DNA of 52,760 nt from Desulfobacterales bacterium (GTDB lineage Bacteria; Desulfobacterota; Desulfobacteria; Desulfobacterales; JALSRD01): contig JALSRD010000061.1 in assembly GCA_026984935.1 (NCBI GenBank), positions 1 to 52,760 on the forward strand, given 5' to 3'. Shown piece after piece: positions 1-52,760 of the stretch (position 1 is its first letter; every line of letters starts with the position of its first letter). The notes below the pieces were generated by a model, which made no database searches, had not been told where the DNA came from, and worked only from the letters and a program-made list of their open reading frames with translations. The translations under genes and the position numbers were made by a program.

Positions 1-1
1 A

Positions 2-736
2 TTTGAACTGCTGCGGCCCCAGGGCCTTTTACGGCTGCGCAACTGGCATGAGGGCGACGCCTTCGATTACCGCAAGCTGATCGCCTATGCCGTGGACCGG
101 CGCATGCGCATCACGCCTTCCCAGCGACTGTACATCAAACACCTCAAGCACGCGCGGGACGTAGCCGTGCTGCTGCTGGTCGACATTTCACGCTCCACGG
201 CCAGCCGGCTGCCGGCCTCTGAATTTACCGTCCTGGATGTTGAAAAGGAGGCCATGGTGCTGTTCTGCGAGGCCCTCGAGAAATGCGGCGACGCCTTTGC
301 CGTGGCGGTTTTTCAAAGCCGTGGCCGCTTTGCCGTCACATACCGGCGCGTCAAATCCTTTGAAGACGCCATGGATGAACCCATGCGCCGGCGCATCGGC
401 GCCCTGAGCGCACAGGGTCGCACGCGCATGGGCACGGCCGTGCGTCATGCCACAGACAGCCTGGCGCGTCATGCGGCCCGGTTGCGCCTGCTGATGGTAC
501 TGAGCGACGGTTTTCCCAACGACACCGACTACAAGGGGACCTACGCCGTCCGTGATGCGGCCAAGGCCGTCAGCGAAGCCCGCGCCACCGGCATCCACGT
601 CCACGGCATCACCGTCAATTTGTCCGACGCCGCACCCCTGGACCGCATCTACGGCCGGGGCCGCCACAGTCTGATTTCCGACATCCGTGAACTGCCGCAC
701 AAGCTGCCGGCCATTTACCGCCATTTGACGCGCTGA
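2..736 (+). CDS. NorD-like von Willebrand factor A protein, C-terminal part (5' end outside window)
   Basis: The reading frame is open from the left edge, so the true start lies outside; the GTG at 92 is only an internal in-frame codon. The visible ~244 residues form the C-terminal vWA domain of the NorD/CbbO type. The metal-ion-dependent adhesion site is intact: DISRST (DxSxS), a later threonine in RTRMGTA, and LSDGFPND for the third loop. In the family this domain works with a MoxR-class AAA+ ATPase to activate or insert metal centres of a partner enzyme such as nitric oxide reductase or Rubisco. No MoxR gene is visible here, so the client is unknown. It could equally be a generic vWA protein of a MoxR-vWA pair. 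Confidence 0.8.
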   Translation, partial: FELLRPQGLLRLRNWHEGDAFDYRKLIAYAVDRRMRITPSQRLYIKHLKHARDVAVLLLVDISRSTASRLPASEFTVLDVEKEAMVLFCEALEKCGDAFAVAVFQSRGRFAVTYRRVKSFEDAMDEPMRRRIGALSAQGRTRMGTAVRHATDSLARHAARLRLLMVLSDGFPNDTDYKGTYAVRDAAKAVSEARATGIHVHGITVNLSDAAPLDRIYGRGRHSLISDIRELPHKLPAIYRHLTR

Positions 737-1412
737 GCCCGTGGCCGCAGCTGTTCGGCTTACCTTTTCCGAGACGTTTTTCTATTACCTGAATCTTGCA
801 CAGACAATTTTGAAAACTTATAAAATTGTAATGTTATCTCATGGTTGTCTATGGATGCAGCGCAATATTTTATAGCGTCATTGGTATGTTCGGAAACCTT
901 CCATTTTGACTTCAAAATTATCTGCCCTGCGGGAGCGCCGATTTTACCGCCTCTACTGTGATGCAGGGCATTTGCGTCTGTATACGACAGCTGCATGCCC
1001 TGCACCTTGTATAGGCGGCCAACGCGACGCTTGCAAAATTCAGGTATTAACACGATGAAACGCAGCGTTGGGAGATGACCGCTTTAGGAATCTGTGGAAA
1101 TGATTGCCAATAGAAATGAAATGGCCCGAAACACGGAAAGTCCGGCAGATGAACCGCCGGGCCGGGTAACGGGCCTACTGCTGCCGGCCGGCATCTTCGG
1201 CAAACAGGCACGCTATCATGAGGAGAAGGCGCTTGATATACCAATGAATCTCTTGGCGGCTTCTTCCGGGACAGCTTAATCGCATCGCACCGCGTTTTGA
1301 ACAGGGGAAACAGGCGCCTGCTCCTCAAACGCGGCGTTATGCTTGGCGGATAAACCTTGACTTACGATATGTAATGACGCAGTTATGAAACCGGAGTATC
1401 CGAAAAAGGCCA
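737..1412. other. Intergenic stretch with an AT-rich core, no convincing gene
   Basis: Nothing recognisable is coded here. About 770-900 is clearly more AT-rich than the surrounding genes. A reverse-strand open frame of 97 codons (760-1053) resembles no family I know and has no clear ribosome binding site. The stretch ends in a decayed antitoxin gene, so an old insertion or degraded accessory segment is the likeliest reading. No tRNA, riboswitch or strong terminator was seen. Confidence 0.4.
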
Positions 1413-1610
1413 ATGGCACCAACACGCACTGCTACAGAAGGCGGATCGCGGCTCTATCGGCTCATCGACGAAGCCGCTTCCTTTCATAAAACGATTTCCA
1501 TAAAGCGCAAACGTTGCCGTGCGGTGCTGATCTCCGAGGATAGCCGACGCTCCATCCGGAAAACGATCTGCTTGCTGGATTTTTCGGGAAAGCCCGGGGA
1601 TTTACCATGA
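1413..1610 (+). pseudogene. Decayed Phd/YefM-family antitoxin, toxin partner missing
   Basis: A 65-codon frame begins MAPTRTATEGGSRLYRLIDE and continues with ISIKRKR, AVLISEDS, RRSIRKT and ICLL. This follows the YefM/Phd pattern in order: TATEAR..LY.LID, then the I.I.GKR strand, then AVL(I/V)SEEDW, then the ..IQETLYLL helix. Several usually invariant positions are changed: AR of TATEAR reads GG, the glycine before KR reads K, and the W of EDW is lost. The tail after LL does not match the usual C-terminus. The frame runs 4 bases into rsmA and no YoeB/RelE-type toxin follows, so it looks like a solitary remnant. Whether it is still expressed cannot be told. Confidence 0.55.
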
Positions 1611-2476
1611 CTTCACCACGCAGCCTGCTGAAATTCGCGGATCTTGTTGCCAAAAAACAGCTGGGCCAGCATTTTCTGGCCGATGCGCACATCGCCGAGG
1701 CGATTGTTGCGGCGGCCGGAATCGGGCCGCGCGACACCGTCGTCGAAATCGGCGCCGGCTTGGGCGCCCTGACGATCCCGGCGGCACGCGCGGCCGGAAA
1801 GCTTTATGCCGTCGAGCTGGACAAGCGACTGCTGGACCTGCTGAGCACCGAGATCGTGGTCAGCGGTTTGCGCAATGTCGAGCTGATCCACAAGAATATT
1901 CTGCGGCTGGACGTTGCGGCACTGTGCGTATCACCCGGCGAACGGCTGGTGGTCCTGGGCAACCTGCCCTACAACATTTCGTCCCAGGTGCTGGTCGGCC
2001 TGATCCGGGCCCGCGACCGCATCGACCGGGCGGTGCTGATGTTTCAAAGGGAACTGGCGCAGCGCATCACGGCGCCGCCCGGCAGCCGAACCTACGGTCG
2101 GCTCAGCGCCATGCTGGCCTACTGTGCGCGCATCAATAAAGTGCTTACAGTGGCGGCTGACCGTTTTTTCCCCAAACCCAAGGTCGATTCCGAGGTCCTG
2201 AAAATCACCTTCTTCAAGGATCCACCGCCGCGCAGCCGCCGGGAAGACCTTCTCTTCGCCGTTATCAAGGCCGCCTTCGGCCAGCGCCGCAAGACCCTTA
2301 AAAACGCCTTGGCCAACAGCACGCTGGGTATCGACGGCACAACCATACATCAGGTGCTCAAGTCCGCCGACATCGATCCCCGCCGCCGCGCCGAGACCCT
2401 TGCGGCCGCAGAATTCCAGGCCATCGGCCGGGCACTAGAACCACTGGTGACGCCGCCGGACGTGCAAAAACCCTGA
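1607..2476 (+). CDS. rsmA: 16S rRNA dimethyladenosine transferase RsmA/KsgA
   Basis: Encodes 289 residues, slightly longer than the usual ~270. It dimethylates two adjacent adenines near the 3' end of 16S rRNA using S-adenosylmethionine, a late step of 30S assembly. Visible motifs in order: KKQLGQHFL at the N-terminus, the SAM-binding loop VVEIGAGLGALT, VELDKRL for the adenosine-binding acid, and the catalytic NLPYNIS. The C-terminal helical domain contains RRKTLKNAL. The ATG at 1607 overlaps the end of the decayed antitoxin frame by four bases. Downstream the reverse-strand phosphofructokinase gene converges within 6 bases, leaving essentially no room for a separate terminator. Confidence 0.95.
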   Translation: MTSPRSLLKFADLVAKKQLGQHFLADAHIAEAIVAAAGIGPRDTVVEIGAGLGALTIPAARAAGKLYAVELDKRLLDLLSTEIVVSGLRNVELIHKNILRLDVAALCVSPGERLVVLGNLPYNISSQVLVGLIRARDRIDRAVLMFQRELAQRITAPPGSRTYGRLSAMLAYCARINKVLTVAADRFFPKPKVDSEVLKITFFKDPPPRSRREDLLFAVIKAAFGQRRKTLKNALANSTLGIDGTTIHQVLKSADIDPRRRAETLAAAEFQAIGRALEPLVTPPDVQKP

Positions 2477-2482
2477 AATCCG

Positions 2483-4582
2483 TTAGGTATCCCCCTGCCC
2501 CAGCGCGTTTAAAAAAAGCGTCAGCGGCCGGTCCTCCTCGGTCGCCCCGCTCAGGTGGATGGGTGCCGGGCTGCGGTAGTGGTCGGGGCCCGGCTCGGCG
2601 GCCAGCCACTGCTCGCGAAAGGCCTTGACGACCTGAAAAGCGTTGGAGTGGATGTCCACCAGGCTTTTCTCCAGCACCAGCGCCAGCTTGCCCTTGCGCT
2701 CCTCCAGGTGCATCAGCGGAGCGATGGGGATCCCCACGGGCTCCCAGCGCTCGAAGTCCAGCTCCAGGTTGCGGATGGCGGCCATCTGACCGGTAACGCC
2801 GTTGGCGATCAGGCTGAACACCGTCAGGCCCAGGTTGTAGGTGTACTTGCAGTCGAAGCGTGTGGGGTGGCTGCCGCGGCCGTCGTAGCCGTAAAAATGG
2901 ACCTGGGTCTTGAACTTGGGTACCGATTTCTTATAGATTTTCAGCACCGCGGCCGGCACTTCCTCTTCTCCGTCCTGCATGCCGGCATCGGCCAGCACCT
3001 GTCCGAGGGTTTTTTCGGATATAATGTCGGCTTTCATCAGCAGGTAATGCGCGCCGGGATTGCGGAATAAAACCGGCGCGTAGGCATCGGCATCCAGTCC
3101 GCCCTTTTGCATGACCTGCCGGTAGTAGCTGCTCTCGATGCCCATCTTGTAGCGCCCCTCTTCCCAGAGGATGTCCAGGTAGTCTCTCACCAGGCCCATG
3201 ATGACCCTTTCGGTCTTGACCTGCGAAAACTGGAAGTTGCCGTGGCTGTCGCGCTCGGTGAGCAGACCATCCTGGAAAAATTCCGGCAGATCGTTGAACA
3301 GATCGTCGTCGCGTTCATTCCAGATGGCGATGGCGCCCTGCTCCCTGGAGCGCCGGGCCAGGCGGCGCAGATACTCGAGCTTGTTTTCCAGCAGCGGGTG
3401 GTCGGCGTGGAAATCGCGGTCGTGCGTGTGGTTGTACTCACCGATGATGGTGTTGAGCTTGACGATGAACACCTGGATTTCGTTGATGAACTCCAGGACC
3501 CCCTCGGGGATGACCAGCACGCCGCAGTTCTTGCCCACCGCGGCACGGCGCACGATGCCGTCGCAGACCACGCGCGACAGGTGCCTGAGCGTCATGCCGT
3601 AAGCGTTGAAATCCACGTCCCCGCGCCGGCGGGCCTTCTCCAGGCGTTCGGTATCCACGTAGTCGGCCAGGTCCTCGCCGATGAGCGTCATGTTGGCGTG
3701 GGTCTGCAGCGCCACCTCCAGGGCCAGGTGGCTGGCCGAACGCCCCATCACCTTGCAGATGTGCCAGTACTTCATGTCGGAATTGCAGTCCGTGCACAGG
3801 TTGCTGACATTCTGTGCAAAACCGCGCGCGGCACTGTGAAATCCAAAGGACACGGCGCACAGCACGCGTCCGTCCGCATCCTTGACCTGCACATCGCCGT
3901 CGATGGTCTTGGGGACACCGATAACCTGGACCCCGTCCTCCAGCATCTCCTGCGCCAGGAAGGCCGCGTTGGTGTTGGAGTCGTCGCCGCCCACGATGAC
4001 CAGGGCATCGAGCCCCAGCAGTTTGCAGGTCTCGCGGGAAAGCTGCATTTTCTCAGGCGTGTCGATCTTGGTGCGCCCGGTCTTGATCATGCCGAACCCG
4101 CCCAGGTTGCGGTGGGCGTCGACGATTTCAGCGGTCAATTCGACGCTCTGGTTTTCAATGATGCCGTCCGGCCCCATCAAAAACCCGTAAACGCGCGAAT
4201 CGGGGTTGGCCCGTTTGGCGGCATCGTAGAGGCCGGCGATCACATTATGCCCACCGGGTGCCGGGCCGCCGGAAAAAACGATGCCGATATTGCGGCGACG
4301 GGCGTAGTTTTCCCGCTGTCCGGGGGCCAGCGCATCGCGTCCCCTGACCACCTGTACCCGCCCACCGATGATCCCGGGCAGCCGGCGGCGGGTTTCGCGG
4401 TCGATTTCGAAGCGGTAACGCCCGTCGGCCTCAAGCACGGTGTAGGGTTGATCGAAGACGGCGCAGATCGGCGGCTGGTCCTGCTGCCGTGCAACCAGGG
4501 CCGGGTTATGGTCCTTCACAATCTCGGCAACTTCCGGCAGCCGCAGCAGGTCTTCTATGGCGGTATTGCTTTTCTCTGGCAT
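2483..4582 (-). CDS. pfp: Pyrophosphate-dependent 6-phosphofructokinase, long form
   Basis: Encodes 699 residues. It phosphorylates fructose 6-phosphate with pyrophosphate, a reversible glycolytic step (EC 2.7.1.90). The N-terminal nucleotide/PPi loop reads GIVFSGGPAPGGHN; IVGGDDSNTNA has the GGDD aspartate typical of PPi-using enzymes; PKTIDGD supplies the lysine and catalytic aspartate region; MGRSASHLALE is the sugar-phosphate loop. These match the long plant/spirochaete-type clade, although 699 residues exceeds the ~550 of many members, with extra length at the N-terminus and after the catalytic core. The start is backed by GGAGGAG just upstream of the ATG. It is divergent from the FAH-family gene and convergent with rsmA. 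Confidence 0.9.
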   Translation of the reverse strand: MPEKSNTAIEDLLRLPEVAEIVKDHNPALVARQQDQPPICAVFDQPYTVLEADGRYRFEIDRETRRRLPGIIGGRVQVVRGRDALAPGQRENYARRRNIGIVFSGGPAPGGHNVIAGLYDAAKRANPDSRVYGFLMGPDGIIENQSVELTAEIVDAHRNLGGFGMIKTGRTKIDTPEKMQLSRETCKLLGLDALVIVGGDDSNTNAAFLAQEMLEDGVQVIGVPKTIDGDVQVKDADGRVLCAVSFGFHSAARGFAQNVSNLCTDCNSDMKYWHICKVMGRSASHLALEVALQTHANMTLIGEDLADYVDTERLEKARRRGDVDFNAYGMTLRHLSRVVCDGIVRRAAVGKNCGVLVIPEGVLEFINEIQVFIVKLNTIIGEYNHTHDRDFHADHPLLENKLEYLRRLARRSREQGAIAIWNERDDDLFNDLPEFFQDGLLTERDSHGNFQFSQVKTERVIMGLVRDYLDILWEEGRYKMGIESSYYRQVMQKGGLDADAYAPVLFRNPGAHYLLMKADIISEKTLGQVLADAGMQDGEEEVPAAVLKIYKKSVPKFKTQVHFYGYDGRGSHPTRFDCKYTYNLGLTVFSLIANGVTGQMAAIRNLELDFERWEPVGIPIAPLMHLEERKGKLALVLEKSLVDIHSNAFQVVKAFREQWLAAEPGPDHYRSPAPIHLSGATEEDRPLTLFLNALGQGDT

Positions 4583-4819
4583 GGCGCTCCTCCCACAAGC
4601 TTTTGGAGTAATTCGAAGAACAGCCTGTGAGACAAGACTATCTCCGAAGACTGAAAGGTGTCAAGCCCCTTTCAAAACAGGCACGCTTCAGCGGCCGCAT
4701 GGACGGCCAACCCGGTGAAAAAGTTTCCTTTGACCCCGGCGGACGCTTCTGGTAGGCAGGACACATACTCTGACTTTTCGAGACACGGCGGCAAGCCGGC
4801 GTTTTACAGGAGAATGCCC

Positions 4820-5536
4820 ATGGTCACACTGCCCGTTGCCGGAAGAGATGTTCCCTACACCGTCAATCCATCCAAAATCATCGCCCTGGGCCTGAACTAC
4901 CGTGAGCACATCGCCGAAAGCCACTCCGTCAAGGTACGCGGCTTCACCGATGAAGTGCCGGCGGAGCCCATGCTGTTTCCCAAGACGCCCAACGTGCTGA
5001 TCGGGCCGCAGGAACCCATCGTGATTCCACGCTTTTTAAAGCGGTACGACTTTGACGAACCGCGCGTGGATTACGAGGCCGAACTGGCCGTGATCATCGG
5101 GAAGCGCTGCAGGGACGTCCCGGCCGAAAATGCCGACGCCTGCATTTTCGGCTACACCTGCCTGAACGATGTCAGCCAGCGCAACCTGCAGACCGGTGAC
5201 CGCACCGGCTGGTTCCGGGGGAAATCACTGGACACATTCGGCCCCATCGGTCCCCGCGTGGTATTGCCGCAGGATATCGGCGACCCCCAGGCGCTCTTTA
5301 TCCGCTGCCGGCTGAACGGCAAAACCGTCCAGGATTCCAATACACGCCAGATGATTTTCAAGCTCCCGGACATCATCGCCTTCGTCTCGGCGAACTTCAC
5401 GCTGATACCCGGCGATATCATCTCCACCGGAACGCCCAGCGGCGTCGGAGCTCTGCACCACGGTGACGTGGTCGAGGTCGAGATCGAAAACATCGGCACC
5501 TTGAGCAACCCGGTAATTGACGAATGCCGCGACTGA
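4820..5536 (+). CDS. Fumarylacetoacetate hydrolase (FAH) family protein
   Basis: About 238 residues from the ATG at 4820, chosen because AGGAGA lies ~7 bases upstream; the frame is open further upstream to 4658 but that part is not family-like. The FAH fold is clear: IALGLNYREHI, DYEAELAVIIG with the metal-binding glutamates, FGYTCLNDVSQRN, GKSLDTFGPIGP and GDIISTGTPSGVG. Family members hydrolyse or isomerise acylpyruvates and related 2-oxo acids in aromatic or amino-acid catabolism, and many are oxaloacetate tautomerases or decarboxylases. The substrate cannot be read from the sequence, and the neighbours (a zinc ribbon and an amino acid importer) do not settle it. Confidence 0.88.
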   Translation: MVTLPVAGRDVPYTVNPSKIIALGLNYREHIAESHSVKVRGFTDEVPAEPMLFPKTPNVLIGPQEPIVIPRFLKRYDFDEPRVDYEAELAVIIGKRCRDVPAENADACIFGYTCLNDVSQRNLQTGDRTGWFRGKSLDTFGPIGPRVVLPQDIGDPQALFIRCRLNGKTVQDSNTRQMIFKLPDIIAFVSANFTLIPGDIISTGTPSGVGALHHGDVVEVEIENIGTLSNPVIDECRD

Positions 5537-5633
5537 TGGAACGCGGCGGTAAACAAAACTTTACTTTCACCCCCCCTTGGGTTATAGGGAAACGACATCT
5601 TAAACTGCTTTTGCCCGCCTTGAGGACATTTTT

Positions 5634-5783
5634 ATGCCAAAACGAGAAGCTGTTGAAATCATGTGTCCGAAATGCAAACGCACGGCCATCGTGTATTTCC
5701 CCATGGAAGAACTTCCCAAATGCGACGGCTGTGGCATCCGCATGGTCATCCGGGAACTGCTACGCGAGGGGAAATCGTATTAG
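5634..5783 (+). CDS. Small zinc-ribbon protein, 49 residues
   Basis: A short frame from ATG 5634 to TAG 5783, preceded by GAGGA at good spacing. It has two CxxC knuckles, CPKC near residue 11 and CDGC near residue 30, separated by ~16 residues that include IVYFPMEELPK. This is the layout of a minimal treble-clef or rubredoxin-like zinc ribbon. It sits between the FAH-family gene and the amino acid transporter, on the same strand as both. No specific function is known to me; such ribbons bind nucleic acid or protein partners. Regular codon use, a good Shine-Dalgarno and paired cysteines argue for a real gene. Confidence 0.7.
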   Translation: MPKREAVEIMCPKCKRTAIVYFPMEELPKCDGCGIRMVIRELLREGKSY

Positions 5784-5860
5784 GACAACCCGTCTTTGTA
5801 TATTGAAAAGCGGGCCTGGGCCCGGTTCCTGTTAACACTAGTAAAAAAGGAGGTATTGGA

Positions 5861-6703
5861 ATGAAAAAGGGTTTGTTTTTCTGTCTTGCGGCGCTGTTGG
5901 TAGCCGGGGTCTTCGTTTCCACGCTGGCTTTCGGCGCGGACATCGAACTGGCCAAAAAGTCCACCCTGGAAAAAATCCTGAAGCGCGGCGTACTGCGCGT
6001 GGGCATGGAAGCCGGCTACCAGCCTTTCGAGATGCAGGATGAAAAGGGCAACATCGTGGGCTTTGACGTGGACATGGCCTATGAAATGGGCAAGGCCATT
6101 TTCGGCAAGGGCGGCGAAAAAAAGGTCAAACTGGTCAACACGGCCTGGGACGGCATCATTCCGGCCCTGATGACCGACAAGTTCGACATCATCATGAGCG
6201 GCATGACCGTGCTGCAGAGCCGCAACCTGAAGGTCAACTTCTGCGACCCCTACTACTACATCGGCCAGTGCCTGCTGATCAACAAGAAGAACGCCGGCAA
6301 GATCAAGACCTATCATGACCTCAATAAAAAGGGCATGATCGTGGTCAGCAAGCTGGGCGTCACCGGCGCTTTTACGGCCGAAAAGCTGATGCCCAAGGCT
6401 ACTTTGCGCCTCTTCAAAACCGAGTCCGACGGCGCCCTGCAGGTGGCCAACGGCCTGGCCGACGCCTTCGTCTACGACGAGCCCCAGGTGCGCGTCTTTG
6501 CCGCCAAGTACAAGGACAAGACCGTGGGCCTGTACACGCCGCTGACATACGAACCGCTGGCCTGGGCCATCAACAAGGGTGACCCGGATTTCATGAACTG
6601 GCTGAACAACTTCCTGCGCCAGGTGCGCGGCGACGGGCGCTGGGAAAAACTCAAACAGAAATGGTTTGTGGACTACCTGTCTAAGCTTGCTAAAAAACAG
6701 TAA
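5861..6703 (+). CDS. Polar amino acid ABC transporter, periplasmic substrate-binding protein
   Basis: Encodes 280 residues with a classic Sec signal peptide (MKKGLFF... ending LAFGA, cleaved near residue 25). The mature part follows family 3 solute-binding proteins: LKRGVLRVGMEAGYQPFE, GNIVGFDVDMA, WDGIIPALMTDKFDIIMSGM and a C-terminal lobe ending KQKWFVDYL. The bound ligand is probably a polar amino acid, but the specificity is not readable. The start is well supported by AAGGAGG about 7 bases before the ATG. Its permease and ATPase follow directly, so the three genes form a complete importer operon. Confidence 0.92.
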   Translation: MKKGLFFCLAALLVAGVFVSTLAFGADIELAKKSTLEKILKRGVLRVGMEAGYQPFEMQDEKGNIVGFDVDMAYEMGKAIFGKGGEKKVKLVNTAWDGIIPALMTDKFDIIMSGMTVLQSRNLKVNFCDPYYYIGQCLLINKKNAGKIKTYHDLNKKGMIVVSKLGVTGAFTAEKLMPKATLRLFKTESDGALQVANGLADAFVYDEPQVRVFAAKYKDKTVGLYTPLTYEPLAWAINKGDPDFMNWLNNFLRQVRGDGRWEKLKQKWFVDYLSKLAKKQ

Positions 6704-6772
6704 AATCATACTCCGGCAGGGGTCAGCAGGCAGCGCTTTCCCCTGCCGCAACCGCATGCAAGGAGGCCGGGT

Positions 6773-7570
6773 TTGCATTTCAACAAGCGATCCCTGATCA
6801 CCCTGGCTGTGCTGGCGGCCGTGCTGGCCGGGATGTACTACTTTTTCACCAAACGCGGCATCACCTACATCTGGCACTGGGAGAGTATCCCGGAAATGCT
6901 CTTTTACCGCGGCGGTAAATCGGCGGCCGACCCCAGCGTGCATCTGCGTATGGGCATCCTGATGATCGGCTTCATGCTGACACTAAAGATCTCCATTACA
7001 GCGACCTTTTTCGCCATCATCATCGGCACCATCGTGGGCATTACCCGGCTTTCCAGCGAACCCATCACCCGCCTGCTTTCCTCGGTTTACGTCGAACTGA
7101 TCCGCAACACGCCCCTGCTGGTGCAGATCTATATCATATACTTCTTCTTCGGATCCATGCTGCGGTTGTCGGCTTTTACCGCCGGCACGGCGGCCCTGGC
7201 GATTTTTGCCGGCGCCTACGTGGGGGAAATCGTGCGTGCCGGCATTCAGTCCATCCACAAGGGCCAGATGGAGGCCTCGCGCTCGTTGGGCATGAGCTAT
7301 GCCCAGGCCATGCGCCACGTGATTCTGCCACAGGCTTTCAAACGCATCATTCCACCGCTGGCCGGCCAGTTCATTTCGCTGATCAAGGACTCTTCCCTGG
7401 TTTCGGTCATCGCCCTGGCTGATCTCATGTTCCAGGGCCAACAGGCGGTGGCCCGCACCTACTATGCTTTTGAAATCTATTTTACGGTCGCCGCGCTGTA
7501 CCTGGTACTGACGTTCACGCTGTCCATCGCCACCCAGTTTATCGAAAGGAGACTTGCGATCAGTGATTAA
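6773..7570 (+). CDS. Polar amino acid ABC transporter, permease (HisM/GlnP type)
   Basis: Encodes 265 residues starting at TTG 6773, chosen because AGGAGG ends 6 bases before it. After an N-terminal membrane segment ([15 protein letters not shown]) and a periplasmic loop come several transmembrane helices ([19 protein letters not shown] onward). The EAA cytoplasmic loop that docks the ATPase is visible as [39 protein letters not shown] is typical of the HisM/GlnP permease family. Only one permease gene is present, so a homodimer is likely. The gene overlaps the start of the ATPase gene by 8 bases, suggesting translational coupling. Confidence 0.92.
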
Positions 7571-8300
7571 AGCCGAGCATCTTTTCAAAACCTTCACCAC
7601 CCCGGATCATCGTGAAGTCAAGGCTCTGGTGGATGTCTCCATTGAAATCGAAAAGGGCGAGGTGGTGGTCGTCATCGGGCCCTCCGGGTCCGGCAAGAGC
7701 ACCTTTTTGAGGTGCCTCAACCGGCTCGAGGACATCGACAGCGGCCGGCTGCTTATCGACGGCATCGATATCTACGCCAAGAAAATTGATTTGAACAAGG
7801 TACGCGAAGAAATCGGCATGGTTTTTCAGCACTTCAACCTGTTCCCGCACAAAACCGTACTTGAAAACGTGCTGCTGGCCCAAATCATCGTGCGTAAGCG
7901 CAACCGGCAGGAGGCCACGGAAATCGCCCGCAGCCTGCTCGAAAAAGTCGGCATTCTGGAGAAGGAAAATGCTTACCCGGCCCAGCTTTCCGGCGGCCAG
8001 CAGCAGCGCGTGGCCATTGCCCGCTCGCTGGCCATGCATCCGAAAATCATGCTCTTCGACGAGGCCACTTCGGCACTGGACCCGGAGATGATCGGCGAAG
8101 TGCTGGAGGTAATGAAAAAGCTCGCCCGTGAAGGTATGACCATGGTGGTGGTCACCCATGAAATGGGTTTCGCGCGCGAGGTTTCCGACCGTGTGATTTT
8201 TATGGAGGATGGAAAGATCGTCGAGGAAGGTACCGCCGAACACTTTTTCACCAACCCGACCAGTGAACGCACCAAGCTGTTTTTGAGCCAGATTCTATAG
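7563..8300 (+). CDS. Polar amino acid ABC transporter, ATP-binding protein (GlnQ type)
   Basis: About 245 residues. The GTG at 7563 is preferred over an in-frame TTG at 7554, because it gives the usual [11 protein letters not shown] start and better spacing from AAGGAGA (7546-7552). All ATPase motifs are present: Walker [11 protein letters not shown]-loop [11 protein letters not shown], signature [16 protein letters not shown], Walker [15 protein letters not shown] and the switch histidine in VVTHEMGFA. It powers uptake by the preceding binding protein and permease. It is the last gene of the three-gene operon; a 158-base gap separates it from smc. Confidence 0.95.
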
Positions 8301-8458
8301 CCCGACTTACACCACATCTTGTAGAAGCTGCGTATTTTTATACCTTCCCTTGTGTTTTTTCTTTACAAATGCGCCAAACCCTGCTATTTGCCCGTTCAAA
8401 TGGCAGCCAATATCTCTTTTCTTCCGAACCCCAACGCCCGGGTACGGAGACAGACCCC

Positions 8459-11400
8459 ATGAAATTGAAAAAACTTGAAATACACGGGTTTAAATCGTTT
8501 CCGGAAAAAACCACGATCCATTTCCCGCTGGGCATATCGGCGGTCGTGGGCCCCAACGGCTGCGGCAAGAGCAATATCGTAGACGCCATCCGCTGGGTGA
8601 TGGGCGAGCAGAGCGTCAAAAAGCTGCGCGGCAAGTCCATGGAAGATATCATCTTCGCGGGCACGGACGGCAACCCGCCTTTGAACATGGCCGAAGTTTC
8701 CCTGACCATGATCAATGACAACGGCAGCGCGCCCCGGGAACTCAAGGACTATGCCGAAATCATGCTCACGCGCCGCCTGTACCGTTCGGGCGAGAGCAGT
8801 TATCTTCTCAACAAGCGGCCCTGCCGCCTGAAAGACATCCAGCACGTTTTCCTGGGCAGCGGACTGGCTTCCAAGTCCTATGCCATCATCAGCCAGGGCA
8901 ATGTGGGCACCTTCACCGAGGCCGGGCCCGAAGAACGGCGCTATTTCCTGGAAGAAGCCGCCGGCATCACGCGTTACAAGGCCCGCAAGGATGAAACCCT
9001 GCGCAAGATCAAACAGACGCACCAGAACCTGCTGCGTGTCCAGGACATTATTTCCGAGATCGAACATCAGCTGGCCAGCCTGAAGCGCCAGGTCAAGAAA
9101 GCCGAACGTTTCAAAGCATACCAGGCGCACATCCGCCGGCTGGACATCCAGCTGGGGGTACGGCGCTACGAAGAATTTAGGGAAAAAATCGCGGCCACCG
9201 AAAAACTGATCGAAAAACTGCGCGAAACAGACATGGGCCACATGGCAGCCTTGAAAAAAATCGATGCCGCCATTGAGTCGATCAAGATCAAGCGTCTGGA
9301 GAAAGAACGCCAGATCGGCAAGAAGAAGGCCGAGAAATTTGAAACCCAGCGCACGGCCGACCGCCTGGAAAACAACCTGGCGCACCTGCGCCGGGATTCT
9401 AGTCGGCTGGCCGGCGAAATTTCAGAGCTGGCGACCGCGCAGCGCGAGCTGCTCGAGAAAAACCGCGCCATCGAGCATGATATCCAGGCGCTTGAGGATG
9501 AAGGCATCGTCCTGCAGAAGCAGCTGGAAACGGCCACCAAACGTCTTCGTGACGAAAAGGACGCCTCCGGGGATATACGCCGGCGCCTGGCAGCGGCCAG
9601 CACACAGCTGGAGCAGCACAAGGGTGCGCTGATGGACCTTGTGGCCCGCGAAGCACGCCATAAGAGCATCTACCAGGCGGCGCAGAACAGCAAGGAAAAC
9701 CTGCAACGGCGCATCAAAAAAGCCGCCGAACAGGAAGCCCTGGCACGCAGGAAACTGGCCGCACTGGAGGCCGACCAGGCCCGCACCACAGCGCGCCACC
9801 AGGAAATCGAACAACAGATGGCAGCGGCAGACGCCTGTATCGCGGACATCCGCTTAAAACTGGATGAACGCGCCGCGGCCTTCGGCGAGCAGGCCAGGCG
9901 GACCCAGTCACTCGAACTCCAGCGCCACAAGCTGCGTTCGCAGCACGACACTTTAAAAAAAATGCAAGACGGTTTCGAGTGGTACCGCGGCGGCGTCAAA
10001 GCCATTATGAAGCGGCATACGAAAGAGCCGCGCGACACCACCGACGGCATCATTGGTCCGGTGGCCGATATCCTGGAACCGCAGCCCGGCTTTGAAACCG
10101 CCGCCGAGGCCGTTCTGGGCGAATCGCTGCAGTATATCATGGTGGCCGACCAGGCCGCGGGCACCGCCGCCATCCGCTACCTGAGCCGGGAAAATGCCGG
10201 TCGCAGCGGATTTGTCCCCGTAGCGTCCGTCCGGGTGCCGGACAGCAGCCCTGTTGTACGGCCCGCCCCGGAAAAGTGCCTGCTCAGGCATATGCGCATC
10301 AAACCCGGCTTTGAAAAAATCGCCGATGCGCTGCTGGGGCACGTCGCCGTCTGCGACGACCTGCAAGAGGCCCTGAAGATATTCAACGCCAACGGCAGAT
10401 CCCAGAGCGTGGTCACCCGCAACGGCCAGGTGATCAGCCGCCGCGGCCTGATGGTCGGGGGCAGCAGCGCCAATCTCTCCGGCATTCTGACCAAAAAAAG
10501 CGAGCTCCGTCAGCTGAAGGCGCGGATCGAAGCGCTCGGGCAGCAGCTTGCCGCGGCCCGTGACCGCCAGACGGCGCTGGAGTCGCAAGTCCAGCAGCTG
10601 GAAAACCAACTGCAGCAGCAGCTCTCCCGAAAGGCGGAACTTGAAGATAGTTACCGCCAGTCCGAAAAAGCGCTGTACAAACTCTCCGAGGATCTGCGGC
10701 ATGCCCGGCGCAGCCTCGAAATCGTGCGCCTGGAGTGGGAGCAGTACACGGGCGAAGAGATGGACATCGAGGACGAACTTGAGCGCCACCGCGGCATCCT
10801 GGCGCGCATCGACGCCGAGGTCGAAAGTGCACAGTCCCAGGTTACCGAAACCACCCGCTCAATCAAGGCGCTGTCATCCGAACTGGAAACTTTCGACCGC
10901 CAACGTGTCGAGCTGCAGCTGGAAGTGACGGCCGTGGAAACGCGCTTCGAAAACAACCGACAGACCCTCAAGCGCCTGAAGTCCTTCCATCACGACGGCC
11001 AGGAGCGCGCCGGTCAGCTGGCCCGTGAAATCGATCGCAAACGCAGCCGACGGCAGACCGCGGAAACGCAGATCCAAGCCGACGGCCGACGCCTGGCAGA
11101 CAAGTATGAAGTCCTGAAACGCATCGACCAGACCCTCGATAGGGACCGCAAGGCGTACGCCGAAATCGATGCCGCGCTGCAAAAAAAGGACGCTTCGGTT
11201 TCCAGGATCCAGAGCCGACGTGAATCCATGCTGGAAAAAATCCGTCTGCTGGAACTGGAGCAAAACCGGCGCCAGGTCGAATCCGAAAGTATCGCCAAAC
11301 GGCTGGAAGAAAGTTACCATCAATCCCTCGACCAGCTGAAAAACGAAGCCGCAGCATCTGCCGGACAGGCGGCCGCGGAAACCGCGGCCGCAGCACTTAA

Positions 11401-12049
11401 AGAAGAACTTGCCGCATACCGCCGCAAGCTGGAGCGCATCGGGGATGTCAACCTCGGCGCCATCGGGGAATACGAAACCCTCAACAGCCGGCATGAATTC
11501 CTGTCCCGCCAGCAGGAGGATCTTGTCAAGGCCATCGACGACCTGCACAAAGTCGTGCGCAAAATCAACACGATCACCCAGAAACGCTTCCTGGAGACCC
11601 TCGAGGCCGTAAACCAAAAACTGGGGGAAGTTTTTCCACAGCTTTTCGAAGACGGCACCGCCAAGCTGGTGATGACGAACCCCTCAAAGCCTCTGGAAAC
11701 CGGAGTGGAATTCATGGTGCACCCCCAAGGCAAAAAGCTGACCCGCATGAGCCTTCTGTCGGGAGGAGAAAAAGCGCTGGCCGCAATTGCCTTCATCTTC
11801 TCCATTTTCCTGCTCAAGCCGGCCGCCTTCTGCCTCATGGACGAAATCGATGCGCCATTGGACGAGTCCAACGTGTACCGCTTCAACAACATGCTGAAGA
11901 TCATCGGCGAAAAATCCCAGATCATCATGGTGACGCACAACAAGCGGAGCATGGAGTTTGCTGACACGCTCTTTGGCGTCACCATGGAGAAAAGGGGTAT
12001 CTCCAAACTGGTTTCAGTCAACCTGAAGACACGTGAAGCGCTGAACTAG
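8459..12049 (+). CDS. smc: Chromosome segregation ATPase SMC
   Basis: Encodes 1196 residues, normal for bacterial SMC. The start at 8459 gives the typical [14 protein letters not shown]; the frame is open ~90 bases further upstream but without family similarity. The N-terminal ATPase half has [22 protein letters not shown]. Long coiled coils flank a hinge at roughly residues 520-680 ([11 protein letters not shown] to [10 protein letters not shown]). The C-terminal half carries the ABC signature [11 protein letters not shown] and Walker [14 protein letters not shown]. As a dimer it compacts and separates chromosomes with ScpA and ScpB, which are not in this window. ftsY follows after a 200-base gap. 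Confidence 0.97.
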
Positions 12050-12249
12050 TCGGAGGGTGTGTGCTCAATAAATTCCGGTAACCACGCACAAAACATATTT
12101 CGGCGTCACTTTTGGTGTTCATCCGATGCGCTGTCCGGCCGGCTTTTCTCGCCGGATGAAAAATAACGCTGCGCCGAAACACGATCGGCGTTTTACAGAG
12201 CAACGACTGCCGGGGCTTTGTTAAAAGATACGTCGAAGGAACGAATCGA

Positions 12250-13515
12250 ATGTATGGTGACAGTCTGGGGCAGGTTATCGATACGCTTTTCGGCGGCCCC
12301 GCCTCGCTGTGGGTGGATGCCGGCCTCTTCCTGGCTATTCTGCTTGTCGTACTGCTGGTGCTGCGCGCCCGGCGCAGGCGCGTCGCAAAAGAGCGTGGGC
12401 GCCGGCCGGACACCGCCGCCATGGCGCAAACGCCCGTGCCGGAACCGCAGCCCGGCGGCGAAGCCGAACAGCGCGCCGGAAAGGAACTTCCGGCGGCAGA
12501 AACCCTTTCAGCACAACTGTCGCATCGCGAAAGCACACCGCAGGATCTATCGGTGGCAGATACCATTGGACCGGAAACGGCGGCGCGGCCCGACCGCATG
12601 GCAAAACCGCCGCCGGGCTTCCTGGGCCGGTTGAAAAGCGGCCTTGCCAAGACACGCGCCAATCTCTCCGGCAGCCTCGAAAAGCTCCTTGGCGGCAAAA
12701 CCCGCATCGACGACGAACTTTTAGAAGATCTGGAAGAACTTCTGATCACTTCGGACATCGGTGTTGAGACCACCCTGGCACTCATCGAAAAAATATCCTT
12801 GCGCTCCGCAGAACTGTCGTGCGCCGACGATCTGAAACAGGCGCTGCGGCAGGAAATCCTCGCCATGCTGACGGCACAAACGCCGCCAGCGGGAAACCGG
12901 GCATCCAAACCGCGCGTGATCATGGTCGTAGGGGTCAACGGCACCGGCAAAACCACCACCATCGGCAAACTGGCGGCGCGTTTTACGGCGGATAACCAAA
13001 AGGTGCTGCTGGCGGCGGCCGACACCTTCCGGGCCGCGGCCATCGAACAGTTGGAGGTCTGGGCGCAGCGCGCCGGCGCCGACATCGTCAAACACCGTGA
13101 CGGGTCCGACCCCGCGGCGGTTGCCTTTGACAGCATCGAGGCGGCCCGCGCCCGGGACATGGATATTGTGCTCATCGACACCGCCGGGCGGCTGCACACC
13201 AAGGTCAACCTGATGGAAGAGTTGAAGAAAATGCAGCGCACCATTGCCAAAAAGCTGCCCGGCGCGCCCCATGATGTCCTGCTCGTACTTGACGCGACCA
13301 CCGGTCAGAATGCGCTCTCGCAGGCCAAGCTCTTCAACCAGGCGCTGGGGGTCACGTCCATTGCACTGACAAAGCTCGACGGCACCGCCAAGGGCGGCAT
13401 CGTCATCGGGATCTGTCATGAGCTCAAAATCCCTTTGCGCTATATCGGCGTCGGCGAGACCATCGAAGACCTGCAGGATTTTGATCCGCGCGCGTTTACA
13501 GACGCGCTTTTCTGA
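12250..13515 (+). CDS. ftsY: Signal recognition particle receptor FtsY
   Basis: Encodes 421 residues. It docks SRP-bound ribosomes at the cytoplasmic membrane. Residues ~18-40 form a hydrophobic helix ([19 protein letters not shown]) followed by an Arg-rich patch, so this FtsY appears membrane-anchored. A low-complexity linker leads to the four-helix N domain and the GTPase G domain with [35 protein letters not shown] and [10 protein letters not shown]. The C-terminus ends [24 protein letters not shown] lies 8 bases before the ATG. It follows smc on the same strand. Confidence 0.96.
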
Positions 13516-13650
13516 CATTCCGGATCGGTGAGCCGGCCTGCAACCTGCCGTCCCATCAGGGTTTTGAGGGCATACCCCCCTGCGGACCCCCGCAGAAAGC
13601 CTTTTCAGGAGCCAAAATGCAGGAAAATGCTTGATTGATGCTGTTTTAGG

Positions 13651-13679
13651 TTGACATCGAAAAACAGCTGCAGTAACAG
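13651..13679 (+). promoter_or_regulatory. Candidate sigma-70 promoter for the HU gene
   Basis: A perfect TTGACA at 13651-13656 is followed after 17 bases by TAACAG (13674-13679), a weak -10 match. It lies about 60 bases upstream of the HU start codon in an AT-enriched stretch. The -35 and spacing are convincing; the -10 is not. A small hairpin (CTGCGG/CCGCAG, 13580-13595) upstream might end the ftsY transcript but lacks a good T run. Confidence 0.35.
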
Positions 13680-13739
13680 CAAAAAAACACCGGCAATTAT
13701 GCTGCAATGTACTTTTAACACGAAAGGGGGATAGCAAAG

Positions 13740-14012
13740 ATGACAAAAGCGGAACTGGTTGAAAAAATGGCTAAGGATGCGGACATTTCAAAAGCGGCTG
13801 CCGCCGCCGCTTTGAATTCTCTCATGGAAGGCATTACCAAGGGCCTCAAGAAGAAAAACGGGAAAGTCACCCTGGTCGGCTTCGGGACTTTTTCCAAGGT
13901 GCGCCGCAAAGCCCGCAAGGGGCGCAATCCCCAGACCGGCGAAGTCATCAAAATCAAGGCCTGCAACGTGGTAAAATTCAAGCCCGGCAAAAAGCTCAAA
14001 GACGCTGTATAG
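13740..14012 (+). CDS. HU-family DNA-binding protein
   Basis: Encodes 90 residues, the standard length for HU/IHF. The N-terminal helices MTKAELVEKMAKDADISK are followed by GKVTLVGFGTFSKVRRKARKGRNP, with the beta-arm and conserved GRNPQTG proline turn that intercalates into DNA, and VVKFKPGKKLKDAV at the end. The basic arm and lack of IHF-specific features favour HU. It bends and compacts DNA as a homodimer. A purine-rich GGGGGA box precedes the ATG. It appears monocistronic, with a candidate promoter upstream and the reverse-strand acylphosphatase converging from the right. Confidence 0.95.
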   Translation: MTKAELVEKMAKDADISKAAAAAALNSLMEGITKGLKKKNGKVTLVGFGTFSKVRRKARKGRNPQTGEVIKIKACNVVKFKPGKKLKDAV

Positions 14013-14149
14013 CAGGCTTTCAGGCCTCTCGACAGGCGGTTTTTGGTCTGCTCTGGCTGGCGCGCGTGCACAACCGGAGCGGGGGTTGCGGTGCCGGACC
14101 TTCTCCTTTGGAAGTTTGGCCGCAGCGCCGGCAACCGCCTGTAACCTTT

Positions 14150-14431
14150 TCAGTATCTGACCTCGAAGGTCGCGAACTCACCGCTGTAGGGCTGCCGTGT
14201 GCTTTTCAGACTGTCGACACGTGCCCGGGGCGGACCATGGCGGCACCACTCAAGCAAGCGGTTGACCTTTTCCGGCGACCCTTCGATGAGCACCTCGACG
14301 CCGCCGTCGGTCCGGTTTTTCACCCAACCGGTTACGCCGATGCGCTGCGCCGCCTGCAGCGTCTCCAAACGGAAAAAAACGCCCTGCACCCTGCCTTTGA
14401 TAACGGCATGCACCCGTATCTTTTCATCCAT
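14150..14431 (-). CDS. acyP: Acylphosphatase
   Basis: Encodes 93 residues, typical of the family. It hydrolyses carboxyl-phosphate bonds such as acetyl phosphate or 1,3-bisphosphoglycerate. The phosphate-binding loop GRVQGVFFR with its catalytic arginine and the GWVKNRTDGGVEV strand with the catalytic asparagine are intact. Its start overlaps the end of the upstream ligase gene by 8 bases, so the two are probably co-translated. It is the last gene of the minus-strand housekeeping run; the HU gene converges on it across a 137-base gap. Confidence 0.93.
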   Translation of the reverse strand: MDEKIRVHAVIKGRVQGVFFRLETLQAAQRIGVTGWVKNRTDGGVEVLIEGSPEKVNRLLEWCRHGPPRARVDSLKSTRQPYSGEFATFEVRY

Positions 14432-16286
14432 CGCGCACCTCTGAAGTTTCGCGGCACTTTTTCAACAGCGCCATGTACTCGGCCTCGCTCAAAACCGCCA
14501 CACCCAACCGGCGGGCTTTTTCCAGCTTGGCCGCCCCTACTTTCTCGCCACATACCAGGTAGTCCGTTCGGGCGCTTACGGCACTTTGCACGCGTGCACC
14601 GAAACGGCGGGCACCCTCCTGCATCTGCTCGCGGCGGCCGTGTTTCATCTTTCCCGTAAAGACGAGGCGTTTGCCGTTCAACGGGTTTGCAGGCGGCTCT
14701 TTTGCATTTGCCGGAGCCGTAATCTGCAGGTTGAACCCCAGCGCCAGCATGTGCCGGAATGTCTCCACGATGGCGGCCAGCCCCCCGGTGATGGATTCAC
14801 TGGTTTTCTTGCCGAAACCGTGAATCATCTCGATTTCCTCGGCCCGTACTTCCGGCAGTTTTTCCAGAGGGAAAAAGGTCAGCAGCCGCCGGCTTTCGCC
14901 CTTGCCCAGATCAGGAATGCCGAAAGCGGCCAGAAAACGCCAGTCCTCCACCGGTTGGGTGCGGCTGAGCGCCAATGCTTTGGCGAGATTTCTGGATTGC
15001 AGCGGGCCGAATCCCATGGCCGCAAAGTCATCCTGCGTCAAGGCATACACTTTTTCCAGGGTGTCATAGCCGGCGGCCACCATGCGCCGGATGGTTTGGA
15101 TGCCGAACCAGTCCGCCGTACCCAGGGTCTGGAACCAGTAGTGCATCCGCTGCTCGATCTGCGCGCGGCATGACGGGTTGCGGCACTTCAAAAAATCGTT
15201 CTGCCAAAAAAGCGGTTTGGTGCATGCGGGGCATTTCTGCGGAATATCCAGGTGGTCTGCGGGCTTCAGTACGCGCTCGAGCTTGGGGATGACTTCACCA
15301 CTGCGGATGATCTCGATCACCGCCCCCGGTCCGGGACGCTGCTCCCTGACCAGTCCGGCATGGTGTGCCGTAACGCGCCGCAGGGTGGCACCGGAAAGCA
15401 ATACGGGCTCCACCTCCAGCACCGGCGTCACATTGCCGGTGCGGCCCACCTGCCAGTGGATGGCCGTAACGCGGGTCACGGCGGTTTCGCTGCGGGTCTT
15501 GATGGCGATCTGCCAGCGGTAGTGATGGGCCGTGGCCCCCATATGCCGACGCAGACGTTCGTCGGTCACCTCGGCCACCATGCCGTCGGTGGGATAGTCC
15601 AGGTCCGCCGTCAGGGCTGCGGTGATGGCATCCATATCCGCCACCATCTCCTGCCCGCTGCCCGTCCAGCTCGGCAGTTCGCTGTACGGCACGAAGTGCA
15701 CCGCTCCGGCCTGCAGGGCTTTTTGGGCCTGAACGCTCAATACGTCCGAAGCCACGATGCCCACTACCATGTTGCGGGGATGCACGAAATCCGCGGACAA
15801 GTGTGCTTCAAAATAGGATTTGAGGACCACGATCTCCCCCAGCCCCCGCCCCCGTCCGCCCACCGGCACAACGCCCTTGGCAAACGCGCTGGAGATCTCG
15901 TAACCGACCTCGCCGTTTCCACGGGTGGCGAAAATCCTTCCATCATCCCTGCCGGCCAACCCGTCAAGCTTGGGCGTTACCCGGAAAAGCACGGAAACGA
16001 TGCCCAACCCGTGGGCTGCTTTTTCCACCCGCTCGACAAAACGCTGCAGCTGTTCGCGCGTATAGGCCTTTTCGGTGGACAGCATGGGCACCGGGTGGCG
16101 AACCTGGCGCCGGGCCTCAAAAACCTCGGGTTCCACACGTTGCAGAAAAGGATGGCCGGGCTGCAGGCGGCGCAGCTCCTCAACCAGTGCGTCGTATTCC
16201 CGATCACTCACCAGAGGCTGTCCGCGACGATAGGCCTGGTTGTATTTCTCCAGTCTGGCGGCAAGCGCCGCGGCCGTTTCGTTCAT
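14424..16286 (-). CDS. Divergent NAD-dependent DNA ligase (LigA-like) with BRCT domain
   Basis: About 620 residues from the ATG at 16286, which forms an ATGA overlap with the upstream gene. Domain order follows LigA: a short Ia domain (LVSDREYDAL), adenylation domain with catalytic lysine in PKLDG, OB fold (WQVGRTGNVTPV), a Cys4 zinc finger (CPAC...CRNPSC), helix-hairpin-helix repeats and a C-terminal BRCT domain (LNGKRLVFTGKM). Several near-invariant LigA positions are altered: the glutamate two before the catalytic lysine is threonine, NAAAGSLRQ reads NMVVGIVAS, and DGVVIKV reads DGMVAEV, losing a lysine. It may be a specialised second ligase or have weakened activity. A canonical ligA elsewhere would be expected. 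Confidence 0.82.
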   Translation of the reverse strand: MNETAAALAARLEKYNQAYRRGQPLVSDREYDALVEELRRLQPGHPFLQRVEPEVFEARRQVRHPVPMLSTEKAYTREQLQRFVERVEKAAHGLGIVSVLFRVTPKLDGLAGRDDGRIFATRGNGEVGYEISSAFAKGVVPVGGRGRGLGEIVVLKSYFEAHLSADFVHPRNMVVGIVASDVLSVQAQKALQAGAVHFVPYSELPSWTGSGQEMVADMDAITAALTADLDYPTDGMVAEVTDERLRRHMGATAHHYRWQIAIKTRSETAVTRVTAIHWQVGRTGNVTPVLEVEPVLLSGATLRRVTAHHAGLVREQRPGPGAVIEIIRSGEVIPKLERVLKPADHLDIPQKCPACTKPLFWQNDFLKCRNPSCRAQIEQRMHYWFQTLGTADWFGIQTIRRMVAAGYDTLEKVYALTQDDFAAMGFGPLQSRNLAKALALSRTQPVEDWRFLAAFGIPDLGKGESRRLLTFFPLEKLPEVRAEEIEMIHGFGKKTSESITGGLAAIVETFRHMLALGFNLQITAPANAKEPPANPLNGKRLVFTGKMKHGRREQMQEGARRFGARVQSAVSARTDYLVCGEKVGAAKLEKARRLGVAVLSEAEYMALLKKCRETSEVRDG

Positions 16287-17077
16287 GGGCATGCTTCCTC
16301 CCGGCCTTCCGCCAGGCACTGCGCCAGCCCGGCGGCAATTTCCGCGGCCGCCTTACGTCCCCGTTTAAACTCCGGTTGCCGGAAACCGGGCTGCCAGGAC
16401 AACGCCGAGAGGTTATCCGAAACCACCAACACACCGGCCAGTTCCACCCGGCGGAAAGCAGCCACCGAAAACAGCGCCGAAAGTTCCATCTCCACGGCCA
16501 GGCAGCCCATCTTGCGGTAGTGGAGCACCTTGTCGGGCGTTTCGCGGTAGATTCCGTCGGTGGACCAGATGCGGCCTGTGGCAACCGGACAGTTTCGGCG
16601 GGCGGCGGCCTGCATCAGCGCGTCGGCCATGGGCCTCGATGGCGTGGAAATCTCGGGCACATCGGGAAAGTGCCGGTTTTCGGTGTACATTGCGCCGACC
16701 GGCCGGTAGTGACGCGAGGTGCCCTCGTCGATGACAGCCGCCGCCGGCACGACAACGTCGCCGATGGCCAGTTGCGGCGAGATGGCGCCGCACCATCCGA
16801 AAAAGATGATTTTGCGGACACCCCAGGCGACCAGCGTCTCCGCGATCATCGCCGCGTAGGGCGCACCCACCACCGGACCGGCAACTGCGACCCCGGCATG
16901 TGAAGCAACCGGCGCATACAGCCGGCTGATGTAAAGCGCATGCTGTCGCCGGCCATCTGCAGGGAGAACCCGCCGGCAGACCGCTTTCAGGTCGCCCGGC
17001 GTTGCAGCAACCACGGCAACCGGTCCCAAGCGCGGAGACCGCCTTCCCCGCACGGGGCTGACAATGGCATCATGCAT
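16283..17077 (-). CDS. Nucleoside phosphorylase/nucleosidase family protein
   Basis: Encodes 264 residues of the PNP/uridine phosphorylase superfamily. Recognisable elements are GVAVAGPVVGAPYAA, FFGWCGAISPQLAIGDVVVP, STDGIYRET and the nucleoside-binding segment CLAVEMELSALF, then VVSDNL near the C-terminus. Members cleave the N-glycosidic bond of purine or pyrimidine nucleosides in salvage or cofactor recycling; the base cannot be assigned. Its stop overlaps the ligase start as ATGA, which suggests coupling. The first ~15 residues are not family-like, so the true start could be slightly inside. Confidence 0.85.
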   Translation of the reverse strand: MHDAIVSPVRGRRSPRLGPVAVVAATPGDLKAVCRRVLPADGRRQHALYISRLYAPVASHAGVAVAGPVVGAPYAAMIAETLVAWGVRKIIFFGWCGAISPQLAIGDVVVPAAAVIDEGTSRHYRPVGAMYTENRHFPDVPEISTPSRPMADALMQAAARRNCPVATGRIWSTDGIYRETPDKVLHYRKMGCLAVEMELSALFSVAAFRRVELAGVLVVSDNLSALSWQPGFRQPEFKRGRKAAAEIAAGLAQCLAEGREEACP

Positions 17078-17124
17078 GGTGTGGTGGCATCCGGCGACTC
17101 CGGCCGGCAGGCGCTGAAACGGCG

Positions 17125-17379
17125 CTACTGCGGCGTTGTCAGGGCGCTGAGTTCGTCTTTGACTGCATCGATGATGTCATACAGCCACAGCACATCCTCC
17201 ATGCTGAGGCGCCCGGCACGTACCGGCGCACGGTCGCTGCCGTCTCTTTTCTTCAAAATCCGCGGGCCGATCTGCAGTTTGGGCTGGCCGCCGGCATACT
17301 GGTTAATGGAGATCACCAGTCCGGTTTCGTCACACTTCCACTGCTTCAACACCACATCTTTGTCCGGATCAAATGCCAT
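17125..17379 (-). CDS. PC4/p15-family transcriptional coactivator-like protein
   Basis: Encodes 84 residues. The pattern VVLKQWKCDETGLVISINQY, then GGQPKLQIGPR and LSMEDVLWLYDIIDAVKDEL, matches the bacterial PC4-like fold: a curved four-stranded sheet plus a dimerising helix that binds single-stranded DNA. Small bacterial PC4 homologues are thought to act as nucleic-acid chaperones; their specific role is not established. It lies 39 bases after glyS and 47 bases before the phosphorylase gene on the same strand, so it is likely in that operon. Confidence 0.8.
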   Translation of the reverse strand: MAFDPDKDVVLKQWKCDETGLVISINQYAGGQPKLQIGPRILKKRDGSDRAPVRAGRLSMEDVLWLYDIIDAVKDELSALTTPQ

Positions 17380-17418
17380 ATGGGTTCCTTCAAGCCTCCT
17401 CGTATCGCAGGCTTTTTT

Positions 17419-19518
17419 TCAGGTTGAGATTTTCGAAAAATCCGCAAAGCGCGCAAAAAGGCCGGCAATACCGCCCAGCAGCGCCAATCGGTTGGCGCGC
17501 AGCGCTGTGTCGTCGGCCATCACCATAACCGCATCGAAGAATTCGTCCACCTTCGGGCGCAGGGACGCCATGTGCTTCAGCGCCCCTTGGAAATCACCCG
17601 CTGCCATGGCCGCGGAGACCTTCTCCTGCACCCGGCGAAAAGCATCGTAGAGCCGGTTCTCGGCCGCATCGCGGAACAGCTCTTCACGTACGGCCGTCTC
17701 ATGGCTTTGGCCTGCTTTTCGTATGATGTTGACCACGCGCTTGAAAGAGATCGCCAGAGGCTCGAAATCCGGCGCGGCCTTCAGCTTCTGCAGCACCTCC
17801 ACCCGCTGCCAGACCTCGGGCACGCGGTCGGCCGCAATGCCGGTCACCGCGGCGATGACGTCTTTGGAAAACCCCTCTTCGGTCAGCAGGTGCGCCATGC
17901 GGCGCACCAGGAACGTCATGACCTGGCCGGCAATCTCGTTTTCAAAAGCGCTTTTTCCGTCTGCAAAAAGGGAAAGCGCGTACGCGATGAGATCGGAAAG
18001 CGGGAAGGAAAAGCCCTGAGCATGCATAATCTGGATCAGGCCGATGCCCTGGCGGCGCAATGCATAGGGGTCGGCGCCGCCGGTAGGAACCAGTCCGGCA
18101 CGGAAAAAGCCGCAGATGGAATCCAGTTTGTCGGCGATACTGCACACGGCACCGGTCAGGGTCCGGGGAAGCGCGCCGCCCGAATAGGTCGGCCGGTAGT
18201 GCTCTTCGATGGCCGCCGCGACCTCTTTATCCTCGCCGGCCTGCAGCGCGTAGATCCTGCCCATCACACCCTGCAGTTTGGGAAATTCTCCCACCATCTG
18301 GCTGACCAGGTCCGACTTGCTCAGCCAGGCCGCCCGCAGCACCTTGTCTTCCAGGCCCCGGCAGCGCTCAGCAAACGCGGCATTGCGGCGGATTTCAGCG
18401 GCCAGGCGCCCCGCAAGCTTTTGAACGCGCAACACCTTGTCGTACACCGTTCCCAGTCGGGCATGAAAGAGCACGCCCTTTAATTTTTCGCAGCGGACAT
18501 CCTGCGCTTCTGACAGATCAGCACGATAGAAAAACTGGGCATCGGCCAGGCGTGCCCGGATCACCCGTTCATGCCCCCGGGCCACCAGCTGCATGTCCCT
18601 TGCTCGCGTGTTGTTTACGGCGATGAAAAAGGGCATCAACCGTTTGTGCGCGTCGATGACCGCAAAGTACTTCTGGTGCTCACGCATGGCGGTAATGAGC
18701 ACTTCCCCGGGGAGCTCCAGAAACTCGGTGTCGAACCGCCCGGCAATGGCAAAGGGCGCTTCCACCAGGTTGGTGACGATATCCAGCAGCTCCTCGTCGG
18801 GAAGCACATGTCCGCCGGCGGCGGCAGCTGTGCGGGCGATATCCGCGGCAACCGCTGCCCGGCGCTCCCGGATGTCCGCCATGACGCCGGCACTTGCCAG
18901 TCGCGCGAGGTAGTCCGCCGCCCGCGAGAGCTTGACACGCCCCGGCTGCATGAAGCTGTGGCCGCGCGTGTAGCGGCCGCTTCTGATTCCGCCGAGACCG
19001 AAAGAAATCACACGCTCCCCGAAAAGCGCCAGGAGCGAATGGATGGGCCTCGCAAAGCGGATTTGAAGTTCTCCCCACTTCATGGTTTTGGGAAAGGGGA
19101 TCGCCGAAATGACCCGGGGCAGGATTTCCACAAGCAGGGTTTTGCTGGCCAGGCCGCGCTCCGTCCTGCGGGCGCACAGGTAGCGGCCCTTGGCGGTTTC
19201 TTTGACGGTCAGACGATTCACGGCGAGCTTCACCTTCTCGGCGAACTTGCGTGCCGCCACAGTGGGCTGGCCCTGGGCGTCAAAGGCGATCTTTGCGGGC
19301 GGCCCGAGAACTTCCTCGGACAGCGGAAGCTGGCGTTCGGCAACCGACTCAACCATCACTGCAAGCCGTCGCGGCGTGCCGAAAGTCTCGGCGCGGCCGT
19401 GGGTGATGCGGGCCGCATCCAACTGTTTCAAAAGTTCGGCCGCCAGCGCTTCCAGCGCCGGCGCGATATACCCCGCCGGTATCTCTTCGGTTCCAATCTC
19501 GAGTAGTAATTTCTCCAT
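17419..19518 (-). CDS. glyS: Glycyl-tRNA synthetase beta subunit
   Basis: Encodes 699 residues, the normal length. It opens with the hallmark MEKLLLEIGTEEIPAGYI and continues with GTPRRLAVMVE, RFARPIHSLLALFG, GHSFMQPGR, REHQKYFAV and DPYALRRQGIGL. The C-terminal region contains the anticodon-binding DALR-like helices. With the alpha subunit encoded just upstream it forms the alpha2beta2 enzyme that charges tRNA-Gly; the beta chain contributes tRNA recognition. The ATG is preceded by GAGGGGATC. The 64-base gap after glyQ is consistent with one transcript. Confidence 0.97.
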   Translation of the reverse strand: MEKLLLEIGTEEIPAGYIAPALEALAAELLKQLDAARITHGRAETFGTPRRLAVMVESVAERQLPLSEEVLGPPAKIAFDAQGQPTVAARKFAEKVKLAVNRLTVKETAKGRYLCARRTERGLASKTLLVEILPRVISAIPFPKTMKWGELQIRFARPIHSLLALFGERVISFGLGGIRSGRYTRGHSFMQPGRVKLSRAADYLARLASAGVMADIRERRAAVAADIARTAAAAGGHVLPDEELLDIVTNLVEAPFAIAGRFDTEFLELPGEVLITAMREHQKYFAVIDAHKRLMPFFIAVNNTRARDMQLVARGHERVIRARLADAQFFYRADLSEAQDVRCEKLKGVLFHARLGTVYDKVLRVQKLAGRLAAEIRRNAAFAERCRGLEDKVLRAAWLSKSDLVSQMVGEFPKLQGVMGRIYALQAGEDKEVAAAIEEHYRPTYSGGALPRTLTGAVCSIADKLDSICGFFRAGLVPTGGADPYALRRQGIGLIQIMHAQGFSFPLSDLIAYALSLFADGKSAFENEIAGQVMTFLVRRMAHLLTEEGFSKDVIAAVTGIAADRVPEVWQRVEVLQKLKAAPDFEPLAISFKRVVNIIRKAGQSHETAVREELFRDAAENRLYDAFRRVQEKVSAAMAAGDFQGALKHMASLRPKVDEFFDAVMVMADDTALRANRLALLGGIAGLFARFADFSKIST

Positions 19519-19582
19519 GATCCCCTCAACTGACGGATTGCCGGTTTGCCGTGCTCCATGGGCTAAAAGCCGAGCGGTGCTT

Positions 19583-20461
19583 TCACGCAGCGCTTTTGGA
19601 AAGCAGCGGATACCCCATCTGCTCGCGCTGTTTCAGGTAGGCCTCGGCGCTGGCGCGCGCCAGGTTTCGGATACGGCCGATGTATGCCGTACGTTCGGCC
19701 ACGCTGATCGCACCGCGCGCGTCCAGCAGATTGAACGTATGCGAACATTTCAGACAGTACTCGTACGCCGGCAGAACCAGCGCCGCCGCAACGGCCCGTT
19801 TGGATTCGGCCTCATACCTGTCGAACAGCTCCAGCAGCATGGTTACATCGGCGGTTTCGAAATTATAGGTCGACTGCTCCACCTCCTGCTGGTGGTGCAC
19901 CTGACCATAGCTGACCTGATCGTTCCATTTCAGGTCGTAGACGTTGTCCACGCCCTGCAGGTACATGCAGATACGCTCCAGCCCGTAGGTCAGTTCCACC
20001 GGGATCGGGTGCAGCTCGATGCTGCCGGCAATCTGGAAATAGGTGAACTGGGTGATCTCCATGCCGTCCAGCCAAACTTCCCAGCCGAGCCCAGAGGCCC
20101 CCAGGGTCGGCGACTCCCAGTCGTCCTCCACGAAACGGATATCGTGGTCCAGGGGATCTATACCCAGGGCTCTGAGGCTTTGCAGATAAAGCTGCTGCAC
20201 GTTGGCCGGAGAAGGCTTCAGAATCACCTGATACTGGTAGTAGTGCTGCAGCCGGTTGGGGTTTTCACCGTAGCGCCCGTCCGTGGGCCGCCTGGAAGGC
20301 TGGACATAGGCCACATTCCAGGGTTCGGGCCCCAGAGCCTTGAGTGTCGTGTGATGATGAAAGGTCCCGGCACCGACTTCCAGGTCGTAGGGCTGAACGA
20401 TCACGCAACCCTTGCGTGCCCAGAACTTTTCTAGCGTCAAAATCACATCCTGAAAGTTCAT
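19583..20461 (-). CDS. glyQ: Glycyl-tRNA synthetase alpha subunit
   Basis: Encodes 292 residues, typical of the catalytic alpha chain. It begins [19 protein letters not shown] and includes [36 protein letters not shown] and [20 protein letters not shown], the class II synthetase active-site segments. It forms glycyl-adenylate and, with GlyS, glycyl-tRNA. Its ATG overlaps the stop of the upstream GHMP kinase gene by four bases (ATGA), implying translational coupling. Confidence 0.97.
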
Positions 20462-21564
20462 GATCCATCCTTTGCTGCTGTTTCAATGTCCGCACCGCTT
20501 GGTGCGTTCAACACACACGAAACGCCCCCGGCCGCCACCTTTGCCGGCAGCAGTCCGGCGTTGGGCTGTTTTGCCAGGATACCTTCCCACGTCTTGCGCA
20601 GCCTGTCAATATTTGCCGGCATGCCCAGTGCCCAGATACATCCACCACCGCCCGCACCGGTAAAACGCGCGCCGCAGCCGGCCCGGACCGCCGCCTGGCT
20701 CAGACGCCGTCCCACATCATCCAGCACGTCCGGCGTCATCTTGCGGCGCAGCGCCAGCTCTGCACGCATCACTGCAACGGCACGCGAGATATCCTGTGCC
20801 GACAGGGCATCGACGAATGCATGCGTAAGGCCGACGATGCGAACCCACCGGCCACGGTATTTCCCGGCCGTAAACTGCCGCACCCAGCGACCGTTGATGT
20901 CCTTGGAGGCATGCGGCATCCCGCAGTATGCCAGCAGCAGGTGCCGGTTCAGCCTGTCATGCAGCCCCTTTTTAAGCACGGTTTTGCGGGTATACGGCAA
21001 GCGGCCGGCCGCCGTGTGCCAGTACCAGGCACGCACGCCGCCATGGGCGGCCGCCAGCTGGTCCTGGAGACCACAGGGCACCTGCGCCACGGAAGACTCG
21101 ATGCCGTGCGCCAGCATGGCCACTTGATCCGCCGAAAGCGGGGCGGCCCCGCCATGCTCCCGCAGCCGGGCAAAGGCGGCCACCAGTGCAACCGCCGCAG
21201 CCGACGAACCGCCCAGGGCGCCGCGCGGCGGCGAGTCCGACTGAATGTCAATATGGACGCCGGCGGCGGCAAAATGCGCGGCCACGGCAAACATCAGCCC
21301 CAGGGGATGATCGAACGGCGCCCGGGGCAACGTATAGGTTGCGCTCCGAAAGCCTCTGGAAGAGACCTTCACTTTCCCCGAAGCATAGGGCCGCAGCCGC
21401 ACGCGGGTTCTCAGGTCCAGGGCGATATTGAACGTGCAGGGCTCCAGGTGCTGCATGGGGTAGTAAAAGGTCGGAATGTCCAGCGTGCCGCCCATATCGA
21501 CCCTGCAGGGCGCCCAAGCCTCAACCGTTGCCGTCCGGATCAGCGAAGCAATCGTCGTTTTCAT
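20458..21564 (-). CDS. GHMP-family small-molecule kinase
   Basis: Encodes 368 residues. GHMP motifs are clear: an N-terminal substrate loop [15 protein letters not shown], the ATP-binding loop [19 protein letters not shown] and the C-terminal motif [15 protein letters not shown]. The family phosphorylates sugars, mevalonate-type alcohols or homoserine; the N-terminal segment resembles sugar and heptose kinases more than mevalonate kinase, but the substrate is not determinable. It is sandwiched between recO and glyQ with 4-base overlaps on both sides, so it is co-expressed with housekeeping genes despite no obvious functional link. Confidence 0.85.
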
Positions 21565-22340
21565 GGGGCATTCACCCGTCTGCGCATCTGTTTCAAGAAT
21601 TTCAGGCTGTGCGGCGCCCGGCCCAGATGGTAGGGCACAAAGCTTTCGAACAGCCCCAATGCCTGGGCCTGTGCGTCAGGGGACAACCTGATCCGTCCGG
21701 CCGCCGCCAGGTCCGTTTCGGCGATCCACAGCAGCTGCATGATCGTCTTTCTGGACAGCACCCATTGGGCCGCAGACGACACCCGGCATTGGGCGCAGAG
21801 CAGCTCGGCGCGCGCAATGTTAAAAGAAAAGTCGGCCGATTTTAAATCCGCTATATTTTTCTTGCAGCGGCTGCAGTGCCTGAAGTCCGGGCAGAGTCCG
21901 GCTGCCGCCAGAAAACGCACCTGAAAAATCAAGCTCAGCTTCTCAGCCGAAAGCCGCCCGGCATCCAGCTCGCACAGGGCATACTGCAGCAGGCGAAACA
22001 CCGTCGCCTGTGCCTGGCCATCCTCCATCCAAAGATTGACCATCTCAGCCCAGAAGCTGGCATAGGCCATCCTGGCGACATTGGAGCGGATAGCCGCGTA
22101 TGGGCGCACCAGACTGGCCTCTTTCAGCACGGCCAGTCCGCCGGCCCGCCGGCGGCTGCAGACCACGCGCAGCTCGGTGAAGAGTTCCAGCACCCCGGCA
22201 AACCGTTTTTGGCTCTTTCTGGCATACTTGGCAATGGCCGCGATTTTACCCTGTGACAGCGTAAAGCAGGTCAGGATCCGGTCGTAATCTCCGTAGTCGG
22301 TCCGTCGCAGTAAAATGGCGGGCGTCGTAAAATCCGTCAT
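21561..22340 (-). CDS. recO: DNA repair protein RecO
   Basis: About 259 residues from the ATG at 22340 (MTDFTTPAILLRRTDYGDYD), the usual RecO start. The open frame extends to 22430, but that would overlap the upstream gene and add non-family sequence. The N-terminal OB fold (RILTCFTLSQGKIAAIAKYARKS) binds ssDNA. A Cys4 zinc site is present as CPDFRHCSRC and, later, CAQC. RecO loads RecA onto SSB-coated gaps with RecR. The gene ends overlapping the GHMP kinase start by four bases. Confidence 0.93.
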   Translation of the reverse strand: MTDFTTPAILLRRTDYGDYDRILTCFTLSQGKIAAIAKYARKSQKRFAGVLELFTELRVVCSRRRAGGLAVLKEASLVRPYAAIRSNVARMAYASFWAEMVNLWMEDGQAQATVFRLLQYALCELDAGRLSAEKLSLIFQVRFLAAAGLCPDFRHCSRCKKNIADLKSADFSFNIARAELLCAQCRVSSAAQWVLSRKTIMQLLWIAETDLAAAGRIRLSPDAQAQALGLFESFVPYHLGRAPHSLKFLKQMRRRVNAP

Positions 22341-22389
22341 GGCTTCATGCGCAGCGGGCACGGCCCCCGCTTCTTCTCCCAGCAGCACC

Positions 22390-23193
22390 TCAGGGCAGCT
22401 GCATGTTGACCATCTGTCCACGCTTGCCAAAAACGTGCACGGGCTGTCCGTTCAAGGTCAGTTTGACTCCGGAAGCGCTACCGATCAAAATATTGTATCC
22501 GGACAGGGCCTGCAGCTCCAGGCGGTCCCCGGGATGCAGCCGGTATTTGCGGGCCTTGTGGTCATCGGCGATAACCTTCATCCAGGTATCCTCCCGGGCA
22601 ACCACCTTCAGAACAAAGGGCGCCTTGCCGGCGGCCGGCGGCACGTCCACCGTCACGGTCGGCACCCCGGCCGCAGCGCCGCGCGTCTTCTCCGGCCGCG
22701 AAACGGTTTCGGCACCGACACGGCCCTTTGGGGTCCGCCGGTCCGGTTTCGCCGACGGCTGGGCCGTTGTCTGCAGCTCTTCCCCCATCGGTTCTTGCGA
22801 AGGCATGCGCAAAAAGTTTCTGGAAACCAGCGCCACCGAGAGGGAAACGATGACCGCCAGCATCACCAGTACCAACAGCAGGCGCAGCCCGAATCGCCGG
22901 CCGGCACGAAAAAAGGCCCGCTGGGCCCGCTGACGGTCCTGCAGGTCACGCAGACGGTTCCGGTAGCGCTGGACGGCCACGTCGGCATCTGCGCCCACAA
23001 CCCGCGCATAGGCGTGCAGAAACCCCGTTACGAAAACTTCGGCCGGCAGCTTTTCGATATCCCCGTTTTCAATGGCGTGCAGGACATCCATGCTGATGCG
23101 CGTCTGCCGGGCGACTTCTTCCAGGGGAATCCGCTTCTCAACGCGCGTCATCTGCAGATAGTGGCCAAACGAACCGCTGGCTGTCTCAGACAT
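22390..23193 (-). CDS. RodZ-like helix-turn-helix membrane protein (HTH_25 plus DUF4115)
   Basis: About 267 residues from the ATG at 23193; an in-frame TTG at 23244 is less likely. The N-terminal Xre-type helix-turn-helix (LEEVARQTRISMDVLHAIENGDIEKLPAEVFVTGF segment) is followed by a basic juxtamembrane stretch, one transmembrane helix (LRLLLVLVMLAVIVSLSVALV), a low-complexity linker and a C-terminal periplasmic DUF4115 domain (AREDTWMKVIADDHKARKY to LTLNGQPVHV). This is the architecture of RodZ, which links MreB to the cell-wall machinery in rods. It lies 49 bases upstream of recO. Confidence 0.88.
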   Translation of the reverse strand: MSETASGSFGHYLQMTRVEKRIPLEEVARQTRISMDVLHAIENGDIEKLPAEVFVTGFLHAYARVVGADADVAVQRYRNRLRDLQDRQRAQRAFFRAGRRFGLRLLLVLVMLAVIVSLSVALVSRNFLRMPSQEPMGEELQTTAQPSAKPDRRTPKGRVGAETVSRPEKTRGAAAGVPTVTVDVPPAAGKAPFVLKVVAREDTWMKVIADDHKARKYRLHPGDRLELQALSGYNILIGSASGVKLTLNGQPVHVFGKRGQMVNMQLP

Positions 23194-23626
23194 GCTGTTT
23201 AAGGGATCCGTTTTCCTGTCGCGCTTTTTGCCGCCGCTGGTCAACGCACAGAGCTTAGTGGTCAGATTCGGAAATACGGTGACGCACCAAAGCCGTCAAG
23301 GCGCCCGTCCGGCCAGGCGCGCAAACTCCGGCATATCGGGAATATGTCGTGGTTTGCGCAACGCCGCCGGGCTTCGATGCATTGACGGATGCAAACCCTC
23401 GTATTTATGAATCGGGCCACTTAGGTCCGGTGTACGCGTCTCCGGCCCGCACACCGGCTGGCGACTGAAAAAAAGACCGAACCGATCGGGTTCCCGGGCC
23501 CAAAGGCCGGCGCCGGCCCATATTGACGCGCTGCACCGCCACGCCTTTGAAGGCAGTTTGAAAGCGGCAGCCCGGTCCCGGACGGAAAGGCGGAGAAGGG
23601 TTTTTGTGAAATACGAAAAACGTGTA
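23194..23626. other. Intergenic stretch, no supported gene; one inverted repeat
   Basis: Between the RodZ-like gene and the PpiC-like gene I find no convincing coding sequence. A reverse frame (23296-23679) is open for 127 codons but begins inside the PpiC-like gene, has no recognisable domain and is rich in Arg, Pro and Ser. A 7-base inverted repeat (CCGGTGT 23427-23433, ACACCGG 23451-23457) could form a stem with a 17-base loop. The gap is unusually long for this compact run. Confidence 0.35.
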
Positions 23627-24643
23627 CTATTGGATGATCTTGATCGAAGACTTTGCCCGTAGCGCTTCCAGCCAGGCACGGTACTTCCTGTTCACCACCT
23701 CGTTGTACAGTTTCTCTTCGATACCGGGTGCAGCCTGTTCCAGGGATTTCCCTTGTTTTTTGACGATCCGGTCGATCCAGATAACCTGGTAGCCCTGGGC
23801 GGTTTCCAGCACCGGCGTGGGCTCTCCGGCGCCGCGTCCCGCCAGCAGCTTTTTCAAACGCGGCGAGAGGTCCTGCATTTTGAAGGTACCCAGACTCTGG
23901 ACAGTGGCTGCCCCGACGGAGAGTTCATTTTCGGGCAAAAATTTGTCGTGATCCTTATGGGCCTTATCCGCCACCAGGCGCTGCCTGATGATTTCCATCT
24001 GCGCTTTGGCGGCCGCTCTTTGCGCTTCATCCGCATCCTCGGGAACTTTCAGAAATACCTGGTCCAGATCGTAGAGTGTCTGGCCGGCAAATTCCCGGCG
24101 GTGCTTCTCGTAGTATGCCTTGATGTCCTCCGGCGTGATGGCAATTTTGGATTTGATTTCGCGGTTCACCAGCCGCACACGCAGGATCTGATCCCGAATG
24201 CGCCTGCGATAAGCTTCCATGGTGAGCCCCTGAGCGGCCAGTGCTTCGCGCAGGTCTTCATCGGTATAGTAACTGGCTTTTTTCACGCGTTCGATGGCGG
24301 CATCCACCTGCTCGTCCGAAACACTGATTTTCAAGCGTTTTATCTGCTGTTCGGCAAGCTTCTGGTCGACGAGCTGCTTGAGGATATCCTCCCGGATTTT
24401 AAAGAGCATGCGGCGTTGCTTTTCGGGCGGATAGTCCAGGGATTTGAGTTTCTGCGCGTAGGGCCGCAGGGCCAGGTTCAGATCGTAGAGTGAAATGACG
24501 TCATTGTTGACAACCGCTACAACGCGATCCACCACCTCGGCGGCGTTGGCTGTGCTCAGAGCCAGGAGCAGGCACAGGCCGGCAAAGAGCCCATACCGGC
24601 CGCCATGGGAAGAAAAGCGTCCTCTCAAGTCCAGGGATTTCAT
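23627..24643 (-). CDS. Periplasmic SurA/PpiC-type peptidyl-prolyl isomerase or chaperone
   Basis: About 338 residues from the ATG at 24643; the longer frame begins at a TTG. An N-terminal signal peptide (GLFAGLCLLLALSTANA) directs it to the periplasm. The SurA-type N-domain follows (VVDRVVAVVNNDVISLYDL), with helices to about residue 185, then one parvulin-like domain (FAGQTLYDLDQVFLKVPEDADE to TPVLETAQGYQVIWIDRI) and a short C-terminal helix. It probably helps fold outer-membrane proteins. Its gene lies 69 bases after mfd on the same strand. Whether the parvulin domain is catalytically active cannot be told by eye. Confidence 0.87.
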   Translation of the reverse strand: MKSLDLRGRFSSHGGRYGLFAGLCLLLALSTANAAEVVDRVVAVVNNDVISLYDLNLALRPYAQKLKSLDYPPEKQRRMLFKIREDILKQLVDQKLAEQQIKRLKISVSDEQVDAAIERVKKASYYTDEDLREALAAQGLTMEAYRRRIRDQILRVRLVNREIKSKIAITPEDIKAYYEKHRREFAGQTLYDLDQVFLKVPEDADEAQRAAAKAQMEIIRQRLVADKAHKDHDKFLPENELSVGAATVQSLGTFKMQDLSPRLKKLLAGRGAGEPTPVLETAQGYQVIWIDRIVKKQGKSLEQAAPGIEEKLYNEVVNRKYRAWLEALRAKSSIKIIQ

Positions 24644-24712
24644 CTTTTTCGTCGTCTCGTTCGGGTAATGCCGGGCCCGGCTTTCTAGACGGTGCAACGC
24701 CTTCAGCAGAGG

Positions 24713-27700
24713 CTAACAGGCGTTAACACGCCGGGTGATTTCTTTCAAGATGTTTTTGACCTGCATCAGTGCACGCTTTGCGGACCCGCCCCCCAGCCGC
24801 ACGCACAGGGTCGTGTCTGTTGAAAAGCGCCAGCGCTTCGGCGCCGTCAGGGCCAGCTCAACGAGTGCCTGCGGGTCGGCCAGGTGGCTCCTGGAAAACT
24901 GCAGCTGCACAGCACTGCCGCTCAGATCGAGACGTTTGATGCCGGACCGGCGGCAGAGCACTTTGAGCATGACCTTGACCAGCAGGTTGCCGGCCGCTTC
25001 GGGCAGCGGCCCGAAACGGTCGGCCAGTTCCTGCTTTATATCGACCAACTCCTGCAAGGTGTTCATTTTCGACAAACGGCGGTAGATGCTCAGACGCTGA
25101 TCGATGTCGGAAATGTAATCTTCCGGCATGTAGGCCGAAAGCTTGACATTCACCTCCGGCTCCAGCGGCGCACACTGCGGCTCGCCCTTGATTTCGGACG
25201 TGGCCTGCTCCATGAGGCGCAGAAACATGTCGTATCCCACCGCGGCGATGTGTCCGGACTGCGACGCCCCCAGAATCGTGCCGCCGCCCCTGATTTTCAA
25301 ATCGTTTAAAGCGATCTGGAAGCCCGAGCCCAGATCGCTGTATTCCATCAGCACTTTCAGGCGCTTGCGGGCATCGCGGCCCAGAAGCCCCTCCCGGGGG
25401 ATAAACAGATAGGCATAGGCCTGCTCGTCACTGCGCCCCACACGTCCGCGCAGCTGGTACATCTGGGACAGCCCGAAACGGTCCGCACGGTTGATCAGCA
25501 GGGTGTTGACCGAGGGGATGTCCAGACCGGACTCGATGATGGTGGTACAGACCAGCAGGTCGATGTCTCTGTGGATGAAACGCAGCATCACCCGCTCCAA
25601 GTCCCTTTCCTTCATGCGGCCGTGGGCCACATCCAGACGCACCTCGGGCACCATTGATTTGAGGCGGGCCGCCATGGCATCGATGCTGTGGATGTTGTTG
25701 TGCACGAAGTAGATCTGCCCGCCACGGGCGAGCTCCTGCCGGATGGCTTCGCCGGCCACGGCCTCCTCGAATTCGCTGATGTAGGTGATCACCGGACGCC
25801 GGTCTTCGGGCGGTGTCGAGATGATGCTGATGTCACGTACGCCGGTCAGGGACAGGTGCAGCGTGCGCGGGATGGGTGTTGCCGTCAGCGTCAGCACGTC
25901 CACCGTCTGGCGCATGGCCTTCAGCTTTTCTTTGTGCTTGACACCGAAACGCTGTTCCTCGTCGAGGATCAGCAGCCCCAGGTCTTTGAATCCGACGTCT
26001 CTGGACAAAAGCCTGTGGGTGCCGATAACGATATCCACGCGCCCGCTTTTCAGATCCTCCAGGGTTTTCGCCTGCTGTGCCGGCGTGCGAAAACGGCTCA
26101 ACAGGTCGACCTGCACCGCATAGGGATCGAACCGGCGTTTGAAGGTCGCAAAGTGCTGTTCGGCCAGTACCGTTGTGGGCACCAACAGCGCCGTCTGCTT
26201 GCCGCTGCTGGCTGCCAGAAAGGCGGCCCGCAGGGCTACTTCGGTCTTGCCGTAGCCCACGTCACCGCAAATCAGGCGGTCCATGGGAACGGGCTGCGTC
26301 ATGTCGTGGAGCACATCCTGGATGGCCCTGGCCTGGTCGGCGGTTTCACGGTAGCTGAAACCGGCCTCGAAATCATGGAAATAGCGGTCGGGCGGGTCGA
26401 ATGCAAAGCCCTTGACCACCTTGCGGCTGGCATAGAGCTTCAGCAATTCGCCGGCGATCTTGGCAACGGATTTCTTCACCCTGGCCTTGACGCGCTCCCA
26501 GGATTTGCCCCCCATCTTGTCCAGCACGGGTACAACGCCATCCACACCCATGTACTTCTGGATCACATTCATGCGCACGACCGGAAGGTAGAGTTTATCG
26601 CCGTCTCTGTAAGTAATCAGCAGGAAATCGCCGGCAGCGCCGTTCAAGGCCAGGTTGACCAGGCCCTGGTAGCGGCCGATACCATGATCGTCATGCACCA
26701 CCAGATCTCCGGTCTGCAGGTCGTTGAACTCCAGCAGCGCCTGGCGAGCGGACGGTTTGCTTTCGACCGGACGCCGGGATTTTTTGCTGAAAATCTCGTC
26801 TTCTGTCAGCAACGCCAGGCCCGCATCGGGCCACACAAACCCCCTGGAGAGCAACCCCCGGCAGACGTACGCACCCGGTCCGGCATCAGCGAGCATCGCA
26901 AACCCCTCAATGGGTTCGAGGTCGATGCCGTAAGGTCTCAACAGGGCGTCCAGGCGTTCGGCCTGCGGTCTGCTGCGGCAGACGAGCAAAGTCCGGAAGT
27001 TTGCCCTGCGTTGGCGGTCGAGCCACCCGGCCAGCGGCGCAAAAGGCCGCTCGCGGCCACGCTCCTGTTTGAGTGCAAGCTGCAGATCGCTGTTGTCCGC
27101 AATACCGCAGTGAAAACGCCGTGCCGGCCGTGCACAAACGGTTGCCGCCGGCGTTACGGCCAGCATCTTAAGGGCCAGCGGCCGGAAACGCGCCAACGCC
27201 CGCTGCAGCTGCGCCCAGTTCAGGTAAAGGCTCTCGGGATCAACGCACAGCATGGATTCCGCATACGCCCGGCGGTAGCTCTGCGAGACCCGCTCTTCGA
27301 CGGCCAGCGCTGACTTTTCCAACGCGCCGGGTTCCAGCAGCACGATCCGCGATTCCGGCGGCAGAAAATCAAAGAAAGTGTCCAGACCGTCATAGATCAG
27401 CGGCGTCAGTCCCTCGATTCCCGGAAAATCACCCTGCTGCCGTATTTTTTCCACGATGGTGCGCAGCCTGGCCGCCGGCATGTCCACACGCGCCGCCTGC
27501 TGCCGGATACGCTGGATCACTTCAGTCAGCGTATCCGGGTCGAGAATGGCCTCTCTGGCCGGCAGGATCACAGCCTCGGTGCGGTCGGCGACTTTTCTCT
27601 GGTTGACAGCCGAAAAGGAACGGATGGCGTCCACGGTATCGCCGAAGAATTCGATGCGCAGCGGATCTTCGTACAGGGGCGAGAAAACATCGACGATCCC

Positions 27701-28222
27701 TCCCCGCACGCAGAAATCCCCGGGTTCTTCGACGAGCACCGCGCGGGTGTAGCCGCCGAGCGTCAGTTTGGCGATCAGCGCATCGCGGTCGGCCTGTTCA
27801 TGCACCGCGAGCAGTTCAGCATATGCGGCAAGCGCTTTTTTGGGAACCAGCCGCTGCATCAGCGCCTCCACGCTGGTAACCACCAGTTGCTGACGATCGG
27901 CGTTCAACAGCCGGTACAGCATGCGCATCCGGCGGGCAGCAGTTTCCCCATGGTAGGAAACCGGTTTGAAGGGCTGCAGATGGTAGGCGGGAAAAAGTTC
28001 CGGCTGCGCCCGGTGCGCATCTGCGAAAAACCCGGCGTCGATCTGAAACCGGCGGGCCTGATCGTCTGACGCCGCCACGACGACCACCGGACTTGGCGCG
28101 GTCGTGCATAGCCCGGAAACCAGGTAGGCGCACTCGCTTCCGGAAAAGCCGGTTAATTCGATGGCTTCCGCATGTTCGTCCAGACGGCGGACCAGAGATG
28201 CGAGATAAGTTTTTGCTTGCAT
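24713..28222 (-). CDS. mfd: Transcription-repair coupling factor Mfd
   Basis: About 1169 residues, normal for Mfd, starting at the ATG at 28222 ([10 protein letters not shown]). It removes RNA polymerase stalled at DNA lesions and recruits UvrA. UvrB-like N-terminal domains are followed by the RNA polymerase-interaction domain ([20 protein letters not shown]), then the superfamily 2 translocase with [16 protein letters not shown] (Walker A), [21 protein letters not shown] and [22 protein letters not shown], and a C-terminal TRCF domain. It is divergent from tRNA-Thr across a 40-base gap and heads the minus-strand housekeeping run. Confidence 0.97.
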
Positions 28223-28262
28223 TAAAGCGCCAAACACAGTATTTGACTTAGCCGGTCTGCGT

Positions 28263-28338
28263 GCCGGCGTAGCTCAGTTGGTAGAGCAGCTGATTCGTAA
28301 TCAGCAGGTAGGCGGTTCGAATCCGCCCGCCGGCTCCA
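28263..28338 (+). tRNA. tRNA-Thr, anticodon CGT
   Basis: A 76-base cloverleaf with all arms. Acceptor GCCGGCG pairs with CGCCGGC, the D arm is GCTC/GAGC, the anticodon stem GCTGA/TCAGC encloses TTCGTAA (anticodon CGT, reading ACG threonine codons), and the T arm GGCGG/CCGCC encloses TTCGAAT. The CCA end is encoded at 28336-28338. A strong intrinsic terminator follows ten bases later, so it is a single-gene transcript. Confidence 0.97.
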
Positions 28339-28347
28339 AAATTTTAA

Positions 28348-28383
28348 GGGAATCGGGAAGTTACTCCCGGTTCCCTTTTTTTT
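28348..28383 (+). terminator. Rho-independent terminator of tRNA-Thr
   Basis: GGGAATCGGGA pairs with TCCCGGTTCCC (one G-T wobble) around a short ATTAC-type loop and is followed by eight T residues. It is placed directly after the tRNA. Confidence 0.9.
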
Positions 28384-28730
28384 GGCTAAATACCATATCC
28401 GCCCGCCGGTTGTCAAACCCACAGCGGCCGACAGGCGGCTGATTTTCCCCCGCTGTCCTTTTCAGGCGGCTTTTTGTCTGGCAGCTTCTCTGGAAGCCCG
28501 GATCCTGCCGTGTCTTGGCGTCAAACCGCCCGGCGGGTTTTGCGGCCGGCGCAAACCCCACGCTTCCGGAACCGCCGCAGGCGGTCACCTGTACGTCATC
28601 TGACGACAGGAGCGGAGCAAAAAGAGCGCCGCGCAAAAAAAAATGAACCTTTTGGCCGGCCGGCGGCACTATCTAAACAAAGGATCTGTCGAAACCAACG
28701 GACAATGGAGACACGAAAGGCGCCCCGGCC
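28384..28730. other. Intergenic stretch, no supported gene
   Basis: Between the tRNA terminator and the PilZ gene there is no frame with recognisable coding character. A small perfect hairpin (ACCGCC-GCA-GGCGGT) lies around 28573-28587. A promoter for the downstream gene is expected here but none stands out. Confidence 0.35.
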
Positions 28731-29186
28731 ATGAAAAATCGATCAGCCGGCTTAAACCCGCGACAACCTGCCACCGGCCGTCATCCGCAACATCCGACAG
28801 CCGCTGCTGACCGCCGGCACCATCACCGTTTCCGGCTGCAAAACGGTGTGTTTATCCTGACACAGCCGGCGATCATCAAAACCATCGTCATCAAGGATAT
28901 CAGCCTGGGCGGGCTGGCCTACTGGCACGCCGCCGGCGAAAGGCAACGGGGGCCGGTTCTGTCCGTCAACCTGCTGGTCGCCGACCAGACATTTATATTT
29001 CAGATCGAGCACCTCCTGGTCCGCACCATCGGCGGCGGCCGCCCGATGCGCCAGCAACCACCGCAGCCAAGTACGCATAAACCGCCGAACCTGGTCGAAC
29101 GCCGGCTGCAATTTCAACACCTGCACCCCCGCCAGCGGCAGCGTCTGAACTTTCTTTTGCGCAATTACGCCGCCATATCGACATAA
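28731..29186 (+). CDS. PilZ-domain protein, putative c-di-GMP binder
   Basis: Encodes 151 residues. After a ~28-residue polar leader comes DRRHHHRFRL, giving the RxxxR c-di-GMP motif, and then IKDISLGGLAYW, giving the D/NxSxxG motif; strands follow and the C-terminal LHPRQRQRLNFLLRNY helix is typical of PilZ proteins. Both ligand motifs are intact, so binding of c-di-GMP is plausible. It precedes a solute-binding protein and a chemoreceptor on the same strand, suggesting a link to motility or surface behaviour, but the 209-base gap makes co-transcription uncertain. Confidence 0.75.
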   Translation: MKNRSAGLNPRQPATGRHPQHPTAAADRRHHHRFRLQNGVFILTQPAIIKTIVIKDISLGGLAYWHAAGERQRGPVLSVNLLVADQTFIFQIEHLLVRTIGGGRPMRQQPPQPSTHKPPNLVERRLQFQHLHPRQRQRLNFLLRNYAAIST

Positions 29187-29267
29187 GGACATGCAAACCG
29201 GCCGGCCGATATCCGGGCCTTGTATTTTTTGTGCGTTTTTTTTTAAAGCCGCGCGCCCTTCTTTCCG

Positions 29268-29293
29268 ATAACCCCAAATAATAACCCCAAATA
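29268..29293. repeat. Perfect tandem duplication of a 13-base unit
   Basis: The 13-base unit ATAACCCCAAATA occurs twice back to back (29268-29280 and 29281-29293) in the PilZ to PhnD-like intergenic region, about 100 bases before the next start codon. It could be a slippage product or a paired operator. Confidence 0.85.
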
Positions 29294-29395
29294 AGCGTGT
29301 AAAGCGCGTCGGTGCGCCGCCTCCGGCGGATACTGCGCTGCTGCCCGAAGCGGCATCAAAACATCTGATATCAAAAGGTTAAGGAGAAGACACCC

Positions 29396-30286
29396 ATGCG
29401 AAAAGTGCTGCTGCTCACTTTCTGTGCCATTTTTCTGTCAGCCGCCACCCTGGCGGCACAAACCTATAAAATCGGCGTACTGGCCAAGAACGGCCCTGTC
29501 AAGGCGATGAAAAAATGGAAGGCCACCGGCGACTACCTGACCGCTAACATCGCCGGCAAATCCTTTGAAATCGTCCCTCTGGGGTTCGATGCCGTCAACC
29601 CGGCCATCGAAAGCGGCAAGGTCGACTTTTTCCTGGTCAACTCGTCCATGTTCGTCACCGCCAAAGTCAAATACGGCGCCAGCGCCGTTGCCACCATGAT
29701 CAACTCCCGCCAGGGGCAACCCCTGAAATCCTTCGGCGGCGTGATCTTTACCACAGCCGACAATGACAGTATTCATACGTTAACGGACCTGAAAGGCAAA
29801 ACGTTCATGGCCGTTAAAAAATCTTCGTTCGGCGGCTGGCAGATGGCCTACAAGGAGCTGCTGGATGCAGGCATCGATCCCCACCACGATTTTGCCAAAC
29901 TGCTGTTCGGCAACAAGCACGACAATGTCGTGCTGGCCATCCAGAACGGCGCCGCCGATGCCGGTACGGTGCGCACGGATACCCTGGAGCGCATGGCGGC
30001 TGCCGGCATCATCGACATGGGCGATTTCCGGATCATCCGCAAACAGGCACATGCCGGTTTTCCATTCGTGTGCAGCACAGCCCTTTATCCGGAATGGCCG
30101 CTGGCCAAGACGAAAAAGACCCCGGACAACGCAGCCCGCACGGTGGCCGCAGCCCTGAAAAAAATGCCGGCCGACAGCCCGGCCGCCAAAGCCGCCAAGG
30201 TCGTGGGCTGGACCGACGCCCTGGATTACGGTCCGGTCGAAGCCCTGCAGAAATTGCTCAAAGTCGGCGCCTATGCCGGCAGTTAA
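29396..30286 (+). CDS. PhnD-like (phosphate/phosphonate type) periplasmic binding protein
   Basis: Encodes 296 residues with a Sec signal peptide ([20 protein letters not shown], cleaved near AQT). The mature protein has the two-lobe PhnD/SsuA fold: [70 protein letters not shown] and [26 protein letters not shown] lies 9 bases before the ATG. No permease or ATPase follows; the next gene, 32 bases on, is a chemoreceptor. It is therefore better explained as a periplasmic sensor that presents ligand to the receptor than as a transporter part. The ligand is unknown. Confidence 0.86.
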
Positions 30287-30318
30287 CCCCTACCCGATTC
30301 CGTCGACGAGGCAAGAAA

Positions 30319-32238
30319 ATGATTCGCAAACTTTTTAGCGGAAGTCTACGCCAGAAACTGCTGGCCCCCACCACCCTGATCATGGCCCTGGCCATCGGCG
30401 GCATTTCGCTGGTGCTGATCAACGTTCAGCAGCACCAGCAGGCGGCACTGGCCAAATCGCTGTTGGCTCAGCTGAAAAAAAACAACCGTGCCACCCAGAC
30501 CGGCCTGGACGAAATGAGCACCCATGTTCAGGACATCCTGCAGAACATGGGAAAAACCAGCAGCCAAAAACTGGCCACGGCCACGCGCAACGCATTGGAA
30601 ACCGAGGCCGCGCTGATCGGCTCCCAGTGGGAGATGACCTTGCGCAAGGACGCCGATTCCCTGGCCAGCCTTCTGGCGCGGGTCGCGCCGGCGGCCATCT
30701 TGTCCAACAACTTCCTGGATCTGGTATCCTTTGTGCGCTCGGCCAGCCGGAATCCGGACGTGGTCTTTGCCGTTTTTCTAAACCCGGCCGGCCGGCCGCT
30801 GACGCGTTACCTGGACAAGAAAGACCCCCGCATTCAAAAGTACCTGGCAACCGGCAGCGGCAAGAACAAGATGCTCAAGGTCATCGGGGCCGCGTCCAGG
30901 GACGACGGCGCCATGCTCGTACGCCATGCCATCGACCTGGACGGCAAGCATCTGGGCCAGGTGCTGCTGTGCGTCAGCAAGGCCTCCGCGCGCAAGAACA
31001 TCGCCGAGATGTCCAAACGGTTTGAAACCATGATCACGGCCAACAACCAGGTGATCCACAACGTGTTGGCCAGACAGGCCCTTAAAGTCAACCAGAGCAT
31101 GCAGCGTCTGTTCGCGGACGTGAAAAGCAAAAACGCAAGCGCCCTTACTAAGGTTGCCGCTTCCATGGCCAGCGCCGGCAGCGCCATGAAAGCCCAGGTG
31201 GTCAAAATCACCGCCGGCGCCGGGGCGGCGGCCCTGGTGGTTGTTTTCTGTGTGCTTTTCGTGGTGCTTTCACGGGTCTCAAAGACCGTGGCCCGCATGG
31301 TGGAGGAGATTGATCAGGGCGCAGACGCCACGGCCAAGACCTCCGATCAGATTTCCGCCACCAGCCAATCCCTGGCCGAGGGGGCCACCGAGCAGGCCGC
31401 ATCCATCGAGGAGACTTCAGCTTCCCTTGAAGAGATGGCCTCCATCACCAAGCAGAACGCCGACAATGCGGGGCAGGCCGACCAGTTGACCAACGCCGCC
31501 AGCCGGGACATCGAACGCGCCAACCAGGCCATGATCCGCCTGACCGATTCGATGGCCGAAATTTCCCAGGCCAGCCAGGAGACCCAGAAAATCGTCAAAA
31601 CCATCGATGAAATCGCCTTTCAGACCAACCTGTTGGCCCTGAACGCCGCCGTGGAGGCCGCCCGTGCCGGTGAGGCCGGCGCCGGATTTGCGGTGGTGGC
31701 CGACGAGGTCCGCAACCTGGCCATGCGTGCGGCCGATGCCGCCAAGAACACGGCCGACCTGATCGAGGACACCGTCAGGAAAATCACTGACGGCGCCACG
31801 CTGGTCGGCGAGACCAACCATTCTTTCGGCGAAGTTTCCACGGCGGCATCGAAGATCGCCGAACTGGTGTCCGAGATTGCGGCGGCTTCCAAGGAACAGG
31901 CCCAGGGAATCGAGCAGATCAATCAGGCGGTGGGTGAGATGGACAATGTTACCCAGCAAAATGCCGCGCATGCCGAAGAATCGGCTGCATCTTCGGAAAA
32001 CATGAACGCCCAGGCCGGCCACATGAAGGCACTGGTGGCCGAGCTGGCGGCCATCGTGATGGGCAGAAACGGCGGCCGCCGTCAGCCTGTGGAGAGCAAA
32101 ACCCCTGCCGCCCGGCAGGATGCCCGCCCGGCAGACGAAAAGCCGCCGGCGGCACGGCAGCCGGCGGCAAAAGCACCCCAGGCGCCCGACCCCCGGCAGG
32201 TCATTCCGCTGGAGGAAGACGATTTCGAAGGCTTCTGA
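30319..32238 (+). CDS. Methyl-accepting chemotaxis protein
   Basis: Encodes 639 residues from the ATG at 30319 (GAGG seven bases upstream); the longer open frame overlaps the preceding gene and is not used. TM1 is at ~15-35, a periplasmic domain of ~255 residues follows, and TM2 is around 300-320 ([15 protein letters not shown]). The cytoplasmic signalling domain has the conserved hairpin [38 protein letters not shown]. No clear HAMP domain separates TM2 from the signalling coils. A Pro/Ala-rich linker ends in an acidic [12 protein letters not shown] tail, perhaps a tether for adaptation enzymes. It is paired with the preceding binding protein. Confidence 0.94.
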
Positions 32239-32278
32239 TCCTGATCCTCCGAACCTGCGGCGAACCGGAATGCTTATT

Positions 32279-32315
32279 AAACCCGGCAGGCGTGCCGAAA
32301 CGCCTGCCGGGTTTT
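32279..32315. terminator. Strong bidirectional terminator between chemoreceptor and ilvD
   Basis: A 14-base stem AAACCCGGCAGGCG / CGCCTGCCGGGTTT with an 8-base loop. It ends in TTTT on the plus strand and in A-rich/T-rich flanks on the other, and sits between two convergent genes, so it probably serves both. Confidence 0.88.
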
Positions 32316-32350
32316 GGTTGATACGGACGTTCTCAGGGCGTCATCCGTTG

Positions 32351-34114
32351 CTACTGGTCCCTCAACACCGCTCCCTTGTCGGCGGACGTCACGAAACGTG
32401 CATAGCGCGCCAGCCAGCCGTGCTTGACCCTGGGTTCGAAGGGCGGCAATGCTTTTTCGCGCCGTTTGAGTTCGGCTGTGCTCACCAGCAGCTCGACGCT
32501 GCGTGCCCGCGCGTCGATGCGGATGCGGTCCCCGTCCGCCACGACGGCGATGGGGCCCCCGGCCGCCGCTTCCGGCGATACGTGCCCCAGGCACAAACCG
32601 CGGGTGCCGCCGGAAAAGCGGCCGTCCGTGATCAGGGCCGCCCGGATGCCGGCGCCCTGGATGGCCGCCGTGGGTGACAGCATTTCCTGCATGCCGGGCC
32701 CGCCGCGGGGGCCCTCGTAGCGGATGACCACCACATCGCCGTCTTTGACGGCGCCCTTCAGGATACCGTCCAGGGCCGCTTCCTGGGATTCGAAAATCAC
32801 CGCCGGCCCCTCGAAGGCCATCATCTCATCGGGCACCCCGGCGGTTTTCACCACCGCCCCGTCAGGGGCCAGGTTGCCGAACAGGATCGCCAGGCCCCCG
32901 TCCGGGCTGAAGGCATTTCTGACAGGGCGAATCACATCGCCGTCCGGCTCCGGCGCCGCGTCCATGGCATCGCCGAGAACACCCGCCACCGTGCGGGCCT
33001 TGGTCCGCAGTCCGGATTTGGCGCCGCGGGCGATTTCTTTCAGAATCGCCGGTATGCCGCCGGCACGGTCGACATCTTCCATGTGCACTTCGGGCCGTGA
33101 CGGCGAAACCTTGCAGATGCAGGGGGTTTTGGCGGAAATGCGGTTGAGCTGATCGAGGTCGTAGGAAATTCCGCCGGCCGCGGCCAGTGCCAGCGTGTGC
33201 AGCACGGTATTGGTGCTGCCGCCCATGGCCATGTCGGCCACGAAAGCATTGTGGATGGCATTTTTATTCACAATGTCCAGGGGCCGGACATCTTCCTGTA
33301 TGCAGCGCTTCAAGGCTGCCGCCGCCTGTTTGACCAGCGCGATGCGCCGCGGGTTCAGGCGGGTCTTCTCCTTCCTGCGCCCTGCCCAGACCTCCGCGGT
33401 CACCGTGCCGTTTCCGGGCAGCGCCAGACCCACCACCTCGGCCAGGCAGTTCATCGAGTTGGCCGTGAACATGCCCGCACAGCTGCCGCAACCCGGACAG
33501 CTCTTTTCCGCCAGGCGCCGCAGGGCAGCGGCGCTCATCTTCCCCACGGCATGCTGCCCCACACCCTCGAACACGCTGATCAGGTCTCCCCCGCGGCTGC
33601 CGGACAGCATGGGCCCGCCGGAAACGTACACCGCCGGAATGTCGAGGCGCAGCATGGCGTTGAGCATGCCCGGCACGATCTTGTCGCAGTTGCCCACACC
33701 GATCCAGCCGTCACAGGGGTGCGCCCCGATGATGGACTCGATCTGGTCTGAAATCAGCTCGCGCGAGGGCAGCGAATACTTCATGCCGAAGTGGCCCATG
33801 GCGATACCATCGCAGATGGCGGCACCCACGTTGGCATACCAGACGTTGAATCCCAGGCGCTTGAGTTCCCGTCGCAGGTACTCGCCCAGGACATCCAGAT
33901 GGGCGTGCCCGGGGATGTGGGTGGTATAGGAATTGACAATCGTCACATAGGGCTTTTTCAGCGCACGCAGCGACCCGATCACCCCGGCGGCCTTCATCAG
34001 GGATGCGGCCGGCACCATGGGAGCACTTTCGGCGACGATCCGGCTCCCCTTGCGGCGGATGTTCTCGATGCCTTCGTTGATGTAATTCTTTTTCCCGCGA
34101 CGTTTTTTGGCCAT
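32351..34114 (-). CDS. ilvD: Dihydroxy-acid dehydratase
   Basis: About 587 residues from the ATG at 34114, supported by GAGGAG seven bases upstream; the frame is open ~130 bases further but is not family-like. It dehydrates 2,3-dihydroxy acids to 2-oxo acids in valine, leucine and isoleucine synthesis. Iron-sulfur and metal motifs are present: [30 protein letters not shown] and [19 protein letters not shown], followed by ALPGNGT. The C-terminal [20 protein letters not shown] is typical. It follows the regulator genes on the same strand with a 55-base gap. Confidence 0.96.
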
Positions 34115-34169
34115 GACAGACTCCTCGTTTCGATTGGGTGAGTTTATATGCGAGACACCGTGTTTCGCG

Positions 34170-35570
34170 CTACAGGTCGATGGCGTAAAGCTTGATTTTC
34201 TGCAGCAGCGAGGGATGGCTGATCTCCAGCAGCCGGGCCGCACGGGTGCGGTTGCCGCCGGTGGCCTCCAGCGCGCGCCGGATCAGGCGCTCTTCCATCA
34301 TGCGTCGGGCCGCTTTCAGCGAAAACCCGCCGAAAATATCGTCCATGCGGCGGTTTCCCGCTTTGGCGCCCAGTTCGGCCGGCAGGTTTTCCGGCAGCAC
34401 CACTTTTTTCTCCGCCAGCACCACGGCCCTTTCAATGACATTCTCCAGTTCCCGCACATTCCCCGGCCAGGGGTGCTTCATCAACATGGACACCGCCGCC
34501 GGCGCAATCCCCTGGATGTCCTTGTTGAGTTTTTCCTTGTAGCGCGCGATAAAGTGCCGACACAGCAGCGGAATGTCCTCGAGGCGCTCCCGCAGCGGCG
34601 GCAACTGGATGGAGAGCACATTGATCCTGAAAAACAAATCTTCCCTGAAGTTTCCCCGCCGCACCTCTTCTTCCAGGTTCTTGGAAGTGGCGGCAACCAC
34701 GCGCACGTCAACTTTACGCGTCTGCGAACCGCCGATGGGCCGCACCTCGCTCTCCTGCAGTACGCGCAACAGTTTCACCTGCAGCGACAGCGGCAGCTCG
34801 CCGATTTCATCCAGGAAAAGGGTGCCGCCGTGCGCCTCTTCGAACAACCCCGGTTTGTCTCTCAACGCGTTGGTGAACGCGCCCTTGGTATGGCCGAAAA
34901 ACTCGCTTTCCAGCAGGGTTTCCGGAATGCCGCCGCAGTTGACCGGCACGAAGGCGCCTTTGGCGCGGTTGCCGTCAGAGTGTATGCCGCGCGCCACCAG
35001 CTCTTTTCCGGTGCCGCTTTCACCGGTGATCAGCACCGTCGTGCCGTACTTAGACACTTTTTCGGCCAGTTTGAACACCTCGCGCATGGCGCGGCTCTTG
35101 GCCACCATGCGGCCGAAACAGAAGTCACCCTCGATGTTCCGGATACGCGCCTTCAGGAAGCGGTTTTCACGTTTCAGGTTTTCACGCTCTTCGGCTTTTT
35201 TCAGCGTCAGTACGACTTCGTCGATCTTGAAAGGCTTGGAAATATAGTCGTAGGCACCTTCCTTCAGGGCCGTCACCGCAGTGTCGATGGTGCCGTAGGC
35301 CGACATCATGATCACCGTAGTGGCGGCCAGCTTTTCCCGTGCGGCTTTCAAAAAGGCCATGCCGTCCATATGGGGCATTTTCAGGTCGCAAAGCACAAAG
35401 TCGTAGTTTTTGCGCGCGATCATGGCAAGCCCGCTGCGGCCGTCCAAAGCAGTGTCCACACAGTAGCCGGCACGTTTGAGAATGCGCGCAAGCATGTCGC
35501 ACATGTTTTCTTCGTCGTCGATGATCAACAGCTGCCGGCTGCCGGCCCCGGTCTCAGGTTTCTGCGCCAT
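34170..35570 (-). CDS. NtrC-family sigma-54-dependent response regulator
   Basis: Encodes 466 residues. The receiver domain has the acidic pair DD at 18-19, phosphoacceptor Asp62 in [11 protein letters not shown], and the switch residues MMSAYG and SKPFK. The AAA+ domain has Walker [12 protein letters not shown] and Walker [14 protein letters not shown]. The sigma-54 contact loop reads GAFTNA rather than the canonical GAFTGA. A Fis-type helix-turn-helix closes the protein ([20 protein letters not shown]). It overlaps the end of the histidine kinase gene by 17 bases, so the pair is a two-component system. The regulon is unknown; the export operon upstream is an obvious candidate. Confidence 0.93.
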
Positions 35571-37131
35571 ATCGCCCTTCCTGTGCTTTGCGGCCGGTCT
35601 GCGCCAACGGCAGGAAAACCTGCAGCGTGGTGCCTTCCTGCAGCCGGCTTTGTACTTCGATCCTGCCGCCCATGCTCTCGATGAGCATGATGCTCACCGA
35701 CAGCCCCAAACCCGTACCCCGGCCCGGCGCCTTGGTGGTAAAAAAGGGATCGAAGATGTTGTCTATGTGCTCGGGAGAAATCCCGCTGCCGTTGTCGCAG
35801 AAGCGTAGCTCGATCATCCGGCGGCCGGTATCGGTCCGCTCGTCGGCCAACCGGCTGGCGACGCTCAGGCGGCCGTCGTCTCCAGCGGCGGCGTGAATGG
35901 CATCGGCGGCATTGATCATCAGGTTGAGAAAGACCTGCCGCAGCTGGCCCGTGTCGGCTTTTACACGGTCTTTGTCGGCTTTGAGATCCAGCACCAGTTC
36001 GATGTCCGCGGTCAGCGGCTGCAGGCGGAATATATCGGCCAGCTCTTCGATCAGCGCGTGCACGGAGACCTCCTGCGCATCGACCGTACCGGACGGCCGC
36101 GAAAAATCCAGCAACTGCCGGATAATGGCATCGATGCGCGCCAGTTCGCCGGCCGCCTTTTCAATGCACGCCCGTCTCTCTTCGTCAGGCAGCTCCGGCT
36201 GACTGAGCAGTTCCAGGTACCCCATGGCGATCCCGATGGGATTGCCGATCTCATGGGCGATGCCGGCCGACAGCCGGCCGGCGGCAGCCAGCTTCTCGGC
36301 GCGCACGATTTCCCTCTGCATGCGACGCAGGTCCGCATTGGCCTTCTCCAGGGAGGCGACACTTTCGCGCAGCTTGTGCCTGTTTTGCTCGATGCGCTGC
36401 AGCATGCGGTTTAAGGCCTGGGAGAGACGCGTGAATTCGTTGCTGCCGGAATCGGGCAAAAAGAACATGTCGTCGTCAACTTCTCCGGCGGCTTCGGCGC
36501 GCTGCACGATGCGCTGCAACGGCCTGACCGTCAGTTTCGACAGTTTATAAACCCCGAAAAGCGTCAGGAAAAGCGTGTTGATCAAAAGGTATGCCGCCAG
36601 GCGTGGATGAGTCTTGCGAATGCGGGCGTAGACCCCGTCCAGGTCCCTTACAAAGCCGATCCCCCCCACAACCTGCCCGGCGTGCATGAAGGGTGCCGCA
36701 ATCAAAAGTTCGCGCGGCTGTTTCCACACAACACCCCAGGTGCTTCCATGCAGGTTCGCGGTGGTCTTTAGCGAACGCATGACCCGGCGCACGGCGGCGG
36801 CGGCGCCGGCACTGCCCGGGCAGCCCCGGTTTCCAAAGCTCAGGCGCCGCCCGTCGGGTCCCAATACCAACGCACAGGCATAACCGCCCTGTCTGAGCAC
36901 ATTATGCAGACTTTCGATAAACTTGCGGTTGAACAAATAATCCGCACCGCCGCCGGCAAGTTCGGCATAGTCCTGCAGCATGCCGGCCACCAGGCGCCCT
37001 CTGACAATTTCTGCGTGCACCAGCATGTTGCGCAGGTTGATCAGCATCACCAGGCCGATGAGTACCATGGCCACCACCAACACAAGAGCCGTGTGCACCG
37101 CGATATTGATTTTCAACCGATAACCGAACAT
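35554..37131 (-). CDS. Membrane sensor histidine kinase, partner of the NtrC-type regulator
   Basis: About 525 residues from the ATG at 37131 (MFGYRLKINIAVHT). TM1 (VLVVAMVLIGLVMLINL), a periplasmic sensor of ~140 residues and TM2 (AAYLLINTLFLTLFGVY) are followed by a HAMP-like segment, a coiled coil and a HisKA domain with the phosphoacceptor histidine in GIAHEIGNP. The ATPase domain has NLMINAADAI (N box), DNGSGISPEHI (G1) and GRGTGLGLSVS (G2). The ligand is not predictable. It lies 161 bases after the M50-HlyD gene in the same direction, so it may be read from that operon. Confidence 0.92.
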   Translation of the reverse strand: MFGYRLKINIAVHTALVLVVAMVLIGLVMLINLRNMLVHAEIVRGRLVAGMLQDYAELAGGGADYLFNRKFIESLHNVLRQGGYACALVLGPDGRRLSFGNRGCPGSAGAAAAVRRVMRSLKTTANLHGSTWGVVWKQPRELLIAAPFMHAGQVVGGIGFVRDLDGVYARIRKTHPRLAAYLLINTLFLTLFGVYKLSKLTVRPLQRIVQRAEAAGEVDDDMFFLPDSGSNEFTRLSQALNRMLQRIEQNRHKLRESVASLEKANADLRRMQREIVRAEKLAAAGRLSAGIAHEIGNPIGIAMGYLELLSQPELPDEERRACIEKAAGELARIDAIIRQLLDFSRPSGTVDAQEVSVHALIEELADIFRLQPLTADIELVLDLKADKDRVKADTGQLRQVFLNLMINAADAIHAAAGDDGRLSVASRLADERTDTGRRMIELRFCDNGSGISPEHIDNIFDPFFTTKAPGRGTGLGLSVSIMLIESMGGRIEVQSRLQEGTTLQVFLPLAQTGRKAQEGRYGAET

Positions 37132-37292
37132 AAGCACCGCATGGTAGGGGAAAATGCAGGCCGCGGCTGGCGAAGCGTGGCTGTCATCCAGCCGCATCTA
37201 CTGGATTTGGTTGCGAAATTAACACAGCTGCGCGGGGATTGCAAACGGCTTCAGCGCCGGGCTGCCAAAACACACCCAAAAGCCGCGCCCGC

Positions 37293-39425
37293 TCAGCGAA
37301 GGCCCAGCTTGTGGAACAGGTAGGCTTGGGCAACATCGGCGACGGTTTTACGCCGGCCGGGCAGGCACACCGTGGCCAGCTGGCCGACCATCAGTTTATT
37401 CAGTATGGCTTCAGGGGGCTGGACCTCGGCGCCAAAGCGCGGCCTGAAGAATTCAAAGCGCGTGGCGGCAGTGGATTTTCCCCCCGCGGCACGCACCTGG
37501 CGAACATCGATGGGGCCGCCGAAGGCCGCACTTAAGGCCGGATAGGGAATCTTTCGGTCAGCCCGGGGATCGACCCCATGCAAACGCCCGTCAAACACCG
37601 GCAGGCCGCATGGCCGCATGTCCACTTTGACCGTCTGGCCCACGGCACGGCGAAACGCCTGCACGTCTTCCTGGGCCAGTGAAACACGGATCACCTTGCG
37701 TTGGGGGGTCACCACCCACAGCACTTCACGCCCGCGGCGCAAAAAGACACCCTGGAGGTGATCCAGGTCACTTCCCACCACAACACCCGCCACCGGTGAA
37801 CGCAGCGTAAGGTCGCGCACGTCGCGCTCCAGGGCCTCCCTGCGGTGCTGTATCGCGGCGATATTTTCCTTGACGATCTGAAAGGCGCTCAGGTTCTGTC
37901 GGTTGAAATAGCGCCGGGCCTGGATTTTCAGGGCGTCGAGCTGCAGGCGCGTATCGGCAAGGTCAAATTCGATTTTACGATTTTCCAGCTGCAGCAGCGT
38001 CTGGCCGGGCCGTACGCCGTCTCCCGTATGCACATCGACACGTTTCACGAATCCCGGTGTGCGGGCTTTGATCACCGCCTGCCGGCGGTACTGCACGACC
38101 GCCGGCGCGCGCACGCGCGTGGTCCAGCCCCACTGGAAGACCAGGAAAAGCGCCGCCGCCGCAAAAATCGCCAGGCTGACCGCCAGGCGCCGACCGGCGG
38201 CGGGGTTGGCCCCGCGCAGGGCGGGAAAGCGTTTGATAAAACCGTAAAGCGGCATACCCACCCATACGGCAATGCCCAGAAATGCCATGATCCGGCCCAT
38301 GCCGTGAAAAAGCCGGCTGGCGCCGATGGACAGTCCCACCAGCACCAGGATGCGCCACCAGTAAACGGCGACACCGTAGACTTGGAGAAAAATCCGCCGC
38401 CAGCCGCTGTAACGCGCGGCCGGCAGGCGGATTCCCAGAAACAACGCCCGGAACCAACCGTACACCACTTCCATTCCATGGGCGTACAGGTTGGGGATCC
38501 CCGTCAGGTCAGACAGCACATAGTAGCCGTCAAAACGCATGAGCGGGTTGGCGTTGAACAAAACCGAACTGACACCGGCCACGATGACCACGTTGTGGGC
38601 AATCACACCGCCAATGCTCTGCATGTGCAGTGACCAGAAAACCAGGGCCACGGCGGCGACAAAGGCCTCCATGTACATCCCGGCCATATCCAGGTGGATG
38701 CGCTGCCACCGGGAGGGGAAATTCCAGGAAGAGGTGGCGTCGACATAGGTCAGCGGAATGGCCACGATAAAGAGAATGCCGGCCTCGTGCACATCACCGC
38801 CGTATTTGCGGCAGACCACGGCATGCGACAGTTCGTGGAGCACCTTGAGGAAAAACCAGGCCAGCCAGAGCCAGACCAGGTTGCGGGCCGCCAGCAGGTT
38901 TGCGGCCTGCAGCCTGAAGGGCTGCCAGTTCACCGCCAGCGCATAGGCGGCCCACAGAAATACCGCCATCCAGAGCAGAAAGAATCCCGGCCCGGTCGTC
39001 CAGCGGAAAAAGGGATAAATCTTCTCCAGAAGCTTTCGCGGATTGAACAACGGCAGCCGGAAAACAATCAGGTTGAGGCGGCTCCAATGGCTTAGGCGTT
39101 CCTGCCGGCGTTCGGCCAGCCAGCTCTGGTCCAGCGCCAGAGAGCTGCCCTGGATGAGCAGCTGGTTGGCGGAAAGCCAGCTTACGAGCGCCTCCACCTG
39201 CACCTGGGAAAACGCGTCTTCCCCCAGAAGCTCGGAAGTCCGGCGCAGCGCCTCTCTCAGGGTGCGTTTGCCATCCAGCTGGCCGATCAAGAGGTATTCC
39301 CGGCTGCCGATACGGTAAAACTTCTGCCGCACCGGATCTTCCAGCACGTAAGCGGGCGGCTTGCGACCGAAGTGCACCGCAAATTTCAGGTCCTGCCGGA
39401 GTTTCAGAACAATCTCTGGGTCCAT
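37293..39425 (-). CDS. Polytopic M50 metalloprotease with PqqD-like N-terminus and HlyD-like C-terminus
   Basis: Encodes 710 residues. Residues ~20-95 resemble a PqqD-like winged helix (YVLEDPVRQKFYRIGSREYL). A multi-helix M50 (site-2-protease) region at ~115-430 has the zinc motif HELSH at 197-201 and the second motif NANPLMRFDGYYVLSDL at ~291-307. After a final helix (~415-430) comes an HlyD/biotinyl-lipoyl hairpin (VIKARTPGFVKRVDVHTGDGVRPGQTLLQL to LRSPVAGVV) and a beta-barrel part, presumably periplasmic. It is the last gene of the giant-protein export operon. With both metal motifs intact it may process the cargo or another component, or serve as the inner-membrane export platform; neither has been shown. 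Confidence 0.85.
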   Translation of the reverse strand: MDPEIVLKLRQDLKFAVHFGRKPPAYVLEDPVRQKFYRIGSREYLLIGQLDGKRTLREALRRTSELLGEDAFSQVQVEALVSWLSANQLLIQGSSLALDQSWLAERRQERLSHWSRLNLIVFRLPLFNPRKLLEKIYPFFRWTTGPGFFLLWMAVFLWAAYALAVNWQPFRLQAANLLAARNLVWLWLAWFFLKVLHELSHAVVCRKYGGDVHEAGILFIVAIPLTYVDATSSWNFPSRWQRIHLDMAGMYMEAFVAAVALVFWSLHMQSIGGVIAHNVVIVAGVSSVLFNANPLMRFDGYYVLSDLTGIPNLYAHGMEVVYGWFRALFLGIRLPAARYSGWRRIFLQVYGVAVYWWRILVLVGLSIGASRLFHGMGRIMAFLGIAVWVGMPLYGFIKRFPALRGANPAAGRRLAVSLAIFAAAALFLVFQWGWTTRVRAPAVVQYRRQAVIKARTPGFVKRVDVHTGDGVRPGQTLLQLENRKIEFDLADTRLQLDALKIQARRYFNRQNLSAFQIVKENIAAIQHRREALERDVRDLTLRSPVAGVVVGSDLDHLQGVFLRRGREVLWVVTPQRKVIRVSLAQEDVQAFRRAVGQTVKVDMRPCGLPVFDGRLHGVDPRADRKIPYPALSAAFGGPIDVRQVRAAGGKSTAATRFEFFRPRFGAEVQPPEAILNKLMVGQLATVCLPGRRKTVADVAQAYLFHKLGLR

Positions 39426-39478
39426 GAAAACCGGATCCGATCAATTCCCAAGCGCCTTGGCATCCCGCCGGCCGGCGC

Positions 39479-41335
39479 TCAAAATCCCAGGGCGGCGGCC
39501 ATGTCGTTCCACGGTTTGTGAAACACAATCCATGCCAGGGGCCTGCGCTTGCCGGCCACCCACGCGGTCCCGCGCATGCCCGGACGCAGGCGGCCGTCGG
39601 TATTTGTCAGGCGCAGTTGCGCAATAAAAACATTTTGCCGGTCGCGAATCTCGGACTTGGGCAACACCCGCTGCAACCGCCCCTTCCAACGCTCGTGCGG
39701 GTAGGCGCCGAACTTGACTTCAACCGGCATGGCAGGATGCACGTAGGTAACATCCGCCTGGGAAATGAAAATCTCAACCCGCATGTCCCCCAAAGGCGCC
39801 ACTTCGAAAAGCGGCTGTCCCCGCTGCACGGGGCTCCCCGCCACACGCCGCAGGTCGCCGCTGAGCACGATGCCGTCAATGGGGCTTACAATGGAAAGCA
39901 TCACCAGCCGCCGTTTGAGCAGTTTGATCTTCTGGTCCAGACGCTGTTTTTCCAAAAGCGAGATCTGCGCCTGGGCCGTATCGCCGGAAGCCATGTGGAT
40001 ATCGTGCATTTTCAGTGCTTTGTTCGCATCCGCCAGAAGCCCGCTAATCTCCAGCTCGATGCGTTTCCCCTCCATGCGGGCCAAAAGATCTCCGGCCTTT
40101 ACCACCCTTCCGGGCTCTGCACGCACCGTTTCCAGTATGCCGTCAAAAGGCGCCGGAACCATGCGCAGGATCACCGGACGCACTTCACAGGGCCCCTTGA
40201 TTTTATGCCGCACGGGCAGAAACGCCATGCCCGCAATCAGGCCCGCCGCCAGGGCGGCTCCGGCCGCCCGGCGAAAGCGCGGCCATGGCAAAGCGCCGGA
40301 CGTTTTACGGCGCCTTTTCCCGGACGACACGGGATACAGGACATTCAGGCATCCGGCCAGCAGCGGCCGGGAGTGCTGCAGCAACGGGGCCAGAATCGCG
40401 GCATTCGGCGCGTGTTCACCCCACAGCAGCACCAGGGCGCCCACAAGCTCCTCTCCGGGGTCTTCGAGGGGCAGGCAAAGCGCCCGGCGGGCGTGCATTT
40501 CAACGGCCAGGGTTTTTAAAATCAGCGAGGTGACGGCAGCTTCAGCGAAAGGTTCCGGCCAGGAGAGCACTTTCTTTTGTGCGCTGCACTCGTCGAGCAC
40601 CTTCTGCAGCGTATCGGCCGCCGTCGAGCGGCGGGCGGCGGCGGTTACGTCGGAAACGGCGCTCACGGCGAGACGGCCCTGACGCGCGGTCCTGGCCAGC
40701 ATCACCCGGTCGCAGCCCAGGATGGATTTTAAGTCGTTGACCAACCGCAGGACCGCCCGCTTTTTATCCGGCTGCGCCATCACCTGCGCCACGGCGGCGA
40801 TGACCGCGCGCTGCAGCGGCACCAGGCCGCCGGCCAGCGCGTTGGGCAGGCTCTCCAGCCACAGCCCGATGCAGGCGCCCATCAGTTGAACGCTGACCAG
40901 GAAGGGTTCCAGAGGCTGGTCACCGATCAGCGCCACCAGCACCAGACAGTGGGTTTCGGTGGTGCCCATGGACACCGGAACAGCGATCACGACCGCCTGG
41001 GGCAGCTGCGACAGGCGGTCCACCTGCAGCCGGTTGCGGTCAAGCGATCGCCGGGCACTTTGGGAAATCTCCGTGCGCAGGTCCGGCGACCAGGCAAGCG
41101 CCTGCCGCGACAAAATGCTCTTTCTCTCGTGCAGTCCCGCGGCGTTTCGGGAATAGAAAACCGCCGCGCCGGCGTTGACCAGCCCGAGCGCCAGTTTCAG
41201 AAAATCCAGCAGGATCTCTTCCGGGGTTTTGCGGCTGGAGGCCACATCACTTACGCGGCGATGGATCTGGTACAGATCCAGGCGGGGAACATCGGCGGCC
41301 GGCATACCCCTGGAATCGGTGGACTCTGGTGGCAA
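39479..41335 (-). CDS. GAF-like sensor fused to HlyD-type membrane fusion protein
   Basis: Up to 618 residues (TTG at 41335; an ATG at 41305 is a good alternative). Residues ~25-335 look like two GAF-type units: SRKTPEEILLDFLKLALGLVN starts the first and PDKKRAVLRLVNDLKSILGC the second, each with sheet and helix patterns. A single transmembrane helix (~357-375) then leads to a periplasmic HlyD domain (VRPVILRMVPAPFDGILETV, a coiled-coil hairpin, SPIDGIVLSGDL, and a barrel ending LRPGMRGTAWVA). It resembles adaptors of type I or tripartite systems with an added cytoplasmic regulatory half. It sits between the DUF3467 and M50-HlyD genes and is presumably part of the same apparatus. Confidence 0.82.
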   Translation of the reverse strand: MPPESTDSRGMPAADVPRLDLYQIHRRVSDVASSRKTPEEILLDFLKLALGLVNAGAAVFYSRNAAGLHERKSILSRQALAWSPDLRTEISQSARRSLDRNRLQVDRLSQLPQAVVIAVPVSMGTTETHCLVLVALIGDQPLEPFLVSVQLMGACIGLWLESLPNALAGGLVPLQRAVIAAVAQVMAQPDKKRAVLRLVNDLKSILGCDRVMLARTARQGRLAVSAVSDVTAAARRSTAADTLQKVLDECSAQKKVLSWPEPFAEAAVTSLILKTLAVEMHARRALCLPLEDPGEELVGALVLLWGEHAPNAAILAPLLQHSRPLLAGCLNVLYPVSSGKRRRKTSGALPWPRFRRAAGAALAAGLIAGMAFLPVRHKIKGPCEVRPVILRMVPAPFDGILETVRAEPGRVVKAGDLLARMEGKRIELEISGLLADANKALKMHDIHMASGDTAQAQISLLEKQRLDQKIKLLKRRLVMLSIVSPIDGIVLSGDLRRVAGSPVQRGQPLFEVAPLGDMRVEIFISQADVTYVHPAMPVEVKFGAYPHERWKGRLQRVLPKSEIRDRQNVFIAQLRLTNTDGRLRPGMRGTAWVAGKRRPLAWIVFHKPWNDMAAALGF

Positions 41336-41353
41336 AACAGTTTCCCGCCGGCC

Positions 41354-41683
41354 CTAGGCCGGCTTGTCTTCGGCTTTCGGCAGGTGGGCGCGGGCCGGTT
41401 CCGGAATGTTGCCGCGGCCATCACCGGCCGGTGCATCGGAAGGCCCTTTCAGAATCTGGTCGAGCAGGGCGTGCAACCGGCGGGCGCCGGCAACGGACAT
41501 GGCGATGCGGGTATGCACCGGAAGCAGGGTTTCCCCGCTGGCGGGGTCGCTGAGATAGCCTGAAGAAAAACTGAGCACCACGTCTTCTCCCGTGGCGTTG
41601 ACCAGGAATTGGGAAGCATACAGCGCCGAAGTCTCGGCATAGCGGATCCTGACCTGGCGGGTCTGGTTTTCTTTCTGACTCAT
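41354..41683 (-). CDS. DUF3467-like small protein
   Basis: Encodes 109 residues. The first ~80 follow the DUF3467 pattern: YAETSALYASQFLVNATGEDVVLSFSSG, a short loop, then TRIAMSVAGARRLHALLDQIL. The tail is charged and proline-rich. There is no signal peptide or membrane segment, so it is probably cytoplasmic. The family has no established function to my knowledge. Its place inside the export operon, between two adaptor genes, suggests an accessory or regulatory part, perhaps acting with the GAF region of the next gene product. Confidence 0.75.
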   Translation of the reverse strand: MSQKENQTRQVRIRYAETSALYASQFLVNATGEDVVLSFSSGYLSDPASGETLLPVHTRIAMSVAGARRLHALLDQILKGPSDAPAGDGRGNIPEPARAHLPKAEDKPA

Positions 41684-41789
41684 TTGCCGTCACTCTTTCA
41701 TGTTAGGGTTTCACAAAGCGCTTATGATCCGCACACCAGCTCCCGTGCCTTCCAGGCGCGCAACGGGCATGTCCCCAAGGTATTGGCCG

Positions 41790-42653
41790 TCAATCGGTTT
41801 TCAGTGTGCAGCGGGCGCCGCTCAGCAAGGAACGCCGGGGGTTGGGGACCTCCAGGGTGACGCGCACCGTGCCGCTCTCGGGGTCGATCACCGGCGAAAT
41901 GAACTTCACCTTTCCGCTGACTGGTGCCGAATTTCCGGCTACCGCCAGCGTGATATTCCGACCCGGCTTCAGCAGGGCCGCTTTTTGCGGTGCCAGGTGG
42001 AACACGGCCTTTAGGGGGTCGAGTTGCACCACCGTCATCAAGGGCTGACTTTCCAGGCCACCGACCAGCTCGGCGGCCTGCTTGTACACCCGCGTGACCA
42101 CACCCCGGATGGGGCTGCGGAGCTTTTTCTCTTCAATACGCGCCAGCGTTTTGCGATACTCCAGTGCGTTGACCTGGCTCTCTTCACGCGCCATCAGCAG
42201 TCCGGCCTGCGCCATGGCCAGGTCGGTCCGCGCCCGTTCGAGCTCCCTGCGCCTGGCGTTGCCGCTTTTCATCAGGGCCTCCAGGCTGTCCAGCCGGCTC
42301 CGGCGAAGGCTGAGAAGCGCCTGTGCGGAATCGATCTTGCCGTGAAAATGCATCACCTTCCTGGCTTCCGCCAGGGCCGCCTGCAGCAAACGGCTGTCGA
42401 GTTCAGCGACAACCTGTCCCTTTTTCACGCGCTGGCCTTCATGGACGTACAGCCTTGCCAGGATCCCACGCGTCGGGAAGTTCAGGTTTACACGCGCAAA
42501 GGGCTCCAGGAAGCCTTCGGCCCCCCAGGCATAACTGCCGAGGGCGGGCAGCAGTGACAGCACCAGGATAAGGTTGGCGAAAGCACGTGCGACGGCAGAA
42601 CCATGCCTGTTGAAAATTGCGCTCACGGCCGGCAGTATCCCATGGACGGTCAT
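41790..42653 (-). CDS. Periplasmic HlyD/RND-type membrane fusion protein
   Basis: Encodes 287 residues. An N-terminal hydrophobic segment (FANLILVLSLLPALGSYAWG) serves as signal or anchor. The barrel-sandwich core is split around a helical hairpin: VNLNFPTRGILARLYVHEGQRVKKGQVVAELD, the coiled-coil arms (~80-160), then KLRSPIRGVVTRV, followed by a beta-barrel ending SGTVRVTLEVPNPRRSLLSG. This is the simple adaptor architecture that docks to TolC. It lies 27 bases after the TolC-type gene, so the pair is surely co-expressed. No inner-membrane RND or ABC pump gene accompanies it. Confidence 0.9.
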   Translation of the reverse strand: MTVHGILPAVSAIFNRHGSAVARAFANLILVLSLLPALGSYAWGAEGFLEPFARVNLNFPTRGILARLYVHEGQRVKKGQVVAELDSRLLQAALAEARKVMHFHGKIDSAQALLSLRRSRLDSLEALMKSGNARRRELERARTDLAMAQAGLLMAREESQVNALEYRKTLARIEEKKLRSPIRGVVTRVYKQAAELVGGLESQPLMTVVQLDPLKAVFHLAPQKAALLKPGRNITLAVAGNSAPVSGKVKFISPVIDPESGTVRVTLEVPNPRRSLLSGARCTLKTD

Positions 42654-42680
42654 GTGATGTCAACGTCGTGGCAAGACGAG

Positions 42681-44468
42681 CTACTTTTTCTCCAGCACGA
42701 TCAGGGGCAGATGTTTCTGCTCGGTTCTGGTGATCCGGATGTCGTTGACCGCAATCAGCGTCCCCATGGAGCGGTTGATATTGTACAGCGACAGGTTGTA
42801 GGTCAGTTCGCTTTGGGCAAATTTGGCTTCGGCGTCGTTGAGACGGTCCAACGCGTCCATCAGACGGTAGAGCACATCACCGTAGGCTTCATTTTCGGAC
42901 AAAAGGTAATCCACGCGCGCCAGCAGCGCCTTGATCTCCTCCTGGTTGGAGTCCATGACCTGGTAACGGCGCACCATCTCCTTATAGTTCTTGATCACTT
43001 CCCGGAAGGAAACCTGGACCTCCAGAAAGACATTCTGCACGGTGGTGTCCAGCTGGTTGAGCAGCTGCCGCACCTCGATGCGCTTGCGCCGCTCGCGGGC
43101 CTCGGCGGCATTGTTGCCCAGGGGGTATTCGAAACGCAGACCCACGTTGTAGCTGGGCCGGCCCTCATCGAACTGCCGGTGATAGGAGCGGTCGTATTGG
43201 AAATCCCCCTCAAGGCCCATGACATAGGTTTCAAAGAACAAATTCAGGTCGGGCCACAATTCGTTTTTCGAGCGCTGCAGGCGAATGGCAGCGGACTTGA
43301 TCTGCTTTAGGGCTTGCTCTACTTCCGGACGATTTTCCAGCGCCGTGTGCAATGCCGCGCCCAAATCCAGAGATTCCAGCCGGTGCTGGGGCACCTGGCG
43401 GGTAATGATTTCCAGGCCGCCGGAGGCAATCAATCCAGGGTCGTTGACCAGCGCCCGGATGCGGTCGGAGGCGTTTTTCATGGCGAACTCGGCCTCCACG
43501 GCGTCCAGCTGGCGCGCCACCACCTGGGACTTGGCACGCGCCAGCAGGCTGGCGGGCACATCGACACCCACGCGCTGCTTCATCTTGCGGTAGAGCTTGT
43601 GCGTCTCCTGCGCCAGCTTCTTTTTCTGCACCAGCACCGCGCGCTCCAGGTAAAGTCCCCAGTAGGCACGGGCAATTTCAAGCAGGTGGCTTTCCACCTG
43701 CCGCCGCAGTTCGTCCTCGGAGATGCTGTGGTCCATTTTGGCCAGGTCGATGACGCTGCGGTTGTAGGTGATACCGCCTCCGCGCAGCAGAGGCTGTTTT
43801 ACGATCAGGCGCGTGGTGGCCAGCGCCTGGTCATGGGGATTGAAGAAGATGGAGTTGTTGTCGATGCCTTCCAGCTCCTGGCTGAGTTCCACCTCGGTGC
43901 CCGGCAGGAACCGCTTTTTAAGGCCGGCGGCGATGCTCCGCGAGTCCTGTTCGAAACGCGGCGGCCCGCCGGTGCGCAAGTCGTCCCCCACCGGTTCGCT
44001 GATGTCGCCGTACTTGCCCTCGGCAAACACACGGAAGTCATAGGGGCCTTCGGCCTCCTGGATGGTGGTCTCGCGGATCAGCGGCAGGTCGCTGAACACC
44101 TTGATCTGTGAAGAGTGCTTCAGCGCGCGCACGAAGAGGGTCTCCACGTCCTCGCGGGCCACGTCGCTGGACTGGGTCACCGGATCCTCGACCTTGGGTG
44201 TCCACCAGGGCGCATAATGGTCCGGCAGGGCATCGCGGCCGAACTCCGTGTCCGCGGTAAATGCCTGGTCCATGCGGTCCTCGTAGGCTTTTTCGGATTG
44301 GGCCAGTTTTTCAATGGTCGGCTGGTAGCGGCCGAGCAGTTTCTCCCTGAGCTTGCCGTATGCCTGGTTCAGGTCCAGATCCGCCGCACCGGCAACACCA
44401 CAACCCATGATCAGAAAAAGGCAGAGCATCCATCTGTAAAACGCTTTTGTCCGGCAAAGAAATCGCAT
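42681..44468 (-). CDS. TolC-family outer-membrane efflux/export protein
   Basis: Encodes 595 residues, longer than E. coli TolC (~490). The signal region ends IMGCGVAGAA, which could be cleaved by signal peptidase I or, less typically, act as a lipobox with the cysteine. Long alternating alpha-helical segments and short strands follow the duplicated OEP pattern; RFEYPLGNNAAEARERRKRIEVRQLLNQLD is the typical second-repeat segment. AAGGAG lies 8 bases before the ATG, and the stop of the giant gene is 24 bases upstream. It presumably forms the outer-membrane channel through which the giant protein leaves the cell. Confidence 0.9.
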   Translation of the reverse strand: MRFLCRTKAFYRWMLCLFLIMGCGVAGAADLDLNQAYGKLREKLLGRYQPTIEKLAQSEKAYEDRMDQAFTADTEFGRDALPDHYAPWWTPKVEDPVTQSSDVAREDVETLFVRALKHSSQIKVFSDLPLIRETTIQEAEGPYDFRVFAEGKYGDISEPVGDDLRTGGPPRFEQDSRSIAAGLKKRFLPGTEVELSQELEGIDNNSIFFNPHDQALATTRLIVKQPLLRGGGITYNRSVIDLAKMDHSISEDELRRQVESHLLEIARAYWGLYLERAVLVQKKKLAQETHKLYRKMKQRVGVDVPASLLARAKSQVVARQLDAVEAEFAMKNASDRIRALVNDPGLIASGGLEIITRQVPQHRLESLDLGAALHTALENRPEVEQALKQIKSAAIRLQRSKNELWPDLNLFFETYVMGLEGDFQYDRSYHRQFDEGRPSYNVGLRFEYPLGNNAAEARERRKRIEVRQLLNQLDTTVQNVFLEVQVSFREVIKNYKEMVRRYQVMDSNQEEIKALLARVDYLLSENEAYGDVLYRLMDALDRLNDAEAKFAQSELTYNLSLYNINRSMGTLIAVNDIRITRTEQKHLPLIVLEKK

Positions 44469-44492
44469 GGTCCGAGGCTCCTTAACAACAGG

Positions 44493-47400
44493 TTACAAAC
44501 TGCTTTGGGCTGGATTGGTGGACGGCACGAAAAATTCGTAGTCGTAAAAATCATCCCATCCCAGATTCAGCGGATGATGGTTGACCCCCTGCATGGCATC
44601 GAGAACGGCCGAAGGGGTGGTGGCAAAAACGGCATGCGCCGAAAGATCGGTGCTGGAGAACAACTTGCTCTCTGTTGCCGGGCTGAAATAGGTGCGCAGG
44701 TTGAACCCCCCGGCCGTGCTGGCGTTGTATGTCGACGGCACCTGTTCAATGTGCAGGTGGTGCGGTTCATCGAAAATCAGCGTACCCGCAAAAGTACTCA
44801 GCCAGTTCCCGGCCGCATCGGCCATGACGGTTTCATATCCGATACGGTCTCCCAGGGCATCGTAGAGATCCAGCCGCAGAGTCGTGCCCGGCTCGGCATA
44901 TCCGCTGTAGATCGGCGACACCGGAATCAGGGGCGGTTCAAAGACACGTGCGCGGGCCGGCCGCAACCAGGGCTGCTCATCCAGGCGCTCGAAATAGCGG
45001 TCCAGCGACGTTTCCACGGCGTGCGCCTCCTGGCGCTCAAACAGCACATCGAAGGCAAACTGCGGACCGGCGGGCTGGCCGGGGACCACGGACGGGGCCG
45101 GTGTCCCATGTCCACCCGACGGCGCCGGTACCTGGGCCGGCGGCTGAGGCGGCAAGGCATAGCCGAAGTCCGCATCCAGGCGCGTCTGGCTGGCAGCAAG
45201 CTGCAGCGTGATCGTGCCGTCCAGAACACCGTCGGGGTCGAAGGTCGCCCGCATGCCCGGCGGCAGCGTGGCCGGATCGACGCTGACCGTGTGTCGGCCG
45301 GCCGGCAGGTGCTCGAAACGGTAGGTGCCGTCGGGGCCGGTGACTGTCGTGGCGTGGTAATCCGGCGTCCCGTCGCCGTTTAAATCGACCCCCAAAGTCA
45401 CCTGCACGCCGGCCAGGCCGGATTCGCCGCCGTCCATCACACCGTTGCGGTTGGCGTCGTTCCAGATGGTGTCGCCGATGACGCCGCTGCCGGTATAGCC
45501 GAAGTCCTGGTCCAGGTTGGTTTCGCCGGCGGACAGGGTCACGGCCGTGGTGTGGTCCGGCACACCGTCCGGGTCGGCGCTGGGCTGCATGCCGCCGGGC
45601 AGGGTCGTATGGTCAACGGTAACCGTGTAACTGCCGTCCGGCAGATTGTCGAAAAGATAGTGGCCGTGGGCGTCGGTGACCGTGGTCAGGGTTTCGTCGA
45701 TCCCGTCGTTGTCAATGTCGCCCACCAGGGTGACGGTGACGCCGCCGATGCCGGCTTCCCCGGAATCCTGGTGGCCGTCGGCGTCGGCGTCGAAAAAGAT
45801 GAAATCACCGATGGCCCCCACCGAGGCATAACCGAAATCCATGCTGTTGTTGACCTCGCCGACACCCAGGTTCAGGGTGCTGTGGTTGTCCAGCACGCCG
45901 TCGGGATCGGCGCTGGGCGAAAAGCCCGAGGGCAGGCTGGCGGCCGCGACGCTGACGGTATAAGCACCGGCCGGCAGGTGGTCCACATGGTAATTACCGT
46001 CGTTGTCGGTGGTGACGGTGGTGGTAAACTCGGCGATGCCGTCGCCGTCCACATCACCGCTGACGGTCACCTGCACGTTGGCGATCCCGACTTCGCCGGC
46101 ATCCTGCACACCGTTGTGGTTGCTGTCAAAGAAAATAAAGTCGCCGATGGCGCCGGTGCCGGTGTAGCCGAAATCCACACTGTTGTCGGTGGCGCCGGCG
46201 GCCAGGGCCACCGCCGCGGTGTGCGCCGTGGCCGTGCCGTCGGCGTCAAATGTGGGGTGCCAGTTGGCCGCGCCGGCGGGCAGCGTGGTATCCTCCACCG
46301 TGACCGTGTAGTCACCGCCCAGCAGATGGTCGAAATGGTAGGCGCCGTCGTTGGCCGTAACGGTGGTGGTCGTGTAATCCGGATGACCGTCGCCGTCGAT
46401 GTCGCCGGAAAGGGTCACCGTCACGCCGGCCAGGCCGGCATGCGCACCGTCGTTCTGCACGGCATCGGCATTGCCGTCAAACCAGACGAAATCGCCGATG
46501 GCGCCGGTGCCGCGGATACCGAAATCGATGTCGTCACGGTCCTGGTGGGCGGCCAGGGTAAAGGGTGTGGCGTTGTCCGGCGATGCCGTGTGGCTGTCCT
46601 GGTCGTAGGTGGCCTCGGAGCCGGCCGGCGGGGTCACGCGGACGTTGTAGTCTCCGGCCGGCAGATGGTCGAACTGATAGTGGCCGGCGGCGTCGGTGGT
46701 GGTCGTGGCCGTGTACTCCGCGACACCGTCGCCGTCGATGTCGGCGGTCAGCGTTACCGTCAGATTCCCGATGCCGCCTTCCCCGCTGTCCTGCACCCCG
46801 TCGGCGTCGGCGTCAACCCAGACCGTATCGCCCACGGTGTTCTGGCCGGTGTAGCCGAAATCCACGTCGGTGCGCTGCTGGCCGGCCGCCAGGGCGACAT
46901 GGCTTGCGCTGTGAGGCGTGGTGGCCGCGCCGTCCAGATCGTAGGTCGGGCTGAATCCGGCCGCTGTCAGGTCGGTGGGCTGGGTGCCGCCGGAAGTATT
47001 CGGATCCACAGTGATCACATAGTCGCCGAAGGCCGCCAGGTTATTGAAGGTGTAGTGCCCGGCGGCGTCGGTGCGTACAGTTTGACTGAACTCCGGCGTG
47101 CCGTCGCCGTCCACGTCGGCCGTGATCGTCACGTCCACGCCGGAGATACCTACATCGCCGCCGGCTGCATTGAACGTGCCGCCGTCGCCGCCGGCATCGA
47201 AAAAGACCGTATCGCCGATGGAACCGTCGGCAACCACCGCAAAAGCCGCTGAAGCGGTGTCCTGGGTGCCGTCCACCGGCGAACCCGGCCCGGTGTGGCC
47301 GTCGTCATAGGTGCGGTTGACCGGGTTGAGCGTTCCGAACTGGCTGCTCCAGTCGGCGTCCACGGTGTTGGTGTGGCTGCCGGCCGCAAAGCCGGCGCCC

Positions 47401-50400
47401 ATGACCTGGACCGCGTACTGCACTTCGATATAGCCGTTTTCCGGGATGCGCCAGGTACCCGGCGCGGTGCTGTCAAAGGAAATCGTGCCGTCGTGGTGGT
47501 CGGTGATCATGGTGGTGCCCGTGATATCCGTCGAGCTGTGGCCGTTGTTGAAGGCCGCATGGATCAGGTGGTCAAAGGAAGTTCCCGGCGCCAGGATATC
47601 ATCGGCGGTCACGTTGTAGGCCGTGGCATCACCGGTATTTGTAAAGCGCGCTGTGTAGGTCAGGATTTCGCCCGGGGAAGCATCCGTGCCGGCATCGGCG
47701 GAGTCAACCACGCTCTTGGTCGTGGTGATCTGGGGTTCGATGACCGTGATCGTGGGATCGGTGGGATCGTGCACGGTGACCGAAGTTCCCGGATGCGCCG
47801 GATCGTCAAAGTGCATGGCGGCGTGGTTGGTCAGCGTGGTGGGATCAAAGGCCGCGGTGCCGGGGTCATCGCCGTGGTTGCCGGCCACATCCTCGACCAC
47901 GGTCTCCACATGGATGACGAAACTGTTATCAGTCGCATTGTTGTTGGCGGTAACCGATACATCACCGAAATCAAAAAACACATCGCCGGCGTTGGTCGTC
48001 ACCGTGGGGTGAGTGACATCGGTGGGGCCGCTGAAACCGGTGGCATCCACCGAAGAGCCGAGATAGGCCATGCCGTCGGGCAGGTCGTCGCTGACGGTCA
48101 GACCGTGCGTACCGCCCTCGGAGAGCGTCACCACGATATCGTAGGTCACATGATCGCCGATGGTATACTGTGCGCGCGCGGGATCCAGCTTATCGATGGC
48201 GCCGGAAACGGAGATGACCCCCGGATTGCTGTGGGTGTAATTGTTGGCCGCCCCGCCGATGCCGCCGGTATCGCCGGTGCGTTCGCCGGAGTCCGCGTTA
48301 TACGGCGATATCTGCGTGTTGTCCGCGTGGTGCTCGGCATCCAGGCTCTCCCAGGTCACGGTGCCAGTGTTGGTGATCACCTGGCCGGCGGTGGCGGTGT
48401 TCAGCACGCCGCCGGTGACCAGAAACGTGGTTGCATGGCCCAGGTCCAGCTTGTCCCAGGTGGCGGAAAGCACGCCGGAAGCAAAGCTCTGGGAAGTGGG
48501 CGCATCCCCGCTGACCACGCTGACGCTGGCCGACGACCAGTCCACGGCCGCCGGCAGGGTGTCGCTAAACACGGCGTCGAAGGCGTCTTCGTGACTGGCG
48601 GCGCTGTGCTGCACGGTAATCCGGTATTGAACGGCATCGGCCTGGTCGTAATGCACGGCGTGGGCCGTATCGTCCGCATCCACCCAGGCGGATGTCGCCG
48701 GGTCCCAGACTTCCTTGTCCACCTGCAGGTCGGGCTCCTGCACGGTGACGTCGGGCGCGTGGGCATTTTCATGCAGCTGCACGCCGCCGGGGTTGTCCCA
48801 CTGCCACGCGGCGGCGTTGTTGAGCTGTGTGCCCTGCTGGTTGCCGGAGGTGTTTAACACCACCGCGGTGTAGGTCACGGTAATCGTTTCGTCGGCATGG
48901 TCGCTATCGCGGTCTGGATTGGTGAGGTTGCCGAAATCGATGCTAAAATCGTGCCCTGGTGACGCAAGGCCGTTTTGGGCATCGGTCAGCACCTGGTTCC
49001 AGCCGCCGGCATGGTCGGTCTGCAGGTCACCGTGCTCGATGGCATCGATGCTGACGATGGCCAGCCCGGGATCCAGCGTATCGGCCAGATGCACGTTGTG
49101 CGACTGGCCCTCGGGCACGGTAATTTGCACCTGATACTGCACGGTTTCACCGATGACCACGTCGTTGCCGGCAGTGGACGTCTCGCCGGTACCGACGATC
49201 GTTTTGGCCACCGCCGGCCGGGCCATGGTCACCGTGGCCGTGTCGTGCGGGCCGTCGGCGTCGCTGGGATAGTGGTCCGGACCGCCCTCGGTGCCGGCCA
49301 CGTCGGCCACCGCGGCCGTGTTGGTGATGTGCTGCGCGGGCTGTACACCGTCTGCGGCCTGCAGGTCGTAGGTGATCACCACGATGTTGTCGGTCTGATC
49401 AAGGCCGTCATGGTTGGCGTTCAGCGCGCCGTCGGCGTCATCGGCCAGGACGATGCCGCTGAAAAAATCAAAGCCGGCGCTGCCCGGCGCATCCCCGCTG
49501 GCGTCGGTAAAGGAAACGGCGCTGCCGTGGCCGTCGGTCACCGACAGGTTCAGGCCGGAACCCGGAACCGCAAAGCCGGCGGGCAGGTCATCGGTAATTT
49601 TAACGTCGAAAGCGCCCGAGTGGCCCACGTTTTGGGCCACGATGGCAAAGGTCACCAGGTCGCCGGCATCGATATGGCTCAGGTCGGCATCCACGGGATG
49701 GAGTGCCAGCCCGCTTTCGGTGATATCGCCGCCGCCGCGGAAACCGCTGCTCCCGGGGGCTGAAAAAGTTACCGGGCCCACGTCAGTCGGGGAAAACTGC
49801 CCGTCCGGGTTGTCGGTGGCCACCACGCCCTTGGTGATGTGCAGATCCGGCTCGTCCAGCACGATCTGCACGATGGCGTCGGTGTGGTTGTCCGCCAGGG
49901 GTGTGCCCTGTTCGGTGGCACGGACCTGGTTGGTCAAAAACAGCCCGTCGGCAAATGGTTTGTTGGAGGCGGTGACGGTAAAGAGGATATCGACGCTGCT
50001 ATGGGTGTCGCTGCCGTCGTGGTAGGGTGCCCAGTCAAAAACCAGGGCATTTCCGCTTTGGGCGGACACTGCGTCAAGCTGGACCCCGGACAGTGTGTGG
50101 TAGGTATCGCCGGCCGTGTAGGCCCACTGCCCGGCGCCGGGAAGCGTGCCATCGCTAGCCTTGCTCCAGCCGCTGGCCGTGCCGTCCTGGTCCGGATCGT
50201 GGACATCAAAGATCGGCAGCGGCAGGTAGTCGTTGAGATGGAAGTCCTCGGTGCTGGAAATCGGCATGTCGTAGTGCAGGTGATAGGTGACCGTATCGCC
50301 CGGCGAGATGTGCGGGTTGGGGCCCACGCCGGTGGCGCCGTTGATGGCATAAATGTCTTTTTCCACCGATCCGGTGACGATCTGTATGACGTCGCAGGAG

Positions 50401-52760
50401 GCGTCGGCCTCGCTGTGCCCTGTAAAGGCTGACGTGCCGGGGTCGTAGACCTCCCCCGTGATGGCAACCCCGCTGTCAATGATGTCGCCCTGGTCCACGT
50501 CGTTATCGCCGCCGCCGCCGGTTTCGCTGTGGTAGGCCTGTGCAATATCGGCCTGGTAGGTGATGCGGCCATGGGTGGGGCCATCCGGGTGTCCGTCGAC
50601 CAGGTCTCCGTTTAACCTACCGCCTGTGACGCCCATGCCGGACAGGATCTGCTGCAGGTTGTAATGCACTTCCAGGTCATGGCCCGCGCTCAACGTGGTC
50701 CACATGCCATCCCCGGCCGTGCCGGAGTCTGCCAGGGTGCGGTGGTAGTGGTTGCCGTTTTCCCAGATATCGATGGTGGCCGTGAAATGCCCGCCGGCAT
50801 CCGTATGCATGGCCAGGCCGTCGGCCACTACATCGTCGATGCGAAAACTGTAGTCACTGTCCGTCAAATCATGGTCACCGAAAGAGAAGTAATCCGAGAC
50901 CTGGAAGTCCAGGCTGTAGTCCAGGGTGTCGCCGGGAGTAGGACCGGCTGCACCGGTATCCTGCAAAGTATGGGCTTTCTGAATGGCGATGGACTGGGCG
51001 TGGGAGATATCGTCCACATCGGGGTTGCTGGAAAAATGGCCGTCGGCATTCACCTCGGCATTGATCGTGTCCGCCACATGGCTGTCGTGGGGATCGTGAG
51101 GATTCCAGCCATAGTCCACCTCGCCGTTGTTGACGACGTGCGCAACATCTCCGGTGGCAGGATCGATAACCGGGCTGCCGGCAGCGGTTTGATCCGGCAC
51201 GTAGAAATCGTAGCGCACCACGACATCCCCATGCCCGGCGCCGCCGGTTACGGTATTATTCAGCGAAACGACCAGGTCCTGGCCGCTGTGCACGCCGCTG
51301 CCCGGTGACGTGACGCTGTAGTCCGTCCCCTGGGTCAATGCGACGCCTCCGGCCGTCACCGAAACGGTTGCATCGCCGAGGTAATAGATATTGTCCGGCA
51401 GGTGTTCCGTAAGGGTGAGCCCCCCGTCGACGGTCTGGCCGTCGGCAATGTCGATACGCGCCACGTAGCTGGCCGGAAAGTTGGGCCCGGTGGGAATCTC
51501 CTGGTGGTTGACTTCAAAAGTCCGGCCGGCATCATCGGCCCACTGCCGCGTGTCGTCGTGGGCCGGATCGTGCTGCTGCTGGCAGTCACCGGCGACCTGG
51601 GGTACTTGGATATCCGCATTGTAGGTGACGACTTCGGGTTTGTAAGTCGTCTGGTGGGTGGCGATATCCCGCAGGGGATGATCGCCCGTGGGGTTGTCCA
51701 GGGCATCATGGCCGAACATGGCGCCGGTGGTGGTATGCACGCCAAGGTCCACACCCACGTCGGCATTTTCGCTCATGTGGGCGGTGACCACCACATCGGC
51801 GGACGGCTGGTCCGTGGTAAAGGAGCCGAAGGGCATGCGCAGGGAAACGAACTGGTCGCCGGCGTGAAACGTCTGGCCGCTGATACCGCTCAACTCCAGT
51901 GGTGCGCCGCTGTTGTCCGTGGCCCAGGGATGTTCGATAATCTGGCCGTCGGTGGTGATGTTGATGACGGTCGATTCCACATCGGCACCCAGATAGGTGG
52001 CATGGTCAAAAGTGATGCCGTCAACGGCGGCATCCGCACCGTCCTGGCCGCCGTCCAGCAGCATGTCGATGTAAGGCCCGTAAATCGTGCTGCCGGTGGT
52101 GTTGTCGAACGTGACCGTAAAAGTAAAGTCTTCGCCGATCATGGGATCGACGGCGGCATCGGCATCGGCGGCATGGGAAAGCCCGAGGGTCGCGTGATCG
52201 GCGGTTTCCGCCCCATCCGCATGTTGTTCGACGGTTTCCGTGGAATGTCCGTCCGGCGCGGTCGGGTCGTGATTATCCGGCGCTGCGGCCAGCGCATCGG
52301 TGTGGCCTTCGATGGGTGCCTGAGCGGCGGAATCCGCAGGGCTGCCGTTGGCGGACACCGTATGGGCGGCAGGGACCTGGGCGGGCGGGTCATGGTGAAC
52401 GGCAAGGTCCGCTGCTGCTGCATGCGTGCCGGAATTGCCGGTTGTGGCTGTGGCCTGCGCGTTTGCGGCATGGGTGCTGGCCGGCCCGGCAGGCGCGGCC
52501 GTGGGGTCGGCGGCCGCGGCAGGGACCGCCGGACCGTCAGCGTCATGGAGGGCGTTTTCGGACGGCGCCGCCGAATGCACCGTTACGTTTTGCGTGCCGG
52601 CCTGCGCGCCACCCGAGTTGCCGCCGGAGTCGGCGGCGATGCGCCCGGCATCCGCCGGAACTCCCCTGTCGCTCACCTTGGCAGGCGAAGCCGGATGGCT
52701 GTCCGGCGTTGCGGCGGTCCCGGTCGCCGGTTGCGCCGGCGGGGAAGCGGCCTCCTGTAG
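44493..52760 (-). CDS. Giant repeat-rich surface/adhesin-like protein (N-terminus outside window)
   Basis: At least 2755 residues; the frame is open through the right edge, so the GTG at 52676 need not be the start. The first ~200 visible residues are Ala/Pro/Thr/His/Asp-rich low complexity. About 600 residues of beta-rich modules follow, then several DUF11-like units (openings such as PDLHITKGV, RPAVAKTIV, PDLQVDKEV and PQITTTKSV, each with NT-type and DDLP strands), six SdrD_B-type repeats, a proline-rich linker and a unique ~190-residue C-terminus ending PSTNPAQSSL. Cysteine is nearly absent and there is no LPXTG or RTX nonapeptide. It is probably an exported, calcium-stiffened adhesin or biofilm protein, the cargo of the export genes immediately downstream. 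Confidence 0.85.
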   Translation of the reverse strand, partial: LQEAASPPAQPATGTAATPDSHPASPAKVSDRGVPADAGRIAADSGGNSGGAQAGTQNVTVHSAAPSENALHDADGPAVPAAAADPTAAPAGPASTHAANAQATATTGNSGTHAAAADLAVHHDPPAQVPAAHTVSANGSPADSAAQAPIEGHTDALAAAPDNHDPTAPDGHSTETVEQHADGAETADHATLGLSHAADADAAVDPMIGEDFTFTVTFDNTTGSTIYGPYIDMLLDGGQDGADAAVDGITFDHATYLGADVESTVINITTDGQIIEHPWATDNSGAPLELSGISGQTFHAGDQFVSLRMPFGSFTTDQPSADVVVTAHMSENADVGVDLGVHTTTGAMFGHDALDNPTGDHPLRDIATHQTTYKPEVVTYNADIQVPQVAGDCQQQHDPAHDDTRQWADDAGRTFEVNHQEIPTGPNFPASYVARIDIADGQTVDGGLTLTEHLPDNIYYLGDATVSVTAGGVALTQGTDYSVTSPGSGVHSGQDLVVSLNNTVTGGAGHGDVVVRYDFYVPDQTAAGSPVIDPATGDVAHVVNNGEVDYGWNPHDPHDSHVADTINAEVNADGHFSSNPDVDDISHAQSIAIQKAHTLQDTGAAGPTPGDTLDYSLDFQVSDYFSFGDHDLTDSDYSFRIDDVVADGLAMHTDAGGHFTATIDIWENGNHYHRTLADSGTAGDGMWTTLSAGHDLEVHYNLQQILSGMGVTGGRLNGDLVDGHPDGPTHGRITYQADIAQAYHSETGGGGDNDVDQGDIIDSGVAITGEVYDPGTSAFTGHSEADASCDVIQIVTGSVEKDIYAINGATGVGPNPHISPGDTVTYHLHYDMPISSTEDFHLNDYLPLPIFDVHDPDQDGTASGWSKASDGTLPGAGQWAYTAGDTYHTLSGVQLDAVSAQSGNALVFDWAPYHDGSDTHSSVDILFTVTASNKPFADGLFLTNQVRATEQGTPLADNHTDAIVQIVLDEPDLHITKGVVATDNPDGQFSPTDVGPVTFSAPGSSGFRGGGDITESGLALHPVDADLSHIDAGDLVTFAIVAQNVGHSGAFDVKITDDLPAGFAVPGSGLNLSVTDGHGSAVSFTDASGDAPGSAGFDFFSGIVLADDADGALNANHDGLDQTDNIVVITYDLQAADGVQPAQHITNTAAVADVAGTEGGPDHYPSDADGPHDTATVTMARPAVAKTIVGTGETSTAGNDVVIGETVQYQVQITVPEGQSHNVHLADTLDPGLAIVSIDAIEHGDLQTDHAGGWNQVLTDAQNGLASPGHDFSIDFGNLTNPDRDSDHADETITVTYTAVVLNTSGNQQGTQLNNAAAWQWDNPGGVQLHENAHAPDVTVQEPDLQVDKEVWDPATSAWVDADDTAHAVHYDQADAVQYRITVQHSAASHEDAFDAVFSDTLPAAVDWSSASVSVVSGDAPTSQSFASGVLSATWDKLDLGHATTFLVTGGVLNTATAGQVITNTGTVTWESLDAEHHADNTQISPYNADSGERTGDTGGIGGAANNYTHSNPGVISVSGAIDKLDPARAQYTIGDHVTYDIVVTLSEGGTHGLTVSDDLPDGMAYLGSSVDATGFSGPTDVTHPTVTTNAGDVFFDFGDVSVTANNNATDNSFVIHVETVVEDVAGNHGDDPGTAAFDPTTLTNHAAMHFDDPAHPGTSVTVHDPTDPTITVIEPQITTTKSVVDSADAGTDASPGEILTYTARFTNTGDATAYNVTADDILAPGTSFDHLIHAAFNNGHSSTDITGTTMITDHHDGTISFDSTAPGTWRIPENGYIEVQYAVQVMGAGFAAGSHTNTVDADWSSQFGTLNPVNRTYDDGHTGPGSPVDGTQDTASAAFAVVADGSIGDTVFFDAGGDGGTFNAAGGDVGISGVDVTITADVDGDGTPEFSQTVRTDAAGHYTFNNLAAFGDYVITVDPNTSGGTQPTDLTAAGFSPTYDLDGAATTPHSASHVALAAGQQRTDVDFGYTGQNTVGDTVWVDADADGVQDSGEGGIGNLTVTLTADIDGDGVAEYTATTTTDAAGHYQFDHLPAGDYNVRVTPPAGSEATYDQDSHTASPDNATPFTLAAHQDRDDIDFGIRGTGAIGDFVWFDGNADAVQNDGAHAGLAGVTVTLSGDIDGDGHPDYTTTTVTANDGAYHFDHLLGGDYTVTVEDTTLPAGAANWHPTFDADGTATAHTAAVALAAGATDNSVDFGYTGTGAIGDFIFFDSNHNGVQDAGEVGIANVQVTVSGDVDGDGIAEFTTTVTTDNDGNYHVDHLPAGAYTVSVAAASLPSGFSPSADPDGVLDNHSTLNLGVGEVNNSMDFGYASVGAIGDFIFFDADADGHQDSGEAGIGGVTVTLVGDIDNDGIDETLTTVTDAHGHYLFDNLPDGSYTVTVDHTTLPGGMQPSADPDGVPDHTTAVTLSAGETNLDQDFGYTGSGVIGDTIWNDANRNGVMDGGESGLAGVQVTLGVDLNGDGTPDYHATTVTGPDGTYRFEHLPAGRHTVSVDPATLPPGMRATFDPDGVLDGTITLQLAASQTRLDADFGYALPPQPPAQVPAPSGGHGTPAPSVVPGQPAGPQFAFDVLFERQEAHAVETSLDRYFERLDEQPWLRPARARVFEPPLIPVSPIYSGYAEPGTTLRLDLYDALGDRIGYETVMADAAGNWLSTFAGTLIFDEPHHLHIEQVPSTYNASTAGGFNLRTYFSPATESKLFSSTDLSAHAVFATTPSAVLDAMQGVNHHPLNLGWDDFYDYEFFVPSTNPAQSSL
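45156..47225 (-). repeat. Six tandem SdrD_B-type repeats within the giant protein gene
   Basis: Units start (reading right to left) at about 47225, 46842, 46505, 46154, 45818 and 45485. Each is ~110-127 residues, with the pattern (G/N).(I/V)GD..(F/W).D....G.QD.GE.GI..V.VT, then DxDGDG and DHLPAG.Y.V, and ends DFGY. The Asp-rich loops (DADADGVQDSGE, DVDGDG) look like calcium sites, as known for SdrD B repeats of staphylococcal proteins. The units differ by many substitutions, so they are old duplications and not recent copies. Confidence 0.88.
47226..50390 (-). repeat. Array of DUF11-like beta-sandwich modules in the giant protein gene
   Basis: At least six modules share an opening of the form (P/I)..(I/V).K.V followed by GD.V.Y.(I/V).(V/F) and a later (D)DLP.G segment, the pattern of DUF11/isopeptide-type surface domains. 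Boundaries are approximate. Lengths vary more than in the SdrD_B part, and several openings carry aspartate-rich inserts. Confidence 0.65.

Follow-up and report, generated by a model that had tools for sequence, protein, structure and literature searches.

A predicted PqqD-like/M50/HlyD fusion protein and its co-distribution with an N-terminal tag on giant proteins

The protein P0001, encoded on the minus strand at 37293-39425 of the window (52,760 nucleotides, which is the whole contig), joins in 710 residues a PqqD/RRE-like domain, an M50 core with intact metal-site motifs and a HlyD arm, the folds of all three being predicted. Its gene lies in a cluster with those of two adaptors, a TolC-type protein and a giant adhesin-like protein. 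In two phyla, the M50 protein occurs in the same genomes as a short N-terminal tag carried by giant proteins, and we think it probable that the cluster handles these tagged giants. The type of locus itself has been known since 2015; as far as our searches show, what is new here is the apparent cargo code, namely, an N-terminal tag on giants beside the M50 locus.

Architecture of P0001 and its gene neighbourhood

The open reading frame, which begins with ATG, the Pfam matches together with profiles of relatives, and the predicted folds agree for all parts of P0001, as anticipated by the initial annotation, which had read the protein as a three-part fusion. Prediction of the full chain, which that annotation had proposed as a check, gave a model with a pLDDT of 84 and a pTM of 0.59, so that the relative placement of the domains is unsure; a collapsed metal site was not found, its motifs being intact in the sequence. 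In the window's phylum, 20 genomes out of 395 have a match to P0001 of at least 100 bits (a selected set), and of 107 relatives (105 of them distinct) from the fetched loci, 106 carry HExxH at the corresponding position of the alignment, which argues against the three-part protein being a product of chance.

The N-domain comprises residues 1-92 (39150-39425, minus strand). It matches no Pfam family in the window's own protein, PF05402 included; among aligned N-domains of relatives, 27 of 59 match PF05402 (PqqD; best 2e-9), and the top PDB match of their profile is PqqD 3g2b (E 4e-4). Because a structure search with the full chain was filled with HlyD matches, the domain was folded alone with AlphaFold2 (pLDDT 90.9). 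The best structural alignments of this model are with RRE domains solved with leader peptides, that is, 5v1v (Z 10.3, rmsd 2.8 over 86 residues), 5v1u (Z 10.0) and 6jx3 (Z 9.6), and PqqD 5sxy aligns with Z 9.2. Foldseek returned nothing for the domain at E <=0.001, with RRE structures at the top at 0.026. The predicted fold is of the PqqD type; winged-helix-like parts of other enzymes tie with RRE domains by Z score (8hkr and GdmN 7vzz, both Z 9.6), and the sequence profile favours PqqD. In RiPP enzymes, the PqqD fold serves to bind leaders, as RRE domains do. That the N-terminus resembles PqqD and winged helices, of the kind that binds leaders, had been claimed from the sequence and is borne out by both profile and fold comparison. 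The likeness to PqqD and to lasso-peptide B1 proteins lies in the fold and in the profile similarity of relatives; here, in contrast, the domain belongs to a membrane protease that also has a channel adaptor, and its proposed leader would stand on proteins of thousands of residues.

The membrane core, about residues 130-430 (38136-39038, minus strand), is delimited by the model, structure comparison and hydropathy, the last giving seven hydrophobic segments after merging by hand. Pfam Peptidase_M50 matches residues 189-341 with 3.4e-6 and 27.0 bits, just below the gathering score of 27.2 bits, and the M50 assignment thus rests on fold and motifs. This part aligns to an RseP orthologue (7w6y, Z 10.5) and to SpoIVFB (8vjl, Z 10.3). 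Both metal-site motifs reported in the initial annotation are confirmed as intact, namely, HELSH at residues 197-201 (38823-38837) and the third-ligand motif NANPLMRFDGYY at residues 291-302 (38520-38555). P0001, whose membrane core has the M50 fold and contains both HExxH and NPxxRFDG, is a predicted M50 site-2 protease. It is like RseP and SpoIVFB in HExxH, NPxxRFDGYY and core fold, and differs from them by the fused PqqD-like and HlyD parts; Pfam at E 0.01 found neither PDZ nor CBS domains in it. Residues H197, E198, N291, P294 and D299 are kept in all 107 aligned relatives and H201 in 106, where it should be considered that 80 of the loci had been searched for with the NP..RxDxY motif as the pattern. 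The sole relative without HExxH, a 731-residue M50 reading frame (L089), has HEVAP instead, which may reflect a misassembly or an inactivated copy.

The positive-inside rule states that basic residues favour the cytoplasmic side of a membrane. Counted from hydropathy with the hand-merged segments, the loops of P0001 predicted to lie inside hold 0, 6 and 4 basic residues and those predicted outside 1, 0 and 0; the hydrophobic stretch 212-233 was left out as a membrane segment since the model has strands there. On this basis the PqqD-like domain and the active site likely face the cytoplasm and the HlyD arm the periplasm, in keeping with the placement given in the initial annotation. The arm itself (residues 433-694; 37344-38129, minus strand), with lipoyl halves, hairpin and barrel in the model, matches Pfam HlyD_D23 at 437-624 (8.4e-12) and HlyD_3 (1.6e-9) and aligns to MacA 9qgy with Z 15.6. 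By domains and predicted fold it is a HlyD-type membrane fusion protein.

All cluster genes of the window are on the minus strand, and follow one another in the direction of transcription as giant cargo, TolC-type factor, adaptor, GAF-HlyD protein, P0001, histidine kinase and sigma-54 response regulator. The successive gaps from cargo to kinase are of 24, 27, 454, 53 and 95 bases, followed by an overlap of 17 bases between kinase and regulator. The cargo frame (44493-52760), with SdrD_B, DUF11 and isopeptide-type domains by Pfam, is open at the contig end, beyond which it continues. P0005 (42681-44468, 595 residues) is a TolC-type outer membrane factor and P0004 (41790-42653, 287 residues) a periplasmic adaptor of HlyD/RND type, both by Pfam and NCBIfam. 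P0003 (39479-41335, 618 residues) is a GAF-HlyD protein by Pfam, whose most hydrophobic segment, 356-376, precedes its HlyD part. Downstream of P0001 lie the two possible regulators, a sensor histidine kinase (35554-37197; Pfam) and an NtrC-type sigma-54 response regulator (34170-35570; Pfam, NCBIfam). A search of the window for sigma-54 promoters gave one match, against 2.9 expected.

Type I secretion systems likewise combine a large cargo with HlyD-type adaptors and a TolC-type channel. The window's cluster differs in having no ABC transporter, the nearest one to the M50 gene found by pattern search in the window being 29 kb away, and in that the shared cargo tag is N-terminal. A secondary SecA is likewise missing from the window, and the genome, which is 99.45% complete, has a single SecA, an 848-residue frame outside the window.

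Relatives and the previously described locus

A scan of genome contigs with the single sequence found no relative of P0001. Scanning named genomes with a profile gave at least 591 places, of which the best 80 were used; record titles among these come from Desulfobulbaceae, Planctomycetes, Verrucomicrobia, gamma- and betaproteobacteria, Nitrospiraceae, Fibrobacter and others. Within the window's phylum, the match begins only after the N-domain in two (G186 and G281) of the 20 genomes with the M50 protein.

Our cluster census covered 108 loci with the M50 protein, two of which are second records of the same genome stretch. Within 6 kb of the M50 gene, profiles found a HlyD paralogue in 95 loci, an adaptor in 81, a SecA-like protein in 53 and an outer membrane channel (OEP) in 27, this last count being too low because the profile missed OEPs that Pfam found. 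The SecA-like proteins have about 630-830 residues by longest open reading frame, and the four that were scanned match Pfam SecA_DEAD, P-loop_SecA and SecA_PP_bind. Of the 20 M50 genomes in the window's phylum, nine carry such a gene in addition to a longer SecA; the other eleven, which include that of the window, have a single SecA. By a Walker/signature pattern, only seven ABC-type reading frames occur in the 108 loci, none of them less than 4.2 kb from the M50 gene. In one locus (L047, 12773-14479), a gene for a two-partner transporter of ShlB/FhaC type lies just downstream of the M50 gene and may offer another exit through the outer membrane.

A secondary SecA_DEAD / type I secretion-related locus with M50-HlyD, GAF-HlyD, HlyD and secondary SecA proteins and no ABC transporter has been described (Kamneva, Poudel and Ward 2015; PMC4452313), with the proposal that SecA is the ATPase and the M50 protein the pore, and with a broader biological role termed 'completely unknown'. 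A word search of the main text of that paper gave no mention of PqqD or LEPR, its locus sections name no cargo or tag, and a link between the locus and tagged giant proteins was not found in the open PMC literature searched, which yielded this one paper on the locus and two in which LEPR-XLL is named. The window shares with the 2015 locus the M50-HlyD protein, the GAF-HlyD protein and a further HlyD adaptor, together with an OEP, which some of the published loci have, and the lack of an ABC transporter; since its copy has no secondary SecA, we regard it as a SecA-less variant working like that locus rather than as a full member. Of the partners of P0001, the initial annotation had named the TolC-type protein, and had missed the GAF-HlyD protein, the second adaptor, the secondary SecA of relatives and the 2015 publication.

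The N-terminal tag and its co-distribution with the M50 protein

Giant proteins encoded near the M50 genes share a short N-terminal tag of about the form FExLExRxLLSADP, which corresponds to the NCBIfam model LEPR-XLL (NF012209; LEPR-8K). The cargo starts have a basic stretch, FExLExR, two hydrophobic residues, then L/F/Y, S/D and A/G, as in LEPRILLSGD of L032 (30.8 bits). A strict pattern found the tag near the N-terminus of 33 giant or contig-cut reading frames in the fetched loci. While L, E and R are set by this pattern, the adjoining positions are free, and of these, position -3 is always one of F, L, M, C, I and V (33/33), while position -2 is mostly E (26/33). The tag varies by group (LEPR..LLSAD, LEER..VLDAA, LEDR..LYDASP, among others), and of two LEER giants (L044 and L045), one scores 16.6 bits against NF012209 and the other is unmatched. 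A hydrophobic stretch of Sec type (18 residues, mean >1.6) is absent from 32 of the 33 tag regions. The strict tag is missing from 53 reading frames of at least 900 residues with their start in view, an unsorted set that includes M50 genes and antisense frames.

The initial annotation had pointed to the C-terminus of the cargo as the contact; the comparison made here, which covered N-termini, found the shared segment at the N-terminus. The related idea that the N-domain recognises a cytoplasmic segment of the cargo is supported in that the M50 protein is linked to a short segment of giant cargoes and that its N-domain is likely cytoplasmic, the segment found being the N-terminal one.

Several observations concern the range of tagged proteins. 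Open frames of 19,427 and 18,012 residues with a tag match are present at G463:C115:112871 and at G402:C10:53909, the latter in Thiomicrospira microaerophila (genome of L111), and to our knowledge rank among the longest bacterial reading frames. An M50 gene and tagged giants also occur together in Neptuniibacter caesariensis, which, like T. microaerophila, is an environmental relative that can be cultured. In Rhodopirellula sp. JC639 (G396, genome of L096), five frames of more than 1,000 residues match the tag at E <=0.002 and, at E <=0.1, nine do, with forms including LEPRIVLDADP, LEKRLLFSATP and FYLLEDRILLSADG, and one exporter may thus serve several cargoes. A seeming link of secondary SecA with S, and not D or A, at tag position +7 (9/11 versus 0/6 genomes, p 0.002, compiled by hand) was set aside as confounded by kinship and with exceptions in G082 and G135, where giant or contig-cut frames (L163 and L164, and L165, respectively) have the form FE[TP]LEPRLLLD[AG].

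The window ends within its cargo gene, and a very probable start was found on another contig of the same genome, C40. There, a tag at C40:312-380 scores 19.2 bits against NF012209, above the curated cut-off of 17, in a frame that runs off the end of the contig. Positions 1-185 of C40 agree with the terminal 185 bases of the window at all but 4 positions (97.8%); this overlap is in the cargo frame, and the two contigs encode a nearly identical protein across it. Given this overlap and the nearly same protein read in both, the N-terminus of the window's cargo very probably sits on C40, where the frame carries QLELLEDRIFLDANPL at its start, so that the cargo would begin with QLELLEDRIFLDANPL and contain the LExR tag LELLEDRIFLDANP; a further, nearly identical copy at another place in the genome would be a conceivable alternative. 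On the same contig (L156, G000:C40), a sigma-54-like site with one mismatch lies at 719-734 on the minus strand, about 100 bases upstream of the cargo frame, and beyond it a sigma-54 activator gene, which is adjoined by a gene for a Ras-family small GTPase (2398-2934, minus strand; Pfam Ras 9.6e-30). The search gave 4 sigma-54 matches at up to 2 mismatches against 2.0 expected, a number reached in 28 of 200 shuffles. As a lead only, the giant cargo may be under the control of the two nearby sigma-54 regulators.

NF012209 is a weak model of 24 positions. At E <=1 it matches 187 of the 395 genomes from the window's phylum as well as 7 of 14 control genomes; over its curated cut-off the numbers are 28 and 1, respectively. 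Tag counts are therefore given at three levels. Among the 395 genomes, 20 of which have the M50 protein, this protein is present in 9/11 tag genomes at E <=1e-3, in 12/15 at E <=0.01 (Fisher 2e-15, this and the other p-values being overstated because the sampled genomes are related) and in 15/28 at the looser curated cut-off. Several, not all, of the 13 remaining matches at this last level are in very short frames, of 12 to 115 residues. Counted by genus at E <=0.01, 11 of 14 tag genera have the M50 protein (1e-12). The three exceptions at E <=0.01 are G090, whose match is in a 115-residue frame, and G082 and G135, each with a HlyD stretch on the same contig as a short SecA-like gene (49% identity in G082; 53% in G135, where a contig end truncates it); their assemblies are of 610 and 300 contigs, and the missing M50 gene may be a gap. 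Conversely, five of the 20 M50 genomes (G089, G117, G186, G281 and G370) have no tag over the curated cut-off.

A second set, 299 genomes of the phylum of Neptuniibacter, gave the M50 protein in 94 genomes (at 1e-20), the tag in 61 (at 1e-3) and both in 60 (Fisher 3e-37). Of its 84 tag matches, 66 are in frames of at least 1,000 residues, the longest of 19,427. A listed M50 match is on the same contig for 38 of them, within 10 kb in 34 and farther away in 4, and the other 46 are on contigs without one. The tag at E 1e-3 is missing from 34 of the 94 M50 genomes, ten of which have weak M50 matches, and one tag genome, G674, matches neither M50 nor HlyD at 1e-5. Eight genomes of the profile scan contributed no row to the tag profile, and the tag is found in six of them at E <=1e-3 and in seven at E <=1. 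No tag was found in the genome of L076, a fragmented assembly that holds the closest relative of P0001 among the best 80 of at least 591 places.

The tag is also present in genomes with one SecA only (G000, which is the window's genome, G312, G102, G386, G098 and G014), and the M50 protein or another HlyD part is thus a likelier reader than the secondary SecA. Distances between tags correlate with those between the parts of P0001 to a similar extent (Mantel r of 0.54 for the N-domain, 0.53 for the core and 0.48 for the HlyD arm), so that the N-domain is not singled out as the reader; the co-distribution ties the tag to the cluster as a whole and not specifically to the PqqD-like domain.

Proposed role and alternatives

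From the folds, the motifs, the cluster, the tag and the co-distribution we infer export and its direction, tag binding, cutting and an energy source, as follows. We favour, with some reserve, P0001 as the inner-membrane receptor and leader protease of an ABC-less exporter by which giant adhesin-like proteins would reach the surface. The cytoplasmic PqqD/RRE-like domain would bind the tag as RRE domains bind RiPP leaders; this part of the reading we hold slightly more probable than its opposite, considering that the tag is present without a secondary SecA and that the PqqD fold is leader-binding in RiPP enzymes. The M50 core, with its active site near the cytoplasmic face, would cut at or beside the tag or open to it, where the chances of the putative cleavage seem evenly balanced to us. 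The periplasmic HlyD arm, the GAF-HlyD protein and the second adaptor would then connect the TolC-type channel with the inner membrane. The short secondary SecA of many relatives would drive the chain across, and in the window's variant the housekeeping SecA or another energy source may serve.

It is less likely, and on balance unlikely, that the M50 protein is mainly a membrane pore that replaces the ABC transporter, with a dispensable peptidase activity. Its pore part was proposed in 2015 (PMC4452313), and the rarity of ABC-type reading frames (7 in 108 loci, all at least 4.2 kb away from the M50 gene) as well as the fusion of a membrane core to a channel adaptor agree with it. However, a bare pore has no need of HExxH, and the metal-site residues are kept in 106-107 of 107 relatives, NP..RxDxY having served as the pattern that selected 80 of the loci; moreover, both roles can hold together. 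LapG releases the adhesin LapA by cleavage, and a somewhat similar arrangement, in which the tag is a retention anchor, the giant exits elsewhere with its N-terminus held at the inner membrane by the PqqD-like domain, and a cut by the M50 core releases it, we rate as a little more unlikely than the pore. The intact protease motifs and the adhesin-like cargo are compatible with an anchor, and so is a Vibrio giant described with an N-terminal LEPR-XLL and C-terminal RTX domains (PMC10868602), which could leave C-terminus first; yet ABC-type genes are rare by pattern near the clusters, where 53 of 108 loci have a SecA-type protein instead.

Two further explanations leave tag and protein functionally unconnected, and both are highly improbable. 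Tag and M50 protein might co-occur only via large genomes or shared lineage, without joint function, as the sampled genomes are related and the counts are uncorrected for genome size; against this, the association is seen in two phyla, holds for 11 of 14 genera in the first, and places 34 of 38 same-contig matches within 10 kb. A shade less credible still is P0001 as a RiPP-maturation protein of daptide or epipeptide type that acts on a small peptide, with the giants incidental. The daptide protease belongs to a RiPP pathway, and the daptide M50 model NF041824 (daptide_HExxH) is the best NCBIfam match of P0001, covering much of N-domain and core (residues 31-396); LiaK also matches, with 21.7 bits, and the N-domain is RRE-like. 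Nevertheless, both scores fall below their cut-offs, 148.4 bits against 300 for NF041824 and 21.7 against 225 for LiaK, the 379-position daptide model ends before the fused HlyD arm, and the linkage to giant proteins is found in two phyla.

Taken as a whole, the leader-protease exporter that we prefer may represent a separate Gram-negative secretion pathway, a proposal that we put forward tentatively, judging it a little short of even. In it, proteins as long as about 19,000 residues would carry an LExR leader that is read by an RRE-type domain and removed by the site-2 protease fused to this domain. Adaptor arms would pass the chain on to a TolC-type channel, and some variants of the pathway would be driven by SecA and others independent of it. 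The tag gives the locus type of 2015 a predicted cargo, which makes a direct test possible. If the proposal is true, many very large predicted bacterial proteins would share one export route, in which the leader code is of the same kind as in the enzymes of peptide natural products and a protease is fused to the channel adaptor. In addition, the LEPR-XLL domain, for which no function was found in the literature searched, would gain a role.
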